Source: Aneurinibacillus aneurinilyticus ATCC 12856 (GTDB lineage Bacteria; Bacillota; Bacilli; Aneurinibacillales; Aneurinibacillaceae). Taken from it: a stretch of 64,000 nt of DNA. The translations under genes were made by a program, and so were the position numbers. The stretch lies in the NCBI RefSeq assembly GCF_000466385.1, contig NZ_KE952723.1, positions 1-64,000 of the forward strand, written 5' to 3'. Shown one piece after another: positions 1 through 64,000 of this stretch (positions are counted from its first letter, which is position 1; each line of letters begins with the position of its first letter). The notes beneath the pieces are model-generated. The model had not been told where the DNA came from. It searched no databases and saw nothing but the letters and a program-made list of their open reading frames with translations.

Positions 1-52
1 AGATTCGGTAGAATCTAAGTGGTGGGTAGTTGACTTTCTTTCATGGTGTAAG

Positions 53-547
53 TTATTTAGATCTCCTTTTGGTTGTAATGATCTCCTTTTTGATTTCTTT
101 TCCTTTCCCTTCTTTCCATTCTATTGTTATTTCTGCTTTTCTAATCTTTTGTTCAAATTCATCCCATGTATAATTAATATTACTTCCACCGTATACGTAT
201 TTACCAAAAACATCCTCCCTTAGTTGCTCTTTTGTTATAAGTTCGCTACCGGGGCCACCATCTAAGGATTCAATTTTTGTATCGTATTTCAAATAAGTAA
301 GATTCATTTTGTTCTTAGGTTGTATAGCCCCACTTGTTACGTATCCTTTTTCGTTATTAAACATTTTTTCTTTGTATATAACTGTTACAACTCCCTTCCA
401 ATTTGTGGACTCACCTTCTAAAAAAATCTTTTGTTCTTCTATTACTGTGTTCTGTTCCGAGGTTGCCTGTTCTGTATTTTTACCATTACAAGCAACTAAT
501 GAGAAAACTAGGCAAAGAAACATAAAACCAAGCGATATTTTTTTCAT
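53..547 (-). CDS. Putative lipoprotein, unknown function
   Basis: 164-residue protein with a classic lipoprotein signal: a short basic start, a hydrophobic stretch of about 15 residues and a lipobox ending LVAC near residue 20, so it should be lipid-anchored outside the membrane after signal peptidase II cleavage. The mature part is hydrophilic, rich in K and E, and starts with a low-complexity linker rich in T, E and Q. I do not recognise a domain. A good ribosome binding site (AGGAGG) lies just upstream of the ATG. The gene is clearly more AT-rich than the core genes from 1.8 kb on, which hints at an accessory origin. Confidence 0.7.
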   Translation of the reverse strand: MKKISLGFMFLCLVFSLVACNGKNTEQATSEQNTVIEEQKIFLEGESTNWKGVVTVIYKEKMFNNEKGYVTSGAIQPKNKMNLTYLKYDTKIESLDGGPGSELITKEQLREDVFGKYVYGGSNINYTWDEFEQKIRKAEITIEWKEGKGKEIKKEIITTKRRSK

Positions 548-779
548 AAGAACCTCCTAAAGTAAGGTACATAAAACGCCTTTTTCAGTAATTGAAAAAT
601 CTTATAAATATTCTAACAGTAAAAGAAGGGATTTGTTATATTTTGTCTATATACATCTGGTTTGGCAAATCGACAAACTTTTGTGGTAGGAGGTAAGAAA
701 AGACGGAGAAAATCAGAGACTAGAAAAAGACACACTGGCCTTTCTTCTGCTGGAGCGCAGGGCGCACCAAACCTCTTCT

Positions 780-1250
780 TTGTCCGAATCTCCTACTTCC
801 AACCGAGCTATCATGTCAAACTGTCAAGTGCAACTTATATATGATGCAAGAGATAATAACGAAAACGCAGGATCAAATTTTCGCCAATGGATTTGGATGT
901 GGGCTTCTAAGACAACAAAAAACGGCAAAACATATACAAAGGCTACTAAATATCAAGTGAGATATGATTTACTTGCTACACCTGTAACTATTAATCAAGG
1001 AAAATTAACAGCCAAAACGGAAGGTACTAAACTTTCTGGCGGAACCTATTTTAACCAAACTGATCCAAATCCTAGTGTTTGGAGTAATCCATCATTTGGT
1101 ACTTACTATAACAAAACAGCACCAGCGTGGGATTATGTACTGACTGATGGTGTAAGTGTGGGATTTACCGGAGCAGTATTAGAGACGAACTATACGATCC
1201 GTAGCACCCCTGCAACTTTAAGATTAACAATAGCTATAGGTACTACTTAA
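780..1250 (+). CDS. Hypothetical protein, possibly 5'-truncated
   Basis: Open frame of 156 residues from a TTG at 780 (an in-frame ATG is at 813). Neither start has a convincing ribosome binding site. The C-terminal 130 residues look like a genuine soluble or secreted beta-rich domain (many T, N, Y, W, G), with no transmembrane segment. An in-frame stop at 687 and an AGGAGG at about 688-693 in a different frame suggest the 5' end has been lost or frameshifted. No family recognised. AT-rich like the neighbouring lipoprotein gene, and followed by a good terminator. Confidence 0.45.
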   Translation: MSESPTSNRAIMSNCQVQLIYDARDNNENAGSNFRQWIWMWASKTTKNGKTYTKATKYQVRYDLLATPVTINQGKLTAKTEGTKLSGGTYFNQTDPNPSVWSNPSFGTYYNKTAPAWDYVLTDGVSVGFTGAVLETNYTIRSTPATLRLTIAIGTT

Positions 1251-1284
1251 GGAACAAATCGAGTTAAAGCGGTAAAATAAGATT

Positions 1285-1330
1285 GAGAAGTCCTTTGAGA
1301 GAAAAATCTCTTGAAGGGCTTCTTTGTTAT
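1285..1330 (+). terminator. Rho-independent terminator
   Basis: Imperfect long stem (GAAGTCCTTTGAGA against TCTCTTGAAGGGCTTC) around an A-rich loop, followed by TTTGTTATT. It ends transcription of the orphan ORF at 780-1250. Confidence 0.7.
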
Positions 1331-1789
1331 TATCATACATAAAGGTAGAATCTGAACAATTTGCATTCCTCGAATCATCATGTTGATGTCGAAATATCAA
1401 GTATTATTTATATAAAATCACACCTGTTGATTATTCATAAGGTGGAAGATTCTCGAGCGATTGCCCCGGCCAGGCGAAAAAGGACAGCAATTGTCTCCCT
1501 CCTCGCGTCTACCCAGATGTTTTGCGGTCCCGCCTGGCTGAGGCAAAAAGCGGCCCTCTATGCTTCCGTGTGGGAGACGAACCGACGCCTGGGCACGGTG
1601 TGATGACGATCCACTCTGGATCGTACTGGATAATCAACATCCTTGATAGAAAATAAAACGGCAAAACCGCAGAATTGCTACATCTTGCAGGCATATGGTA
1701 GAATGAGTTGCGGCTTCATATATGCTGTTCGATATCTTGAATCAAAAAAAGTATATCCGTATAGAAAAATGATAGGAAAAGGGGGAACG
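1331..1789. other. Gene-free stretch with an unexplained GC-rich patch
   Basis: No supported gene. About 1465-1615 is much more GC-rich than the AT-rich flanks and contains short inverted matches (GCCAGGCG near 1471 against CGCCTGGC near 1530) and a small hairpin GATCCactctGGATC near 1609-1623. I could not match it to a known riboswitch or structured RNA. It may be a remnant of coding sequence or a mobile element, or a leader of the following protease gene. See findings. Confidence 0.4.
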
Positions 1790-2434
1790 GTGTTGTTTAA
1801 TTTTGACTGGGATTCATTGCTATACCGGATTATTGCCTTTGTTATCGCCTTTTCGATTCATGAATGGGCGCACGCATTTGTAGCGTACAAGCTTGGCGAT
1901 AATACGGCAAAAAATGAAGGGCGTCTGACGTTGAATCCGATTAGCCACGTCGAGCCGATTGGTATGCTGATGATTTTATTCGGCCCGTTCGGCTGGGCGC
2001 GGCCGGTTCCGGTGAATATGTTTCATTTCCGTGGCAACCGTCGCCTGGGGATGGTGCTTGTAGCGATAGCTGGCCCTCTGACCAATCTGATTCTCGCCTT
2101 TTTATTTTTGCAGGCGGGCTGGTACTTGGCGACAACGAATATTATGAATGCGTGGCCGGCATGGGCGGCTACACTAGTCAGCAATACGATTACCTGGAGT
2201 TTTGCAATTAATGTAGCGCTATTCGTATTTAACTTGCTACCGGTGGCACCGCTAGACGGTTCGAAAATTTTCCGCTATATTTTGCCACGGCGTTTCGACC
2301 ATTTTTTTGAGCGGATGGAGCCATATGGTATGTTTGTGCTGTTGCTCCTGATTTTCATTCCTGGTCTTGGCTCAATTGTGCTGTATCAGCCGTATGAATG
2401 GGTACAGAACGCACTGTTTTCTTTGATAAGATAG
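1790..2434 (+). CDS. Site-2 protease family membrane metalloprotease (M50)
   Basis: Multi-pass zinc metalloprotease of the M50/S2P family, related to B. subtilis YwhC; the family cleaves within or next to membrane segments, but the substrate here is unknown. The zinc motif HEWAH (HExxH) lies about 20 residues from the N-terminus inside the first hydrophobic helix, and the third ligand is in the NLLPVAPLDG segment (NxxPxxPLDG motif) near residue 150. I chose GTG at 1790 because GGGGG stands 5 bases upstream and the 214-residue product matches the usual family size; an open frame extends upstream to 1643 but that part is unlike the family. It lies directly upstream of scpA. Confidence 0.85.
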   Translation: MLFNFDWDSLLYRIIAFVIAFSIHEWAHAFVAYKLGDNTAKNEGRLTLNPISHVEPIGMLMILFGPFGWARPVPVNMFHFRGNRRLGMVLVAIAGPLTNLILAFLFLQAGWYLATTNIMNAWPAWAATLVSNTITWSFAINVALFVFNLLPVAPLDGSKIFRYILPRRFDHFFERMEPYGMFVLLLLIFIPGLGSIVLYQPYEWVQNALFSLIR

Positions 2435-2449
2435 AGAGGTGGACGTTTG

Positions 2450-3205
2450 ATGGGAGTCGACATCAAACTGGATTCGTTTGAAGGTCCGCTTGATTTGCTG
2501 TTGCATTTAATCGACCGGGCAGAAGTAGATATTTATGATATACCGGTCGTAGAAATTACCGACCAATATATGAATCATCTATACATTATGCAAGAACTGC
2601 AGCTTGATGTAGCCAGCGAGTTCCTTGTTATGGCGGCTACGCTGCTCGCTATTAAGAGCAAAATGTTACTACCTAAGCGAGAAGAGCAGATGTTTGACGA
2701 GTGGGGGATTGAGCCGTATGAAGAAGAGGAAGATCCCATGGAAGAACTGGTACAACGTCTGCTAGAATACAAAAAATATAAACAGCTTGCAGAGACGTTC
2801 CGTGAGCGGGAAAAGGAACAAAGCAGGGTATACACGCGACCAGCAGAGGATTTAAGCCAGTTCGTTCCCGAGGAAGAAAATCCGATTTCAAATGTTACGA
2901 TCTATGACCTGGTGGATGCGTTGCAAAGAGCGTTGAAACGCGTGAATCGTAAGGATCAAGCAGTGAAAGTACAGCGCGATGAGATTTCATTGAAGGACCG
3001 CATGAAAGAAATCGAACAGGTGTTAGCCATTGCGGGCGGTCGTGTATCTTTTTTGCAATTGCTGGAGAAGCAAGAATCGAAAATTGAAATTGTAACAACA
3101 TTCCTTGCGCTGTTGGAGATGATGAAAAAGCGGTCCGTCGTTTGTCAACAGGATGGACTGTTTAAAGAAATCATGGTGTCGCGGATGCAGGAGGATGCAA
3201 TATGA
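2450..3205 (+). CDS. scpA: Segregation and condensation protein A
   Basis: Kleisin subunit of the SMC-ScpA-ScpB condensin that compacts and helps segregate the chromosome. The N-terminal signature FEGPLDLLLHLI, which contacts SMC, starts near residue 8; the middle is acidic and charged, and the C-terminal winged-helix region binds the other SMC head. About 251 residues, the usual length. Start is ATG 2450 (a TTG directly precedes it in frame) with GAGAGGTGG upstream. It overlaps scpB by 4 bases (ATGA), which indicates translational coupling. Confidence 0.97.
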   Translation: MGVDIKLDSFEGPLDLLLHLIDRAEVDIYDIPVVEITDQYMNHLYIMQELQLDVASEFLVMAATLLAIKSKMLLPKREEQMFDEWGIEPYEEEEDPMEELVQRLLEYKKYKQLAETFREREKEQSRVYTRPAEDLSQFVPEEENPISNVTIYDLVDALQRALKRVNRKDQAVKVQRDEISLKDRMKEIEQVLAIAGGRVSFLQLLEKQESKIEIVTTFLALLEMMKKRSVVCQQDGLFKEIMVSRMQEDAI

Positions 3206-3792
3206 TCGATGTAGGAAAGTTAAAGGCGATTGTAGAAGGGTTATTGTTCGTAGCTGGTGATGAAGGAATCGAAGCGAAGCAGCTGGCGACCGTTCTGGAT
3301 TTGGAACTTCATGAGGTGGTCGCGTTAATGGATGAGATGAAGCATGACTACAAAGAACAGCAGCGCGGGTTACAAATCGTCGAGATTGCACAGGCATATC
3401 AGTTTACGACAAGACCGGAGTTTGCCGAATATTTCGAGAGGCTGGCCTACACTCCGTCACATGCTACGCTGTCCCAGGCAGCGCTGGAGACAATGGCTAT
3501 TATTGCATATAAGCAACCGATTACGCGGCTTGAACTGGAAGAGATTCGTGGTGTGAAGTGCGAGAGTTCCATTTCCCGTCTCATAAGCAAGAATCTTATT
3601 AAAGAGGTGGGACGGGCTGATACAATAGGTCGTCCGATTTTATATGGGACAACGAAAGAGTTCCTTGAGTACTTCGGCTTGCGCAACCTGGATGAGCTGC
3701 CGCCTCCACCCGATTTTTCAGCGGAAGGGACGGATGTAGAGCAGGAGGCGTATTTGTTCTATAAAAAAGATAAAGAAGATACTACGTCCTGA
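3202..3792 (+). CDS. scpB: Segregation and condensation protein B
   Basis: Second non-SMC subunit of condensin; the family forms dimers through tandem winged-helix domains and binds ScpA. The sequence has the conserved central block ALETMAIIAYKQPITRLE and the RGV segment of the second winged helix, then a proline-rich linker (DELPPPPDF) and a short acidic tail. 196 residues, as expected. It starts inside the scpA stop region (4-base overlap) and is followed immediately by a terminator, closing the unit. Confidence 0.97.
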   Translation: MIDVGKLKAIVEGLLFVAGDEGIEAKQLATVLDLELHEVVALMDEMKHDYKEQQRGLQIVEIAQAYQFTTRPEFAEYFERLAYTPSHATLSQAALETMAIIAYKQPITRLELEEIRGVKCESSISRLISKNLIKEVGRADTIGRPILYGTTKEFLEYFGLRNLDELPPPPDFSAEGTDVEQEAYLFYKKDKEDTTS

Positions 3793-3820
3793 GCGAAGGT
3801 TCGTTCAGGATATTTTTCTT
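3787..3820 (+). terminator. Rho-independent terminator after scpB
   Basis: Hairpin TCCTGA...TCAGGA that overlaps the scpB stop codon, followed by TATTTTTCTT. Confidence 0.8.
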
Positions 3821-3899
3821 ATAAACCAAGAAACTTTCCTTTTTGATAAAGCGTAAAAGGAAGGAAAGAAGTGAGGACATCGCTAAGAAAGGAGTACAT

Positions 3900-4385
3900 A
3901 TGGATAAACATGAAACGCTCTGGCAACGAATCGATCGAAGGGCACCCAGGGTATGGCGTTTTGTAAATGGTATCGTGTCGGCAGCATTGTGGCTGGTGGT
4001 CGCGGGTGGAGTCGTATTGCATCTGATGGTAGGAATGCCCCGCATTATCGTATGGCTGCTAGCTGCAGGAGCGCTTTTACATTTGATAGTAGAAGTGATT
4101 ATACTGCCGGAACGCAGTTGGCGTAGATGGCGCTACTATATTAACGAGGATGAAATACATTTGCGCTGTGGTGTACTAATCGTCAAACAGACTGTGATTC
4201 CGATGGTACGGGTGCAGCACGTGGATACGAAACAAGGGCCGTTCCTGCGGCGTTACGGCCTAGCAGGTGTGACGTTTTCCACCGCGGCGGGCAGCCATGA
4301 GATTCCAGCTCTTTCCGTTGAAGTGGCTGATGAAGTGCGTGATGCGATTGCACGTCTAGCGAGGGTTTCTGATGAAGATGTCTGA
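3900..4385 (+). CDS. PH domain-containing membrane protein (YdbS-like)
   Basis: 161-residue protein with two hydrophobic helices in the first 70 residues followed by a bacterial PH domain (bPH_2, formerly DUF304), seen as YYINEDEIHLRCGVLIV and the VPMVRVQHVDT-like strand around residues 85-115. Related to B. subtilis YdbS, whose family is found in two-gene pairs with YdbT; YdbST has been linked to resistance to antimicrobial peptides. ATG at 3900 has AAAGGAG 5 bases upstream; a longer frame from 3843 has no such site. It overlaps the next gene by 14 bases, so the two proteins are probably made together. Confidence 0.85.
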   Translation: MDKHETLWQRIDRRAPRVWRFVNGIVSAALWLVVAGGVVLHLMVGMPRIIVWLLAAGALLHLIVEVIILPERSWRRWRYYINEDEIHLRCGVLIVKQTVIPMVRVQHVDTKQGPFLRRYGLAGVTFSTAAGSHEIPALSVEVADEVRDAIARLARVSDEDV

Positions 4386-5847
4386 GCCGCGCCGAATGCA
4401 CCCTATTGCCGCCCTGTTGTCAGGACTGCGTGCTTTGCGTGAAATGCTGCTTCCGCTCGCTATTTTGTTTATATCAAGCCTCTTTAAAGGTGAGATGAAC
4501 GAGGGGAAGGATTTGCTATGGAGATTTGGCAGCACAGGAATTATCGTCGTTGGTACGCTGTTGTGGGGATTTCTTGCCTGGCGTAGATATCGTTATTCTG
4601 TGGAAGAGGGTGAACTGCGGGTTGAGCATGGCGTACTTGTTAAAAAACGGAATTTTATTGCCAAGCAGCGCATTCAGACGGTAGACTTCGCAGAGCCTTT
4701 GCTGCATCGGCTGTTCGGTGTAGTGAAAGTAACCGTAGAAACAGCTGGTGGAGAGAAGCCTGAAGCGGTGCTTACCGCAGTCACACGGGAGGAAGCAGAA
4801 CGGTTGAAGCAGGAGTTGATGTTCAACCGGAATGCCAATGCAGATGCTGTACAGGGAGAGGAAACGAAGGCGAGCCCTGGGGAGTGCGCGGAGACAGAGC
4901 CTGACTTCGTATATCGGCTGCCTGTAAAACGATTAGTCATATACGGTGCTACATCCGGTGGACTGGGCATAGTGCTATCGTTGTTTGCTGCCGGGTTTTC
5001 TCAGATAAGCAATGAATTGCCGTACGACAGGATTTTTGCTTTTTTTAATCATTTCGTCCTCTCTGCGCTGCTTATCCTTGCGTTTCTCATTTTGCTTGTA
5101 GCCTGGTTTTTAGGCGTGGCGGGTGTGATGTTAAAATACGGTGGATTTACGTTGACAAAGACAGGGGATAAGCTGCTAATTTCGCGGGGATGGCTTGAGC
5201 GTCGCCAATTGACTGTTTCGATGAAGCGGGTACAGGCGGTTCGCATTACAGAAGGGCTTCTACGCCAGCCTTTCGGGCTGGTAACTGTTCAGGTTGATAC
5301 GGCGGGATACGGAGCAGCTAAGGGTGAGACAACCGTACTGTTCCCATTGCTGCGCCGGACTGAAGCATTCATGATGATTGAGCGTGTACTTCCAGGCTTC
5401 TGTGTGCAGACAGATTTGCAATCATTGCCGCGCCGGGCTGCAGGTTATTATATGTTGCGGTGGGGAATAATAGCTTTGGCCGTTTGTTTCGCAACTTTTC
5501 TGTGGACAACTAATCCATGGCGCTATGGAGCTGTTCTGCTTATCCTGCCTGCAGTGCTATTCGGCTGGTTGCAGTATCGGGCTGGGGGTTTTGCAATGCA
5601 TGGACATAAGACGCTTGTGCTTAGGAGTCGCCGTATTGCCAAAACGACCAGTTTCATTCCTCGTAGACGCATTCAGTTTGCATATTTGCGGAGAATGCCG
5701 TGGCAGCGTCCTGCTCACCTTGCTTCGTATGCAGCGGTTATCGTTTCCGGTAAGTCCGGAGCTAAGCTTGCGGTTCAGCATATAGAAGAAACAGACGGAC
5801 AACGTTTATATGATTGGATACGTACGGATCGTAAACGAGAAGAGTAG
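4372..5847 (+). CDS. Large PH domain-containing membrane protein (YdbT-like)
   Basis: 491-residue partner of the preceding gene, related to B. subtilis YdbT. It carries three repeats of a pair of membrane helices followed by a bPH_2 domain: roughly residues 15-145, 185-330 and 360-490. The repeats share the pattern of a basic arginine just before the domain, then a hydrophobic turn and KxRIQTV/KRVQAV/RRRIQFA strands. Function in the family is not well defined; membrane-envelope stress is the usual suggestion. The start overlaps the upstream gene by 14 bases. Confidence 0.85.
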   Translation: MKMSEPRRMHPIAALLSGLRALREMLLPLAILFISSLFKGEMNEGKDLLWRFGSTGIIVVGTLLWGFLAWRRYRYSVEEGELRVEHGVLVKKRNFIAKQRIQTVDFAEPLLHRLFGVVKVTVETAGGEKPEAVLTAVTREEAERLKQELMFNRNANADAVQGEETKASPGECAETEPDFVYRLPVKRLVIYGATSGGLGIVLSLFAAGFSQISNELPYDRIFAFFNHFVLSALLILAFLILLVAWFLGVAGVMLKYGGFTLTKTGDKLLISRGWLERRQLTVSMKRVQAVRITEGLLRQPFGLVTVQVDTAGYGAAKGETTVLFPLLRRTEAFMMIERVLPGFCVQTDLQSLPRRAAGYYMLRWGIIALAVCFATFLWTTNPWRYGAVLLILPAVLFGWLQYRAGGFAMHGHKTLVLRSRRIAKTTSFIPRRRIQFAYLRRMPWQRPAHLASYAAVIVSGKSGAKLAVQHIEETDGQRLYDWIRTDRKREE

Positions 5848-5857
5848 TGAAATAGAT

Positions 5858-5895
5858 AAAGAGCAGAAGCCTATAATCGGCCTCTGCTCTTTTCT
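5858..5895 (+). terminator. Rho-independent terminator
   Basis: AGAGCAGAAGCC / GGCCTCTGCTCT stem followed by TTTCTATTTT, closing the PH-domain pair. A weaker second hairpin with a run of seven T follows near 5910-5941. Confidence 0.85.
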
Positions 5896-5967
5896 ATTTT
5901 ACATATAGGCTATTTCCGCATGAATGCGCGGAGTTTTTTTATAAAAGAAAGCAGCGGTTGGTTGTGG

Positions 5968-5995
5968 TCATAATCTTGTGGACAGCCCATATACA
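5968..5995 (+). promoter_or_regulatory. Candidate sigma-E sporulation promoter for dacB
   Basis: TCATAAT, a 13-base spacer and CATATACA resemble the mother-cell sigma-E consensus (KMATATT, about 14 bases, CATACAnT). In B. subtilis dacB-spmAB is a sigma-E operon, so the location fits, about 145 bases upstream of the dacB start. The match is imperfect and the assignment is inference. Confidence 0.35.
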
Positions 5996-6142
5996 TATAT
6001 AGAATTCATAGAATTCACCAAACCGCAGTGTGATGATACTGCATCGACCCGGATTTGCAAAGTGAAACTTCACTCAATGGGAGGAATTACTGCTCGTTAA
6101 GGCGGGATAAAGGACAAACCGTTGAGGATGGGGAGGATTCGT

Positions 6143-7246
6143 GTGAGGAAACTCGTGATGGTACTGATTGTCAGCTTGCTGGCTCTACCTCAACTTGTAC
6201 AGGCTGCAGAACCCGCTCCACCGCCTGTATCCGCAGAAACAGCCGTTTTGATTGATGTTACCAGTGGCCGGATCCTGGCGGAGAAGCAAGGCGAAAAAAA
6301 GATGAGGATCGCAAGCTTGACGAAAATCATGACCGCTATCGTAGCACTGGAGGAAGGGAATAGCCAGGATATCGTTACAACGTCAGACAAGGCCTATGCT
6401 AAGGAAGGCTCCTCCATTTATCTGAAACGTGGTGAGAAGATGAAAATGGAGGATATGCTGTATGGATTAATGCTCCGTTCCGGTAACGATGCGGCAGTGG
6501 CTATCGCTGAACATGTCGGCGGATCGGTCGAAGGCTTTGCCCGTTTGATGAATGAGAAAGCAGAGTATTTAGGCATGCAGTCCAGCCATTTCACAAATCC
6601 GCACGGGCTTGATGACAGCAATAATCATTATTCTACCGCGCGGGATATGGCTGTACTAACCGCGTATGCGCTTCGTAATCCTGAATTCCGCAAGATTGTC
6701 TCCGCTGAGGTCAAAAGCATTCCGTGGGAAGGCGAGAAGTGGGAACGCAAGTTATTAAACAAGAATAAAATGTTGCGTCTGTATAAAGGGGCAGACGGAG
6801 TAAAAACCGGGTACACAAAACTTGCAAAGCGTTGCCTTGCTTCGTCTGCATCCCGTAATGGACAGCAGCTCGCCGTCATCGTTCTGAATGCACCTAATGA
6901 TTGGGACGATTCGATGAGCTGGCTTGATTACGGATTCAGCAATTATCCGCTTACCGAGATTATCAAGGATAAACAGCGGATGGGAGAAGAAAAGCAAGCG
7001 GATGGAGTGCTTGCCTATTACAGCAGTCGGTCGTTCTCCTATCCGCTGAGTGAGGAAGAAAAGTCATTAGTCGACGTACGGCTTGTACGTAACATCAACC
7101 AGCCGTTTCTAGAAATTACTCTGGGTACATCGGTGTTAGCAAGAATAAAGCTTACGATGGAGCAGGAGACGATGGCACAGGCGCTCAGCAATCGCTTCAC
7201 GTCGAATCTGGAGTCGTTCATACGAACGATGCTGGAGGGGATGTAG
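6143..7246 (+). CDS. dacB: D-alanyl-D-alanine carboxypeptidase (PBP5*-like)
   Basis: Serine DD-peptidase of the S11 family that trims the terminal D-Ala from peptidoglycan stem peptides; in B. subtilis DacB tunes cortex cross-linking during sporulation. All three active-site motifs are present: SLTK (about residue 55), SGN (about 114) and KTG (about 230). A signal peptide covers the first 25 residues, with a likely cut after VQA. GTG 6143 is preferred because GGGGAGG sits 6 bases upstream; alternative starts at 6122 and 6128 overlap that site. The gene abuts spmA, and the dacB-spmA-spmB order supports the sporulation role rather than a vegetative PBP5. Confidence 0.93.
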   Translation: MRKLVMVLIVSLLALPQLVQAAEPAPPPVSAETAVLIDVTSGRILAEKQGEKKMRIASLTKIMTAIVALEEGNSQDIVTTSDKAYAKEGSSIYLKRGEKMKMEDMLYGLMLRSGNDAAVAIAEHVGGSVEGFARLMNEKAEYLGMQSSHFTNPHGLDDSNNHYSTARDMAVLTAYALRNPEFRKIVSAEVKSIPWEGEKWERKLLNKNKMLRLYKGADGVKTGYTKLAKRCLASSASRNGQQLAVIVLNAPNDWDDSMSWLDYGFSNYPLTEIIKDKQRMGEEKQADGVLAYYSSRSFSYPLSEEEKSLVDVRLVRNINQPFLEITLGTSVLARIKLTMEQETMAQALSNRFTSNLESFIRTMLEGM

Positions 7247-7831
7247 ATGGTTAATTATATTTGGGCAGGCATGATTCTTATCGGAATTGCGACTGCGTTT
7301 TTTAATGGAAGCGCAGAAGCGGTTAATAAAGCGATATTCGAAGGAGCCAAAACGGGTGTTACGATTACATTTGGGTTGATTAGTATTCTGGTTTTTTGGA
7401 TGGGGGTGATGAAAGTGGCGGAAGAGGCGGGATTACTAAAACAGATGGCCCGCCTGCTCGGCCCGCTAGCTCGTTGGCTGTTTCCGACCATACCGAAAGA
7501 TCATCCGGCATTCGGCTATATTCTCTCCAACATGACGGCCAATTTGTTCGGATTGGGCAATGCGGCGACCCCGATGGGCATTAAGGCGATGCAGGAGCTG
7601 CAGAAGCTTAATCCAAAGCCGGATACGGCCACACCGGCGATGTGTACACTGCTGGCGCTGAACACGTCAAGCATGACGTTGATTCCGACGACGATTATCG
7701 CAATCCGCATGAATTATAATTCGGCTAATCCTGCGGACATTGTCGGTACAACACTGCTTGCCACATTCATTGCCACCTGTAGCGCCATCGTAATCGATAG
7801 ATGGTATCAGCGAAAGGAGCGGAGACGGTAA
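7247..7831 (+). CDS. spmA: Spore maturation protein A
   Basis: Integral membrane protein with the nucleoside-recognition (Gate) domain. SpmA and SpmB are needed for full dehydration of the spore core in Bacillus. The sequence shows about five hydrophobic helices and the conserved segments NMTANLFGLGNAATPMG and ALNTSSMTLIPTT. It begins immediately after the dacB stop, and its TAA shares one base with the spmB ATG, so the three genes form one operon. Confidence 0.95.
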   Translation: MVNYIWAGMILIGIATAFFNGSAEAVNKAIFEGAKTGVTITFGLISILVFWMGVMKVAEEAGLLKQMARLLGPLARWLFPTIPKDHPAFGYILSNMTANLFGLGNAATPMGIKAMQELQKLNPKPDTATPAMCTLLALNTSSMTLIPTTIIAIRMNYNSANPADIVGTTLLATFIATCSAIVIDRWYQRKERRR

Positions 7832-8364
7832 TGTATGCGATTGTCGGGCAAGCTTCCATATGGGCGATTCCGTTGCTTCTATCTTATGTGCTCGCCTATG
7901 CGTTATATAAAAGAGTACCTGTGTATGATATGTTCGTATCCGGTGCCAAAGGAGGCTTCGGAACAGCCATTCGCATTATGCCGTCTCTTGTCGGCATGAT
8001 GGTGGCGATTACGATATTTCGGGAATCAGGCGCACTCGATTTGTTGTTGAAGACGCTTCGGCCGTTGCTTGATTTGCTGCATTTTCCATCGGAAGTGCTG
8101 CCTCTTTCGCTTCTTCGACCGATAACCGGTTCGGGTTCGCTCGCGATTACGACAGACCTAATCGCTCAGCATGGTCCAGATTCGTACATCGGACGTCTGG
8201 CGAGCACCATTCAAGGAAGCACGGACACGACGCTCTATGTATTAACGGTATACTTCGGTGCGGTGGCGGTGCGCCATACAAAATATGCACTTAAGGTTGG
8301 TTTGATGGCAGATTTTGTAGGAGTAGTTGCTTCTCTTCTTGTTGTGTGGCTTGTATTTGGATAA
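7831..8364 (+). CDS. spmB: Spore maturation protein B
   Basis: 177-residue membrane protein, partner of SpmA in spore core dehydration. Conserved segments include SGAKGGFGTAIRIMPSLVG and PITGSGSLAITTD near residue 110. ATG 7831 is chosen: AAAGGAGCGGAG is upstream and the length equals that of the B. subtilis protein; an in-frame ATG at 7801 lies within spmA and is less likely. A terminator follows at once. Confidence 0.95.
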   Translation: MYAIVGQASIWAIPLLLSYVLAYALYKRVPVYDMFVSGAKGGFGTAIRIMPSLVGMMVAITIFRESGALDLLLKTLRPLLDLLHFPSEVLPLSLLRPITGSGSLAITTDLIAQHGPDSYIGRLASTIQGSTDTTLYVLTVYFGAVAVRHTKYALKVGLMADFVGVVASLLVVWLVFG

Positions 8365-8398
8365 ACTCCTGTTTCCTTGATGAAACGGGAGTTTTTTG
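8365..8398 (+). terminator. Rho-independent terminator after spmB
   Basis: ACTCCtGTTTC / GAAACgGGAG stem followed by six T. Confidence 0.88.
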
Positions 8399-8456
8399 CT
8401 TGTACGTTGTGTCTGAATAAAGAGAGAGGTATGATGAGAGAGGAGGTGGGTAAGAA

Positions 8457-9170
8457 ATGGAACGATTACAAAAAATTATGGCTCAGGCGGGTGTGGCTTC
8501 ACGTAGAAAGTGCGAGGAATTGATTGTTTCGGGGCGTGTAAAAGTGAACGGTGTTACCATACAGGAGCTTGGTTATAAAGCTGATGCCGTCCATGACGAA
8601 ATTGAAGTGGACGGGAAAAAAATTGCCCGTGAAAACCATGTGTATTTTCTGTTGAATAAGCCAACCGGCTATATTACATCTGTTACTGATCCACAGGGAC
8701 GAAAGACGGTACTTGATTTAATGAAAGGGATAGAGGAGCGGATTTACCCGGTGGGGCGTCTTGATTATGATACGTCCGGTTTGCTGCTGCTTACGAACGA
8801 CGGTGAGTTCGCTAACCGCATTACGCATCCGCGCCATGAATTGGACAAAGTGTATGAAGCAACAGTAAGGGGAAGGATGGAGGAAGACGCACTTATACAG
8901 CTTAGACAGGGGATTGCGCTTGAAGATGGGATGACTGCACCGGCTGGCGCTGTACGGCTACGCTTCAATGAGAAAAGTAAAACGACCCTTATCCGTCTTA
9001 CCATTCATGAAGGCAGGAACCGCCAAGTCCGACGGATGTGTGAAGCGGTTGGGCATCCGGTCAGAAAATTAAAGCGTGTAAGGTTGGCATTTTTGACGCT
9101 GGAAGGGGTACCTGAAGGAGGATATCGGCCTTTAACAGCGGAAGAAGTGGCTCGCTTATATGCATTATAA
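8457..9170 (+). CDS. rluB: 23S rRNA pseudouridine synthase RluB
   Basis: RsuA/RluB-family enzyme that converts a uridine of 23S rRNA (U2605 in E. coli numbering) to pseudouridine. An S4 RNA-binding domain covers residues 1-60 (start MERLQKIMAQAGVASRRK). The catalytic domain carries the motif GRLDYDTSGLLLLTNDG near residue 100, with the catalytic Asp, and the family signature EGRNRQVRRM near residue 183. 237 residues, normal size. RBS GAGGAGGTGGG precedes the ATG. It stands between spmB and the res genes as in B. subtilis. Confidence 0.95.
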   Translation: MERLQKIMAQAGVASRRKCEELIVSGRVKVNGVTIQELGYKADAVHDEIEVDGKKIARENHVYFLLNKPTGYITSVTDPQGRKTVLDLMKGIEERIYPVGRLDYDTSGLLLLTNDGEFANRITHPRHELDKVYEATVRGRMEEDALIQLRQGIALEDGMTAPAGAVRLRFNEKSKTTLIRLTIHEGRNRQVRRMCEAVGHPVRKLKRVRLAFLTLEGVPEGGYRPLTAEEVARLYAL

Positions 9171-9182
9171 GAAAGAACAGCA

Positions 9183-9216
9183 TAAAAAAATGGCTGAGAA
9201 TCGCCATTTCTTTGTT
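9183..9216. terminator. Bidirectional terminator
   Basis: AAATGGC tgagaatc GCCATTTC hairpin with A-run on one side and TTTGTT on the other, between convergent rluB and the small gene at 9238-9432. Confidence 0.75.
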
Positions 9217-9237
9217 GTTAGATATTTATGCACTGCA

Positions 9238-9432
9238 CTACCAGCTAATATCATCGATGTCTGCACGGGAAATAACCTCGAACAGCTCCTGCTTGTTCGG
9301 TACGATGAGAATTACTTGTTCGTCTGTTACGTTGTATAAATCGCCCGTTACTTGCTGCCCCTTGGCATGTACTGTAACAGTTGCGTGACGCTGCAGCAAA
9401 GCGTTCCACTGCATTTCCGTCGGAATCATCAT
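9238..9432 (-). CDS. Small hypothetical protein (64 aa)
   Basis: 64-residue soluble protein starting MMIPTEMQWNALL. The alternating pattern (VTVHAKGQQVTGDLYNV, then EQVILIV) looks like a small beta-barrel of the Sm or SH3 type, but I do not recognise the family. The start at 9432 has GAGGTG 5 bases upstream; the longer open frame to 9513 lacks a site. Convergent with rluB and divergent from resA. Confidence 0.6.
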   Translation of the reverse strand: MMIPTEMQWNALLQRHATVTVHAKGQQVTGDLYNVTDEQVILIVPNKQELFEVISRADIDDISW

Positions 9433-9669
9433 GCGTGCACCTCTTTTCTTTTTCGAGCGTACCAGCCGGATGCGGCTGTAAGATAAATTCAATTCTACAA
9501 CGAATAAATACATATGTAAATAAATATTTATGCATTTGTTTTTCGCGAAATGAATCGTGAGTGTTCATACGTTTGCAAGAAAAATAAAGTGAGGTAAGCT
9601 AGTGGAGTAAGAATTATGAGGAAGGTTTGCTGTCACCAAACGTTCAAAAAATAGATGAAGTATTAAATT

Positions 9670-9684
9670 TTATAACCGTTATAA
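9670..9684. promoter_or_regulatory. Palindrome upstream of resA, candidate operator
   Basis: Perfect 7-1-7 palindrome TTATAAC-C-GTTATAA, 72 bases upstream of the resA start in the 320-base divergent intergenic region, with a TATAAT-like hexamer overlapping its right arm. It has the size of a dimeric-regulator site; the regulator is unknown. Confidence 0.4.
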
Positions 9685-9755
9685 TTGTGTATAGTTATCC
9701 TTGATTTAACAATGAAAATGGCAGCTTTTGTATATGCTAAGGAGGTTGCTTGTGT

Positions 9756-10280
9756 ATGAAGACGCGCAAAATAACGCGGCTGTTTGTGCTGGCCGTCATC
9801 GTTTTGGCTGTCGGCTGGACGTTTTACACTGCTTATTTCAAAGATAAGACGACCGTGCAAGTTGGCAAGCCTGTACCCGATTTTGTAGCTCAACAAATCG
9901 GCGGTGAAAAGGTGCAGCTAAGTCAGCTAAAAGGTAAAGCGGTCGTGCTGAACTTTTGGGGTACATATTGTCCGCCCTGCCGCGAAGAAATGGCTGACTT
10001 AAACAGGGCATCGAAAGAGTTTGCAAATAAAGATGTTGTCATTCTTGCCATTAATGTAGGTGAATCAGAAATTCCGATTCAATCATTTGCCCGTCAGTAT
10101 AAGCTGGATGCACTGCCCTTATTAATGGACCCAGCTCGTGCCATTACCCGTAAATACCAGATTGGCCAAATGCCATCTACTTTTTTCGTGAGGGCGGATG
10201 GAACGCTCTATAAGCATATCGTAGGCGGTCCGATGTCGTACAAAACGATCCAGGATAATATGCAGCAGATTGTTCCGTGA
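9756..10280 (+). CDS. resA: Thiol-disulfide oxidoreductase ResA
   Basis: Membrane-anchored extracytoplasmic thioredoxin-fold protein that reduces the haem-binding cysteines of apocytochrome c before haem attachment. An uncleaved N-terminal anchor spans residues 8-27; the redox motif CPPC sits near residue 74 (FWGTYCPPCREE), and the cis-Pro segment is IGQMPSTFFV. B. subtilis ResA has CEPC, so the middle dipeptide differs. ATG 9756 fits the 174-residue family length, with AAGGAGG 10 bases upstream. First gene of resABC. Confidence 0.94.
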   Translation: MKTRKITRLFVLAVIVLAVGWTFYTAYFKDKTTVQVGKPVPDFVAQQIGGEKVQLSQLKGKAVVLNFWGTYCPPCREEMADLNRASKEFANKDVVILAINVGESEIPIQSFARQYKLDALPLLMDPARAITRKYQIGQMPSTFFVRADGTLYKHIVGGPMSYKTIQDNMQQIVP

Positions 10281-10303
10281 GAAAGATGAGGTGAGGTGAT
10301 GTC

Positions 10304-11926
10304 ATGTTGGACAATGTAAAATGTGAATGCGGACACGCAAATCCGGTCGGAACGACACTGTGCGAGTCATGTGGCGCGCCGCTTGCGGACGGAACCGCTG
10401 CCAATCAGAAACTGGACATGCGTTATGAAGGGGCTGCCCGTCGTTCACAAGTCTATCAGAAAACGATTGTTGATCGCGTATGGAACTTCTTCTCTTCCGT
10501 GCGGAATGCGGTCATAATGATTGTATTGACGCTTATCGCGTCAGCCATTGGAACGATTTTTCCGCAGGAGCGCTACATTCCGGTACCAAAACCGGCGGAA
10601 CAATACTATCCGGAGGCGTATGGAACCCTTGGTCTTATTTATTACAAGCTCGGCTTTCATAATTTGTATTCTTCATGGTGGTTTATTGCGCTCATGCTCG
10701 GAATCGGAATTTCGCTTGTCATATGCAGTTTGGACCGTGTCGTTCCCCTGTATCGTGCGCTAAAGAAGCAGCGTGTAAAGCGGGATAAAAAATTCCTGCA
10801 GATTCAAAAGGTTAACGCAGAACTCGACGCTTCCGGTAAAGATGCGGAGCAGCTGGCCGCAGCGCTTGAGGAATCGCTGAAAAAAAAGCGCTATCATGTA
10901 CGTCGTGAACAAAACGCCCTGCTTGGAGAAAAAGGCAGATTCAGCCGTTGGGGCCCCTATATTAACCATATTGGACTGATTATTTTTCTGGCAGGCTGTC
11001 TCATGCGGTTGATTCCGGGTTTTTATCTTGATCAGTACGTATGGGTGCGTGAAGGGCAAACCGTTCCTGTGCCGGAGACGAACTATTATCTCAAAAGCGT
11101 GGAATTTGTGAAGGAATATTATCAGGATGATGAATTTCCGGAGAAGCTCGATCTGGATGGTGTTGTCGTGAAGGAGTACAAAACGAAAGCGGTACTCTAT
11201 GAAAATGAAAATGCCAGTATTCCAGGTGCGGAACCGAAATTAAAGCAGGTAGCACAGCATGATATTCAAGTAAACCATCCATTAAAATACGAAGGATTAT
11301 TACTATATCAATCAGGAGAACAGGAAAATCAACTACAGGCGTTGAATTTAAAACTTATGGATACAGCTACCAAGCAGTCATTGGGCAGTGTAAAGCTGGA
11401 TTTGCTTTCGCCGGCAAAAGAAGTGAAAGCAAGCAAGGATGTAACGGTTCAGGTGCTGCAGTATTTTCCTGATTTTGCACTGGATGAGAATAAGCAGCCG
11501 ATTACAAAATCGACTGAACCGAACAATCCGGCGTTTATCGTTAATACGATTTCACCTAAGACGCCGAACGGCGAGAAACAATGGATTTTCCTAGGGAATA
11601 CGTTGACGGCCGACGGCAAAGAACCGATTATAACGTATGCGTTCGCTAAGCCGGATCTGGTCGACATGAGTGGCTTGATGGTACGCAAGGATAATAGTAT
11701 TCCGGTTATTTTCTTCGGTGCAGCCATCAGTATGATAGGGCTTGTGATGGGCTTTTATTGGCAGCATCGCCGTATCTGGTTCCAGACGGAAGGGGATAAG
11801 CTATTGGTAGCTGCGCATACGAACAAAAACTGGTTTGGTGTAAAAAATGAAGTTGTGAAGATTTTAGAGGCGAACGGGTATCATATCTCTGCCGCGCAAT
11901 TGGAGAAGGAGGCTAAACAATCGTGA
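10304..11926 (+). CDS. resB: Cytochrome c biogenesis protein ResB with N-terminal zinc ribbon
   Basis: System II cytochrome c synthase subunit (Ccs1/ResB), which with ResC moves haem across the membrane and attaches it to apocytochrome c. Membrane helices lie near residues 65-85, 125-150, 220-240 and 465-485, with a large extracytoplasmic domain between the third and fourth. The first 30 residues carry CxC (C7, C9) and CxxC (C20, C23), a zinc-ribbon-like extension absent from B. subtilis ResB. 540 residues. It overlaps resC by 4 bases. The role of the ribbon is unknown. Confidence 0.92.
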   Translation: MLDNVKCECGHANPVGTTLCESCGAPLADGTAANQKLDMRYEGAARRSQVYQKTIVDRVWNFFSSVRNAVIMIVLTLIASAIGTIFPQERYIPVPKPAEQYYPEAYGTLGLIYYKLGFHNLYSSWWFIALMLGIGISLVICSLDRVVPLYRALKKQRVKRDKKFLQIQKVNAELDASGKDAEQLAAALEESLKKKRYHVRREQNALLGEKGRFSRWGPYINHIGLIIFLAGCLMRLIPGFYLDQYVWVREGQTVPVPETNYYLKSVEFVKEYYQDDEFPEKLDLDGVVVKEYKTKAVLYENENASIPGAEPKLKQVAQHDIQVNHPLKYEGLLLYQSGEQENQLQALNLKLMDTATKQSLGSVKLDLLSPAKEVKASKDVTVQVLQYFPDFALDENKQPITKSTEPNNPAFIVNTISPKTPNGEKQWIFLGNTLTADGKEPIITYAFAKPDLVDMSGLMVRKDNSIPVIFFGAAISMIGLVMGFYWQHRRIWFQTEGDKLLVAAHTNKNWFGVKNEVVKILEANGYHISAAQLEKEAKQS

Positions 11927-13143
11927 GTAATCTCATCGGTCTCAGCAATACTATGTTGACCATCGCATTTATTTTTTATTGTATTGCGACCATTCTGTTT
12001 TTCGTTGCTGTGACGGGCAAAAGCTTCCGTAATCGCACGCCCGAGGGGCACGGCAAACGGTTCGGCCGCATCGCGTATGCGACGGCGGTCCTTGGCTTCC
12101 TTGCGCACGCCGTATTTATCGGAATGCGCTGGTACATAGGGGGGCATATTCCTACGAGCAATATGTTTGAGTTCATGCAATTCCTTGGCTTCGCGATGAC
12201 GCTTGCGTTTTTGGGAATATATCTCATTTACCGCATCCCACTTATCGGCGCCTTTGTCATGCCGTTCAGCGTAATTGTTGTCGCCTATGCGGCTGTGTTT
12301 CCACGTGAGGTGACGCCTCTTATCCCCGCGCTGCAGAGCTACTGGCTGCAAATTCATGTGTCGACGGCAGCGCTTGGCGAAGGAGCATTTGCGGTCGGCT
12401 TCGCCGGTGGACTGATGTATTTGCTGCGCACAGTCAATTTGAAAGAAAATTCGGCGTCGGCTGTCTGGCTGGAAATTGTCATGTGGGTTATCTGTGCGCT
12501 TATTGCCTTCATTGTTCTTGTTTTCTCTTTCCAATTGGCAGGATATAAGACGACGTTTAAGGCGCCGTTTCAAATGTCGACCGGCCAGGTGGTCGAGTCA
12601 CAGGTGAAATATCATATGCCTGCGATTGTCGGGCCTAAGGACGGGACGCTGGAGACTACGGATAAGATGAAACCGTGGTTTGAAGCACCGGCCTTTATGA
12701 AAGGGAATCAGGCAGCGCGCAAGTTCAATACACTGATCTGGTCCGTGGCTGGCGGTACGCTACTGTACGGTGTCGCACGGCTGGCATTCCGTCGGAGAAT
12801 TTCCGCTGTAGCAAGCAAATGGGTACAGGATTTGGAGCCAGAGTTGGTTGATGAGATTAGCTACCGGGCTGTAGCTATCGGATTTCCGATTTTTACGCTT
12901 GGTGCTTTGATTTTCGCGATGATATGGGCACATGAAGCATGGGGGCGCTTCTGGGGATGGGATCCGAAGGAAGTGTGGGCGCTTATTACGTGGTTGTTCT
13001 ATAGCGCGTATCTCCATCTGCGTCTCTCGCGGGGCTGGCAGGGCAAGAAATCGGCATGGATGGCTGTTATCGGTTTCATCCTTGTTATGTTCAACCTTGT
13101 CTTTGTTAACCTTGTTATCTCAGGTCTTCATTCTTATGCATGA
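11923..13143 (+). CDS. resC: Cytochrome c biogenesis protein ResC
   Basis: Haem-handling protein of the CcsA/ResC family. The tryptophan-rich haem motif WGRFWGWDPKEVWALITW is near residue 345, and conserved histidines flank it (for example in IWAHEAWG and SGLHSYA). Eight or so membrane helices. The 406-residue protein begins with GTG inside the end of resB (4-base overlap), indicating coupled translation. A strong terminator follows, separating it from resDE. Confidence 0.94.
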   Translation: MSNLIGLSNTMLTIAFIFYCIATILFFVAVTGKSFRNRTPEGHGKRFGRIAYATAVLGFLAHAVFIGMRWYIGGHIPTSNMFEFMQFLGFAMTLAFLGIYLIYRIPLIGAFVMPFSVIVVAYAAVFPREVTPLIPALQSYWLQIHVSTAALGEGAFAVGFAGGLMYLLRTVNLKENSASAVWLEIVMWVICALIAFIVLVFSFQLAGYKTTFKAPFQMSTGQVVESQVKYHMPAIVGPKDGTLETTDKMKPWFEAPAFMKGNQAARKFNTLIWSVAGGTLLYGVARLAFRRRISAVASKWVQDLEPELVDEISYRAVAIGFPIFTLGALIFAMIWAHEAWGRFWGWDPKEVWALITWLFYSAYLHLRLSRGWQGKKSAWMAVIGFILVMFNLVFVNLVISGLHSYA

Positions 13144-13155
13144 TGTTAAGATAAG

Positions 13156-13199
13156 AAAAAGCGCCCTGCTATACATCTTTCAAGCAGGGCGCCTTTTTC
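13156..13199. terminator. Strong terminator after resC
   Basis: Perfect 10-base stem GCGCCCTGCT / AGCAGGGCGC, followed by CTTTTT; the A-rich left flank lets it serve the opposing small gene too. Confidence 0.9.
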
Positions 13200-13203
13200 G
13201 CTC

Positions 13204-13434
13204 CTATTCGAAATCGTCCGGGTTTTTTTCTTCAAGTTCGTCGTCTTGCATCAGATTTTCGGTACGGTTTTCATAATGGCTTTCTGGACGATGGGAGCTT
13301 TGCGGGTTGTCGCCCATCTGCGAATACGTATCATCGTCTTCGATGACGCCACTATTGTAGGCGTTCATAATTTCCTGCTGAACGATTTTTTCACCTTCGG
13401 CATCATAGCGAATATTTTGTTCCGGCTTTTTCAT
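13204..13434 (-). CDS. Small acidic hypothetical protein (76 aa)
   Basis: 76-residue, highly charged and mostly acidic protein (EDDDTYSQMGDNPQ, ending NPDDFE) with no hydrophobic segment; probably largely disordered. GAAAGGAGTGAG stands upstream of the ATG. Family not recognised; small disordered proteins of this kind are common in spore formers, but nothing in the sequence proves a spore role. It sits on the opposite strand between resC and resD, breaking the usual resABCDE operon. Confidence 0.65.
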   Translation of the reverse strand: MKKPEQNIRYDAEGEKIVQQEIMNAYNSGVIEDDDTYSQMGDNPQSSHRPESHYENRTENLMQDDELEEKNPDDFE

Positions 13435-13494
13435 AAAAGCTCACTCCTTTCGCTCTTATATTGTTTCCACGAAACTGTGTATTAAAACAAAAGC

Positions 13495-13524
13495 TTGTAT
13501 TTTGCAACCCGGGTAACATATAAT
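13495..13524 (+). promoter_or_regulatory. Candidate sigma-A promoter for resDE
   Basis: TTGTAT at 13495-13500, an 18-base spacer and TATAAT at 13519-13524, about 95 bases upstream of resD. It fits the need for a separate promoter since a terminator and an opposing gene cut resDE off from resABC. Confidence 0.45.
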
Positions 13525-13617
13525 TTGAACGATTATAGCCACAATTCACTGTTAAAAATGGTAAAATAAGCAGAAAAGCAGTCTTTGCATTGAAAATGTC
13601 AACTGAGGTGAGAGTAA

Positions 13618-14331
13618 ATGAATCAGCAAGCCAAAGTGCTTGTAGTAGACGACGAAGAACGTATTCGTCGGCTGCTGAGAATGTATTTGGAAAGAGAAGA
13701 TTTTATTATCGAAGAAGCAGAAGATGGAGAGAAAGCATTGGATATGGCGCTTTCCAACGATTATGATGTGATTTTGCTTGACCTGATGCTACCAGGCATT
13801 GACGGTATCGAAGTATGCACCCGGCTGCGTGAGCAGAAGGCAACGCCTATTATCATGCTAACCGCTAAGGGTGAGGAAGTGAACCGTGTTCAAGGCTTCG
13901 AGTCAGGGACGGATGACTATGTAGTGAAGCCGTTCAGTCCACGAGAAGTTGTATTTCGGGTGAAAGCGTTATTGCGTCGTTCATCTGCGACCGCGTTTCT
14001 TACGACATCAAGCAGTTCGCATAATGTGCTTGTTTTCCCGGAACTGTCTATTGACCATGATGCCCACCGTGTAACCGTATCCGGTGAAGAAGTCAGCTTG
14101 ACGCCGAAGGAATATGAGCTTTTGTATTATTTGGCGCGTAATCCAGACCGCGTATTTTCCCGCGAGGATTTGCTTAAGGATGTATGGCACTATGAATTCT
14201 TCGGCGATCTTAGAACCGTGGATACTCATATCAAACGTCTGCGCGAGAAATTGAATAAGATTTCTCCTGCCGCGGCTAATATGATCGCGACTGTATGGGG
14301 AATCGGGTATAAGCTTGAGGTGCCGAAGTAA
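13618..14331 (+). CDS. resD: Response regulator ResD (OmpR/PhoB family)
   Basis: DNA-binding response regulator of the ResDE system, which in B. subtilis controls respiration genes and the oxygen-limitation response. Receiver domain at residues 1-120 with the acidic pair DDEE near residue 11, phosphoacceptor Asp in LLDLMLPG near residue 55 and Lys in VVKPFSP near 105; winged-helix output domain at about 140-237 (ending VWGIGYKLEV). 237 residues. The resE GTG follows the stop codon directly. Confidence 0.94.
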   Translation: MNQQAKVLVVDDEERIRRLLRMYLEREDFIIEEAEDGEKALDMALSNDYDVILLDLMLPGIDGIEVCTRLREQKATPIIMLTAKGEEVNRVQGFESGTDDYVVKPFSPREVVFRVKALLRRSSATAFLTTSSSSHNVLVFPELSIDHDAHRVTVSGEEVSLTPKEYELLYYLARNPDRVFSREDLLKDVWHYEFFGDLRTVDTHIKRLREKLNKISPAAANMIATVWGIGYKLEVPK

Positions 14332-16134
14332 GTGTTAAACCAGGTCGTTATTAAGCTCTGGATTACGATTATCGGATTAGTTGCTGTTGTGCTCACCGTG
14401 CTTAGCCTGACGCTGATGTCTTTTCTGGACGGATTCTATGAGCGGCAGCGCACAGAAGATCTGAAACAGTTGGCGCAGAATATGGCGCATGTCATTCTTA
14501 GCTATAAAGATCATGAGAAAACGCTTAACATTGCCAAAGAGCTGGTAGATGTTTATGATACTCGCATGGTTATCACCGGTTCACTCGGTAACTATGTACA
14601 AGGAAAAAACGCCCCGAGGGACGCTTCCATACCAGAGGTGAGAGCGGAAGAGTTTCTGAAGCATCCGGTGCTTAAGCAGGCACAGATTAATGATCGCATT
14701 GCGGTAACGCGTGATTTCTTTCCGGTTATCGAGCAAGGCAGCACCCTTCCGCATTATGAGGAGTTTGTCGCCGTAGCCGTTCCGCTCCATTCTTCGACGC
14801 TCAAAAATGAATTGATTTTGTATCAGACGATGAAGGAGCTTCGAGAGACGACATATAAGACCACGCGGCTAATTTTCTATGCGGCAGCCATCGGTATCGT
14901 ATTGTCAACGTTTTTCGCTTTTTTCCTATCATCACGTGTCACCCAACCGTTGCGCTCGATGAAAAAAGCGGCGGATTTGTATGCGCAGGGGGATTTCTCT
15001 ACACAGATTTCCATCCGAACGAATGATGAAATCGGTGATCTGGCCGCTACAATTAATCATATGGCAAAGCGTCTGAACGATTTGATTGTGGCACTATCCC
15101 GCGAGAAAGAACAGCTGGCCAGCGTACTGAGCAGTATGGTGGACGGTGTCATGACTTTCGACAATACGGGTCGCATGATTGTTACCAACCCGCCTGCCGA
15201 TGAATTAATGAAGGCATGGAAGTACGAGCAGAACGAAGGAGGGAGAGAGGGCCTTCCCCCTTCGATGAAATCCATTTTGGAGCAAGTCCTGAAGCATCAA
15301 AAAGAAGTGGTAGCAGATGTTATCATACAAGGACGTATTTATGCTGTCGTTATGGCTCCATTGTATGATGACCAGCAGGTGCGCGGAGCAGTAGCCGTTT
15401 TGCGTGATATGACACAGGAACGTCGTCTGGATAAGCTGCGCAAGGATTTTCTTGCCAACGTATCGCATGAATTGCGTACTCCACTCGTTATGCTGCAAGG
15501 ATACAGCGAGGCGATTGTTGATGATGTGGCCCAGTCGGAGGAAGAGAAAAAGGAGCTTGCACAGATTATTTATGACGAGTCATTGCGTATGTCCCGGCTT
15601 GTGAATGAATTGCTAGATTTGGGCCGTATGGAGGCTGGACACATTCAGCTTGAAATCCAGTCAGGAAACCTGCTCCAGCTGGAGGATAAGATTATTCGTA
15701 AATTTAACGGTGTAGCAAAAGAGCAGGGAATTCATTTACAGATGGATTGGCAAGCAGAGGATGGCGTGTTCCAATTCGATGCCGACAGGATGGAGCAAGT
15801 ACTTACCAATCTTATAGACAATGCCATTCGTCATACGGGTGAAGGAGGAACGATTACACTCCGTACGCTCTTTAAAGATGGAACATATACAATTGAAATA
15901 GAAGACACAGGAAGCGGGATTCCGGCCGAGGATTTACCGTTTGTGTTCGAGCGTTTCTACAAGGCCGACAAAGCGCGGACGCGCGGACGCGCCGGTACAG
16001 GTCTTGGATTGTCGATTGTAAAAAATATTGTAGAGGGCCACCAGGGAACGATTGGCGTGCGTAGCAAGCTGGGAGAAGGGACAACATTCTCCATTCAGTT
16101 GCCGGTTCAGCCTGAGGAAGGAAAACGCGGATGA
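14332..16134 (+). CDS. resE: Sensor histidine kinase ResE
   Basis: Membrane kinase partner of ResD. Two transmembrane helices (about residues 8-30 and 180-202) flank an extracytoplasmic loop of 150 residues. Then come HAMP (203-255), a PAS domain (about 265-360), the dimerisation/phosphoacceptor helix with SHELRTPL near residue 384, and the HATPase domain with N (NLIDNAIRHTG), G1 (DTGSGI) and G2 (GTGLGLSIV) boxes. 600 residues, matching ResE. GTG start at the resD stop; 4-base overlap with the helicase gene. Confidence 0.92.
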   Translation: MLNQVVIKLWITIIGLVAVVLTVLSLTLMSFLDGFYERQRTEDLKQLAQNMAHVILSYKDHEKTLNIAKELVDVYDTRMVITGSLGNYVQGKNAPRDASIPEVRAEEFLKHPVLKQAQINDRIAVTRDFFPVIEQGSTLPHYEEFVAVAVPLHSSTLKNELILYQTMKELRETTYKTTRLIFYAAAIGIVLSTFFAFFLSSRVTQPLRSMKKAADLYAQGDFSTQISIRTNDEIGDLAATINHMAKRLNDLIVALSREKEQLASVLSSMVDGVMTFDNTGRMIVTNPPADELMKAWKYEQNEGGREGLPPSMKSILEQVLKHQKEVVADVIIQGRIYAVVMAPLYDDQQVRGAVAVLRDMTQERRLDKLRKDFLANVSHELRTPLVMLQGYSEAIVDDVAQSEEEKKELAQIIYDESLRMSRLVNELLDLGRMEAGHIQLEIQSGNLLQLEDKIIRKFNGVAKEQGIHLQMDWQAEDGVFQFDADRMEQVLTNLIDNAIRHTGEGGTITLRTLFKDGTYTIEIEDTGSGIPAEDLPFVFERFYKADKARTRGRAGTGLGLSIVKNIVEGHQGTIGVRSKLGEGTTFSIQLPVQPEEGKRG

Positions 16135-17336
16135 AAACATTTGCTGAGAGCGGGCTTGCCCCTTTTCTACTGGAAGGGCTCGCTGAGATAAACATTAAAA
16201 TCCCTACACCGATTCAGCAGCAAGCTATCCCGCTTCAACTGGCGGGTTACAGCGTGGTCGGCGAATCGCAGACAGGTACAGGCAAAACGCTTGCCTATTT
16301 GCTTCCGCTTCTGCAAGAGATTCATGCGGACGCTTCCACAACCCAGGCGCTTATTCTCGCACCTACCCGTGAGTTAACCGTACAAATTCGTCATGTATTG
16401 GAAGCTTTATGTAGAGGGACGAATATTCGGTTTCAAATTATTATGGGCGGTGTAGATATTAAGCGCCAGATTGAAAAGCTGAAGCAAAAACCGCACATCA
16501 TTATCGGTTCACCGGGCCGCATCTATGATCTGATTGAGAAGAAAAAGCTAAAAGTCCATGAAGTGAAAAGGCTTGTTATTGATGAGGCGGATCAGATGCT
16601 TGAATCAGGCGCCGTCCGTGAAGTCGAAGCGGTCATGCAACGCACACCACGCACAAGGAAGCTGTCTGTATTTTCGGCCACGATTTCGCCTATGGTAGAA
16701 GAGTGGGGGAGCAAGTGGACAGAAGAAGAGCTGAAAGTTATCAAAATTCAGGAGAAGTCTCGCTTGCCCAAGCTTATCGAACACTATTTTATTGTAACAC
16801 CGGAGCGGGAAAAATTCGAAACGCTGCGTCGGTTGTTACAGGCACTACAGCCGGAGCGTGCGCTCATTTTCGTGAAGAAGTTGCATCTGGTAGGCGATAT
16901 TGCAAACTGGCTTGCTGCCAAAGAAGTGGCTATCGCCGGTATTCATAGCGAAACGAAAAAGGCGGAACGAGAGCAGGCCATGAACAAGATTCGTAAAGGT
17001 GAACTTCGGTATCTCGTTACGACAGACTTGCTGGCCCGGGGCCTTGATATCGACGATGTAACGCATGTAATTAACTTTGACTTGCCGTTCGATGCGGATG
17101 GCTACATCCATCGTGCGGGCCGTACTGGTCGTGCGGGTAAAGGTGGCATGGCAGTGACGCTTTTGGAGCCGAAAGAAAAATTCATGGCAGGTAAGCTTGC
17201 CAAGCAGCTTCATATTGAAATTCAGGAACAGATGCTATTCCGTGGTGAGCTTGTGCCGCCTAAGAAACCTTCCTCCCGTCCTCCGTTCAAAAAGAAACCG
17301 AACATCAAAACAAAAAAGCATACTAGGAGAAAGTAG
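16131..17336 (+). CDS. DEAD-box RNA helicase
   Basis: ATP-dependent RNA helicase of the DEAD family. Motifs in order: Q motif (PTPIQQQAIP), I (SQTGTGKT), Ia (APTREL), II (DEAD), III (SATIS, from canonical SAT), V (TTDLLARGLDID) and VI (HRAGRTGRAG). The C-terminal 35 residues are a basic K/R/P tail, as in CshB/CshC/DbpA-type proteins that use such tails for RNA binding. 401 residues. B. subtilis CshB is near this size, but the exact orthologue cannot be set by eye. It overlaps resE by 4 bases, so it is probably read through from resDE. Confidence 0.92.
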   Translation: MKTFAESGLAPFLLEGLAEINIKIPTPIQQQAIPLQLAGYSVVGESQTGTGKTLAYLLPLLQEIHADASTTQALILAPTRELTVQIRHVLEALCRGTNIRFQIIMGGVDIKRQIEKLKQKPHIIIGSPGRIYDLIEKKKLKVHEVKRLVIDEADQMLESGAVREVEAVMQRTPRTRKLSVFSATISPMVEEWGSKWTEEELKVIKIQEKSRLPKLIEHYFIVTPEREKFETLRRLLQALQPERALIFVKKLHLVGDIANWLAAKEVAIAGIHSETKKAEREQAMNKIRKGELRYLVTTDLLARGLDIDDVTHVINFDLPFDADGYIHRAGRTGRAGKGGMAVTLLEPKEKFMAGKLAKQLHIEIQEQMLFRGELVPPKKPSSRPPFKKKPNIKTKKHTRRK

Positions 17337-17345
17337 ACAAAAACA

Positions 17346-17380
17346 GCCGATCCTATCAGGGATCGGCCATTTCATTTCTT
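17346..17380. terminator. Terminator between convergent genes
   Basis: GCCGATCC tatcag GGATCGGC hairpin followed by CATTTCATTTCTTT. Confidence 0.75.
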
Positions 17381-17424
17381 TGTTGAAAAGGGGCGGGCGA
17401 GGGCGCCTGCGAGCTTCTCTTAAT

Positions 17425-17829
17425 TTATGAAGCCGAATGGGCGAACAGGCGTGCCAACTCCTCGGGAACTGGACGGCTTGTACGTGTATTACTGTCCATC
17501 GTTACGCTTGTGACAAGCGCATCTGCTACCAGTTCGTTTCGCTGGTTATAGATTTCCTGTTTTAATGTATAGCTTGTTCTCCCCAGCCTCTCCGGTCTGG
17601 TTGTAATGGTAAGCCGATCATTTTGTATGCACTCTTTGCGGTAATTGATCGTAATGTTAACAGTAACGGTTTGAATGCCAAGCTCAAGAAATGTATTGTA
17701 AGGCAGGTTCGCCTGTTCATACCATTCTTCACGTCCCCACTCTAGGTATTCCAGGTATTTAGCGTTATTGACATGGCCATTTACATCGATTTCCGTAGAA
17801 CGAACAATAATCTCTAATGAGGCTTCCAC
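17425..17829 (-). CDS. Acyl-CoA thioesterase, 4HBT hotdog family
   Basis: 134-residue single-hotdog enzyme of the 4-hydroxybenzoyl-CoA thioesterase (YbgC/FadM-like) family, expected to hydrolyse acyl-CoA in the cytoplasm; the substrate is not known. The catalytic segment is STEIDVNGHVNNAKYLEYLEW with Asp at residue 15 and the HVNN turn typical of the family. Single gene, convergent with the helicase, divergent from the secreted peptidase; preceded by GGAGGG on its own strand. Confidence 0.88.
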   Translation of the reverse strand: MEASLEIIVRSTEIDVNGHVNNAKYLEYLEWGREEWYEQANLPYNTFLELGIQTVTVNITINYRKECIQNDRLTITTRPERLGRTSYTLKQEIYNQRNELVADALVTSVTMDSNTRTSRPVPEELARLFAHSAS

Positions 17830-17964
17830 TGTTTTCCCTCCTGCATATCAACTTTTCTCTTCATTGTACCTTCTTGTGAAAGATATGCCAACTTTCGTTT
17901 TGCTTACCGGGTAGGTGGTAATGAAGATGGATGATATATAAAAATTAGAGGTGAATGCAAACGA

Positions 17965-19335
17965 ATGAAAGCGCTGAGAAAACTTGGTTTGCTCTTTCTT
18001 TTGTCGCTTCTCCTCTTGAGCGGTTTTTTCACGATAAATAAAGAAGAAAATCCAAGCGCCATACTTGCAGGCATTGTACATGATCTTCAGGAGAACGAGT
18101 GGATTGCTTCTGTATTGGCGGAAGATAAGCTGGATGTGCTCAGTGAAAAATCGGCAAGAGGAGAAGCGTATCGTGAGATCCAACAGATGCTGGATGCTTG
18201 GTCAAAGGCGGTAGGAAGTCAAAATCCGCAGCAGATGGATAACATAATGGAACATAGTGGACAGGAAAATATGGCACAAAGGTTAGCCATGGCTCCGATA
18301 TTAGACGTACGAATAAAATTGAAGGGGGCAGGAAATCTAATCCAGAATGGGGCTGAATGTTCGCTAAAAGGTCTTAAAACGGAAGTGAAGTATCGGTATA
18401 GGGGCGGAAAAAAAAGTGAATGGTATACGATGGAGCGTTCTTTTGACGTAAAGCAGACAGAGCAGGGCATGTGGAAAGTTACTCGTTATATACCAATCGA
18501 TTCACCTGCGTTTTTTGAGATAGGGGAGACAAAAACAAAAAAAACAGAGAATTTCCTATTTCTTTACCATGATAAAAATGAAAACGATATGCCTGCCATT
18601 ATGGAAAAAACAGAACGCGCTTACGTGGAAATAGGCAGGCGATTGAGTATTAAGGGCAACCCTCCCTATCCTGTACTTGTATACCCTGAAGAAAATTTAT
18701 GGCAGGGTGGGCATACGGTGGCAACAGCTTCAGGCCAATATTTCCTCAATGCTGCCGGCTATAAGGTAACAAACCAGTTTATTTCCTTGAATTTCGAAGC
18801 ACTACAGAATTCGTCACAGGATGGTTCAGTGTACACGACGCTTAAGCATGAAATCGTACATCTTTATCAATTTCCACAATTGCCCCCATATGTACCTGTA
18901 TGGCTAATGGAAGGGATGGCCATGTATTATAGTGATGATAATATGTCATACGTTTTTGATGGGGAGTCCGGGCAGCGGCGCCTGCGTGAGATTAATTTGT
19001 CCAGTCTGACCGCCAGTGAACGTCTCGGCGAGAATGGGTTTGGCGTCAATGGCCGTAAGCAGCAGCAGGAATATGCATTTTCCTATAATACGGTACGCTA
19101 CATTGTAGAGATGTATGGAGAAGATACGTTGCAGGAGCTGATCGCATCATATAGCAATACACCGTGGTATAAGATTAAAGATGATATTCCATTCGAAGAT
19201 AAGGATGCGAACTACAAGTGGAAAAAGGTCACAACAAGGTTGACAGATGAATATTTGGAGAAGCATCTTGGTATAAACGAACATGAGCTTGAAGCGCGCG
19301 TAAAACGATGGATTTCTGATAAGAACACAAATTGA
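17965..19335 (+). CDS. Exported zinc metallopeptidase, gluzincin (MA clan)
   Basis: 456-residue protein with an N-terminal signal or anchor helix (residues 8-24). The zinc site is HEIVH at residues 295-299 with the third ligand Glu316 in the segment WLMEGMAMYY, the HExxH-(17)-E layout of gluzincins, similar to the peptidase-MA-like families. The region before it (about residues 60-180) resembles a ligand- or substrate-binding beta domain of the NTF2-like type, but that is only an impression. Presumed to act outside the membrane or on the cell wall. GAGGTG lies upstream of the ATG. Confidence 0.8.
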   Translation: MKALRKLGLLFLLSLLLLSGFFTINKEENPSAILAGIVHDLQENEWIASVLAEDKLDVLSEKSARGEAYREIQQMLDAWSKAVGSQNPQQMDNIMEHSGQENMAQRLAMAPILDVRIKLKGAGNLIQNGAECSLKGLKTEVKYRYRGGKKSEWYTMERSFDVKQTEQGMWKVTRYIPIDSPAFFEIGETKTKKTENFLFLYHDKNENDMPAIMEKTERAYVEIGRRLSIKGNPPYPVLVYPEENLWQGGHTVATASGQYFLNAAGYKVTNQFISLNFEALQNSSQDGSVYTTLKHEIVHLYQFPQLPPYVPVWLMEGMAMYYSDDNMSYVFDGESGQRRLREINLSSLTASERLGENGFGVNGRKQQQEYAFSYNTVRYIVEMYGEDTLQELIASYSNTPWYKIKDDIPFEDKDANYKWKKVTTRLTDEYLEKHLGINEHELEARVKRWISDKNTN

Positions 19336-19392
19336 TCACATTTTTATCAAAAAAAGTTCTTAGCTATGACACGATATGGTTACAATTTTCCT

Positions 19393-19645
19393 GTAAAGTA
19401 AAAGCATCAGGAGGTGAGCAAAAGCCTTAAATGGACGGTATGCTGCTTATGTGATGAAGAAAATGAAATGACATCAAAAGACCAATAAACGAGCAAAACG
19501 CCTGTACGATACCACAGCAAAACCCTACCGTCTATAGCATAGGAAAACCAACCAATTACTAAAAATGTTAACCATTAAAAAAATAATATAAGCTTCACGC
19601 TTCTTCTTCCTAGAATAACCGGTACATTTGTACCGGTTATTTTAA
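19393..19645 (+). ncRNA. Candidate structured small RNA, class unknown
   Basis: A 500-base gap follows the peptidase gene. It contains a TACAAT hexamer at 19381-19386, a sharp G-rich AGGAGG at 19409-19414, a long-range pairing of TGGACGGTA (19432-19440) with TACCGTCTA (19526-19534; eight Watson-Crick pairs and one G-U), and a perfect 12-base terminator hairpin at 19614-19641 (AATAACCGGTAC attt GTACCGGTTATT) followed by TTTTAATAG. No ORF longer than 30 codons with proper spacing is present. No recognised riboswitch class. The transcript ends are inferred. Confidence 0.4.
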
Positions 19646-19836
19646 TAGTCAAAAAAAATTTCAGTCCTTCAGCCCGGACACGACTCTTTTTCTATTTACG
19701 AATGCTGTAGATAGACATTCCAGACTTGCAAAATGTGCACAAAAAATATGGTATACTAACGGATAGAGAAGAAGAAAAGGCTTGCAAAGCTGTATTCCGT
19801 ATTCGGTGCGCGTACGGAATGGAGGAGGAAGATAGC

Positions 19837-20550
19837 GTGAACGGAACAAAGGTGCTTGTTGCTGACGATGATGTGAACGTACTAGAAATCATTCGTTTGT
19901 ATTTTGCCCAGCAGCAAATCGATTTAGTAGAAGCGCATAACGGGGAAGAAGCAGTACGGCTTGCAGAGGTAGAGAAGCCGGACGCGATCATCCTTGATGT
20001 GATGATGCCAAAAATGGATGGATACGAGGCATGCCGGGAAATTCGTAAAATAATGGATACGCCTATAATTATGTTATCTGCAAAAGGGGAAGAGTTTGAC
20101 CGAGTGCTTGGTCTTGAGCTTGGGGCTGATGATTATGTGACCAAGCCATTCAGTCCAAGAGAGCTTGTTGCACGAATCAAAGCAATTTTTCGTCGAATGC
20201 AGCCGCGTTCAATAGAAGAAAAGGATACGGTGCCAAGCAATGTTTTGCAATTTCAGGATCTTCACATTGATTTGCAGGGACGTCAGGTGACCGTTGCGGG
20301 AGAAAAAGTGCAGTTTCGTCCTAAAGAATTTGATTTACTTGTCTTTCTTGCCCGTTCGCAGGGCAGCGTATTTACCCGGGAGCAACTGTTAGAACAAATC
20401 TGGGGATATGACTTTTTCGGTGATATTCGCACGGTAGATGTGCATGTCAAAAAGATTCGGCAGCATTTGGCGCAGCTCTCCTATGAATGTATTCATACAG
20501 TGTGGGGTGTGGGTTATAAGTTCGAGGTGGAAGCATCGTGCTCCGCATAG
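19837..20550 (+). CDS. Response regulator, OmpR/PhoB family (ResD-like paralogue)
   Basis: 237-residue regulator: receiver domain (acidic pair near residue 10, Asp in ILDVMMPKMDG near 53, Lys in VTKPFSP near 103) and a winged-helix DNA-binding domain ending HTVWGVGYKFEV. GTG 19837 is chosen because GGAGGAGGA precedes it and the length equals ResD; the open frame reaches back to 19726. Its kinase overlaps the 3' end by 13 bases. The signal and targets are not deducible; it is similar enough to ResD to be a paralogue. Confidence 0.9.
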   Translation: MNGTKVLVADDDVNVLEIIRLYFAQQQIDLVEAHNGEEAVRLAEVEKPDAIILDVMMPKMDGYEACREIRKIMDTPIIMLSAKGEEFDRVLGLELGADDYVTKPFSPRELVARIKAIFRRMQPRSIEEKDTVPSNVLQFQDLHIDLQGRQVTVAGEKVQFRPKEFDLLVFLARSQGSVFTREQLLEQIWGYDFFGDIRTVDVHVKKIRQHLAQLSYECIHTVWGVGYKFEVEASCSA

Positions 20551-21989
20551 TGAAAGATTGGTTCGGAATCAGTAAAAGTATTTTCCGTAAGCTCCTGCTT
20601 AGTTACATGGTGACAGTATTGCTGGGGCTTGGAGCGCTTGGCCTCTCCATGTCGGTATTGGCCAAGAATTACATATATGATGGTACGAAGGAAGAACTGC
20701 TGCGTAAAGCAAAAAAAGTAAATCTGGCTATTCAGAATTACCCTGTACAGGCAGATCAGACAGCGGCGATGCTGGCGTTTCTTGATCAGACATTCGACAC
20801 CCGTATTTGGGTGTTTAATCGACAGGGCCAGATTATCTCTACCTCGACGCAGGATGAAGTGTTCATTGGTAAGTCTGTAGCACGTTCTATCGTAGAGCAG
20901 GTTATGCAGGGGAAGGACGTAGTGCAGGATTTGAAATTTGAAGGCTTGACCAAGCCGATGATGTCAGTAGTCGTGCCGTGGGGACAAAAGGATGAAGTGT
21001 TCGGCGGTATTGTATTGCATGCACCGGTAGAGGGGATTGAAGAGACGATTGGAAATATGCGGGAGATGATCGTGTGGGCAACATTGCTGGGCATTCTGCT
21101 GTGTACAGCGATGGTATCCTATCTCTCCTGGACGATTTCCCGGCCATTAAAACGCATTGATGATGTTGCGCTGCAAATTGAACGAGGCAATTACAAACAG
21201 CGTGTTATCGTAGAAACGGAAGATGAAATCGGTGACCTGGCGCGGACGATCAATCGAATGGCCAGCACGCTTGACCACATAGAAACGGAGCGAACCGGTT
21301 TTGAAAAAACCCGCCAGGACTTTTTTGCTAACGTATCTCATGAGCTGAGAACGCCGCTTACTGCGATGCAGGGATTCCTGGAAGCATTGCAGGACGGATT
21401 GGTCGTTGATGAGGCGTCGCGCCAAAAGTATTACGATGTAATGTACAAAGAGACAATGCATATGAGCCGGCTTATCAATGATTTGCTTGAACTGGTTCGT
21501 CTTGAGAAGCATGAAGTAAATCTGGTAAAGCGGCCGATCGATATGGATTCGTTTTTGCGTCGCATCGTCTTCATGTTTAAAGAAGAAGCGTCCAAGCGGA
21601 ATTTGAATTTGCATCTGGATGTGGCAGATCCGCTGCCTGCAATTATTGCTGATCCTCACCGTATCGAGCAGATTTTTATCAATCTGGTGAACAATGCATT
21701 GAAGTTCACTGAGCAAGGAGCTGTTACCTTACGGGCGCGGGAGAAATCCGGTGGTATAGAGGTATGCGTAGAGGATACAGGCGTTGGGATTTCCGAGCAT
21801 GATGTAGAGCTTATTTGGGAACGGTTTTTCAAGGTTGATCGGGTCCGTTCCCGCAAAGAAATGGGCACAGGTCTCGGCCTGGCGATTGTTAAAGAACTGG
21901 TAATGCTACATCATGGAACGATTGCCGTGGAAAGTAAAGTAGGTGAAGGCACAAAATTTACAGTATGGTTGCCAGGTGAGACAGAGTAA
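20538..21989 (+). CDS. Sensor histidine kinase
   Basis: 483-residue membrane kinase paired with the preceding regulator. Helix 1 at about residues 17-38, extracytoplasmic loop of about 130 residues, helix 2 at about 173-195, HAMP (196-250), phosphoacceptor helix with SHELRTPL near residue 270, and a catalytic domain with NLVNNALKFTE, DTGVGI and GTGLGLAIV boxes. Unlike ResE at 14332-16134 it has no PAS domain. The GTG start lies inside the regulator gene. The stimulus cannot be read from the sequence. Confidence 0.9.
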   Translation: MLRIVKDWFGISKSIFRKLLLSYMVTVLLGLGALGLSMSVLAKNYIYDGTKEELLRKAKKVNLAIQNYPVQADQTAAMLAFLDQTFDTRIWVFNRQGQIISTSTQDEVFIGKSVARSIVEQVMQGKDVVQDLKFEGLTKPMMSVVVPWGQKDEVFGGIVLHAPVEGIEETIGNMREMIVWATLLGILLCTAMVSYLSWTISRPLKRIDDVALQIERGNYKQRVIVETEDEIGDLARTINRMASTLDHIETERTGFEKTRQDFFANVSHELRTPLTAMQGFLEALQDGLVVDEASRQKYYDVMYKETMHMSRLINDLLELVRLEKHEVNLVKRPIDMDSFLRRIVFMFKEEASKRNLNLHLDVADPLPAIIADPHRIEQIFINLVNNALKFTEQGAVTLRAREKSGGIEVCVEDTGVGISEHDVELIWERFFKVDRVRSRKEMGTGLGLAIVKELVMLHHGTIAVESKVGEGTKFTVWLPGETE

Positions 21990-22001
21990 TAATAATCGAC
22001 A

Positions 22002-22058
22002 GGGTCTTTCGTTTCGGAAAAAGTATCCGTACACGATAGACCCATTATTTGTTTTTAC
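22002..22058 (+). terminator. Possible terminator after the histidine kinase
   Basis: GGGTCTTTCG / CGATAGACCC pairs at 9 of 10 positions around a 22-base loop and is followed by ATTATTTGTTTTT. The loop is long, so efficiency is uncertain. Confidence 0.5.
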
Positions 22059-22067
22059 GCAAGTTAG

Positions 22068-22077
22068 TTGTATACAA
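22068..22077. promoter_or_regulatory. Palindrome TTGTATACAA, candidate MarR autoregulatory operator
   Basis: Perfect 10-base palindrome 54 bases upstream of the marR-family start. It overlaps a possible -10 (TATACA, with TTGTTT 16 bases upstream), the position expected for self-repression. MarR regulators bind short AT-rich palindromes of this type. Confidence 0.45.
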
Positions 22078-22130
22078 GATACTTTTTTTGTGTTAAGTTC
22101 AGAATAGAATGAAAAAGGAGGCCTGAGGAG

Positions 22131-22541
22131 GTGCTTGAAGATTGTGTTGTATTTTTAGTCGGCAAAGCCCATCAACGTGTCTATCAAATAAGTAAGGCTG
22201 CGTTGCTGCGACATGGTGTGACGCCGGTACAGTACGCTTTATTACACCTGTTGTGGGAGAAGGACGGGCAACACGGAGTGGAGCTGGGTGAGCGGATGCG
22301 GCTGGATTCGGCGACGATAACCGGTCTGTTGGACCGGCTTACCCATAGTGAATTAGTAGAAAGGCGCCCCGATCCGAAAGATCGGCGGATGAACCGTATC
22401 CATATTACCGAAAAGGGACGTACATTGGAGAAAAAGCTTAAAAAAGAGATGGAAGACATTAACCGTACGATTCTAGCCAATTTTACACAGGAAGAGGCTG
22501 ACGTATTGAAAAATATGTTAAGCCGTCTTGGTTTGCAATAA
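22131..22541 (+). CDS. MarR-family transcriptional regulator
   Basis: 136-residue winged-helix regulator. The recognition region reads GERMRLDSATITGLLDRL and the wing RRPDPKDRRMNRIHIT, both standard for MarR. A cysteine at residue 5 lies near, but not exactly at, the position of the redox cysteine of OhrR, so peroxide sensing is possible but unproven. GTG start with AAAGGAGG 8 bases upstream. It is followed after 26 bases by a hotdog thioesterase, which it may control. Confidence 0.9.
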   Translation: MLEDCVVFLVGKAHQRVYQISKAALLRHGVTPVQYALLHLLWEKDGQHGVELGERMRLDSATITGLLDRLTHSELVERRPDPKDRRMNRIHITEKGRTLEKKLKKEMEDINRTILANFTQEEADVLKNMLSRLGLQ

Positions 22542-22567
22542 AGGAAATCAACGAAGGAGGGAATGAA

Positions 22568-22963
22568 ATGCGGATGAAGGATATGAAAGATACGATTATG
22601 GGACCATTAGGAATTGAGCTAGGGGAGATGACACCGGAGCGGGTAACAGCAACGATGCCGGTGAATTCAAATACACACCAGCCGTTCGGGCGGCTGCACG
22701 GAGGCGCTTCCGTCGTGTTAGCTGAGACAGTGGCCAGCATGGGAACATGGAATCTTATCGACCAGGAGAATGAGATGGCGGTTGGACTTGAGATTAATGC
22801 TAACCATATCCGGGGCAAACAGGACGGCATCGTAACCGCCATTGCTACGCCGCTACACAAAGGCCGAACTACGATGGTATGGGATATTAAAATTGTGGAT
22901 GAGGATGAGAAGCTCATTTGCGTATCGCGCTGCACGGTTGCGATTATAAAGCAGAAGCAGTAA
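22568..22963 (+). CDS. Hotdog-fold thioesterase (PaaI/YdiI type)
   Basis: 131-residue thioesterase with the family signature LHGGASVVLAETVASMG near residue 45, where the Glu is the expected catalytic residue, and a terminal strand VSRCTVAII. Likely substrates are aromatic or intermediate acyl-CoA thioesters. It follows the MarR gene in the same orientation with GGAGGG before the ATG, so the two probably form one unit. Confidence 0.88.
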   Translation: MRMKDMKDTIMGPLGIELGEMTPERVTATMPVNSNTHQPFGRLHGGASVVLAETVASMGTWNLIDQENEMAVGLEINANHIRGKQDGIVTAIATPLHKGRTTMVWDIKIVDEDEKLICVSRCTVAIIKQKQ

Positions 22964-22973
22964 AAGGAGATCT

Positions 22974-23032
22974 GACGTTGGAAAAGAATCTAGCCTCTTT
23001 TTTCGATTAGAACGCATAGTGTTTCCAACGTC
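22974..23032. repeat. 11-base perfect inverted repeat between convergent genes
   Basis: GACGTTGGAAA at 22974-22984 and TTTCCAACGTC at 23022-23032 with a 37-base loop, filling the gap between the thioesterase and the cyclophilin gene. It may act as a terminator for either strand, but no strict T-run adjoins it. Confidence 0.6.
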
Positions 23033-23052
23033 TATCCCCAATGTTTTTCTAA

Positions 23053-23760
23053 TTATTTTTCCTCAATTGTGATTGTTTTGATAAACACATCTTCTTCTGG
23101 GAAGCTAGGTTCCCCTGACATACTTGGGCTAACAGGTATACTAGAGATTTTATCTATAGTATCCATTCCGTCCACTATTTTTCCGAAGGTTGTGTAATTA
23201 GGCGCTTTCTTATTTAGATAATCAACAGAAGGACTTTTTCCATTGACAATAAAAAATTGGCTTCCATTCGTATTTGGACCTGAGTTTGCCATGGCTATAA
23301 TTCCTTTTTCATACGTATGTCTCTTTGCCAATTCATCTTCGAATCTGTATCCGGGACTTCCTGAGCCGATTTGTGGGTTATCTTTTAATGCCTGTACGCT
23401 GCCTTTAGCAAGCGGATCTCCCGTTTGAATCATAAAATCTTTGATAATCCGATGAAAGACGATCCCATCATAAAATTTCTCCCGTGAAAGGAATACGAAG
23501 TTGTTGACGGTCTTCGGTGCGTCCTTTGCAAACAGTTCAATAGAGAATTTTCCTTTATTCGTTTCTACATGAGCAATATATGTTTTATTCTCATCAATCT
23601 GCATAGCAGGTGGCTTGTCCCATTGCTTGAAGGATTGCTGTGCCTCTTTTGTGGCAGGCGGATTTTGCTGTGCTCCTCCCTTATCAGATGAGCAAGCGGT
23701 TGTCGTTCCTATAATCGCCGCAAGGGCAAGTGTTGTTAGTAGAATACCTTTTTTCTTCAT
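23053..23760 (-). CDS. Cyclophilin-type peptidyl-prolyl cis-trans isomerase, lipoprotein
   Basis: 235-residue lipoprotein: lipobox TTAC near residue 23, a Q/P-rich linker, then a cyclophilin domain from about residue 60. Conserved blocks are FVFLSREKFYDGIVFHRII, FMIQTGDP, and GSQFFIVNG (canonical GSQFFI). The enzyme would catalyse proline isomerisation in proteins folding outside the membrane. The coding sequence is more AT-rich than its neighbours. Convergent with the thioesterase; the SDR gene lies 24 bases upstream on the same strand. Confidence 0.93.
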   Translation of the reverse strand: MKKKGILLTTLALAAIIGTTTACSSDKGGAQQNPPATKEAQQSFKQWDKPPAMQIDENKTYIAHVETNKGKFSIELFAKDAPKTVNNFVFLSREKFYDGIVFHRIIKDFMIQTGDPLAKGSVQALKDNPQIGSGSPGYRFEDELAKRHTYEKGIIAMANSGPNTNGSQFFIVNGKSPSVDYLNKKAPNYTTFGKIVDGMDTIDKISSIPVSPSMSGEPSFPEEDVFIKTITIEEK

Positions 23761-23784
23761 ATCGTTCCTCTAACTTTCCTTAAG

Positions 23785-24507
23785 TTATTTTTGCAGTTGC
23801 CGTGGTACGACCGGGCGCATAATCAGCTGGTTCATAATGATATGTTCCGGGGCTGCTGCCATCTGATAAGCCATATATGCTACTTCTTCCGGACGCAGTG
23901 CATAATCTTTCGGATCATTTTGTCCGAAATGCGTCTGCACTGAACCAGGGCAGATAACGGATACTTTGACATTGTGGGGTTTTAGCTCCTGCGTTAACAC
24001 ATCGGTGAATGCCATCAGGCCGAATTTGGATGCGCAGTAGCCGCTACCGCCCGGAAACGCGACGGTCCCTGCAACACTTGAAATATTGATAATATGGCCA
24101 CTTTGCCGTTTTATCATGTGTGGTGCAGTATATTTTGTACAGAGGAATACACCCTTTAGGTTGACATCCATCATCTCGTCCCATTGAGCTTCCGTGAGTT
24201 CGTGAATGGCCCCGAAATGGCCAAGACCGGCATTGTTGATAAGCACATCGATGTGCTCTTTCTTACGTACGATTTGTCCGATAAGTTCCTCAATGGCCCC
24301 TGCGTTCGTAACATCACATGGAGCAGGGATAATCCGGCCTTTTTTGTTACCTGCTTCGTTCGCCAGTTCCTTGAGCAGTTCGGCACTTCGAGCAATAGCA
24401 TAGACGGTAGCGCCCTTTTCCGCAAACAGGGTACTCATGGCCCGACCGATTCCTTTGCTCGCGCCCGTAATGAGTGCAACCTTGTTATGTAAGGATTGCA
24501 ATTCCAT
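23785..24507 (-). CDS. Short-chain dehydrogenase/reductase (3-oxoacyl-ACP reductase-like)
   Basis: 240-residue NAD(P)-dependent SDR. Cofactor motif TGASKGIG near residue 15, NNAG near 92, active-site Ser in NISSVAG near 145 and the catalytic YCASK (YxxxK) near 158. Related to YqjQ/FabG-like reductases; the real substrate cannot be told. It is probably co-transcribed with the cyclophilin gene, 24 bases apart, and is divergent from the HAD gene. Confidence 0.9.
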   Translation of the reverse strand: MELQSLHNKVALITGASKGIGRAMSTLFAEKGATVYAIARSAELLKELANEAGNKKGRIIPAPCDVTNAGAIEELIGQIVRKKEHIDVLINNAGLGHFGAIHELTEAQWDEMMDVNLKGVFLCTKYTAPHMIKRQSGHIINISSVAGTVAFPGGSGYCASKFGLMAFTDVLTQELKPHNVKVSVICPGSVQTHFGQNDPKDYALRPEEVAYMAYQMAAAPEHIIMNQLIMRPVVPRQLQK

Positions 24508-24666
24508 TTCTTTCGCCTCCTTTCTCTTTATTTTACCATACTTTTTGAATGACGAAATTTACGGAAAAAGGCGATTATTTTATCTAAAGTATGATAAAAT
24601 GTTCGTGTTAAGTCCGATTATTATTCAATCACAGATTATACGAGTTGGAGGAGCTGGAGAAGAGAA

Positions 24667-25794
24667 ATGTTTCGTACGATTTTATTTGATGTGGACGGGG
24701 TTTTACTAAGTGAGGAGCGTTATTTCGATGCTTCGGCACTAACTGTGTGGGAGATGCTGTACAGTCCGAAGTATGTAGGCATTGGCGGCGATACATTTGA
24801 TCCGGCGCCACAAGAAGATACAATCCGTCGTGTGCGTGCTGAAGTGTTCGCTGATGATAGCATGCTGGATTTTGTTAAGACGCGGGGAATTAACGCTAAC
24901 TGGGATATGGTATATCTAGCATTCTCCTATCAACTGGTGTGCCTGTTGGCTAAATTGTACAAGACGAAGCCAGAAGAGGTTCGCACGATTCTTACGTCAC
25001 AAATTCACCGTGAAGCGATTGCACAAGTAAAACAATTAGCACAAGGTGCGGATTTTACGGTTGATTACGCCGCATTCGTAGCCGACTTCGAGAAAAGCAC
25101 AGCAGAGAAGCAAGCATTGCTCGTATATTTGAACGAGATTGTACGGAAGAAAACTGGAATTGAGACGGATATCTTCTCACGCAACAGTAAACTGTGGGAT
25201 TTGTGCCAGGAGACATTCCAGGAATGGTATCTCGGCGACCGCCTGGCAGCTGATTCGATTGGCCGCTCCGTATATCAGGAAGGAAAGAAAGGGTTTCTTG
25301 ATGATGAAATCCCGATTGTGGAGCCAGCGAAAATGGCAGAGGTATTGGCTGAACTGAAGAGTCGTGGCTATGACCTCGGCATCGGTACAGGCCGTCCGCG
25401 TATCGAAACGATAGAACCACTAAAAGCAATGGGCTTGCTGCAATATTTTAATCCGAATCGCATCGTAACAGCGAGTGATGTGTTGGATGCAGAAAGGCGT
25501 TATCCAGAGCGTGCGCCGCTCGCCAAACCACAGCCGTACTGTTACATTAAAGGAATGCTTGGCATGGATTGCCACGACGATGAATGCTTTAGTCTGGATT
25601 TACCGATTAAGAACGGCGAAGAAATTCTTGTAGTAGGAGATTCAGTGGCCGACTACATGGCGGCTCGCAGCATTGGCTGCAAATTTGCCGCTACGCTGAC
25701 TGGTCTGACTGGACAAGAAGCGCGCGCCAAGTTTGAAGAATTGCAGGCTGATTATATTCTTGATGATATGACATATCTTCTGACTATTCTGTAA
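24667..25794 (+). CDS. HAD-superfamily hydrolase with large cap insert
   Basis: 375-residue phosphatase-like protein. Motif I is FDVDGV at the N-terminus, motif II lies in GIGTGRPR near residue 240, motif III Lys in LAKPQP near 280, and motif IV is VVGDSVADYMAA near 325. Roughly 200 residues separate motifs I and II, so this has a large helical cap compared with the usual 220-260 residue members. The substrate is unknown. GGAG and AGAAG sequences precede the ATG; a clear terminator ends it. Confidence 0.85.
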   Translation: MFRTILFDVDGVLLSEERYFDASALTVWEMLYSPKYVGIGGDTFDPAPQEDTIRRVRAEVFADDSMLDFVKTRGINANWDMVYLAFSYQLVCLLAKLYKTKPEEVRTILTSQIHREAIAQVKQLAQGADFTVDYAAFVADFEKSTAEKQALLVYLNEIVRKKTGIETDIFSRNSKLWDLCQETFQEWYLGDRLAADSIGRSVYQEGKKGFLDDEIPIVEPAKMAEVLAELKSRGYDLGIGTGRPRIETIEPLKAMGLLQYFNPNRIVTASDVLDAERRYPERAPLAKPQPYCYIKGMLGMDCHDDECFSLDLPIKNGEEILVVGDSVADYMAARSIGCKFAATLTGLTGQEARAKFEELQADYILDDMTYLLTIL

Positions 25795-25805
25795 AGGTAG
25801 AGAGG

Positions 25806-25840
25806 GCGCGCAGGCGATAAAAGTCTGCGCGTTTTTTCTT
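25806..25840 (+). terminator. Rho-independent terminator
   Basis: CGCGCAG / CTGCGCG stem followed by six T and CTT. Confidence 0.88.
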
Positions 25841-25922
25841 GAAATGGGGGCAGGAGTAGAAGGAAAGGCATATGTCAGGGGAAAGTAGGCCGTATAGAAG
25901 AAAGTATGAAAGGAGAATGAAC

Positions 25923-26402
25923 ATGAGCGTATATGTATATGAAGCGAAAACCATTCGTGGGGAAGACAAGAAGCTGTCGGATTATAAGGGGCGTGTGTTG
26001 TTGATCGTGAACACAGCCAGCAAATGCGGTTTTACGCCACAGTATAAAGACTTGCAGGAGCTATATGAAAAATACCATGCCCGGGGACTGGAAGTATTGG
26101 GGTTTCCAAGTAATCAATTCATGGGGCAGGAACCAGGAACAAATGAGGAAGTTGAGCAATTTTGCGAGGTAAATTACGGTGTTACGTTTCCACTGTTTGC
26201 AAAAATCGATGTTAAAGGTTCGAATGCTCATCCGTTGTTTCAATATTTAACAAAACATGCGCCAGGATTTCTTTCCAAAGAAGTGAAATGGAACTTCACG
26301 AAGTTTCTAGTAAACAAAAAGGGGGATGTTGTAAAGCGATATGCCCCCACCACCAATCCGAAAAGCATGGCAGAAGACGTTGAACGCCTGTTAGCAGAAT
26401 AA
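25923..26402 (+). CDS. Glutathione peroxidase family (thiol peroxidase)
   Basis: 159-residue peroxidase like B. subtilis BsaA. The peroxidatic Cys is in NTASKCGFTPQY near residue 36; Gln in GFPSNQF and Trp-Asn in WNFTKF complete the catalytic tetrad. It carries Cys, not selenocysteine, and in bacteria usually takes electrons from thioredoxin. ATG 25923 has AAAGGAG 7 bases upstream; the open frame extends to 25872 without a better site. Confidence 0.92.
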   Translation: MSVYVYEAKTIRGEDKKLSDYKGRVLLIVNTASKCGFTPQYKDLQELYEKYHARGLEVLGFPSNQFMGQEPGTNEEVEQFCEVNYGVTFPLFAKIDVKGSNAHPLFQYLTKHAPGFLSKEVKWNFTKFLVNKKGDVVKRYAPTTNPKSMAEDVERLLAE

Positions 26403-26418
26403 TCATACGATAAACTAA

Positions 26419-26452
26419 ATCCCCCTTTCTTCACATAAGAGGAAAGGGGGAT
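26419..26452. terminator. Terminator between convergent gpx and serA
   Basis: Perfect 11-base stem ATCCCCCTTTC / GAAAGGGGGAT. On the minus strand it is followed by TTTAGTTT, so it probably serves serA; on the plus strand there is no clear T-run. Confidence 0.65.
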
Positions 26453-26465
26453 AAACGATTAAATT

Positions 26466-28049
26466 CTACAGTTCGATTTGTGTTACACTTTTGATTTCGT
26501 TTAGTTCACCCAATGTATCGAGCACATCAGGACTCACTTCTTTATCCACGGTTAGAAGCATAATTGCCTGTCCACCGATATCACGGCGACCTACTTGCAT
26601 CGTTGCGATGTTTACATCGTTATTGCCAAGGAGAGTGCCTACGCGGCCGATGGCGCCAGGACGGTCATTATGGTGTACAAGCAGCAGGTTGCCCTGTGGT
26701 ACAAGATCGATGGAATAGCCGTCGATTTTGACAATGCGTGGGCCATAGCCGTTCAATAGCGTACCGGCGACTGTTCTTTCTTCCTGGTTTGTTTTTAGTG
26801 TAACGGTAACAAGGTTACTGAATCCGCCGCCGTACGTAGACTTCTGCTCTGTGACATGAATATCGCGATTTTTCGCCAGAGATGGAGCGTTGACATAGTT
26901 AGCCGCTGCACCAAGATGATAGGCAAGGATACCTTTCAACGTCGTACGGGTCAATGCTGCCGTGTCGAAATCATTCAATTCACCGGAATAAGTTACGATG
27001 ACTTCTTTTAGGCCGCCTACCGCGATTTGTGCGATGAAGGAGCCAAGTTTTTCGTTCAGTTCGAAGTATGGTTTCACTTTTTCCAGAACAGTAGCCGGGA
27101 TAGACGGCAGGTTGACCGCATTTTTGAACGGTTCATCGTGCAGGATATGCAGGATTTCTTCAGATACGTCAATTGCTACGTTTTCCTGTGCCTCTACAGT
27201 AGAAGCGCCCAGGTGAGGTGTCGCGATGACCTGCGGCAACTTCAACAATGGATTGTCCAGCGGCGGCTCCTCCTCAAAAACATCAAGTGCGGCGCCCGCT
27301 ACTTTTCCGCTTATGATCGCTTCGTACAACGCCTTTTCATTAATAATGCCGCCGCGTGCACAGTTTACGATGCGTACACCATCCTTCATTTTTTCAAATT
27401 CTTTTGTGTTAATAATGTATTTCGTATCTTTTGTAAGCGGCGTATGCACAGTAATGAAGTCTGCCTGTTTTACGACATCTTCGAGTGTACCGAATTTTAC
27501 GCCCAGTTTATCAGCGCGCTCTTGGGTCAAGAATGGATCGAATGCGACAACTGTCATATTGAACGCTTTTGCACGTTTGGCAACCTCGGCGCCGATACGT
27601 CCTAGGCCAACAATACCGAGTACTTTATTATTTAATTCTACGCCTGTGAATGATTTGCGGTCCCATTCGCCATCCATGAGTTTCTTGTATGCTGGCGGAA
27701 TGCGACGGGCAAGTCCCATAATCATTGCAAAAGAATGTTCAGCGGTAGAAATTGTATTTCCGTCTGGAGCATTAATAACAACAACACCTGCATTAGTCGC
27801 AGCAGCCAGGTCGATATTGTCCACACCAACACCTGCACGACCGATCGCTTTTAACTTTTTGCCAGCCTCGATAATGGCGGGCGTTACTTTTGTCTGGCTG
27901 CGTACGAGTAATGCATCGTACTCTCCAATAATGCTAATCAATTCTGCTTCAGAAAGCCCTGTTTTGCGGTCTACTTGCACATCTTCTGCGTCCAATAGTT
28001 TCTGAATTCCGAATTCGCTCAATGGGTCGCTAACTAATACTTTAAACAT
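26466..28049 (-). CDS. serA: D-3-phosphoglycerate dehydrogenase
   Basis: First enzyme of serine biosynthesis: oxidises 3-phosphoglycerate to 3-phosphohydroxypyruvate with NAD. The N-terminal substrate domain, then the NAD domain with GLGRIGAEVAKRAKAF near residue 150 and the catalytic His in TPHLGAST near 280, followed by an intervening domain and a C-terminal ACT domain (HHNDRPGAIGRVGTLLG) that gives serine feedback control in the family. 527 residues, the long SerA type. Expression is controlled by a serine T-box just upstream. Confidence 0.97.
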   Translation of the reverse strand: MFKVLVSDPLSEFGIQKLLDAEDVQVDRKTGLSEAELISIIGEYDALLVRSQTKVTPAIIEAGKKLKAIGRAGVGVDNIDLAAATNAGVVVINAPDGNTISTAEHSFAMIMGLARRIPPAYKKLMDGEWDRKSFTGVELNNKVLGIVGLGRIGAEVAKRAKAFNMTVVAFDPFLTQERADKLGVKFGTLEDVVKQADFITVHTPLTKDTKYIINTKEFEKMKDGVRIVNCARGGIINEKALYEAIISGKVAGAALDVFEEEPPLDNPLLKLPQVIATPHLGASTVEAQENVAIDVSEEILHILHDEPFKNAVNLPSIPATVLEKVKPYFELNEKLGSFIAQIAVGGLKEVIVTYSGELNDFDTAALTRTTLKGILAYHLGAAANYVNAPSLAKNRDIHVTEQKSTYGGGFSNLVTVTLKTNQEERTVAGTLLNGYGPRIVKIDGYSIDLVPQGNLLLVHHNDRPGAIGRVGTLLGNNDVNIATMQVGRRDIGGQAIMLLTVDKEVSPDVLDTLGELNEIKSVTQIEL

Positions 28050-28107
28050 GTAATCTACACCTCCGCGGCGCTAGGCGCCTTTTCCCCTGAAATATATTTT
28101 TTGGTAA

Positions 28108-28405
28108 TAAAAAAGCCCTTCGTCGTGCTCACTGCATTCTTGTATCTTGCAGTGAGGGACGAAAGGCTTGATTTCGCGGTACCACCCTCATTCGCCGCTA
28201 TCTCGCAACAACGGCCTCTACCGGTCCTAATCAAGAGGACCGTTGCCCGTAACGGGGCTTCCGTTCAGGCCTACTTCTTCCGGTTCAGCCTGACAGCTCT
28301 GGAGCGCTCAAAAAGCAGGGGATTCACCGGTTCACAGCAACCACCGGCTCTCTGGGGAATCGCGTCTGCAATCTCTCTCCGTCTTCGCTAGTATGAATAT
28401 TGTTT
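28108..28405 (-). promoter_or_regulatory. T-box leader (serine, AGC specifier) of serA
   Basis: On the minus strand the leader carries the T-box AGGGTGGTACCGCG (28188-28175), stem I with the AGAGAGCCGGTGG segment, a likely specifier AGC at 28308-28306 placed just before GCTCCAGAGCTG, and an intrinsic terminator GCCTTTCGTC-CTCACTGC / GCAGTGAG-GACGAAGGGC with a run of T at 28120-28108. Uncharged tRNA-Ser should favour the antiterminator and switch serA on. The specifier is placed by comparison with known T-box layouts and is less sure than the T-box. Confidence 0.93.
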
Positions 28406-28418
28406 GTTGTCTGAGATT

Positions 28419-28447
28419 AATTTACCATGTTAAAACAAAGGAGTCAA
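28419..28447 (-). promoter_or_regulatory. Sigma-A promoter of the serA T-box
   Basis: Minus strand TTGACT (28447-28442), a 17-base spacer and TAAATT (28424-28419), just upstream of the T-box leader. Confidence 0.75.
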
Positions 28448-28704
28448 GTGTTTTATGGTTAAAAACTTAACATTTTTTATTTTTCTTTTGTTAATGTTCG
28501 GTTTTAGCTCGAATCTTTATTTTTAATTCTACCAAGTTGCCGCACAGATGTAAAGCTGTTTTACGTAACTGGTTCGTTAAAAAATTATGAAAGTATAGAT
28601 TTTGATGCTGAGTAAATCGTGTAAACTCGTGCGAAATTAAGAGCTGCATGATAAAGTAATAGGATATCATGAATTATATATAACGCAGGGGGAGGGCATA
28701 CAGA

Positions 28705-29139
28705 GTGGAGATTAGAAAACTGCGCGGCCATCATTTGCTGTGCGTGCATGGCTTTCAAGGCATGGGATATAGCCCTTCATTTGTGGAAAAAATGAGTGAA
28801 ATTGTCCAGCAAATCCGGGATCCAGAGAGTGATATTTGGCTAGAAATAACGATTGGCTTTGATGAAGCGTGCAGTGCTTGTCCGCATCGAGGCGAGATGA
28901 AGTGTGAAGCTGATGAGGATTCGGATACACATGTGAAACAAATGGATGCAAGGGTCATCTACCATCTTGATCTGGAATCTGATGCGACGTACCGTAAAAA
29001 ATGGCTTGTCCGTCGCACGGCCAGTATGGTGAGACCAGATGACTTAGATGAGCTGTGTGCCGGTTGCTCATGGCTTTCCTATGGAGTATGCAAAGAAGGT
29101 ATTCGCAAACTGAGGGCGGCACACGGCATTTCAGAATAG
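28705..29139 (+). CDS. DUF1284 domain protein, cysteine-rich
   Basis: 144-residue protein matching the DUF1284 family (start KLRGHHLLCVHGFQGMGYS). Cysteines come in clusters: CSACPHRGEMKC near residue 53 and CAGCSWLSYGVC near residue 118, which suggests metal or iron-sulfur binding, as assumed for the family. The biological role is unknown. GTG start after GGGGGAGGG. Single gene with its own terminator. The 300 bases upstream (28406-28704) hold only the serA promoter and AT-rich sequence. Confidence 0.85.
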   Translation: MEIRKLRGHHLLCVHGFQGMGYSPSFVEKMSEIVQQIRDPESDIWLEITIGFDEACSACPHRGEMKCEADEDSDTHVKQMDARVIYHLDLESDATYRKKWLVRRTASMVRPDDLDELCAGCSWLSYGVCKEGIRKLRAAHGISE

Positions 29140-29160
29140 ACAGAAAAGACGGATAAGAAG

Positions 29161-29187
29161 GAAAACCTCCCGTTTTGGGAGGCTTTC
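29161..29187. terminator. Bidirectional terminator
   Basis: AAACCTCCC gtttt GGGAGG CTTT between the convergent DUF1284 and pyrophosphatase genes. Confidence 0.75.
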
Positions 29188-29212
29188 CGTATGTACGGCT
29201 ATGCGGCCTGAA

Positions 29213-29710
29213 TTACTTGGTTTCCGCGTAGCGTTGGATGCATTCTTCGATAAGCTGGGCCGCTTTTTCTGCGCCTTCCCAACCTTCGATTTTTGTTTCT
29301 TTGTTCTCAAGATCTTTATAGCGTTCAAAGAAGTACGAAATTTCTTTCGTGATGTGTGCAGGGATATCGTCTAAGGATTTTACGTCATTCCAGCGTGGAT
29401 CATCAACTGGCACGCCCAGTAATTTCTCGTCCTGACCTTTGTCGTCGGACATAACGAGAACTCCGATAATGCGGGTGGAAATGACGCAGCCCGGAAAGGT
29501 TGGGAATGTAGTCAACACGAGCGCATCCAACGGATCTCCATCAAGTGCGAGCGTGTTTTCCAAATAACCATACTCAGTTGGATAATGCATAGGAGCGAAA
29601 AGTACACGGTCCAGTCGGAATACACCTGCTTCTTTGTCGAATTCATATTTATTCTGGCTTCCAGCCGGAATTTCTACGAATACGTCAACTACTTTGTTTT
29701 CAAAAGCCAT
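29213..29710 (-). CDS. ppa: Inorganic pyrophosphatase, family I
   Basis: Soluble Mg-dependent enzyme that hydrolyses pyrophosphate to phosphate and so drives biosynthetic reactions forward. Signature DGDPLDALVL near residue 60 (DxDPxD), EIPAGSQNKYEF at the N-terminus and YGYLENT near 48. 165 residues from ATG 29710, which has AAAGGAGGA upstream; the longer frame reaching 29857 would overlap the divergent DUF92 gene. Most Bacillus species use the family II enzyme instead, so a family I enzyme is a useful taxonomic clue. Confidence 0.95.
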   Translation of the reverse strand: MAFENKVVDVFVEIPAGSQNKYEFDKEAGVFRLDRVLFAPMHYPTEYGYLENTLALDGDPLDALVLTTFPTFPGCVISTRIIGVLVMSDDKGQDEKLLGVPVDDPRWNDVKSLDDIPAHITKEISYFFERYKDLENKETKIEGWEGAEKAAQLIEECIQRYAETK

Positions 29711-29819
29711 GAAGATTCCTCCTTTATTTTCTATTGTTGGGTTGTCCACCAGGGGATACTGATTCATTATAGCAAGTTCCATTTCATAAGAAAAGAATAT
29801 CGTAAGGAGAAGACAGGAG

Positions 29820-30611
29820 ATGGATTTTCTAATCGGATGTATTTGCAGCTTGTTCATCGTGGGAGCAGCCTATGCGAAACGGTCGCTTTCGGTCAGTGGA
29901 GCAGTCGCTGCAGCGTTGCTTGGCACGCTAATATATGCGCTTGGCGATATACGATGGTACGGCCTTTTACTTGCATTTTTCATTTCATCAAGCTTGTTAT
30001 CGCATCGAAAGAAAGAGGCAAAAAAAGGCGTAGAAGATTTATTTGCGAAGACTGGAACGCGTGATTGGCTGCAAGTAGTAGCGAACGGTGGCCTTGGGCT
30101 TGTGGCGGTGGCCGGTGCCTTTTTTCTAGGTGGGGCATACGGATGGTATATGTTCTACATCGGTGTGATAGCTGCTGTTACAAGCGATACATGGGCTACC
30201 GAAATCGGCGTGCTGTCCAGAGGAAAACCACGCCATGTGCTTACGGGGCGTAGGGTTGAACCTGGCATATCGGGCGGTGTAAGCAGTCTGGGGCTTTTAG
30301 CTTCGCTTGCAGGGGGCCTTTTTATTGGGAGCTTGGCAACACTTTTGGTGTGGCTGATACAGAAGGAGTGGATATTTTCATATATTGCCGCCGGAGCCTG
30401 TGGCGGTATGGCGGGAAGTTTGGCGGATAGTGCAATTGGTGCAGTCTGGCAGCGGATGTATTACTGTGAAGTATGTGGGAAGGAGACGGAGCGTACAGAG
30501 CATTGCAGTCAGCCGACCCGTGTCATAAAAGGGTATGCATGGTGTACAAATGATATGGTGAACATACTGTCATCACTTGTGGGCGGAGCGATCGCCGTTT
30601 GGTGGAGTTGA
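29820..30611 (+). CDS. DUF92 integral membrane protein (VTE6-like)
   Basis: 263-residue membrane protein of the DUF92/TIGR00297 family with about six helices. Typical segments are VTSDTWATEIGVLSRGKPR near residue 120 and GGVSSLGLLASLAGG near 160. A relative in plants, VTE6, is a phytyl-phosphate kinase; whether bacterial members phosphorylate isoprenoid phosphates is inference. Divergent from ppa. Two cysteine-rich short motifs near residue 215 (CEVCGKETERTEHC) resemble a metal site. Confidence 0.85.
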   Translation: MDFLIGCICSLFIVGAAYAKRSLSVSGAVAAALLGTLIYALGDIRWYGLLLAFFISSSLLSHRKKEAKKGVEDLFAKTGTRDWLQVVANGGLGLVAVAGAFFLGGAYGWYMFYIGVIAAVTSDTWATEIGVLSRGKPRHVLTGRRVEPGISGGVSSLGLLASLAGGLFIGSLATLLVWLIQKEWIFSYIAAGACGGMAGSLADSAIGAVWQRMYYCEVCGKETERTEHCSQPTRVIKGYAWCTNDMVNILSSLVGGAIAVWWS

Positions 30612-30622
30612 AAATGGAATAG

Positions 30623-30665
30623 AACATAAAAAGGAGCGATTGCATGTCGCTCCTTTTTATGTTTT
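30623..30665. terminator. Strong bidirectional terminator
   Basis: Perfect 17-base stem AACATAAAAAGGAGCGA / TCGCTCCTTTTTATGTT with a 7-base loop. A and T runs are inside the arms, so it works in both directions. Confidence 0.93.
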
Positions 30666-30782
30666 CATTGGCCGTACTGACGTCTTTTTCATTTGATCGC
30701 GCTCTTCTTGTGATAAAACACCCATCATGTACAGCAATTCCGTTACTTTTTCAATACGTCCGGTTCTCCGTGGCTTTCGCAT
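30657..30782 (-). CDS. Small basic hypothetical protein (41 aa)
   Basis: 41 residues, MRKPRRTGRIEKVTELLYMM..., basic at both ends with a short amphipathic helix. GGGAGG lies 7 bases before the ATG at 30782 on the minus strand; a second ATG at 30788 is too close to that site. The gene ends within the strong hairpin at 30623-30665. Family not recognised; confidence that it is real is moderate and rests on the RBS and terminator. Confidence 0.5.
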   Translation of the reverse strand: MRKPRRTGRIEKVTELLYMMGVLSQEERDQMKKTSVRPMKT

Positions 30783-30918
30783 ACACATGCCTCCCGGCTG
30801 ATAGATTGTCATAATTTTATTATACACAATAGTTTTGTGTACGTGCAACATTTGACTATGAAAATTGCCCTATTTAATTGATGATTCAGGTAATTTCATA
30901 CTTGTTGATTATCCATAT

Positions 30919-30960
30919 AAAAATCCAGGCTAACGCCTGTGCGCTTTGCCTGGATTTCTT
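30919..30960 (-). terminator. Terminator of corA
   Basis: On the minus strand AAATCCAGGC ... GCCTGGATTT with a following T-rich TTTTATATGG tail. Confidence 0.75.
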
Positions 30961-31051
30961 CAAAAAATGTTCTATATAGACTCTCTCGCGATTCCTCTAA
31001 TACGAGAACGATAGCCATGAGGGAGATTGGTTTGTTTTTGCGTGCTAATTT

Positions 31052-32020
31052 TTACATGAATTTCTTGCGTAAGAACCACCACATCCACCAGGATAGCGAA
31101 GCTAACAGAAGCAGGATAGCGACGGTCATATAAGGTGAATCCTGGAAGGGAAGGGGTACGTTCATGCCAAAAAATCCGGTCAAGAAAGTCAACGGTAGCA
31201 TAATTGTTGAAATGGCTGTCAGGATGTTTAGATTCTCTGTTGTTTTTGCGCTGACGATGGAATAATACGTTTCAAGTGCGCTGTTTACCAGATCTTTAAA
31301 CGTCTCTGTCGAGTCGGCGATTCGCTCAAGGTGATCTTTCAAATCGATATAGAACGGTACGTTATCTTCCTGAATCGGGAACTGCCAGTGCCCATTGGTG
31401 GTGGCAAATACCCGCTTCTGTGGCAGGATAACGCGCCGTATGAGAATCAGGGTCCGCTTTAGAGCAAGAAACTCTTCGGTTACCAGTTCCATATCATGTT
31501 CGTACATTTCGTCCTCGACTTCATCAATCCGGATACTGATACGATCGAGAATCGGGAAGTACTCATCCGTAATCCCGTCAATAATTGAATACAGCAGATA
31601 ATCCGCTCCACGATTCATGTACTCCTTGCTTTTTAGGCAAGCGGCGGCAATTCGTCCAATTGTCGGCATCGGACGCTTATGAATCGTTACAACGTAATTC
31701 GGACCCATAAATACGTTCAATTCAATTGTTGTAATCTCATTATCGCTTTCCTCATGGTAGCGCAGTGCATGGAATACGAAGAAATGATAATCTTCATAGT
31801 CGTCAACTTTTGCCCGTGGGCTGTGCTGTAGGCAGTCTTCGATAGCCAGCGGGTGAAAGTTGAACAATTTGGCCACATAATGCAGTTCCTGATTGCTTGT
31901 ATTAAACAAATCAATCCAGAGCAAGTCTTCACTGGAATGAAGAAACTCGTCGATTTTATTTAAGTCCACATCGTGGAGCATTTCCTGGCTGGAATGGTTG
32001 TAGAAATATGTCTTAATCAA
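31052..32020 (-). CDS. corA: CorA family magnesium transporter
   Basis: Pentameric magnesium channel. 322 residues: long cytoplasmic N-terminal domain, then two C-terminal helices with the GMN selectivity motif in FFGMNVP near residue 282, and a basic C-terminal tail (WWFLRKKFM). The M-box riboswitch in its leader fits a magnesium-uptake function. The divergent neighbour at 32471 is a second, larger CorA-like protein. Confidence 0.95.
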   Translation of the reverse strand: MIKTYFYNHSSQEMLHDVDLNKIDEFLHSSEDLLWIDLFNTSNQELHYVAKLFNFHPLAIEDCLQHSPRAKVDDYEDYHFFVFHALRYHEESDNEITTIELNVFMGPNYVVTIHKRPMPTIGRIAAACLKSKEYMNRGADYLLYSIIDGITDEYFPILDRISIRIDEVEDEMYEHDMELVTEEFLALKRTLILIRRVILPQKRVFATTNGHWQFPIQEDNVPFYIDLKDHLERIADSTETFKDLVNSALETYYSIVSAKTTENLNILTAISTIMLPLTFLTGFFGMNVPLPFQDSPYMTVAILLLLASLSWWMWWFLRKKFM

Positions 32021-32046
32021 GGCGATCCCTCCCCCTTTCCATTCTC

Positions 32047-32322
32047 ATAAAAAAAGTCCCTCCTGTACGTAGTATACCCAGAAGAGACTTTGGTTCTAAG
32101 CTGCAAACACAAAGCAGGAACGCATACGAAAGAAAAATTCGTACGATCCTTTCATTCTCCCTGGTTGAGCTTTGGCACAGAGCAACGTAGAGTTCCGGGA
32201 ACTCAGCCACCTTAAGTAGAGCCTTAATCCGGCAATACCTGTTCTACCCATTGGCGTCTTTCGACGTTTCCGGGCAGTGGCCTGTGTTTGAACTGGAGCC
32301 TCGCCTAACGAGAATGGTTATG
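32047..32322 (-). promoter_or_regulatory. M-box magnesium riboswitch upstream of corA
   Basis: Minus strand contains the conserved ykoK-leader blocks CTCGTTAGGCGAGGCTCC, ACACAGGCCACTGCC, AAACGTCGAAAGACGCCAAT and GGGTAGAACAGG, then a GTGGCTGAG segment and an intrinsic terminator AAAGTCtCTTCTG / CAGgAGgGACTTTTTTT at about 32092-32047. High magnesium is expected to favour the terminator and switch corA off. Confidence 0.95.
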
Positions 32323-32341
32323 AATATTTTCAACACACTCT

Positions 32342-32370
32342 AGGATATAAGCAATCAGGGAAGTTGTCAA
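32342..32370 (-). promoter_or_regulatory. Sigma-A promoter of the corA M-box
   Basis: Minus strand TTGACA (32370-32365), 17-base spacer, TATCCT (32347-32342), about 25 bases before the first M-box block. Confidence 0.75.
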
Positions 32371-32470
32371 ATGTCTTTTTCCGGTTTTATAGACTCGGTT
32401 TCATGGAGTTGAGTTTGGTGGTAATACTGATTATTGAGCTATGTTTTGTAGAACATGTCGGAGGAAAGCT

Positions 32471-33904
32471 ATGGACAAACCACAAGTTCAAGAAAAAAAG
32501 ATAGATGCGGCGCTCTGCCAATTCTTGTTTCCTTTTTCTATCAGGGAAGGCTGTCAGCTTTCCCTGCAAAAAGAACTCAAAGAAAGCGGATTCGACTATT
32601 TTCATTTGGACCAAGAAGAGCAAGAGGGGAAATATTACGGTTCGTCGCATCGTGTTTCCCATCGAGGTCTGGAGCGCTATTATTTGCCGTTTGCCAGTAG
32701 CATTTTGTTTCCACACTCTGAAGAGGAGATAGGGTTTCAGCGTTATTCCTTGAGGGTGGAGATGGATGCCAAAGTGCGCTTTAATGAAATCGAACTAGGT
32801 TTTATACTTCATTCAGTTGACATTACATTGTGTCCATTTAATCTCGGGTTCGTTACGCTGTGCATCGAACTTGCCAAAGAAGAGCTTACATATACGCAGG
32901 CACTGGAGTTTATTAAGCAGTTTAGACAATTGGAGAATGTACTTAAGAGGAAAGATTATCCGGTTGTTTGCTGTCGGGGAGCGGAGTATCAGGAAGTGGA
33001 AAGCTTTCTTTTCATGGAAGTAGTTCCTGCCATTAAGCCGTACCTTGATTTCGTCAATTCGGATAAAGCCTATTTCGAAACATTGTCATTTTTCGTGGAT
33101 GAGCGAATGTATGCCCAGGCGTTTTTTATGGTTGCGGAAGGAGAGGAATTGAGCGTGGTAGATGTGTACCGGGCCGGACAATTAAATGGGATGGACGCGG
33201 AAGGGAGGCCATACGTGAGTGCGCACAATATGCAATATATCAAGGAATATTGCCGCACGCATGTATATAGTCGCTGGGCACCATATACGTACTTTGTCGT
33301 TGATGATGATGCGTTCATTTGCTTGACGAAAGAAACGCAGGAGAGGGCAGATAAGTTAGCCGACCAGATGTATGGCGAATATTATTACAGTTTGCTTCTG
33401 AATTTTTTTCATAAAATCGTGTTGTTAAAACTTTCGGTGCAATACCCGGCAGTACAAGTCGACAAGGATAATAAGGATATCGGAGAATTAATTCGTTCCA
33501 TTACTGAGTTCGATGCGAAATACTTTTTTGTGGAAACGGTATCCCAAACGCAAGGCAAGGAGCTTTTTGGTTTGCTTCGTATCGTATTCCGGAATAACGA
33601 TTTATATGAAGATGTTAAGAGTACACTAGGCAGGTTATTTCAATACCAAGAAAAGTTCACTTCAAGAAGAAATAATCATTTATTAATGATCCTTACGATT
33701 TACACTGTCATCGGCGGAATTTACGGGATGAACCAGGTTATTGATGATCTGAAAGGGAATATAGATTGGGGCAAGATGCTCAAATATTCTTTCTTCGAAT
33801 ATATTGCGCTATTTGTTACATTTAGCGGGCTAATAGTCGCTGCGGTAATGGGCGTTATTGCGCTGGTGAGATGGATACAGGAACTTGTTCGTACCTGGAA
33901 ATGA
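32471..33904 (+). CDS. Large CorA-superfamily protein, divergent
   Basis: 477-residue protein with a 400-residue hydrophilic N-terminal region and two C-terminal hydrophobic helices. Helix 1 (ILTIYTVIGGIYGMN, near residue 420) ends in the YGMN motif of CorA proteins; a 23-residue loop leads to helix 2 (IALFVTFSGLIVAAVMGVIAL) and a short tail with basic residues. The layout is CorA-like, but the cytoplasmic region is about 130 residues longer than in the corA product at 31052-32020 and not obviously alike. ATG 32471 follows GGAGG. It may be a divalent-cation channel or sensor; not proven. Confidence 0.7.
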   Translation: MDKPQVQEKKIDAALCQFLFPFSIREGCQLSLQKELKESGFDYFHLDQEEQEGKYYGSSHRVSHRGLERYYLPFASSILFPHSEEEIGFQRYSLRVEMDAKVRFNEIELGFILHSVDITLCPFNLGFVTLCIELAKEELTYTQALEFIKQFRQLENVLKRKDYPVVCCRGAEYQEVESFLFMEVVPAIKPYLDFVNSDKAYFETLSFFVDERMYAQAFFMVAEGEELSVVDVYRAGQLNGMDAEGRPYVSAHNMQYIKEYCRTHVYSRWAPYTYFVVDDDAFICLTKETQERADKLADQMYGEYYYSLLLNFFHKIVLLKLSVQYPAVQVDKDNKDIGELIRSITEFDAKYFFVETVSQTQGKELFGLLRIVFRNNDLYEDVKSTLGRLFQYQEKFTSRRNNHLLMILTIYTVIGGIYGMNQVIDDLKGNIDWGKMLKYSFFEYIALFVTFSGLIVAAVMGVIALVRWIQELVRTWK

Positions 33905-33921
33905 AGATGAAAATCTATCAG

Positions 33922-33953
33922 AAAAAGCCTAGCTGTAGGAGGCTAGGCTTTTG
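33922..33953. terminator. Bidirectional terminator
   Basis: AAAAGCCTAGC tgtaggag GCTAGGCTTTT, perfect 11-base stem between the convergent CorA-like and ferredoxin genes. Confidence 0.9.
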
Positions 33954-33990
33954 TTGTTGCTAAAAAATACAAGTCCAAATAGGCTGCTTC

Positions 33991-34254
<264 letters not shown>

Positions 34255-34407
34255 TCATTTTAAACATTGTACTTATGAATATCAAGATGGTTCATAAAAA
34301 ATAATGAAAGGACTAGAAAAACATATCTTCCTCTTCGCCTAAGGGAACGGTACACTATAATAGATGTATCAATTATTTACCCCAGTCAAAGGGATGAAAA
34401 CGATAAA

Positions 34408-35484
34408 ATGAATGTTGAGTTTGAGGAAGGTTTGTTTCTTGTAGCGGCGTCAAGGTTTCACGGGGAACGCACACCCCAGGCAATCGTGCACTTGCTTCGA
34501 GGACGAAAAAATAATCAGGTGATTGCTGATGCTGCTTTGTTTGGTACATCCATGCTATATGGTGTGATGCAGGGCATATCTGCCGATGAGGTGCGCAATC
34601 GTTTAAATACGCTGATTGAGCGTGGATGGATTGAGGTACATCCCGGTGTGAAAGAAGGGGTATGCTGCTCCATGGTCGGGAAAGAAGAGCTACAGAAGCG
34701 TGAAAGAACATTTCACTATGAAGCGTGTCTGAATGCAATCACATCTGTACATGAAAAGGTGCGTGCGGTTCGCTTCTGGAAAAAGCTTTCCTTGTTCGTG
34801 CAGACGGCTTCATATCTGGCCGAAGGGGAGACGCTGTTCTACCCGGTAATAGAACAACGGGAATTACAGCAAGAAGTAAAGCGGGTACTTTTGGATAATC
34901 CGGATAGACGGATGCTCGTATCACAGGTTAAGCAGGAAATCGCACGTTGGATGGAAGAGCGTAATGACGAGGAACGACAGCTTATTCTTCGACGTTTAAG
35001 TGGTAAAGCACGAGCTGGTCTAACATATCGGCAGTTAGCAGATACTCTTCATACAGCAGAAGGGGCTGTGACCATGCACATTATCCGGCTGGCTGCGGAA
35101 CAGCTTGTATGCATGGAGTCAAGTTCCTATCCATTACTTATGAAACTGGCTGACAAACGGGCAGGTGAGGCGGGATTAACCCGCACAGCCCAGCAGACAC
35201 GTTCGCTTCTTAATAAGGGATATTCATTCGAGCAAGTCGTGCATCGTCGGGGTCTAAAGCCTGGTACTATCGAAGATCATCTAGTTGAAATCGCTATTGC
35301 GGACCCTGATTTTGATATACAAAGGTTTGTCTCTTATAAGAAAATCAAACGAATACAAGCGGTTATGAGAGAAAAAGGTTTGAAAAAAATCAGCGAAATC
35401 CGACGTGAGGTCGGTGATGAATATAGCTTCCTTGAAATTCGCCTTGCGTCCGTACGCGCTTTGCAGGGAGGTGGACGATTATGA
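34408..35484 (+). CDS. ypbB: Helix-turn-helix protein YpbB
   Basis: 358-residue cytoplasmic protein with a C-terminal helix-turn-helix/helicase-associated domain (KPGTIEDHLVEIA, residues about 290-350), as in the UvrD-like HTH set. It is the syntenic homologue of B. subtilis ypbB, located directly upstream of the RecQ gene and overlapping it by 4 bases. The function is unknown; the pairing suggests a helper of the helicase. The upstream stretch 34252-34407 is the fer/ypbB divergent promoter region. Confidence 0.8.
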   Translation: MNVEFEEGLFLVAASRFHGERTPQAIVHLLRGRKNNQVIADAALFGTSMLYGVMQGISADEVRNRLNTLIERGWIEVHPGVKEGVCCSMVGKEELQKRERTFHYEACLNAITSVHEKVRAVRFWKKLSLFVQTASYLAEGETLFYPVIEQRELQQEVKRVLLDNPDRRMLVSQVKQEIARWMEERNDEERQLILRRLSGKARAGLTYRQLADTLHTAEGAVTMHIIRLAAEQLVCMESSSYPLLMKLADKRAGEAGLTRTAQQTRSLLNKGYSFEQVVHRRGLKPGTIEDHLVEIAIADPDFDIQRFVSYKKIKRIQAVMREKGLKKISEIRREVGDEYSFLEIRLASVRALQGGGRL

Positions 35485-37049
35485 TTCAACTGACTCAAGT
35501 ACAGGAGCAATCGCTGTATAAGGCGCTTACACGCTATTTTGGACATGAGGAATTTCGTCCCGGACAGCTGGATATTATCCGTTATCCGCTTTTAGGCGAG
35601 AATGCGCTCGGCATTCTTGCGACAGGCGGAGGAAAATCGATTTGCTACCAGTTGCCTGCTCTAATGCTTGAAGGAATGACGATAGTCATCTCGCCTCTCA
35701 TCTCATTAATGGCAGATCAGGTGCGTCATTTACGTCGCCAAGGAATTCAGCATGCGGAGTACATTAATAGCGCGCAATCGCTCGAAGAACAGCGGTGGAA
35801 ATTGCAGCAGGTTATGGATAAAAACGTAAAAATATTATATATTTCTCCCGAGAAATTACAGCAGGAAGGCTTTATGGAACAGCTTGCCTGTGTACCAGTT
35901 TCCTTGTTTGTTGTTGACGAAGCACACTGTATCTCCCAATGGGGCCATGATTTTCGGACGGATTATCAGCGGTTACATAATTGTATCCGTAAGCTTGGAA
36001 ATCCACCGGTACTGGCGCTGACGGCGACAGCGACCGAAGCGGTACAGCAGGATATTTGTCTTCAGCTCTCGATTCCAACCAAGCATATTGTATTACAATC
36101 GGTTAACAGGGAGAATATTTGTTATGATGTTGCGTTTGCGGCTGATGAGCGGGAGAAAGAGTCGATTCTATTTGAGAAGCTGCGAACATTGAAAGGCCCT
36201 GGATTGGTGTATTTCCGTTCGCGCCATGGTGCAGAGCGGGCATTTCAGCTTTCGCAGATGCGAGGAATTACCCACTGCGCATTTTATCATGGGGGAATGA
36301 TGGCGGAAGAACGTCTATTAATTCAACAACAATTTTTGCAAGGGGAATTGGATGTTGTGTTCGCTACGAATGCATTCGGCATGGGGATTGACAAACCGGA
36401 TATCCGATTTGTGCTGCATTACCATACCCCCCCTGATATCGAGTCGTACCTACAGGAAGTGGGGCGTGTAAGCCGGGATGGGGCGCCTGGCTATGCTTGT
36501 CTATTGTCGGCGCCGGATGATGGATTTCTGCCGGGGCAGCTCATCGCCGAGGAGTATCCTAATGAGAAGCAGATGAACGGATTTGCCGCCTTCCTAGGAA
36601 CGTTACGTGGACAAGAAGTTCGCGTGGATAAGCAGGAGGCGCTTGCGTGCTGGGGACTTGAAGAACAGCATGTATCGATTCTGCTTTATCATATGGAGAA
36701 GATGAACTGGTTATATCAGCCCCATCGTACGAAGGATGGATGGGTGTTTGAGGTTTCAGAGGCATTTCCGGATCGGTACGCATCCCTTGTTCGCACCGTT
36801 TTTCATCGCCGGGATGAGAGATATCGCAAGCTAGAAGAGATGCGGCGTTGGCTGACAGAACCGGTTTGCCGCAGGGAAACGCTAGGGAAATACTTTTCTC
36901 AGGAGCATTGTACATCGCTGGCCAGCTGCTGTGATCGGTGCGGCATTGACATGGCGCTATACGAGCGTCAGATGCCAGCGGAAGAAGAGCAGCTAGAGGA
37001 ACATTGGGAATGGCGGCAGGAATTAGATCGTCTGTTACCCATTTCTTAA
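35481..37049 (+). CDS. recS: RecQ-family ATP-dependent DNA helicase
   Basis: 522-residue 3'-5' DNA helicase of the RecQ family, syntenic with B. subtilis RecS (YpbC), involved in recombination repair. Motif 0 near residue 18 (FGHEEFRPGQ), Walker A GGGKSICYQ near 50, DEAH box DEAHCISQWGHDF near 145, motif V ATNAFGMGIDKPD near 295 and motif VI QEVGRVSRDG near 330. A zinc-binding set of four cysteines lies near residues 460-495. There is no HRDC domain. It starts inside the ypbB stop. Confidence 0.93.
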   Translation: MIQLTQVQEQSLYKALTRYFGHEEFRPGQLDIIRYPLLGENALGILATGGGKSICYQLPALMLEGMTIVISPLISLMADQVRHLRRQGIQHAEYINSAQSLEEQRWKLQQVMDKNVKILYISPEKLQQEGFMEQLACVPVSLFVVDEAHCISQWGHDFRTDYQRLHNCIRKLGNPPVLALTATATEAVQQDICLQLSIPTKHIVLQSVNRENICYDVAFAADEREKESILFEKLRTLKGPGLVYFRSRHGAERAFQLSQMRGITHCAFYHGGMMAEERLLIQQQFLQGELDVVFATNAFGMGIDKPDIRFVLHYHTPPDIESYLQEVGRVSRDGAPGYACLLSAPDDGFLPGQLIAEEYPNEKQMNGFAAFLGTLRGQEVRVDKQEALACWGLEEQHVSILLYHMEKMNWLYQPHRTKDGWVFEVSEAFPDRYASLVRTVFHRRDERYRKLEEMRRWLTEPVCRRETLGKYFSQEHCTSLASCCDRCGIDMALYERQMPAEEEQLEEHWEWRQELDRLLPIS

Positions 37050-37076
37050 TGGTAGAGGAGGGGAAGCGAAAACGAA

Positions 37077-37742
37077 ATGGATCCGCGATATGCACATTTA
37101 GATAGCCGAACATTGGCATTAAACGTATATATTTCTCAGGCGATTCTTTTTGCGTTTGGTGTTGCCGGGCTGTATTTCTTTTATATTCTTCCCGGAACAG
37201 GTTGGCATGCCCGCTTTCTTGCGCCAAATTGGATAGAGGTGCTTGTATACGGAACACTGGTCGCGCTCCTAGTCATTGTGATCGAGATTATATTAATTAT
37301 ATGGTTACCACCAGAAACATTTGACGATGGTGGGTTGAATGAACTGTTGTTTCGCGATTTGCCTATCTGGCATATTGCACTCGTATGCCTTGTAGTAGCC
37401 GTAACGGAAGAATTTTTATTTCGTGCGGTAATTCAGCCTGGTCTTGGTCTATGGTGGACAAGTGTGCTGTTTGCGCTTGTCCACGTACGTTATCTTAAGA
37501 AGTGGGTCATGACGGTTGTTGTTTTTTGTATCAGTTTGCTGTTTGGATGGTTGTTTGATAGAACGGGAAGTGTTTGGAGTGTGGTCTGGGCGCACTTTTT
37601 GGTAGACTTCATCCTTGGATGTTTTGTAAAGAAAGGGTGGTTTCTTTCACGGAAGGAAGGAGAATCTCTCCCGGAGGCGAATACGGAAGAGAGAAACGAA
37701 AATGCAGAAAATGGGGATGCCGATGAGCGAGAAACAAGATAG
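37077..37742 (+). CDS. ypbD: CPBP-family intramembrane protease (YpbD)
   Basis: 221-residue membrane protein of the CPBP (CAAX protease and bacteriocin-processing) family. The active motif EEFLFR is near residue 115 and the second motif, LFALVHVRYL, carries the His near 145; the third, HFLVDFILG, is near 185. Six or so helices. It follows recS in B. subtilis order, ypbB-recS-ypbD-ypbE. The substrate is unknown. Confidence 0.87.
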   Translation: MDPRYAHLDSRTLALNVYISQAILFAFGVAGLYFFYILPGTGWHARFLAPNWIEVLVYGTLVALLVIVIEIILIIWLPPETFDDGGLNELLFRDLPIWHIALVCLVVAVTEEFLFRAVIQPGLGLWWTSVLFALVHVRYLKKWVMTVVVFCISLLFGWLFDRTGSVWSVVWAHFLVDFILGCFVKKGWFLSRKEGESLPEANTEERNENAENGDADERETR

Positions 37743-38376
37743 TCATTTCGATCAGGCTGACATGTTGCGAAAACTGGTAGAACAAAAGGAGACGGAGCAG
37801 CTGCCTGAGGCGGAAAAACAGCCTGAGAAGATACCTACAGGCACATTGCCGCCACGCAGTTCGGTACATCCGAAGCCGCCTGTGCGTCTTGCGCCGTACT
37901 ATATTGCAGGAGCGCTTGTACTCCTTGCGCTCGGCGGGCTTGTTTTCTGGTGGTACACGGTGCGCAGCGAACCGTCTGTGGCACAGACACAGACGAAAGC
38001 GCCATCCGAACAAAAGGTGCCATCTAAGCCGTCTGTACATGAAAATAAGCTACCTGCGCCTTCCGTTCCGACATCTCAGACAAAACCAAGTGAAGCGAAC
38101 AAACCGGCTCCTGAAGTAGGGAAGCCAGTCATCCCTGTTCAGCAGAAACCTTCTGTTAAACCGGCTGCGGCGCAGGCTTCACCGGCAAAAGCCGCACCTG
38201 TCGCAAAGAAGCAAAGGAAGATTCTGAGGCACAGGGTACAAAAAGGGGATACATTATACGGGATTTCTGTTATGTATTATGGAACAGCAAAATATCAATC
38301 GTATCTTGCAAGGTATAATGGCATAGAAAAATTGTACGCCGGTTCGGTCATCAAGGTACCGATTCCGCCCCGGTAA
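37702..38376 (+). CDS. ypbE: LysM-domain membrane-anchored protein (YpbE)
   Basis: 224-residue protein: charged cytoplasmic N-terminus, one membrane helix near residues 70-92, a long proline, lysine and serine-rich linker, then a LysM cell-wall-binding domain at the C-terminus (HRVQKGDTLYGISVMYYG). It overlaps ypbD by 41 bases. The start could be 37702 or 37723 (MSEKQD...); no clear site decides. Last gene of the operon, followed by a strong terminator. Confidence 0.85.
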   Translation: MQKMGMPMSEKQDSHFDQADMLRKLVEQKETEQLPEAEKQPEKIPTGTLPPRSSVHPKPPVRLAPYYIAGALVLLALGGLVFWWYTVRSEPSVAQTQTKAPSEQKVPSKPSVHENKLPAPSVPTSQTKPSEANKPAPEVGKPVIPVQQKPSVKPAAAQASPAKAAPVAKKQRKILRHRVQKGDTLYGISVMYYGTAKYQSYLARYNGIEKLYAGSVIKVPIPPR

Positions 38377-38408
38377 AAAAACAGACGCCAAACGGCGCCT
38401 GTTTTTTT
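38375..38408 (+). terminator. Rho-independent terminator after ypbE
   Basis: AAAAAACAGaCGCC aaac GGCGcCTGTTTTTTT, symmetric A and T runs. Confidence 0.92.
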
Positions 38409-38545
38409 AAATATATTAAGAACGTATATAGAACTGTAAAGCAAGAAAGCCACATATGCGTTCTTCCGAGCAGCAACGCCCGTAAGTTTTTCTTAATTTT
38501 GGATACACTACAACAAAAGGAAGCACTGGAAGAAAAGGAGAATGA

Positions 38546-40216
38546 ATGATGAAGCAGACGGAAAATCCGTTGATTGTTCAGGGGGACCGTACGTTGCTCC
38601 TTGAAGTGCGACATCCGAAATACAGCGAGGTTCGCGATGCGTTGACCCCGTTTGCAGAACTTATAAAAAGCCCGGATTATATTCATACGTACCGATTGAC
38701 ACCATTATCCTTATGGAATGCTGCGGCATTAGGATTTCGCGCCGAGACGGTGCTTGACGTATTAGAAAGGTACGCCAAGTTTCCTGTGCCAGCTGCTGTT
38801 AGAGACGAGATTAAGCGAACGATGTCGAGGTTCGGCCAGCTGCAGCTTTTCATACGTGGAGAGGAATTGGTGCTTGCGGCGGCTGAACCGCAAATTATGA
38901 AGGATATTCTGAGTTATGTATCCATTGCAAACCTCATTGGACGCCGTATAAATGAACGTGAGGCGGTTATACCGTTTGCCTGGCGCGGGGCCATCAAGCA
39001 ATCGTTATTGAAGCTTGGCTATCCCGTGCAGGATATGGCCGGATATACAGATGGTGAGCGAGTGGATATGGCTTTGTGTGAGCAGAGGGGATTTATGCTT
39101 CGTGATTATCAGAAAGCTGCGGTTGACGCTTTTTATGCAGGGGGGAGCATATCTGGCGGGAATGGTGTCATTGTTTTACCTTGCGGAGCGGGAAAAACGC
39201 TTGTTGGTATTGAAACAATGGTTCGATTCGGTATGGCGACGTTAGTGCTTACCAGTAGCACTGTATCGGTAAAACAATGGAAAAAGGAGATGCTCGCCCG
39301 CACAACGCTGACAGAAGAACAAATTGGTATGTATACTGGCCAGGAAAAGCAGGTTTGTCCCGTTACTGTCAGTACGTATCAGATGATTACACACCGCTCG
39401 GCGGAGAGCGGAGAGTTTCCTCATTTGTCATTGTTTCATGAACGTGACTGGGGTCTGATTATTTATGATGAAGTACATCTGTTGCCTGCTCCGGTATTTC
39501 GTATGACTGCCGACATTCAAGCCAAACGACGGCTCGGACTGACTGCTACACTGGTGCGGGAGGATGGCCGCGCGGATGATGTGTTCAGCCTCATCGGCCC
39601 GAAAAAATATGAGCTGCCCTGGAAGCAACTTGAAGAACGGGGGTTCATTGCAAATGCAGCTTGTACAGAGATTCGTATCCCGCTTTCTGCGTCCCGTAAG
39701 ATAGAGTACATGGGAGCGGGAGAGCGACAGAAGTTTCGTATCGCAGCTGAAAATCCAGGTAAGACACCGATAGTCAAAGAGGTGCTTAAGCGGCATGAAG
39801 GAGAACAAATTCTTATTATCGGCCAGTATGTATCACAATTGGAAACATTAGCCCAAGAGCTGAAGGCACCGCTCATCACAGGGAAAACCCCGCAGGAAGA
39901 ACGGGAGACGTTGTACGGAAAATTCCGTCGCGGGGAGGTTGATATGCTGGTCGTATCGCGTGTCGCCAATTTTGCGATTGATTTGCCTGACGCAAGCGTC
40001 GCTGTCCAGGTTTCCGGCACATTTGGCTCGCGCCAGGAAGAGGCACAGCGGCTTGGCAGGATTTTGCGTCCGAAAAAAGACGGACGGACGGCGCATTTTT
40101 ATTCGCTTGTCTCGGCGGAATCGAAGGAAGAGCAATATGCGCACCGACGTCAGATGTTTCTTGTAGAGCAAGGATACGAATACAATTTGCATGTAATTGA
40201 ACGTACGCTGTCATGA
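38546..40216 (+). CDS. XPB/Ssl2-type DNA helicase
   Basis: 556-residue superfamily 2 helicase of the XPB (eukaryotic TFIIH) type. An N-terminal XPB/Ssl2-like domain covers residues 1-165; Walker A is PCGAGKT (K217), DEVH at 308-311, and the XPB-specific RED motif appears in TATLVREDGR near 335. Motif VI is QRLGRILRPKKDGR near 505. Archaeal and bacterial XPBs are thought to open DNA for repair, but no nuclease partner such as Bax1 is next to it. ATG 38546 follows AAAAGGAG; a second in-frame ATG is at 38549. Confidence 0.9.
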   Translation: MMKQTENPLIVQGDRTLLLEVRHPKYSEVRDALTPFAELIKSPDYIHTYRLTPLSLWNAAALGFRAETVLDVLERYAKFPVPAAVRDEIKRTMSRFGQLQLFIRGEELVLAAAEPQIMKDILSYVSIANLIGRRINEREAVIPFAWRGAIKQSLLKLGYPVQDMAGYTDGERVDMALCEQRGFMLRDYQKAAVDAFYAGGSISGGNGVIVLPCGAGKTLVGIETMVRFGMATLVLTSSTVSVKQWKKEMLARTTLTEEQIGMYTGQEKQVCPVTVSTYQMITHRSAESGEFPHLSLFHERDWGLIIYDEVHLLPAPVFRMTADIQAKRRLGLTATLVREDGRADDVFSLIGPKKYELPWKQLEERGFIANAACTEIRIPLSASRKIEYMGAGERQKFRIAAENPGKTPIVKEVLKRHEGEQILIIGQYVSQLETLAQELKAPLITGKTPQEERETLYGKFRRGEVDMLVVSRVANFAIDLPDASVAVQVSGTFGSRQEEAQRLGRILRPKKDGRTAHFYSLVSAESKEEQYAHRRQMFLVEQGYEYNLHVIERTLS

Positions 40217-40229
40217 TATGACGATGTAA

Positions 40230-40263
40230 AACGGGGGAGAACGGATAGTTCTCGCCCGTTTTT
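40230..40263 (+). terminator. Rho-independent terminator after the XPB helicase
   Basis: AACGGGgGAGAA / TTCTCgCCCGTT hairpin followed by TTT. Confidence 0.75.
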
Positions 40264-40365
40264 GCTGTCACAGATTTTTTGGTACCTATTATCTTGTGAA
40301 AGCAGTGCATAATGGGTAAACCAAGTAGAGAGTAATTTCTATACTTGAGAAGGAGAGAAACATTT

Positions 40366-41271
40366 ATGTATGATTGTGCGATTATCGGCGGCGGCATCGC
40401 TGGGTTACAGGCCGCTCTTCAGCTTGGGCGTTATATGCATCGCATTGTGGTTATTGATGCGGAAGGAGGACGGTCTCCACTGGCTCGTCGCTATGGTAAT
40501 ATCCTCGGCTTTCCCGGCGGTATTAGCGGCCCGGAGCTTCGCGAACGAGGGCGAAAACAGGCCGCAGAGGTCGGGGTGGAGTTTAACGAAGGAAGGGTAA
40601 GCCGGGCATGGAATAAGGGTGAAGAGTTTGAGTTAGAATTGGAGACAGGGGAGCGCGTCACTGCCAGGAGGTTATTAATTAGTACCGGGATAACAGACCG
40701 GATTCCTGACGAGATAGAAGGGATAAGACAAGTGCTCGGTACGGCTGTATATGTATGTCCGGATTGCGACGGGTATGAAATCAGAAATTCGAAAGCAGTT
40801 GTGCTGGGTGCAGGGAATGCAGGAGCTGCTATGGCTTGCGTACTGCGCTATTGGACGGATGATTTAACGTATGTGAATCACGAGCCGGGAGAGCGCCCGC
40901 TGTCCGAGCACTGGAAACGGAAGTGCATCGAATCCGATATCAGGCTGGTAGAAGGTCCGATACTGAAAGTGCAGACAGGAGGCGAACAGATGCTGTCCAG
41001 CATTCAGCTGACAGGAGAGCGAAATGTTGAGGCGCAGAAAGGGTTTATTGCTTTTGGAGGGAATAAGGCCGAATCGGATATCGCCAAGATGCTTGGAGTA
41101 GAACGTTTGGAGAATGGACACATTCCTGTAGATGGTCGAACAAAAGAAACAAATGTGCGTCATATATGGGCTGCGGGAGACGTAGCAGCACACTCGCAAC
41201 TGTTAGCAGTCGCTATCGGGGATGGTGCACAGGCTGCGATTTGGATTCATAAAAGTCTTCAAGAATCATAA
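40366..41271 (+). CDS. Thioredoxin-reductase-like FAD/NAD(P) oxidoreductase
   Basis: 301-residue flavoprotein. FAD motif GGGIAGLQAA near residue 8, redox-active disulfide CPDC near residue 130 (VCPDCDGYE), NAD(P) motif GAGNAGAAMA near 149 and the C-terminal FAD contact AAGDVAAHSQ near 270. The layout is that of low-molecular-weight thioredoxin reductases; whether it reduces thioredoxin or another thiol partner is unknown. ATG 40366 has GAAGGAGAG upstream; the frame extends back to 40345 without a site. Confidence 0.87.
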   Translation: MYDCAIIGGGIAGLQAALQLGRYMHRIVVIDAEGGRSPLARRYGNILGFPGGISGPELRERGRKQAAEVGVEFNEGRVSRAWNKGEEFELELETGERVTARRLLISTGITDRIPDEIEGIRQVLGTAVYVCPDCDGYEIRNSKAVVLGAGNAGAAMACVLRYWTDDLTYVNHEPGERPLSEHWKRKCIESDIRLVEGPILKVQTGGEQMLSSIQLTGERNVEAQKGFIAFGGNKAESDIAKMLGVERLENGHIPVDGRTKETNVRHIWAAGDVAAHSQLLAVAIGDGAQAAIWIHKSLQES

Positions 41272-41338
41272 CAGCTACTGTATTGGTACAATTTTAATTT
41301 GTTGTATTACAGCAGCTTGGAAAATAAGATTTTATCAG

Positions 41339-41362
41339 AAGTCTGGCATGTCCAGACTTTTC
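41339..41362 (+). terminator. Rho-independent terminator
   Basis: Perfect 8-base stem AAGTCTGG catgt CCAGACTT followed by TTCG; ends the flavoprotein transcript. Confidence 0.8.
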
Positions 41363-41550
41363 GTTTTGTCAAGTATTTAACGTGCGAATAGTGTTAAATA
41401 TACACTGTTATATTATTTTTAAAATATCTGTTATATATCTGTTTCGGTATATTTCATTAAATTCAGTCAATTTATTATGACTAATTTATTAGGGGATTAA
41501 GCGATTTAATGATGAATAAAAGTTAATTTGTTCAAAAATATTAAATTCTG

Positions 41551-41579
41551 TTGCTTAGTAAAAAAATACCTGTTATAAT
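41551..41579 (+). promoter_or_regulatory. Sigma-A promoter of the 2-oxoacid oxidoreductase operon
   Basis: TTGCTT (41551-41556), 17-base spacer and consensus TATAAT (41574-41579), in an AT-rich gap (41363-41713) with no gene. The start codon of the operon is about 130 bases downstream. A short inverted repeat AGTGT-N7-ACACT sits at 41390-41406 further upstream and could be an operator. Confidence 0.7.
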
Positions 41580-41713
41580 TTTTTTGAATTGAAGATATTA
41601 GACAATTCTAATTTTTGATCTGTGTGGAATGGACACTGAAATAATATGGGATAACATGTGTTTCGCCAAAAACAGATACCTGTATGGGTGCTGGGAAATG
41701 GGGAGGAATAAAA

Positions 41714-42718
41714 ATGTCTATACTTCCGAAGAGGAATGAGCTGGGTTTTTATGAGATTCGACTCGAATCCATTGGAGGATTGGGAGCAAACCTGGCGGGG
41801 AAAATGCTGGCAGAAGCCGGAGTGCTGGGGCTGGGACTTAACGGAATGAATTTTTCTTCGTACGGTTCGGAGAAAAAAGGATCGCCAGTAAAATCGTTTA
41901 TTCGCTTCAGTGATACGGATGTGCAGATTCGTGCTGCCAGTCCGATTGAGCGTCCGCATGTAGTAGGGGTATTTCATGAAGCGCTCTACAAGACAATCAA
42001 TGTCGTTTCTGGATTGGATGCACATGGCATTGTGCTTGTTAATACCACCCGCGAATTTGATGAGGTGCGTGAAGAACTTCATCTGGAATACGGCACATTG
42101 GCCACGATTGATGCGTTGGGGATTGCGGTTGAAGAGAAGACCAAAGTAAATACTGCAATGCTTGGAGCGTTATTCAAAATTTGCGATTTTCTTGATCCGG
42201 AAGCGATGCGAAATGTTATACGCAAGACGTTTGAAAAGAAATACCCTCATATGGTTGAGCCAAATTTACGCACGTTTGATCGCGGATATTGTGAAGTAGC
42301 GTTCAAAACATATGAGGTGCCGGAAGGATCGGCAGGTAAAGATTTTGTTCGTCCACAACCGATGCTTGGCTATGAAACACAGCCACTCGGCGGTGTCATT
42401 ACTAATCCGGGTAACAGTATTCTAAAGGATTTGAGCGGAAGTCGACAGGGATTCCTGCCGGAGTATCATGCCGGAAAATGCATCCACTGCGCTGCTTGTG
42501 ACACGGTTTGTCCGGATTTTTGCTTCGTATGGGAGGAAGGTGCTGACAAGAAGGGACGTCCGCAGATGTTTCTCTCGGGCATTGATTATCAATATTGTAA
42601 AGGCTGTCTAAAATGCGTGCAGGCCTGTCCGGTCGAAGCGCTGACGGAGCTTCGTGAAGATATCGGATACGCCGAGGAGCATCGTGTGCCGCAGAAGTTT
42701 GTACTGGCTGCTAATTAA
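41714..42718 (+). CDS. 2-oxoacid:ferredoxin oxidoreductase, gamma + ferredoxin (delta) fusion
   Basis: 334-residue protein that joins the gamma (transferase) subunit of pyruvate/2-oxoacid:ferredoxin oxidoreductase (GLGANLAGKMLAEAGVLGLG near residue 25) with a two-[4Fe-4S] ferredoxin domain: CIHCAACDTVCP near residue 257 and CKGCLKCVQACP near 298. It transfers electrons from the TPP site on the next gene product to a ferredoxin, perhaps Fer at 33991-34200. ATG 41714 follows GGGGAGG. The substrate (pyruvate or another 2-oxoacid) is not settled. Confidence 0.9.
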   Translation: MSILPKRNELGFYEIRLESIGGLGANLAGKMLAEAGVLGLGLNGMNFSSYGSEKKGSPVKSFIRFSDTDVQIRAASPIERPHVVGVFHEALYKTINVVSGLDAHGIVLVNTTREFDEVREELHLEYGTLATIDALGIAVEEKTKVNTAMLGALFKICDFLDPEAMRNVIRKTFEKKYPHMVEPNLRTFDRGYCEVAFKTYEVPEGSAGKDFVRPQPMLGYETQPLGGVITNPGNSILKDLSGSRQGFLPEYHAGKCIHCAACDTVCPDFCFVWEEGADKKGRPQMFLSGIDYQYCKGCLKCVQACPVEALTELREDIGYAEEHRVPQKFVLAAN

Positions 42719-42741
42719 CTGGGAAAAGGGGATGGATTAGA

Positions 42742-45057
42742 ATGGCGATTGAATACGACAGGGAAAAAGCGGCGCTTACGGCGGCAATAAAAGAAACCAT
42801 GCCAGAGCAAAGCTTGACTTTTGAGTCCGGAAATGAAATGGCTGCGATGGCTGCCGCACAAATCAACTATCATCTAATGGGATATTTTCCGATTACGCCT
42901 TCTACCGAGGTAGCGCAATATCTTGATATGATGAAAACGCGCGGCGAACACGACATCGTACTGATCTCGGCCGATGGGGAGCATGGTTCGGCAGGTGTCT
43001 GTTATGGTGCGGCTGCCGCAGGCGGGCGTGTGTTCAACGCGACAAGCGCAAACGGTTTTCTGTATATGCTTGAGCAGTTACCGGTGCAGTCAGGAACACG
43101 CTTTCCGATGGTACTTAACCTGGTTACACGCGCGATTAGCGGCCCGTTGGACATTCGCGGCGATCATTCCGATTTATACTATGGGTTGAACATTGGCTGG
43201 CCGATTCTTTTGGCGCGTGATCCGCAAGCGGTATATGACATGAATATTATCGCACTTCGTGTAGCTGAGCATGCTGACGTTCGCTTGCCTGTAATGGTGG
43301 CGTATGATGGATTTTTTACTTCGCATCAAAAGCGTCGTGTTCAATATTTTGCCGATCGGAGCACGGTACAGAGCTTTGTGGGTGAAATGCCGTCAGGGTA
43401 TGTACACGCGCTTGATCCGGAAAATCCGATCACAATTGGTCCGTACATGAACGACCCGGATTTGATTAACAACAACTATCAACAATCAGAAGCGATGTAT
43501 CGTGCCGGCGAGGTATTTAAACAGGTAGCGGATGAATACGAGAAAATCTCTGGACGTAAATATGAAATGCTTGATCTTTATCGCATGGAGGATGCAGAAG
43601 TAGCGGTTTTTCTTCTCAATTCCGCTGCTGAAACGGCCAAAGACGTAGCCGATCAATTAAGAGCTAAAGGCATCAAGGCAGGTGTAGTGAGTCCGAATAT
43701 GATTCGACCATGGCCAGCTAAGGAAATTCAGGAAGCTTGTAAAAATCTAAAGGCGATTATGATTGGGGAACGTGCCGATTCCTATGGAGGACATGGCGGT
43801 AATTTAACTCATGAACTAAAAGCTACGCTTCAAGAGATAAAGGGGAATGAAACCGTTGTAGTAAGCCGTATTTTCGGTGTCGGTGGCAAAGATTTTTATC
43901 ATGACGATGCAGAAGCATTTTTTGACCTGGCCATCGAGGCAGCAGAGTTAGGCTTAGCACCGATTCCATTTGATTATTTTGGACATACGCCGGGAGATCC
44001 TGAACTTGCACCGAAGCGAGTGCTTGCGCCGCTGCATGGGGAAGCATTCAAGTCAGGCCTCATTCAAGTGACACCGAATGAACAGACTGGTAAACTAAAT
44101 GTCAAAATTCCGCCACTGCGTGCGCTTACCGGCAAGCCAAAACGCATTGCTCCAGGTCATGGAGCCTGTCCGGGCTGCGGTATTTTCCCTGGATTGGAAT
44201 TATTCTTTAAGGGTATCGAAGGGGATATTGTCGTACTGTTCCAGACTGGCTGTGCGATGGTAGTTACAACAGGGTATCCGTACAGTTCGCATAAGCAGAC
44301 GTACATCCACAACTTGTTCCAGAATGGCGCGGCCACATTATCAGGTGCTGTCGAGATGTTCTATGAGCGCAAGCGCCGGGGCGAGATCCAAGTAGCAGAT
44401 GATTTTACTTTCGTTATGGTAACCGGAGACGGTGGTATGGATATTGGGATGGGACCGGCTATCGGTACAGCTCTCCGTAATCATAGAATGATTGTGCTGG
44501 AGTATGATAATGAAGGATACATGAATACAGGCAGTCAGTTATCGTACTCTACGCCAATGGGGCATATGACATCGACTTCAGGTGTCGGCAAGACACAAGG
44601 GGGCAAAGCGTTTCACCATAAAGATACGGCTCAAATAATGGCAGCCACTAACATTCCATATGTATTCACAGGTACGGAAGCATTCCCGCAGGATTTGTTG
44701 AAGAAAGCGGCCAAAGCTCAATGGTATGCGCAAAATGTCGGTATGGTATACGGAAAAATTCTTATTGCTTGCCCGCTTAATTGGAAGTCGGCTGACGAGC
44801 AGGGCCAAAATATTGTTGAAGCTGCAGTTCACTCTTGTTTCTTCCCGCTGTATGAAATAGAAAATGGTATTACGAATATTACGTACGATCCAGAAGCGAA
44901 GAACAAGCGGATTGAAGTACAAGATTGGCTTTCGCTGATGGGTAAAACAAAGCACATGACTAAGCCGGAGTACGCAGAGATGCTAGCCTCTTTCGCCGGA
45001 GAAGTCGATCGCAGATGGCGCCGTTTAAAAGCGAAGCATGAGAGCGAATATTTGTAA
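42742..45057 (+). CDS. 2-oxoacid:ferredoxin oxidoreductase, alpha-beta fusion
   Basis: 771-residue catalytic subunit: alpha (pyrimidine-binding) domain from residue 25 (GYFPITPSTEVA, GEHGSAGV), and after about residue 470 the beta TPP-binding domain with CPGCGIFPG near 478, GDGGMDIGMG near 573 and DNEGYMNTGSQLS near 594. CPGCG is the conserved beta-subunit motif; the additional cluster cysteines are not all obvious by eye. The reaction is oxidative decarboxylation of a 2-oxoacid to acyl-CoA with reduced ferredoxin. It lies 24 bases after the gamma-delta gene in one operon. Confidence 0.9.
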   Translation: MAIEYDREKAALTAAIKETMPEQSLTFESGNEMAAMAAAQINYHLMGYFPITPSTEVAQYLDMMKTRGEHDIVLISADGEHGSAGVCYGAAAAGGRVFNATSANGFLYMLEQLPVQSGTRFPMVLNLVTRAISGPLDIRGDHSDLYYGLNIGWPILLARDPQAVYDMNIIALRVAEHADVRLPVMVAYDGFFTSHQKRRVQYFADRSTVQSFVGEMPSGYVHALDPENPITIGPYMNDPDLINNNYQQSEAMYRAGEVFKQVADEYEKISGRKYEMLDLYRMEDAEVAVFLLNSAAETAKDVADQLRAKGIKAGVVSPNMIRPWPAKEIQEACKNLKAIMIGERADSYGGHGGNLTHELKATLQEIKGNETVVVSRIFGVGGKDFYHDDAEAFFDLAIEAAELGLAPIPFDYFGHTPGDPELAPKRVLAPLHGEAFKSGLIQVTPNEQTGKLNVKIPPLRALTGKPKRIAPGHGACPGCGIFPGLELFFKGIEGDIVVLFQTGCAMVVTTGYPYSSHKQTYIHNLFQNGAATLSGAVEMFYERKRRGEIQVADDFTFVMVTGDGGMDIGMGPAIGTALRNHRMIVLEYDNEGYMNTGSQLSYSTPMGHMTSTSGVGKTQGGKAFHHKDTAQIMAATNIPYVFTGTEAFPQDLLKKAAKAQWYAQNVGMVYGKILIACPLNWKSADEQGQNIVEAAVHSCFFPLYEIENGITNITYDPEAKNKRIEVQDWLSLMGKTKHMTKPEYAEMLASFAGEVDRRWRRLKAKHESEYL

Positions 45058-45127
45058 GGAAATCAGGATAGCATATCATAGCGCAACTGCTTTATTCTTT
45101 TCGTTAAGTGAGAAAATATCATATGAG

Positions 45128-45165
45128 GAAGACTCGACACATACAAGTGACGAGTCTTTTTTTGT
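45128..45165 (+). terminator. Rho-independent terminator
   Basis: AGACTCG / CGAGTCT stem with a 14-base loop, followed by seven T. Confidence 0.85.
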
Positions 45166-45298
45166 TTGTCTGTAATATTCTTTATCCTTTATTTATATAG
45201 TAGAAAGGAGGATGATGAAGCGAATTTCACAATTTATTTTTAAGTAGAGTATGGTAAAATACAGAAGGATAGCGGCAGTTGAAGGGGGAAGCAGTCTG

Positions 45299-46099
45299 GT
45301 GGATGATAGAAGCTGGGAAGAATTCCTGATCCCTTATGAACAAGCGGTCGAGGAATTGAAGGTGAAATTTAGGGGTATTCGTAAAGAATTAAAAAAGAGA
45401 AATGAATATTCGCCCATTGAATTCGTGACAGGTCGCATCAAAAAGATTTCAAGCATCTTGGAAAAGGCGAACAAATTAGGCATTCCGTTGGACCGGCTTG
45501 AGGAAGTCGAAGATATTACGGGTATTCGGATTATGTGCCAGTTCGTCCAGGATATCGACCGAGTAGCGGAATTGGTCCGCCAGCGTAGCGGTAAAGATAT
45601 GACCCTCGTCTACGAGAAAGACTACATAAAAAACGAAAAACCGAGCGGCTACCGCAGCCATCACATTATCATTAAATATCCTGTGCATACTGCGCAGGGA
45701 GAAAAAGAAATACTGGCCGAAATCCAAATACGAACGCTAGCAATGAATTTCTGGGCGACCATCGAGCATTCCTTGAATTATAAGTATGAAGGCAATATTC
45801 CCGAAGATATAAGAGAACGTTTGCGTACGACGGCCGAAGCTGCGTATTTGCTGGATACAGAAATGTCGGAAATTCGTGACGAAATCCGTGATGCCCAACA
45901 AATGTTCGAATATAAGTCGAATATTGTTTCGCGGATTTTGCAAGGGATTCAGAATCTATATCAGCGCGGCTTTGTCGTAGAAGCAACAGAGTTCCAAAAT
46001 GAATTTCGTCAGATGCGGGCGCGTGGCGACGTAAGCGAGCTCCGTCAGCTCTCGCGTACGATCCGGGCAAAGATTCAGGAGGTTAGGACACGCGAGTAG
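45299..46099 (+). CDS. sasB: Small alarmone synthetase (RelQ/SasB, YjbM-like)
   Basis: Cytosolic synthetase that makes (p)ppGpp from GTP or GDP and ATP. The RelA/SpoT synthetase domain is clear: DITGIRIMCQFVQDI near residue 72, GYRSHHIIIKYP near 118 and EIQIRTLAMNFWATIEHSLNYKY near 140. There is no hydrolase domain. GTG 45299 gives MDDRSWEEFLIPYEQAVEELKV, which lines up with the B. subtilis YjbM start; an earlier ATG at 45251 is unlikely. The 266-residue product has about 50 extra C-terminal residues with a basic, coiled-coil-like pattern. Confidence 0.9.
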   Translation: MDDRSWEEFLIPYEQAVEELKVKFRGIRKELKKRNEYSPIEFVTGRIKKISSILEKANKLGIPLDRLEEVEDITGIRIMCQFVQDIDRVAELVRQRSGKDMTLVYEKDYIKNEKPSGYRSHHIIIKYPVHTAQGEKEILAEIQIRTLAMNFWATIEHSLNYKYEGNIPEDIRERLRTTAEAAYLLDTEMSEIRDEIRDAQQMFEYKSNIVSRILQGIQNLYQRGFVVEATEFQNEFRQMRARGDVSELRQLSRTIRAKIQEVRTRE

Positions 46100-46228
46100 G
46101 AGTACGTGCTCCGGCTTTTTTGTGGAAAAAGGACGGGCGGCAATACCCGCGATTTTTTCTTAATCATAGCATGTAAGTGAAGTGTCCATACTATGAAGGT
46201 GATACAGTCGACAGAGGAGGGAATGCAC

Positions 46229-46366
46229 ATGTTGAATCGGGATGAGATCAAGGAATACTGTGAGGATGAACCGAATTCCTACGGTGCGGGCATGCTACTT
46301 TCCTTCATTATTGGGGCCATCATCGCCATCGTGATGGTATGGGGCATCTCTATGCTTAAGGTATAA
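46229..46366 (+). CDS. Small single-helix membrane protein (45 aa)
   Basis: A 45-codon gene: charged N-terminus (MLNRDEIKEYCEDEPN), one hydrophobic helix of about 20 residues and a short LKV tail. AGAGGAGGGA precedes the ATG by 8 bases, and a terminator-like hairpin follows at about 46399-46440. Codon use is normal. Family unknown; it stands alone between sasB and mecA. Confidence 0.6.
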   Translation: MLNRDEIKEYCEDEPNSYGAGMLLSFIIGAIIAIVMVWGISMLKV

Positions 46367-46565
46367 GGTGTAGTACGACGTCTAACAGGTGCAGTCAGAA
46401 AGGGCCGTGCATCCGATTATGGAAGACGGTCTTTTTGTTTTTAATACCTTGTACCTTGCTTTCACTCCGTGTTATCATTAAAAAAATCCCACTATTTTTT
46501 GAACAAAAAACAATCCTGTAACGTATTCTAATACTACCACCGAATTTGCGGAGGGAGGGGTCATA

Positions 46566-47162
46566 ATGCGCGTTGAACGTCTAAATCAGGATAAAATAAG
46601 GATTTTCTTAACTTTCGATGACCTGATTGAACGGGGAATTGAAAAGGATGATATGTGGCGCGATATACCAAAAGTGCATGAACTTTTCAATGACATGATG
46701 GATCAGGCTCAAGACGAAGTGGGTTTTACAGTGAACGGACCCGTAGCCGTCGAAGTTTTCTCCCTGCCGGCTCAAGGCATGGTTGTAATCGTAACACGGG
46801 GTAAGACCGAAGCGCATGATGACGCTGAGGATCTGGACTACGATGACATATATGAAATGCAGGTTACACTAGAGGAGAGCGATGATGTGGTTTATGTGTT
46901 CTACGATTTTGAACACTTAATCGAACTAGCCCATCGAATCAATGCTAAGGTAATCGACGGGGGAAGCGCATATGCTTATAATGGGCGTTATTACCTCGTA
47001 TTTGAAGAAGTCGATTTAGCGAAAGATGAGTATGACGACTTTATAGCAGTATTGTCTGAATACGGTGAAGCTTCCACACTGACTAAGCATGTTCTGCAAG
47101 AGTATGGTAAAGTCGTTGTGGATAGTGATGCGGTAAAGGTTCTTTGCCGTTATTTCGACTAA
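46566..47162 (+). CDS. mecA: Adaptor protein MecA
   Basis: Adaptor that delivers unfolded proteins and the competence regulator ComK to the ClpC-ClpP protease. The N-terminal domain begins MRVERLNQDKIRIFLTFDDL and the C-terminal ClpC-binding domain lies at about residues 105-198; they are joined by an acidic linker. 198 residues. GGAGGGAGGGG precedes the start. A hairpin terminator follows. Confidence 0.93.
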   Translation: MRVERLNQDKIRIFLTFDDLIERGIEKDDMWRDIPKVHELFNDMMDQAQDEVGFTVNGPVAVEVFSLPAQGMVVIVTRGKTEAHDDAEDLDYDDIYEMQVTLEESDDVVYVFYDFEHLIELAHRINAKVIDGGSAYAYNGRYYLVFEEVDLAKDEYDDFIAVLSEYGEASTLTKHVLQEYGKVVVDSDAVKVLCRYFD

Positions 47163-47177
47163 CTCGCATAGTATGAA

Positions 47178-47205
47178 GCGTGTGGCATATTGCCATGCGC
47201 TTTTC
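47178..47205 (+). terminator. Terminator after mecA
   Basis: GCGTGTGGCA tatt GCCATGCGC with TTTTC downstream. Confidence 0.7.
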
Positions 47206-47317
47206 TATTATTATAGAGACTTGCGGCTTTTGGGTTACGAGACAGGGCAGAAGTGGTAAGGAATAGAGAATATGCAAAATTTCATCAATGGCACCACAAT
47301 AGCAGGGGGGAGGGAGA

Positions 47318-48844
47318 GTGGAACGATTGAAAAGCATAGAAGGAACGAACCTTGCACCAAGTCTGTCTAATGTGAATCTTGAAGAGCTTGTCAGCTATTA
47401 TGAAAAAAGCTTGTCACCTAATGCTATCTCATTTTTGAAGCGTAAAGGAATTGAACTGGAAACGGCGGAGAAATACCATATTGGCTTTGAGGGTCCCCAA
47501 ATCGGATTTAACGCCTCGCAGAGCAAACTGAGCGGCTATTTCATCAATCATCTTGTATTTCCGATTTATAACGAGGCGGGTCATGTAGTTGATTTATTGG
47601 GACAGCCGATTCAGGAGGTGAAGCCGCATAATAAAATGTTGCTTGGAAAAACGGATATTTTTTTCAATCAGGCTGTCATCGAAGAAGCTGATGAGGTGAT
47701 ATTGTGCCGTGATGTGTTTGATGTACTAACGCTTGAGCAGGCCGAAGTTGCTGCTATATGTGTGCCAGAGTACAATGTGTTTAAGGAAGCTCATGCCCAC
47801 CTTTTAAAAGGAAAACGAGTATTTATCTGTTATCCGAATGATGAATCAAGCCGACGTGAGAGCAAGCGAATTCAGGGCATGCTACAAGGTAAGGCGGAAG
47901 AAGTATATATTCCATATTTGCCGGAAGGTATTCGTAATATCAATATGTTTTTTAATGAAATCAAGGAACCGAAGCCAAAGTTCATGCGACTTTTAAGGCA
48001 GGCGGTAGAGGAGACGATTAAGGAACCCATCGCCTCTGATGCAAAAAATTTGGTTGTGTTTATGGAAGAATATTGTCAGCGCTATAAACATGAAGGGAAC
48101 GGAATAAAAACCGGTTTTTCGGAGCTTGACGATCTGCTGCTTGGAGGTATGCGTGGCGGATTGTATATGATTGAAGGGTACGTATCAAGCGGCAAGTCCA
48201 TGTTTATGCGCCAGATGGCAGATCAAATTGCGCAACATGAGGTTCCGGTTGTTTATGTGACATGGGATATGACAGCGTTTGAGCTGTGGGCCCGTTCGAT
48301 GGCTCGCTTCCTTGATGTATCTACGGAAGAAGTATTGACAGGACAAGTGGAAGCAGAGAAAGTTCAGCAGGCAAATCAAGAATACAAAAAGATTGCTAAC
48401 CATTTATTCACGATCGAAGGCAAATTTGATACGTCTCTGTATGATATTGAGGATTGTGTGGAACAAATAACGAAATCGCTTGGTACGGCCCCGGTAGTAT
48501 TTATTGATCATATTCAGCGTGTGCCGGTGCGTGACAAAGACGGACGCTTAATGCCAGGAGAAAATGAAGCATTAGTGGCATACATGCTTCATCAGTGGTC
48601 GCGAAAATGGGATATTCCCATTGTGGTTTCCTCGTTAAAAAGCAACGGTGAGGGAGACAGAATGCCGGGGACGGTGGAAGCTTCGGTTGATGTTCTGCTC
48701 GTATTTGAGCGAAGTAAAGGCGAACGGGAGCATAAGCAGGAGGAGATTGTTATTCGTATGAATAAAAACCGCAATGGCTCGCTGGGCAAGCTTCCATTTT
48801 TATTTAATAAAGAAAAAGCCAGCTTTACGCCTTCCAAAACGTAG
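47318..48844 (+). CDS. DnaB-type helicase with degenerate Toprim primase domain (Twinkle/gp4-like)
   Basis: 508-residue protein. The N-terminal 190 residues resemble the core of DnaG-type primases (SPNAISFLKRKGIELETAEKYHIGF, then a Toprim-like block), but the acidic Toprim residues are lost: the usual EGxxD reads CRDVFD at 130-135 and the usual DxDxxG reads YPNDESS at 172-178. Residues 250-505 form a RecA/DnaB helicase core with Walker A GYVSSGKS (287-294) and Walker B VVFIDH (Asp397). There is no zinc-binding domain. GTG start after GGGGGGAGGG. Likely a non-priming helicase; the role is unknown. Confidence 0.85.
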   Translation: MERLKSIEGTNLAPSLSNVNLEELVSYYEKSLSPNAISFLKRKGIELETAEKYHIGFEGPQIGFNASQSKLSGYFINHLVFPIYNEAGHVVDLLGQPIQEVKPHNKMLLGKTDIFFNQAVIEEADEVILCRDVFDVLTLEQAEVAAICVPEYNVFKEAHAHLLKGKRVFICYPNDESSRRESKRIQGMLQGKAEEVYIPYLPEGIRNINMFFNEIKEPKPKFMRLLRQAVEETIKEPIASDAKNLVVFMEEYCQRYKHEGNGIKTGFSELDDLLLGGMRGGLYMIEGYVSSGKSMFMRQMADQIAQHEVPVVYVTWDMTAFELWARSMARFLDVSTEEVLTGQVEAEKVQQANQEYKKIANHLFTIEGKFDTSLYDIEDCVEQITKSLGTAPVVFIDHIQRVPVRDKDGRLMPGENEALVAYMLHQWSRKWDIPIVVSSLKSNGEGDRMPGTVEASVDVLLVFERSKGEREHKQEEIVIRMNKNRNGSLGKLPFLFNKEKASFTPSKT

Positions 48845-48904
48845 AGGAAAGAGTTATACTTGCTATGTCTTGACAGACTTATGAATTTTTCGAGGTGGTA
48901 AAAA

Positions 48905-50209
48905 ATGGGAGAAAAAGACGTGGTAACCGAATCAACTGCTTCTGCGAATGGGAGCGCAGAGCAGCAGCAAGAGAACCTGGATGTGCTGAAGTCAACACAG
49001 ACGGTGATTGCTGAAGCCCTTGACAAAATGGGATATCCGAAAGAGATGTATGAGCTCTTGAAGGAACCGATGCGCATGTTCACTGTACGTATCCCGGTGC
49101 GGATGGACAATGGCGAGACGAGGGTGTTTACTGGTTACCGGGCTCAGCATAATGATGCGGTTGGGCCAACAAAGGGTGGTGTTCGTTTCCATCCAGAAGT
49201 ATCAGAAGGCGAAGTAAAAGCGCTTTCGATTTGGATGAGTTTAAAGTGCGGTATCGTTGATTTGCCGTATGGTGGCGGTAAAGGTGGCATCATCTGCGAT
49301 CCGCGTGAGATGTCGTTCCGTGAATTGGAGCGTTTAAGCCGTGGATACGTACGCGCTATCAGCCAAATTGTAGGACCAACAAAAGACATCCCTGCTCCGG
49401 ACGTATTCACTAACTCGCAAATTATGGCATGGATGATGGATGAATACAGCAGCATCCGTGAGTTTGATTCTCCAGGCTTCATCACAGGTAAACCGATTGT
49501 GCTCGGCGGATCGCAAGGTCGTGAAACGGCAACCGCTAAAGGCGTAACGATTTGTATTGCAGAGGCAGCTAAGAAAAAAGGCATTGATTTGAAAGGTGCG
49601 CGTGTTGTCGTACAAGGTTTCGGTAATGCGGGTAGTTTCCTTGCGAAATTCATGCATGATGCCGGAGCAAAAGTTATTGCTATCTCTGATGCATATGGTG
49701 CATTGCACGACGAAAATGGACTGGATATCGAATACCTGCTGGATCGTCGCGATTCGTTCGGTACGGTAACAAAACTGTTCAGCAACACAATCTCCAACAA
49801 AGAATTACTTGAGCTGGACTGCGATATTCTGGTACCAGCCGCAATCGAGAATCAGATTACGGCATCCAATGCACATAACATTAAAGCGAGCATCGTAGTT
49901 GAAGCGGCAAATGGACCGACAACGCTGGAGGCGACACGCATCTTGACTGAGCGGGGCATTCTGCTTGTTCCAGACGTGCTGGCAAGCTCAGGTGGAGTAA
50001 CCGTATCGTATTTTGAATGGGTGCAGAATAACCAGGGCTATTACTGGACGGAAGAAGAAGTGGAAAGCCGTCTGCGCGAAGTGCTTGTACGTGCGTTTGA
50101 AAATGTATATAATACGCACGTGTCCCGCGATGTAAACATGCGTCTAGCCGCTTATATGGTGGGCGTACGCAAGATGGCGGAAGCAAGCCAGTTCCGCGGC
50201 TGGGTATAA
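48905..50209 (+). CDS. gudB: NAD-specific glutamate dehydrogenase
   Basis: 434-residue hexameric enzyme that interconverts glutamate and 2-oxoglutarate plus ammonia; in Bacillus it acts mainly catabolically. Substrate domain with GPTKGGVRFHPEV near residue 85 and the catalytic Lys in PYGGGKGGI near 122; NAD domain with GFGNAGSF near 238. The acidic N-terminal 35 residues are an extension. The name gudB rests on its place in synteny; rocG would look the same. Strong terminator follows. Confidence 0.92.
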   Translation: MGEKDVVTESTASANGSAEQQQENLDVLKSTQTVIAEALDKMGYPKEMYELLKEPMRMFTVRIPVRMDNGETRVFTGYRAQHNDAVGPTKGGVRFHPEVSEGEVKALSIWMSLKCGIVDLPYGGGKGGIICDPREMSFRELERLSRGYVRAISQIVGPTKDIPAPDVFTNSQIMAWMMDEYSSIREFDSPGFITGKPIVLGGSQGRETATAKGVTICIAEAAKKKGIDLKGARVVVQGFGNAGSFLAKFMHDAGAKVIAISDAYGALHDENGLDIEYLLDRRDSFGTVTKLFSNTISNKELLELDCDILVPAAIENQITASNAHNIKASIVVEAANGPTTLEATRILTERGILLVPDVLASSGGVTVSYFEWVQNNQGYYWTEEEVESRLREVLVRAFENVYNTHVSRDVNMRLAAYMVGVRKMAEASQFRGWV

Positions 50210-50224
50210 CCGTTAAAATAAACG

Positions 50225-50262
50225 AAAAAATCCTCTACAATATCATTTGTAGGGGATTTTTT
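50225..50262 (+). terminator. Rho-independent terminator after glutamate dehydrogenase
   Basis: AAAAAATCCtCTACAA / TTTGTAGgGGATTTTTT hairpin. Confidence 0.9.
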
Positions 50263-50428
50263 ATCCTTGAATTTCTATTTTATGGATAATCAACAGGTGT
50301 GATAAAGTGTATTACATATTAAGAATGAGCATGATATTACCGATAAAGTTCTATCTTGAAACTAAAATAATGATACAATAAATTCGCATAAAACCATAAT
50401 AATCTTTTTCAAATTAATGGAGGATTAA

Positions 50429-51388
50429 ATGCGTAAAGTAGTTTTGTTAACCACAGGTGGAACAATTGCAAGTAAGGCAAATGAAAAAGGAATGTTATCT
50501 TCTGGAGAATTATCTGGTCAAGAATTAGCTGATATGTGCAATTTGCCCAAAAATATAGAAGTTGTCGTTGATTCGGCCTTTCAATTACCTTCTATGCACA
50601 TAGGGTTTAATGAACTGTTGGAATTAAAAAGTCATATTGAAAAAATCTTTAAGGATGAATCAGTTGATGGCATTGTTGTCACTCATGGTACGGATACTAT
50701 GGAGGAAACGGCATATTTTTTGGACTTAGTTATTAGCGACGAAAGAACCGTTGTTTTAACTGGCTCACAACGATCACTAGAGGATTTAAGTAATGATGTG
50801 TATATAAATATCAGGCACGCTATTTACACTGCCTGTGATGAAACATTAAGAGGTTCAGGAGTGGTTGTTGTATTTAATGAGCGTATATTCTCCGCTAAAT
50901 ATGTAAAGAAAGTTCATGCATCCAATATTCAGGGATTTGATGTGTTTGGCTTTGGATATTTTGGCATTATTGATAATGATGTAGTAAAAATTTATCAAAA
51001 ACCTGTATGCAATGAAAGTTTTAACATTGTTAAAGAAATCCCTCCAGTTGATATCATAAAGTGCTACATTGAAGCGGATAGTAAATTTATTGATGCAGCA
51101 ATTCAAAGTGGTGCAAAAGGAATTGTTCTTGAAGGCGTAGGCAGGGGACAGGTTGCTCCTAAAATGATGGACGGTATTGAGCGGGCTATAAAGAATGGTG
51201 TGCAAGTGGTTATTACTACAAGCGCAGAAGAGGGCCATGTTTACACGACTTATGATTATCCGGGAAGCGCATATGACCTGTATACAAAAGGGGTAATGTT
51301 AGGAAAGGATTATGATAGCAAAAAAGCAAGAATGAGGCTTGCTGTGCTTCTGGCGAGTGATATAGATGATATTAAAGAAGTGTTCTAA
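50429..51388 (+). CDS. ansA: L-asparaginase
   Basis: 319-residue amidohydrolase that releases ammonia and aspartate from asparagine. Threonine sites are in TTGGTIAS near residue 8 and the second motif HGTDTMEETAYFLDL near 92, both diagnostic of the type I/II asparaginase family; no signal peptide, so cytoplasmic. The gene is AT-rich compared with its neighbours (many A/T third positions), and no other asparagine gene is near. GGAGG precedes the ATG. Confidence 0.93.
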   Translation: MRKVVLLTTGGTIASKANEKGMLSSGELSGQELADMCNLPKNIEVVVDSAFQLPSMHIGFNELLELKSHIEKIFKDESVDGIVVTHGTDTMEETAYFLDLVISDERTVVLTGSQRSLEDLSNDVYINIRHAIYTACDETLRGSGVVVVFNERIFSAKYVKKVHASNIQGFDVFGFGYFGIIDNDVVKIYQKPVCNESFNIVKEIPPVDIIKCYIEADSKFIDAAIQSGAKGIVLEGVGRGQVAPKMMDGIERAIKNGVQVVITTSAEEGHVYTTYDYPGSAYDLYTKGVMLGKDYDSKKARMRLAVLLASDIDDIKEVF

Positions 51389-51396
51389 TTAGCGAG

Positions 51397-51427
51397 AAGG
51401 GAGGAGGTTAAATCCTCCCTTTTTATG
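51397..51427 (+). terminator. Rho-independent terminator after asparaginase
   Basis: AGGGAGGA ggttaaa TCCTCCCT with TTTTT. Confidence 0.88.
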
Positions 51428-51523
51428 TATTATTGAACTTTACGAAAGATGGATGTTAGAAATATAAACAAGAGAACGGCCCAATAAGAAGCCGCCATCT
51501 TCTATGATTCGTATATTTTTAAT

Positions 51524-51703
51524 TTAAAGGCCAGATCTACAAGTTCCACAATCATCCTCTTTTTTTTCAGAAGCTCCTTTTTCGTCTCCAATTACTGTAT
51601 TTTCAGAGTTGGCCAGCTCATCTGCAGTAATGGTTCTTTCTAACTCATTGACCATGGTAGGTGTATTTTGTTTAGCATCTGTGTTTTTATTCTTATGCGT
51701 CAT
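51524..51703 (-). CDS. Small acidic hypothetical protein with C-terminal CxxC
   Basis: 59 residues from ATG 51703 (AAAGGA upstream): hydrophilic, with TITADELANSE in the middle and DDCGTCRSGL at the end. The C-terminal CxxC could bind metal or be redox-active; no family recognised. The open frame continues upstream to 51826 but has no site there and overlaps the next gene. AT-rich. Confidence 0.5.
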   Translation of the reverse strand: MTHKNKNTDAKQNTPTMVNELERTITADELANSENTVIGDEKGASEKKEDDCGTCRSGL

Positions 51704-51770
51704 GCTATCCATTCCTTTCTGTATTAAAATCATTTTATTTTTTACGATAAAAGAGGCTTTGAAAAAGCAA

Positions 51771-52181
51771 TCAGATAGTTTTGTATATTTTCCTTTCCAA
51801 TAAGCACATAGAGCCAAAGGCAACACCTGTTACAATATATAAAATTCCAAACAAATTACCTTCTGGGCTTATAATTTGTTTTACGTTTCCGTCAGCTAAG
51901 AAAACAACAAGTAAAGTTAGCAGAACTCCACTCAAAATTATACAACTTATATAAACAACACCTAAAGATGATGGAGGCACTTTCGATTTAAGGAAATCAA
52001 AAAGACCGATATACAGTGGTATTCCAAACATCAAATAAATAATGCCTCCATATAAAGCAACGGATTTTACATCATGAACAGGTTGATTATATATCATTTC
52101 CAAAGCCACATAGTAAGCTAATAAACCAATAGGAAAAGAAATAAGGATGGCAAGGATGCGAATCCAGTTAATGCTACGCAT
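51771..52181 (-). CDS. Four-helix membrane protein, unknown function
   Basis: 136-residue protein with four hydrophobic helices (about residues 8-26, 43-63, 77-97 and 109-127) and little soluble sequence. No recognised family. AT-rich and placed in the same insert as the asparaginase gene. AGGAG precedes the start on its strand. A possible membrane-stress or immunity-like small protein, but nothing in the sequence shows that. Confidence 0.65.
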   Translation of the reverse strand: MRSINWIRILAILISFPIGLLAYYVALEMIYNQPVHDVKSVALYGGIIYLMFGIPLYIGLFDFLKSKVPPSSLGVVYISCIILSGVLLTLLVVFLADGNVKQIISPEGNLFGILYIVTGVAFGSMCLLERKIYKTI

Positions 52182-52270
52182 AATTGTATACTCCTTTACC
52201 CCGATTCACCAATTAACGTAAGCAACATTATTGGTCGCTGAAACAAGAATACATAGAGCCCGCCTGTTGA

Positions 52271-52540
52271 TTACCCATCTATTTAGAAAAAATAAGATGC
52301 ACGCGTCTGCCAGTATTTGCATCAGCACCTAGGTTGTTGTTTGAACACATCGCTTTGGTAACGATTGCTGATTTGTCAGAAGCAACGGTTCAATCGTATG
52401 TAATATCGTCAACGGACATGGCGATCGTCCCACTTGTATTGAGGATGATGACTTTTCTTGTGGCTCCTTGCATATTTCTCACCATAACCTTCAGTAATAA
52501 TATTTCTTTCATCCATATTCCATGGTACGATAAAACAAGG
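52271..52540 (+). pseudogene. Possible degenerate fragment of a membrane-protein gene
   Basis: An open frame from 52271 without an RBS encodes a stretch that reads like real protein (RLLFEHIALVTIADLSEATV, then a hydrophobic helix LVLRMMTFLVAPCIFLTIT) before it enters prsW out of frame. It could be the remnant of a polytopic protein. No family can be named, and chance is not excluded. The whole gap 52182-52571 has no better gene. Confidence 0.25.
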
Positions 52541-52571
52541 AGAATCGGAAGAACAAAGGGAGTCGAATGCT

Positions 52572-53270
52572 ATGATATCGACCTTAGGAGCAGCGCTTGC
52601 TCCTGGTATTGCTATTTTGAGCTACTTTTATTTAAAAGACAAATATGAAACAGAGCCATTACATATGGTGGTAAAAAGCTTTATCACTGGTATTTTACTT
52701 GTTTTTCCTGTAATGGTCATTCAGTTTGGTTTTCAAGAAGAACTGGATTTGGGCGTGTTTGCACAATCGTATTTCCTTGCAGGATTTCTCGAAGAATTTT
52801 TTAAATGGTTTATGATTTATTATACGGTATATAAGCATGTAGAGTTTAATGAACCGTACGATGGTATCGTATATGCGGCGGCGGTATCGCTTGGATTCGC
52901 GACATTGGAGAACTTTTTCTACCTGCTGTCGCATGGATTATCCACAGCGTTTTTCCGAGCGTTGCTCCCGGTATCAAGTCATGGATTGTTTGGTGTGTTA
53001 ATGGGATATTATCTTGGCAAAGCAAAGTTTGTAGCTGATCCGCACAGAAAGTGTATATATTTAGGAATGAGTTTGGGGATTCCGATCCTTTTGCATGGTA
53101 CGTACGATTTTATTCTTACGGCAGGCAGCAACATTTGGCCTTGGTTAATTATTCCTTTTATGGTAATTTTATGGTCCGTTGCTATTCGACGTAGCAGTGA
53201 CGCGCTAGACAGGTCTATTGCCGCTGCCTTTAGGCGACACTATGAACAGGAGGAGGCGGAAAAAATATGA
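52572..53270 (+). CDS. prsW: Anti-sigma factor site-1 protease PrsW
   Basis: 232-residue polytopic protease; in B. subtilis PrsW makes the first cut in RsiW, freeing sigma-W under envelope stress. The conserved EExxK motif is in FLEEFFKW near residue 75, and the HGLFG and LHGTYD histidine motifs lie near residues 139 and 177. Here no rsiW or sigW is nearby. It overlaps the next gene by 4 bases. Confidence 0.92.
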   Translation: MISTLGAALAPGIAILSYFYLKDKYETEPLHMVVKSFITGILLVFPVMVIQFGFQEELDLGVFAQSYFLAGFLEEFFKWFMIYYTVYKHVEFNEPYDGIVYAAAVSLGFATLENFFYLLSHGLSTAFFRALLPVSSHGLFGVLMGYYLGKAKFVADPHRKCIYLGMSLGIPILLHGTYDFILTAGSNIWPWLIIPFMVILWSVAIRRSSDALDRSIAAAFRRHYEQEEAEKI

Positions 53271-53434
53271 CGACCGAATATGAGCGATATAAAGTAACGA
53301 TTTACTGCCCGGTGTGCGGCGAACGTTATGTCCTGCGTGGAAGCCGCGAGAAAAACGGAAGGATCGAGACAGGATTTAAGCAGTGCATTTGCAGCAATGA
53401 CCGTAACTTTCATATTTATTCCGAACAACTGTAG
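53267..53434 (+). CDS. Small zinc-ribbon protein (55 aa)
   Basis: 55-codon gene whose ATGA overlaps the prsW stop. The protein has CPVC (C14, C17) and CIC (C40, C42), a probable zinc ribbon, on a basic background (RGSREKNGRIETG). It is co-translated with prsW. Family unknown. It takes the place where sleB would be expected between prsW and ypeB. Confidence 0.7.
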   Translation: MTTEYERYKVTIYCPVCGERYVLRGSREKNGRIETGFKQCICSNDRNFHIYSEQL

Positions 53435-53446
53435 AGTGGACGGAAA

Positions 53447-53489
53447 TAAAAAAGAAAGCGAAAAGGATACTTCCTTTTCGCTTTTTTTG
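53447..53489 (+). terminator. Strong Rho-independent terminator
   Basis: AAAGAAAGCGAAAAGGA tac TCCTTTTCGCTTTTTTT, long stem with a 3-base loop. Confidence 0.92.
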
Positions 53490-53568
53490 CATAAACGGGC
53501 AAGCCTTTCCTCACACTACTACCAACACGTATGTAAGCTTGGAAGACAAGAGGAAAGGTGATGCAGAT

Positions 53569-54918
53569 ATGTATTGGAAAGTGGCAGGCGTGTTGGCGCC
53601 CATTCTTGCGGTCGGAGTTATAGGAGCAGGTATGTGGGGCTACCAGGAAAATCAAGAAAAAAACTCCGTGCTTATTAAGGCGGAAAATCAGTATCAGCGG
53701 GCATTCCATAATTTGAACTATCACATGGATAAGCTTCAGGACGAGCTTGGTAAAACAATTGCCGTCAATTCCCGCCAACAGCTTACCCCAAGCTTAACGA
53801 ATGTTTGGCGCCTCGCTTATTCGGCGCAAAATGACGTAGGTCAGCTGCCCTTGACGTTGATGCCGTTCAATGAGACGGAGAAGTTTCTTGCTAATGTAGC
53901 CGATTTCAGTTACCAGACTGCTGTTCGTGATTTGGATAAGCAGCCGCTAACGGACAAGGAGTATAAAACGCTGCAGACGCTTTATCGCCATTCCAAGGAT
54001 ATGCAGGGTCAACTGCAGACTGTACAGACGGCCATTCTCGACAAACAACTACGATGGATGGATGTAGAGACAGCATTAGCTACTGAAGAAAAGAAACAGG
54101 ATAACGTGATTATTGATGGCCTTAAAGTGGTTGATAACAGCGTAGGGAGGTACAAAGATGTCGATTTTGGCTCGGGAATCGGAAGTCTGAATACGTCTCG
54201 TAAGCTAAAAATCCAGTCCATTAAGGGGACGCCAATTAGCGCTGAGGAAGCCAAGCGTAAAGCACTTGCATTTGCAAAACTGAAACCTGAGCAAATAAAA
54301 GAAGCAAAAGTAGTGGATAACGGAAATGGACGAGATTATCAATCGTTCAGCGTCCATATTGTGCGCAAGGATAATTCAGCCCCCATTAACGTAGATGTGG
54401 CCAAAAAGGGTGGTCAGGTCGTCTGGATGCTCGACGAGCGTAAAATCGATGGCCGAAAGCTTGGAATCGAGGAAGCCAAACGCCATGCAGACGCGTATCT
54501 GAACGAACGGGGATATCGATCTATGGAAGCCGTTTCCTATAGCGAGTATGAAAATCTTGCCGTCTTTACGTACGCCTACAGGCAGGGTAATGTCCGCGTA
54601 TATCCAGATACGATTACGGTAAAGGTAGCGCTTGATAAAGGAAATATATCAGGATTCCAGAGTGAAAGCTATGTGCTAAACCATAAGGCGCGTGTACTGC
54701 CGAAGCCGAAGATAACCGAGGCGCAGGCTCGCAAGAAGGTGAATGCGGGCTTGAAAGTCGAAGAGGCACGCCTTGCAGTAATTGAAGACGAAAGAGGTCA
54801 GGAAGTATTCTCTTATGAGTTCTACGGCGGATTCGATAAGGACAGGTATCGTATTTATATTAATGCGCTTACTGGCGAAGAGGTAAAAGCAGAAAAAATT
54901 AAAGCGCATGCATTGTAA
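53569..54918 (+). CDS. ypeB: Germination protein YpeB
   Basis: 449-residue spore protein, the usual size. N-terminal membrane anchor (residues 5-22), a helical region with probable coiled coil up to about 200, then three repeats related to the PepSY/YpeB propeptide fold at about 215-300, 300-375 and 375-449. In Bacillus, YpeB protects and is needed for the cortex-lytic enzyme SleB. ATG 53569 with GAGGAAAGGTG upstream; the frame extends to 53539. No sleB is adjacent. Confidence 0.93.
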   Translation: MYWKVAGVLAPILAVGVIGAGMWGYQENQEKNSVLIKAENQYQRAFHNLNYHMDKLQDELGKTIAVNSRQQLTPSLTNVWRLAYSAQNDVGQLPLTLMPFNETEKFLANVADFSYQTAVRDLDKQPLTDKEYKTLQTLYRHSKDMQGQLQTVQTAILDKQLRWMDVETALATEEKKQDNVIIDGLKVVDNSVGRYKDVDFGSGIGSLNTSRKLKIQSIKGTPISAEEAKRKALAFAKLKPEQIKEAKVVDNGNGRDYQSFSVHIVRKDNSAPINVDVAKKGGQVVWMLDERKIDGRKLGIEEAKRHADAYLNERGYRSMEAVSYSEYENLAVFTYAYRQGNVRVYPDTITVKVALDKGNISGFQSESYVLNHKARVLPKPKITEAQARKKVNAGLKVEEARLAVIEDERGQEVFSYEFYGGFDKDRYRIYINALTGEEVKAEKIKAHAL

Positions 54919-54977
54919 CGAAGAATAAGGGGAGGGCGGGACAGGCGATACTGGTGAAAACGAAGGGAGGATTTCTT

Positions 54978-55169
54978 TTGAGACGAGCTGAAGAATCTGC
55001 TTACGAAAAACGTTTTACCAGCCTGGCCCGTCGAGTAGAGGCATGCTTGATTATCACCATTGTGGCCGGATGGGTGCTGCTTATCGTCAGCCAGGCTTTA
55101 CTTACGTATGATCCTGTCCGATATTGGCTAGTCGACACGGTACGGATGGAAGGCGTTGCATCACCTTAA
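54978..55169 (+). CDS. ypfB: YpfB-like small membrane protein (DUF5359)
   Basis: 63 residues from TTG 54978, which has AAGGGAGG 8 bases upstream: MRRAEESAYEKRF..., one hydrophobic helix (about residues 22-42) and a short tail. The place between ypeB and cmk and the size match B. subtilis ypfB. The PilZ-type gene ypfA, which precedes ypfB in B. subtilis, is missing here. Confidence 0.7.
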   Translation: MRRAEESAYEKRFTSLARRVEACLIITIVAGWVLLIVSQALLTYDPVRYWLVDTVRMEGVASP

Positions 55170-55244
55170 GGCCCTATGATACTATGAAGGTAATAAGTAC
55201 ACTGGTGGATAAATCTGCGCTTTGAATCAAATATGCAAAAAAAG

Positions 55245-55270
55245 AAGCAGGCACAACCTGCTTTTTTTTT
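55245..55270 (+). terminator. Rho-independent terminator
   Basis: AAGCAGG cacaa CCTGCTT followed by eight T. Confidence 0.88.
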
Positions 55271-55360
55271 GAAAAAACATAGAGAGAAAAGGTTGAAAGC
55301 AAGAAGCTGGCATGATGTATTTTAGCTTTCTTCTTTGCCTAGTTGGGATGTGATGGTACG

Positions 55361-56032
55361 ATGAAAATTGCAATTGATGGACCGGCAGGAGCCGGTAAAA
55401 GCACCGTAGCACAGCAGGTCGCAAAGCGGCTTGGCATATTGTACGTGGATACCGGGGCGATGTATAGGGCAGTGACGCTTACTGCGCTTGTCCGCGGATG
55501 TTCTATAGAAGATGAGCACAGCCTGCGGGAGATGCTTGATGCAATTGATTTGATGCTTGAAATCAAAAATGGGGTACAGCATGTATACGTGGACGATAAA
55601 GACGTATCCGAGGCCATCCGTTCCCGGGAAGTGACCAGGCATGTTTCGACAGTAGCCGCTTATCCGCTTGTGCGTGAGAGACTGGTAGATATGCAGCGGC
55701 GAATTGCCAGCCACAAAGATGTGGTGATGGACGGTCGTGATATTGGAACATCGGTGTTGCCGGATGCAGAGGTGAAAATCTTTTTGACAGCATCCATCGA
55801 GGAGCGTGCACGCCGTCGGATGGAAGAATTCGAAAAGAAAGGCGTACATGCTGATTACGCTGAATTGCTGCGAGATATTGAAGAGAGGGATCGCAAAGAC
55901 AGTAAGCGGGCAATCGCGCCGCTGAAACAGGCAGAAGACGCCATACGGCTCGATACAACCGGACGTAGCATCGATGAAGTAGTGGATCGCATCGTCACGC
56001 TATATCGGGAAAAAATCGGGGAGAGGGCGTAA
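55361..56032 (+). CDS. cmk: Cytidylate kinase
   Basis: Phosphorylates CMP and dCMP with ATP. Walker A GPAGAGKST near residue 8, the CMP-binding YVDTGAMYRA near 28, and MDGRDIGTSVLPDAEVK near 123. 223 residues. ATG 55361 gives the expected MKIAIDGP start; its RBS is weak (GGGATGTGATGG). It starts a run of housekeeping genes (plsC, rpsA). Confidence 0.96.
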   Translation: MKIAIDGPAGAGKSTVAQQVAKRLGILYVDTGAMYRAVTLTALVRGCSIEDEHSLREMLDAIDLMLEIKNGVQHVYVDDKDVSEAIRSREVTRHVSTVAAYPLVRERLVDMQRRIASHKDVVMDGRDIGTSVLPDAEVKIFLTASIEERARRRMEEFEKKGVHADYAELLRDIEERDRKDSKRAIAPLKQAEDAIRLDTTGRSIDEVVDRIVTLYREKIGERA

Positions 56033-56035
56033 GAT

Positions 56036-56647
56036 ATGGAAAGTAAAACATATCCGTTTTTTCGCGGATTGTTCCGGGGAATTTTTAAAGGTTTCTATCG
56101 TTGGAAGGTTATTGGACAGGAGAATATTCCGGATGGAGAGGGTCTTGTGCTTTGTGCAAACCACATCAGTAATTGGGATCCTGTGCTGCTTGGCTGTGGG
56201 ATAGAGCGTCAGGTGCATTTTATGGCCAAGGCTGAGTTGTTTCGTATTCCGGTCATCTCCAGTCTAATTAAGGATTTCGGTACGTATCCGGTTAAGCGTG
56301 GGGCCGGTGACCGCCAAGCGATTCGTACATCGTTAGAACTTGCTAAACAAGGCAAAGTGCTTGGCATTTTTCCGGAAGGTAAGCGCAATCGGACAAGTCA
56401 GGGCAATGTAGGCAACATCCAGCCAGGCGCTGCGATGATTGCACTGAAATCTGGTGTACGGGTTGTACCTGTAGCGATTATTGGACCCTATCGCCTTTTT
56501 CGCAGCGTCACTATAATTTATGGACAGCCGATTGATTTAACCGCGGCGGTAGCGGGTAAAGAAACTGCAGAACGTACACAGGCCGCCGCCGAAATTATCC
56601 GGAGTGAAATCCAGAAAATTCTAGATATACATAAACCACAGGTGTAG
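56036..56647 (+). CDS. plsC: 1-acyl-sn-glycerol-3-phosphate acyltransferase PlsC
   Basis: Second acyltransferase of phosphatidic acid synthesis, membrane associated. The HX4D active-site motif is in NHISNWDPV near residue 40 and the substrate-binding FPEGKRNRT near residue 113. 203 residues. It follows cmk by 3 bases, an order shared with B. subtilis. PlsY and GpsA, which supply its lysophosphatidate, are 6 kb downstream. Confidence 0.93.
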   Translation: MESKTYPFFRGLFRGIFKGFYRWKVIGQENIPDGEGLVLCANHISNWDPVLLGCGIERQVHFMAKAELFRIPVISSLIKDFGTYPVKRGAGDRQAIRTSLELAKQGKVLGIFPEGKRNRTSQGNVGNIQPGAAMIALKSGVRVVPVAIIGPYRLFRSVTIIYGQPIDLTAAVAGKETAERTQAAAEIIRSEIQKILDIHKPQV

Positions 56648-56859
56648 CTTTCAGTGCTATTTTCTGTGTAGTGTAAGGTATTTTGCTTATCAGGGTATAT
56701 ATAGTCCAGAAATTAGCAGGTTTGGCACTAGCATTCGTACATATAACTTTGGTAAGCTAAGATAAATATGCTGCTGTTTGCTATAAATGCTTGTTGTTTC
56801 TTTTAGAGGTAAGAAGCATTTATTGTTTGAATGGCTTTTATTTCAAGGAGGTATGGTCT

Positions 56860-58041
56860 ATGGTAGAGGAAAATCAAAACGAAATGAATGGTCAACAAGG
56901 TTTGGGCGGAGTTGAGGTTAACCAGGTGTTAACCGGCACTGTCTCTCGTGTGGATGAAAAACAAGCCTTGATTGATGTTGGCTATAAGTATGACGGCATT
57001 CTTCCGATTAGTGAAGTTTCCAGCCTTCATATCGAAAAGGTAGCTGATGTTCTTTCCGAAGGCCAGGAAATCCAAGTAAAGGTCATCCGTCTTGATCAAG
57101 AGAAGGATGAGATGATCGTCTCCAAACGTGCGGTTGACGCTGAAAAGGCATGGGATGAGCTTGCTGGCAAGTTTGAATCCGGTGAAGTGTTTGAGGCAAC
57201 GATTGCCGACAATGTGAAGGGTGGCCTTGTGGTTGATTTGGGCGTTCGTGGTTTTATCCCGGCTTCACATGTGGAGCGCCACTTTGTAGAGGATTTTTCT
57301 GATTATAAAGGAAGAACGCTTTCCATTAAAGTGATTGAACTCGATAAAGAGAAAAACAAAGTGATTCTTTCCCATCGCGCCGTGCTTGAAGACGAAGCAG
57401 ACAAACAAAAGCAGACGGTGCTTGATAAGCTTGAACCAGGCTCTGTTATTGAGGGTACAGTACAGCGTCTGACTGATTTCGGCGCCTTTGTTGATGTAGG
57501 CGGAGTGGATGGACTGGTCCACATCTCTGAAATTGCCTGGAATCATGTTGACAAACCATCCGATGTTCTCAAGGAAGGCGACAAAGTCAATGTGAAAATC
57601 CTGAAGGTTGACAAGGACAACGAGCGTATCAGCCTTAGCATTAAGGCAACGTTGCCAGGACCGTGGGAGCAAGCCGCTCAGGACTTTAAGATTGGCGATG
57701 TGGTACAGGGTACAGTGAAGCGCCTGGTGAGCTTTGGCGCCTTTGTGGAAGTGGCGCCAGGGGTAGAAGGTCTTGTTCATATTTCTCAAATCGCTAACCG
57801 CCATATTGGCACACCGGATGAAGTGCTAAAAGAGGGCGAAGAAGTAAGCGTAAAAATTCTGGATTTCAACCCTGAAGAAGAACGTATGAGCTTGAGTATC
57901 CGGGAAGTACAGGATGACAAGCAAAAACAGGAAACGAAGAAAGAAGTAGCAGCCTATCAGGCAGAAGAGAATAACACGAGCGGTATGGGCGTGACGATTG
58001 GCGATCGCATGGGCGATCTGCTTAAGAAGTTTAAATCCTAA
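56860..58041 (+). CDS. rpsA: 30S ribosomal protein S1-like protein (YpfD)
   Basis: 393-residue RNA-binding protein with four S1 domains (about residues 20-90, 105-175, 190-265 and 275-350). Each has the G(T/S)V-x-R-(V/L)-x(5-6)-(A/F)-(F/V)-V pattern, for example GTVQRLTDFGAFVDVGGVDG. Two domains fewer than E. coli S1, as in other Bacillota. ATG 56860 has AAGGAGG upstream; a first ATG at 56851 is out of frame. The 212 bases before it hold the promoter region only. Confidence 0.93.
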   Translation: MVEENQNEMNGQQGLGGVEVNQVLTGTVSRVDEKQALIDVGYKYDGILPISEVSSLHIEKVADVLSEGQEIQVKVIRLDQEKDEMIVSKRAVDAEKAWDELAGKFESGEVFEATIADNVKGGLVVDLGVRGFIPASHVERHFVEDFSDYKGRTLSIKVIELDKEKNKVILSHRAVLEDEADKQKQTVLDKLEPGSVIEGTVQRLTDFGAFVDVGGVDGLVHISEIAWNHVDKPSDVLKEGDKVNVKILKVDKDNERISLSIKATLPGPWEQAAQDFKIGDVVQGTVKRLVSFGAFVEVAPGVEGLVHISQIANRHIGTPDEVLKEGEEVSVKILDFNPEEERMSLSIREVQDDKQKQETKKEVAAYQAEENNTSGMGVTIGDRMGDLLKKFKS

Positions 58042-58061
58042 TCCATGACAGAGGGAGCGCA

Positions 58062-59108
58062 ATGTCAAGAACTTCACGAAAACGCGAACATGTAGAGCAC
58101 GCGCTTACAACCGGCCAATCCGGTGCGCACGGGTTGGAGGATGTGAAGTTTGTGCATAACTGCCTGCCTGACATCGCTTATGAACAAGTGGATACACATA
58201 CAACAATCGGCGGACTCGCACTGAGTTCGCCGATTGTTGTAAACGCGATGACAGGCGGAGCAAGCGAAACATATACGATTAATCAATCACTTGGAATGTT
58301 GGCACATGAAACAGGAATGGCGCTAGCAGTCGGATCTCAGATGGCAGCAATTAAAGAGCCATCTTTGATTGAAACATATCGGATTGTACGCCGTGAGCAT
58401 CCCCATGGAATTTTATTCGGTAATTTAGGGGCAGAGGCGACACCTGATATGGCGCTTCGCGCTGTAGATATGATTGAAGCCGATGCATTACAGATCCATC
58501 TAAACGTAATGCAAGAGTTGATTATGCCTGAGGGAGAACGCGACTTTAGTGGTGCGCTGCGTCGTATCGAAGCGATTGTGACTGCATTGGAGATACCCGT
58601 TATTGTAAAAGAAGTCGGGTTTGGCATGTCACGGGAAGCAGCGGAGAAGCTTGTCTCCTGTGGTGTAGCGGCAATTGATGTAGGTGGGCGTGGCGGCACG
58701 AATTTTGCTCAAATCGAAAATATGCGGCGGACGCAGCCATTCGACATACTAAATGAGTGGGGAATTTCTACAGCAGTAAGCCTATTGGAGGTAACACAGC
58801 TCGCAGGGCGGGTTGATGTTATGGCCACCGGTGGTATTCGCACGGGACTTGATGTGGCACGATGCCTGGCTCTAGGTGCTTCTTGCGTAGGTATGGCCGG
58901 GGCCTTTCTTCGCTATGCAGTAGATGGAGAAATGCAGAAAGCAATCGAATATGTAAAAAGTCTCCACGAAGAACTTACAGTCATCATGACGGCTTTAGGA
59001 GCGTCATCCATCGCCTCTCTCCAGCGAGTTCCACTCGTTGTTACAGGAGATACATATCACTGGGCAGCTCAGCGCGGCATTAATTGCACTGCGCTTGCAC
59101 GGCGGTAG
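58062..59108 (+). CDS. fni: Type 2 isopentenyl-diphosphate isomerase
   Basis: FMN- and NAD(P)H-dependent enzyme that converts isopentenyl to dimethylallyl diphosphate. MTGGASETYTINQSLG near residue 64, the VDVGGRGGTNFAQIE block near 205 and the phosphate site TGGIRTGLDVA near 257. 348 residues. Non-homologous to the type 1 enzyme. It follows rpsA by 20 bases with GGGAG before the ATG, same order as B. subtilis ypfD-fni. Confidence 0.95.
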   Translation: MSRTSRKREHVEHALTTGQSGAHGLEDVKFVHNCLPDIAYEQVDTHTTIGGLALSSPIVVNAMTGGASETYTINQSLGMLAHETGMALAVGSQMAAIKEPSLIETYRIVRREHPHGILFGNLGAEATPDMALRAVDMIEADALQIHLNVMQELIMPEGERDFSGALRRIEAIVTALEIPVIVKEVGFGMSREAAEKLVSCGVAAIDVGGRGGTNFAQIENMRRTQPFDILNEWGISTAVSLLEVTQLAGRVDVMATGGIRTGLDVARCLALGASCVGMAGAFLRYAVDGEMQKAIEYVKSLHEELTVIMTALGASSIASLQRVPLVVTGDTYHWAAQRGINCTALARR

Positions 59109-59116
59109 AAGAAATA

Positions 59117-59153
59117 AAAAGGCAACTTTCGCTTTATGCGACTGTTGCCTTTT
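59117..59153 (+). terminator. Rho-independent terminator after fni
   Basis: AAAAGGCAACttTCGC / GCGActGTTGCCTTTT hairpin. Confidence 0.88.
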
Positions 59154-59270
59154 ACCTTTTTAACTGGCATTGCTTTCCCTGTTTCCTGTTTTAATATTTA
59201 TGCTATGCACTTTCTCTTTTTCGGCAATAATACTTACAGAAACCTTAGAAAGAAAAGGAGACTTGCACGT

Positions 59271-59900
59271 ATGAATCCGGGATATTTATCGGTTATCTGT
59301 CTATTGTTTATTGTTGTGCTGGGATGGATGGGGGCGCTGGATGGGCTGCTTGTACGCCTGCAACTCCGTATGCGAACATTTTTGGCCCTTTTGTTTGCTA
59401 TGTATGTGACCAGCGGTTGGTATATACCCCTTGGTTCAATGATATCGGTCAGCATAGGTGCTTTTGTGCTGCCTGCTGTTTATTTCTTTTTTTTGTGGGG
59501 AAGACAAGAAAAGGATATTCGGAGCTATAACTTTGCAGCAGCTCTTCTTACAGGTGTTACGTTATTTTTGCTTCGATACGTACTCAAGCTTGACCCTGTA
59601 CTGCATGTTGTGGATGAAACCTACCTTATCGCAGGGGCCACAGCCGTACTGCCGCTTGTTATGAGCCGCCATGCAGAACAGGTAATAACGATTGCGGGTC
59701 TAGGGCTGTGCTTCATGGAAGTCATGTCCGGGATATTTCTCAATCCGCCCGGCATTCCCGCTGTAATAGGGGAATTGTCATTTCGTGACTCGCTTGTTTT
59801 TTCTTTGTTTATGGCCCTGCTTCTGCATATGGTGGTATTCCGCTGTGTGGACGCCAGTACCACACTGGTACGCAAAGTGTTGGTGAAAAGGAGTCGATAA
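59271..59900 (+). CDS. yphA: Membrane protein YphA
   Basis: 209-residue polytopic protein with six or seven hydrophobic helices and little else. Synteny with B. subtilis yphA (199 residues) upstream of yphB and der. ATG 59271 has GAAAAGGAG upstream; the frame runs back to 59136 over the terminator, which is unlikely. Function unknown; expression in the sporangium is plausible given the next genes, but is inference. Confidence 0.75.
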   Translation: MNPGYLSVICLLFIVVLGWMGALDGLLVRLQLRMRTFLALLFAMYVTSGWYIPLGSMISVSIGAFVLPAVYFFFLWGRQEKDIRSYNFAAALLTGVTLFLLRYVLKLDPVLHVVDETYLIAGATAVLPLVMSRHAEQVITIAGLGLCFMEVMSGIFLNPPGIPAVIGELSFRDSLVFSLFMALLLHMVVFRCVDASTTLVRKVLVKRSR

Positions 59901-59903
59901 AGA

Positions 59904-60800
59904 ATGGCTACGTACACGATCCCCGTAGCTGTCGGAGTACTGGTAGGGGTGGCCGCTCGCCTGTACATGCTGCGGACAGACTACCGTCAATATCCTACAT
60001 ATCCGCATGGTCGGATTATTCACATTGCGCTTGGCGTCATCGCTTCACTTGTGGGTGCGGTCGTCATTCCCTCCATCCTAAAACCGGATTGGACAGCAGT
60101 CACATTTCTTGGTCTGGCGGCTCAGCAATTTCGTGAGGTGAGAAATATGGAACGAAATATGCTACAACAACTTGATGCCATGGAACTTGTTCCGCGTGGT
60201 GTCTCCTATATCGAGGGAATTGCCCAAGTATTCGAAGGTCGCAATTATCTTGTCATGTTTACTTCCCTTGTTGTGACATTTGTCGCTATTCAAGCTTCAA
60301 TCTGGTGGGCGCTTGTAGCAGGCATTGTTATGTTTTTTATTAATGGTCGGCTCATGTCAGGCAAATTACTTGGACAAATCGCAGATGTTCAGGAAGGGAA
60401 AATTGGGATTGATGGACATAATTTGTATGTGGACGACATTTATATTATGAATATTGGATTACGTGCGGACCAGGATGTGATACTCAAACACGGGGTTGGG
60501 GTTGTCATTACGCCAAAGAGTGCCGGAAGTCTTGTTACGATAGCAAATCTTGGACAGCGTCAGGCAATTCTGCATGACGTGTCATCTATTCATGGTGTGT
60601 ACCGCGATTCTGGAGAGCCAGCGCTTGTGCCACTTGCCAAACGTAATATGCAGAACGGACAGCTCGGCGTTTTCTTGCTGCCGGAAGAAAAGGATAAAAG
60701 CAAAGTGCTTACCACGGTAAGGTATGTGCCTGTATTGGACAGCGCAGTGAGGCTTCCCCGGAAAGCGAATGCCAATCAGCAGACGAAGGGGGCGCGTTAA
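59904..60800 (+). CDS. yphB: YIEGIA family membrane protein (YphB)
   Basis: 298-residue protein with the name-giving YIEGIA motif at about residue 104 (GVSYIEGIAQVFEGRNYLV). Two or three helices lie near the N-terminus and another pair near 120-150, with a soluble beta-rich C-terminal half. Family members are found in spore formers together with the small partner encoded next. It starts 3 bases after yphA. Confidence 0.82.
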   Translation: MATYTIPVAVGVLVGVAARLYMLRTDYRQYPTYPHGRIIHIALGVIASLVGAVVIPSILKPDWTAVTFLGLAAQQFREVRNMERNMLQQLDAMELVPRGVSYIEGIAQVFEGRNYLVMFTSLVVTFVAIQASIWWALVAGIVMFFINGRLMSGKLLGQIADVQEGKIGIDGHNLYVDDIYIMNIGLRADQDVILKHGVGVVITPKSAGSLVTIANLGQRQAILHDVSSIHGVYRDSGEPALVPLAKRNMQNGQLGVFLLPEEKDKSKVLTTVRYVPVLDSAVRLPRKANANQQTKGAR

Positions 60801-60803
60801 CGT

Positions 60804-60998
60804 ATGGGCATTTCAATTCAACAATACATTCTTGCGGTGATTACGAAAAATCGAAGCCGCATCGGGGGAAGCGCGCCTATTTTTTATGCTGAAGGAGAGC
60901 AGGAATTGCAGCAAATCGCCTTCACACTTGAAAAAATTTTGGACGGAGTTGTTCATGAAATCACCCCGGATACACTTATTATCGTCAAGCATTCATAA
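60804..60998 (+). CDS. Capping complex subunit for YIEGIA
   Basis: 64-residue soluble protein (MGISIQQYILAVITKNRSRIGGSAP...) that always accompanies YIEGIA proteins in Bacillota; the pair is described as a capping complex in family databases, but its function is not worked out. Starts 3 bases after yphB. Confidence 0.8.
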   Translation: MGISIQQYILAVITKNRSRIGGSAPIFYAEGEQELQQIAFTLEKILDGVVHEITPDTLIIVKHS

Positions 60999-61127
60999 TG
61001 CAGAAAAATAATGAGTCAGGCTGTATAACTGAAGATGAAGGGAAGGGAGAAGGATGGTTTGTCTTGCTTGTCCTTACAATTCATTCTATGATAGTAGAGA
61101 TATTGAAAAAGAGAGGAAAGTTATTTT

Positions 61128-62444
61128 ATGGCAAATCCTGTAGTAGCGATTGTCGGCCGGCCGAATGTGGGCAAGTCGACACTGTTTAATCGAATTGTAG
61201 GGGAGCGGTTGGCGATTGTTGAGGACATTCCGGGCGTTACTCGTGACCGTTTGTATAGCCAGGCGGAATGGCTCGGCAAACCGTTTCATTTAATTGATAC
61301 AGGCGGTATTGATTTTGATGATCATGATGAACTGCTTGAATCCATCCGGCATCAGGCGGAGCTGGCAGTGGATGAAGCGGATGTTATCGTTCTGGTGGTA
61401 GACGGTACGGTCGGTATTACCGATCAGGACCAGGATGTGGCACGTATGCTGTTCCGTTCCAAGAAACCGGTCGTGCTTGCAGTTAACAAAATTGATAATC
61501 CACAGCGTCTTAACGATGTATATGAATTTTACTCATTAGGTATGGGTGAACCGATGCCGATTTCTGGTGCGCATGCTACCGGTATCGGTGATTTACTGGA
61601 TGAAATCATTAAGCATTTTCCAGAATATAAGGATGATGAATACGATGAGGATGTCATCCGCGTATCACTTATCGGTCGACCGAATGTAGGCAAATCATCG
61701 CTGGTGAATGCACTGCTTGGGGAAGAACGCGTAATCGTAAGCGACATTGCGGGTACAACGCGCGATGCAATTGATACCCCGTTTACGTTTGAAGGTCAGG
61801 AATATGTACTTATCGATACGGCGGGCATGCGCAAGCGCGGCAGGGTATATGAATCGACCGAGAAATATAGCGTGATGCGGGCGTTACGGGCGATGGAACG
61901 TTCCGATGTTGTGTTGGTAGTTATTAACGGCGAGGAAGGCATCATCGAACAGGATAAAAAAGTAGCTGGCTATGCTCATGAAGCGGGACGTGGTGTCATT
62001 ATTGTCGTCAACAAATGGGACGCGGTGGAAAAGGATGAGCGTACGATGAATAAATTCATCGCTGACATTCGTGAGGAGTTCAAATACTTGGCCTATGCCC
62101 CGATTTTATTCGTATCCGCAAAGACGAAGCAGCGGATACAGACCGTGCTTCCAAAAGTAACCCAGGTAGCTGAACAGCATGCGATGCGCATTGCGACACC
62201 GGTGCTAAACGACTTAATTCATGAAGCGACGACAGTAACGCCGCCGCCAAGCGACAAAGGACGGCGTCTACGCATCAATTATGCCACGCAGGTTGCAGTC
62301 AAGCCACCAACATTTGTGCTGTTTGTCAATGATACTGAATTAATGCATTTCTCTTACCAACGCTATCTGGAAAACAAGATTAGAGAAGCTTTTCCGCTAG
62401 AAGGGACCCCGGTTCGTATTCTGGCACGGAACAAGTCGGAATAG
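61128..62444 (+). CDS. der: Ribosome biogenesis GTPase Der (EngA, YphC)
   Basis: Double GTPase required for 50S subunit assembly. Two G domains, each with G1 GRPNVGKS (residues about 9-16 and 184-191), DTGG/DTAG G3 and NKID/NKWD G4 motifs, and a C-terminal KH-like domain (about 350-438). 438 residues. GAGAGGAAAG precedes the ATG. It follows a 130-base gap from the YIEGIA pair and is 17 bases before plsY. Confidence 0.97.
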
Positions 62445-62461
62445 GGAAGGGGAGAGACCGA

Positions 62462-63055
62462 ATGGGAGCGGTTGTCATCATTCTTTCTTATTTGCTCGGA
62501 TCGATTAGCTTTAGCATCCTTGTTGCAAAAAAAATCGCAAAAATCGATATCCGACAGCATGGCAGTGGTAATGCAGGAGCAACCAATACACTGCGGGTGC
62601 TCGGAAAAGGGCCAGGCATTGCTGTATTACTGTTGGATGCAGCTAAAGGCGCAATTGCTGTAGGTATTGCATATTGGTTATCCAGAGGAGAAGACTGGGT
62701 CGTTGTATTCTCCGGGGTGGCTGCAATTATAGGGCATAATTGGCCTATATTTTTTGGGTTTCGTGGCGGCAAGGGAGTTGCTACTACCATTGGTACGCTG
62801 ATTGCGCTTACGCCGTTGCCTGCTTTGATTGCAGTCATTATAACGATTGCAGTCATTGCCATTACGCGGTATGTGTCGCTTGGATCGCTTGTTTTCTTTA
62901 CGCTTATCCCTATTATTCTTATCGTAAATGGAGCCTCTCTCACGTATATTATTGGCACGCTTGCTATAGCAGCGTTAGGGTATATACGCCATATAGACAA
63001 TATTAAGCGCTTGATTCGAGGTACAGAACGGAAACTAGGGCAGTCTAAACGATAA
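62462..63055 (+). CDS. plsY: Acyl-phosphate:glycerol-3-phosphate acyltransferase PlsY
   Basis: Membrane enzyme that transfers an acyl group from acyl-phosphate to glycerol 3-phosphate. Motif 1 GSGNAGATNTLR near residue 37 (canonical SGNxGATN), motif 2 GHNWPIFFGFRGGKGVATT near 92 and motif 3 near 150. Five helices, 197 residues. RBS GGGAAGGGGAG. In B. subtilis plsY is elsewhere; here it sits beside gpsA, whose product is its substrate. Confidence 0.95.
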   Translation: MGAVVIILSYLLGSISFSILVAKKIAKIDIRQHGSGNAGATNTLRVLGKGPGIAVLLLDAAKGAIAVGIAYWLSRGEDWVVVFSGVAAIIGHNWPIFFGFRGGKGVATTIGTLIALTPLPALIAVIITIAVIAITRYVSLGSLVFFTLIPIILIVNGASLTYIIGTLAIAALGYIRHIDNIKRLIRGTERKLGQSKR

Positions 63056-63066
63056 GGGGGATATGT

Positions 63067-64000
63067 ATGAAACGAAGTGTTGCGGTAATCGGTGCCGGTA
63101 GCTGGGGTACGGCGCTTGCAACCGTACTTTCAGAGAACCATGACCATGTTTCGCTTTGGGCTAGACGGGAAGAATTGGCGCGAGAGATGAATGAAAAGAA
63201 AGAGAACAAACGGTATTTACCTGGCATTAAGCTTTCACCAAATATTATGGCCAGCGCGTCGCTTGAGCATGTCGTTCGGGATAAAACATTAATTTTGCTT
63301 GTTGTTCCATCCCATGCCATGCGGGCTACGATTCGTAATCTTGCTCCGTATCTACATAAAGAAGCGATTCTCGTACATGCGACAAAGGGATTGGAGATTG
63401 ACTCACTTAAACGGATGAGTGAAGTAATCAAGGAAGAGGTACCTGAAGCGTTCCATAAAAGAATTGCTGTATTGTCGGGACCAAGTCATGCTGAAGAAGT
63501 AGGCTTACGGGCGCCTACCACGGTCGTAGTGGCTGCGGAAGTTATCGAAGTGGCTGAAGAAGTACAGGATGCATTTATTACAGCCCGGTTTCGTGTATAT
63601 ACGAATCCGGACGTAATCGGAGTGGAGATTGGTGGTGCACTGAAAAACATTATCGCTCTCGGTGCAGGGGTAAGCGACGGATTGAAGTTCGGCGATAATG
63701 CAAAAGCCGCGCTTCTTACACGAGGGCTGGCCGAGATTAGTCGCCTTGGGATTAAACTTGGAGCAAGTCCGCTAACGTTCACTGGCCTTGCGGGTGTCGG
63801 GGATTTGGTGGTGACGGCCACCAGCCAGCATAGCCGAAACTGGCGCGCTGGAAATATGCTGGCAGAAGGATTAAGTCCAGATGAAATTACTGTGAATATG
63901 GGAATGGTTGTCGAGGGTATTAAGACGACGAAGGCCGCTTATGATCTGTCGCGTAAGCTCGATATAGAGATGCCAATTACCCGTGAGCTGCATGCGTTGC
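63067..64000 (+). CDS. gpsA: Glycerol-3-phosphate dehydrogenase [NAD(P)+] (partial)
   Basis: Reduces dihydroxyacetone phosphate to glycerol 3-phosphate for phospholipid synthesis. The open frame begins at ATG 63067 and runs off the window; 311 codons are present. NAD motif GAGSWGTALA near residue 7, GPSHAEEV near 140 and the catalytic Lys in GALKNIIALGAG near 193. AAGGGGG precedes the ATG. It follows plsY by 11 bases. Confidence 0.96.
   Translation, partial: MKRSVAVIGAGSWGTALATVLSENHDHVSLWARREELAREMNEKKENKRYLPGIKLSPNIMASASLEHVVRDKTLILLVVPSHAMRATIRNLAPYLHKEAILVHATKGLEIDSLKRMSEVIKEEVPEAFHKRIAVLSGPSHAEEVGLRAPTTVVVAAEVIEVAEEVQDAFITARFRVYTNPDVIGVEIGGALKNIIALGAGVSDGLKFGDNAKAALLTRGLAEISRLGIKLGASPLTFTGLAGVGDLVVTATSQHSRNWRAGNMLAEGLSPDEITVNMGMVVEGIKTTKAAYDLSRKLDIEMPITRELHAL

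Follow-up and report, generated by a model that had tools for sequence, protein, structure and literature searches.

A predicted primase-dead primase-helicase-like protein at a conserved chromosomal locus in Bacilli

The stretch of DNA analyzed here (the window; 64,000 nucleotides of Aneurinibacillus aneurinilyticus ATCC 12856, positions 1 to 64,000 of contig NZ_KE952723.1) contains the gene order mecA–HEL–gdh, in which HEL denotes a primase-helicase-like protein (Table 1). The GTG start of HEL is preceded by the RBS-like GGGGGGAGGGAGAG, and its position is identical in the nearest orthologs; a gap of 155 bp separates the gene from mecA. No phage or mobile-element genes were found among the locus neighbors in the window, and the setting given in the original prediction, between mecA and glutamate dehydrogenase with no phage genes near, is thus the correct one. 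A RelA/SpoT-domain gene (45251–46099), whose product is a probable small alarmone synthetase, lies directly upstream of mecA and stays with it across the window's family. The gene after gdh encodes an asparaginase (50429–51388) and lies on the + strand in the window; in most other relatives, the asparaginase position is held by a distant paralog (about 32% identical) on the opposite strand. The genome to which the window belongs has homologs of DnaB, DnaG, and the DnaD/DnaB-loader at other loci, which makes a replicative-helicase role for HEL very unlikely.

Table 1. Features at the HEL locus, in window coordinates; residue numbers refer to the HEL protein.
Feature	Position	Strand	Description
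mecA	46566–47162	+	Neighbor upstream of HEL
Terminator-like hairpin	47175–47203		3' of mecA, between mecA and HEL
HEL, predicted primase-dead primase-helicase-like protein	47318–48844	+	508 aa; uninterrupted ORF, GTG start, RBS-like sequence upstream
DnaG RNA-polymerase domain, N-terminal subdomain, shortened	47366–47650	+	Residues about 17–111; DNAG_N in 11/11, 2au3 profile, gap relative to DnaG
Degenerate Toprim domain	47690–47962	+	Residues 125–215; R131 at catalytic Glu, P173-N174-D175 at DxD
Conserved linker	48050–48088	+	Residues 245–257; E250/E251/R255 invariant
Walker A	48176–48199	+	Residues 287–294, G-Y-V-S-S-G-K-S; GKS 292–294
H1a motif W316-D317-M318-T319	48263–48274	+	Asp317 at SF4 hydrolytic Glu; aligned with SLEMS of Bst DnaB
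Walker B	48494–48511	+	Residues 393–398, V-V-F-I-D397-H
Region after sensor strand	48623–48694	+	Residues 436–459; SF4 DNA-binding loop (SDIRESGSIEQDAD in DnaB) missing
Arginine-finger motif K483-N-R485-N-G	48764–48778	+	From alignment
HEL 3' end and spacer	48815–48880	+	TATACT at 48855–48860; kept in relatives that lost HEL
gdh, glutamate dehydrogenase	48905–50209	+	Neighbor downstream of HEL

HEL joins a DnaG-type RNA-polymerase/Toprim N-terminal half to a DnaB-type RecA C-terminal half, and profile searches of both halves bear out the fusion of a primase-type N-terminus with a DnaB-type helicase that had been predicted. The C-terminal half matches DnaB_C (PF03796; E 2e-28) over residues 262–504. 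For the N-terminal half, a profile of 11 orthologs matches Aquifex DnaG (2au3) at profile positions 15–203 (E 2e-16); within this set, DNAG_N was found in every member and Toprim_2 in seven. Pfam Toprim_2 scores above its cut-off in the orthologs at L067, L070, L074, and L075, and below it in the window's HEL itself. As predicted, the ORF lacks a CHC2 zinc domain, and there is no separate zinc-domain gene of the kind seen on an L. fermentum plasmid, for which the gap between mecA and HEL is too small. The linker between the two halves is presumed to pack subunits, by analogy with T7 gp4. The order of RNA-polymerase/Toprim domain, linker, and RecA ring is itself shared with T7 gp4, the short form of which has no zinc domain; a CHC2-type zinc-binding domain is required for priming. 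HEL nonetheless differs from T7 gp4 in that the Toprim acids and the Glu of motif H1a are not conserved, the two proteins are about 15% identical, and HEL is not a phage protein.

Other assignments of the ORF were rejected. Full-length RadA, as modeled, comprises a zinc domain, the KNRFG motif, and a Lon-like domain; HEL reaches only 32.6 bits against TIGR00416 (cut-off 403), through the RecA core alone, and has KNRNG instead of KNRFG, so that it is not RadA/Sms. It is likewise not a DnaG primase, being without the zinc domain and the catalytic Toprim acids in a genome that has its real dnaG elsewhere. As a DnaB replicative helicase, HEL falls far short as well, scoring 77 against TIGR00665 (cut-off 385). 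The candidates at L047–L051 proved to be plain DnaG and were dropped as relatives, and no papers on the HEL family were found in the open-licence literature. An AlphaFold model of HEL, built on four sequences, has a mean pLDDT of 69, with the RecA and Toprim parts mostly at 70–90 and a poor N-terminal region. Its best PDB matches are T7 gp4 (5ikn, the best of all), Bst DnaB (4esv), and Twinkle (7t8c, 8e2l), with TM-scores of only about 0.4–0.5; the domain arrangement in the model is therefore uncertain, and the domain folds alone were taken from it.

In a sample of 399 Bacilli genomes, 19 (counting that of the window) have a HEL ortholog, and these fall into seven family groups; a twentieth Bacilli match, in genome G377, is a plasmid-type primase-helicase and was left out. 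Two further members lie outside Bacilli (G417 and G421), for a total of 21; a class-wide search around these two gave no additional Toprim-intact relatives, each being the sole sampled genome of its own class or order. Conservation at the locus, which the original prediction had proposed to check by phylogeny, is borne out among the Bacilli orthologs: gdh adjoins HEL in 15 of the 19, in six family groups, and mecA lies upstream in 14. The other neighbors are ordinary chromosomal genes (ddl, bshB-like, prsW, ypeB, cmk), and the orthologs have housekeeping neighbors in families f1, f2, f9, f23, and f24. Prophage flanks were not found around the orthologs; a site-specific-recombinase-like ORF lies beside that of G351 only. 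In the gene tree, the Bacilli members form a single clade (100/100), and every sampled family represented by two or more members is monophyletic. A tree of neighboring genes recovers the same families, with different deep forks. Horizontal spread was rejected, because both trees hold the sampled families together, and HEL is vertically inherited. Between the window and G005, the nearest ortholog, dN/dS is 0.053 for HEL and 0.02 for mecA and gdh; HEL is clearly under purifying selection.

Within the window's order, HEL is present in nine of 15 genomes; the remaining six have no intact copy, one of them retaining a pseudogene, and four genomes of the window's genus are without the gene. Losses of this kind have left traces. 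In G003, the last 13 codons of HEL remain directly upstream of gdh (13/13 identical), 11 of the last 15 remain in G001, and G006 shows a weak 7/11 match; A. terranovensis carries a HEL pseudogene. These deletion scars and the pseudogene speak for loss instead of a recent gain in Aneurinibacillus, and they show HEL to be both old and dispensable.

The primase site has been altered by replacement. In HEL, R131 stands in place of the catalytic Toprim Glu and P173 in place of the first Asp of DxD, while the second Asp, D175, is kept and is invariant in the family, as is D135 of the E-x-x-x-D motif. On either side, the motifs line up with DnaG and with the Toprim-intact relatives in a gap-free alignment, and the acids are thus not present at displaced positions. 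Across the 19 Bacilli members, R, K, N, G, or S takes the place of the Glu, and P, S, or G that of the first Asp; the second Asp of DxD and the Asp of FD(V/A) are retained. The predicted loss of the catalytic acids accordingly applies to the Glu and the first Asp and does not extend to D175. G417 and G421 have intact Toprim motifs (CEGIIDA, with FDND or FDSD) and all three acids, and they lack the zinc domain nonetheless. HEL is thus predicted from its residues to be primase-dead, and since the site is intact in these two genomes and altered in every Bacilli member, its loss would map most simply to one branch.

As for the RecA half, all 21 members retain Walker A and the Asp of Walker B, and most of them the KxR arginine finger (the f36 group has QNRNG or QNKNG, and G351 has KNLFG). 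The H1a Glu is present in G417, G421, G075, G096, and G107; it is replaced by Asp in the window's HEL and most others, by Gln in f36, and by Gly in G351. The SF4 ssDNA-contact loop (RESG) is found in none of the 21 members, the Toprim-intact ones included. The same motif is kept in 17 of 17 extractable DnaB homologs and in each of the six plasmid-type primase-helicases compared, once as KESGDI. In the Geobacillus DnaB, the loop residues R381, E382, and G384, which lie in SDIRESGSIEQDAD, touch ssDNA phosphates (PMC6391071, PMC8421360). HEL shares with DnaB the C-terminal RecA fold, the Walker motifs, and the KxRNG arginine finger, but it has lost the DNA loop and the catalytic Glu, and its DnaG-like N-terminal half gives no match to the DnaB N-terminal domain. 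The ATPase had been described as intact; this holds for Walker A, the Walker B Asp, and the arginine finger, and not for the hydrolytic Glu, which is Asp317, or for the missing loop. Since the deeper relatives have the acids but not the zinc domain, the sequence of losses may have begun with the zinc domain and the DNA loop and gone on to the Toprim acids, with the hydrolytic Glu lost repeatedly.

We tentatively interpret HEL as a domesticated, primase-dead SF4 ring ATPase whose part in chromosome maintenance is that of a slow, ATP-gated scaffold and not of a canonical helicase, a reading drawn from sequence and analogy to which we would give only a little less than an even chance. HEL would descend from a zinc-less primase-helicase of T7 gp4/Twinkle architecture; with Walker A, the Walker B Asp, the arginine finger, and the linker kept, it would still form a ring via its RecA-fold domain, and it would be expected to bind ATP. 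Because the H1a Glu is Asp, ATP hydrolysis may be slow or absent, by analogy with RecA E96D, which is hydrolysis-deficient but keeps ATP binding (PMC5240526), and with T7 gp4 E343Q, which shows no hydrolysis and tight DNA binding (PMC8835902). Because the ssDNA-contact loop is gone, HEL would probably not track along ssDNA in the manner of DnaB. The degenerate primase half could form a collar that binds ssDNA or a partner, by analogy with the dead primase domain of metazoan Twinkle (PMC7231222) and with T7, in which residues of the primase domain are required for loading on ssDNA (PMC9198812). Such a protein would work in the maintenance of replication or repair as a clamp or scaffold gated by ATP, and not as a processive helicase. 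In G417, the deep relative follows DnaD/DnaB-loader-like (DnaB_2-domain), DnaI/DnaC-like, and O6-methylguanine-methyltransferase (MGMT)-like genes on one strand (L075:7845-12186), a possible primosome operon, and this neighborhood suggests, only indirectly, a role for HEL in replication, repair, or DNA maintenance.

Several points count against a scaffold. Asp317 may hydrolyze ATP well enough in the fold of HEL; the family may bind DNA differently, as the three Bacilli members that have the Glu (G075, G096, and G107) and the two Toprim-intact relatives are also without the loop; and the neighbors mecA and gdh are uninformative about DNA. A further reading, with a likelihood distinctly below even, is that HEL is a conserved bacterial pseudo-primase-helicase: a gp4/Twinkle-type ring on the chromosome that has kept nucleotide binding and subunit contacts through the decay of its primase site, its hydrolytic Glu, and its DNA-gripping loop, and that would serve as an ATP-switched scaffold or regulator instead of a motor. 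If true, HEL would be a bacterial counterpart of the loss of priming in Twinkle, one in which the motor has decayed as well and which selection has maintained at a single chromosomal locus in several families of Bacilli. Such a family would then offer a way to test the abilities of a replicative ring protein that is neither a primase nor a canonical helicase.

It is less probable, and on balance unlikely, that HEL is an active accessory DNA helicase or ssDNA translocase in replication restart or repair, primase-dead and yet unwinding. The precedent is Twinkle, which combines a dead primase domain with an active helicase (PMC7231222, PMC3610141); the metazoan protein resembles HEL in its inactive primase half, its lost zinc domain, and its fusion to an SF4 RecA ring, and it is among the best structural matches of the HEL model. 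The retained Walker motifs and arginine finger would suit such an activity, as would the loader-like genes beside the deep relative in G417. Twinkle, however, is mitochondrial, whereas HEL is found on a bacterial chromosome alongside separate DnaB and DnaG, without the DnaB-type DNA-binding loop and the H1a Glu. Asp at H1a here and Gln or Gly elsewhere would hardly be expected in a family of active helicases, and the absence of the contact loop from the whole family points in the same direction. Loss of the loop alone would still be compatible with unwinding, to judge from GkDnaC (a DnaB), in which weaker DNA contact led to faster unwinding (PMC3236778). The restart or repair helicase originally proposed nevertheless goes beyond the evidence, given the altered Glu and the absent loop.

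HEL could also be a regulatory ATPase with no role on DNA, its RecA/KaiC-like ring and dead Toprim pocket sensing a nucleotide and regulating a partner, possibly in connection with GDH or MecA. The missing DNA loop and the frequent company of gdh and mecA would agree with this, but we consider it improbable, as a terminator-like hairpin separates mecA from HEL, and gdh seems to have a promoter of its own that overlaps the 3' end of HEL and is kept after HEL loss. The adjacency of HEL and gdh may therefore be plain synteny, and an operon with gdh as its cause is weakened by the promoter-like element that remains. HEL also persists without an adjacent gdh in G009, G010, and G011, and gdh persists in genomes without HEL. 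Conserved in the HEL 3' end and spacer is the series AAAGCCAGCTTTAC..CCTTCCAAAACGTA..TATACT; from its conservation, this region is probably a promoter or operator of gdh that lies within the coding end of HEL, and the HEL remnants probably survive by carrying it.

The domestication that had been predicted is well supported by the same locus in several families, by trees that keep families together, by purifying selection, by the lack of mobile neighbors in the window, and by the lack of a close phage or plasmid homolog. No relative turned up when viral contigs were scanned with the HEL protein or with the alignment, the related-locus search gave nothing viral, and GenBank phages match the RecA half alone, at about 25%; a recent phage origin was rejected on these grounds. 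That HEL is an anti-phage defense protein or a leftover replication protein of a mobile element is largely refuted and very improbable: phages and plasmids typically have this architecture, relatives and plasmids encode full primase-helicases that include a zinc domain, and the PADLOC RTasDnaG-like model matches residues 49–223, but this match is to the shared Toprim region only, no reverse transcriptase was recognized by eye among the neighbors, the housekeeping locus is fixed, the trees hold families together, and no phage or plasmid homolog aligns end to end at more than about 26% identity. The plasmid and phage primase-helicases (pSMQ-316, Sebaldella pSTERM02, L. fermentum pCYLB55-1; PHROG 239) have the same fusion as HEL and are similar to it end to end (24–26% identity over 78–90%). 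They form a clade separate from HEL (100/100) and retain both the Toprim acids and the (R/K)ESG loop; most also carry a zinc domain, or have CHC2 as a gene of its own.

Plasmid-type proteins of this kind were also met with in the genomes and plasmids compared. G036 encodes a second, full primase-helicase (CHC2 zinc domain, intact Toprim, DnaB_C; L042:5303-7291) related to plasmid proteins, and the match on the G377 contig (L071:8524-10602) is a near copy of the primase-helicase of S. thermophilus plasmid pSMQ-316. On the L. fermentum plasmid (L087:1003-3096), the CHC2 zinc domain is a separate small gene just before the primase-helicase.
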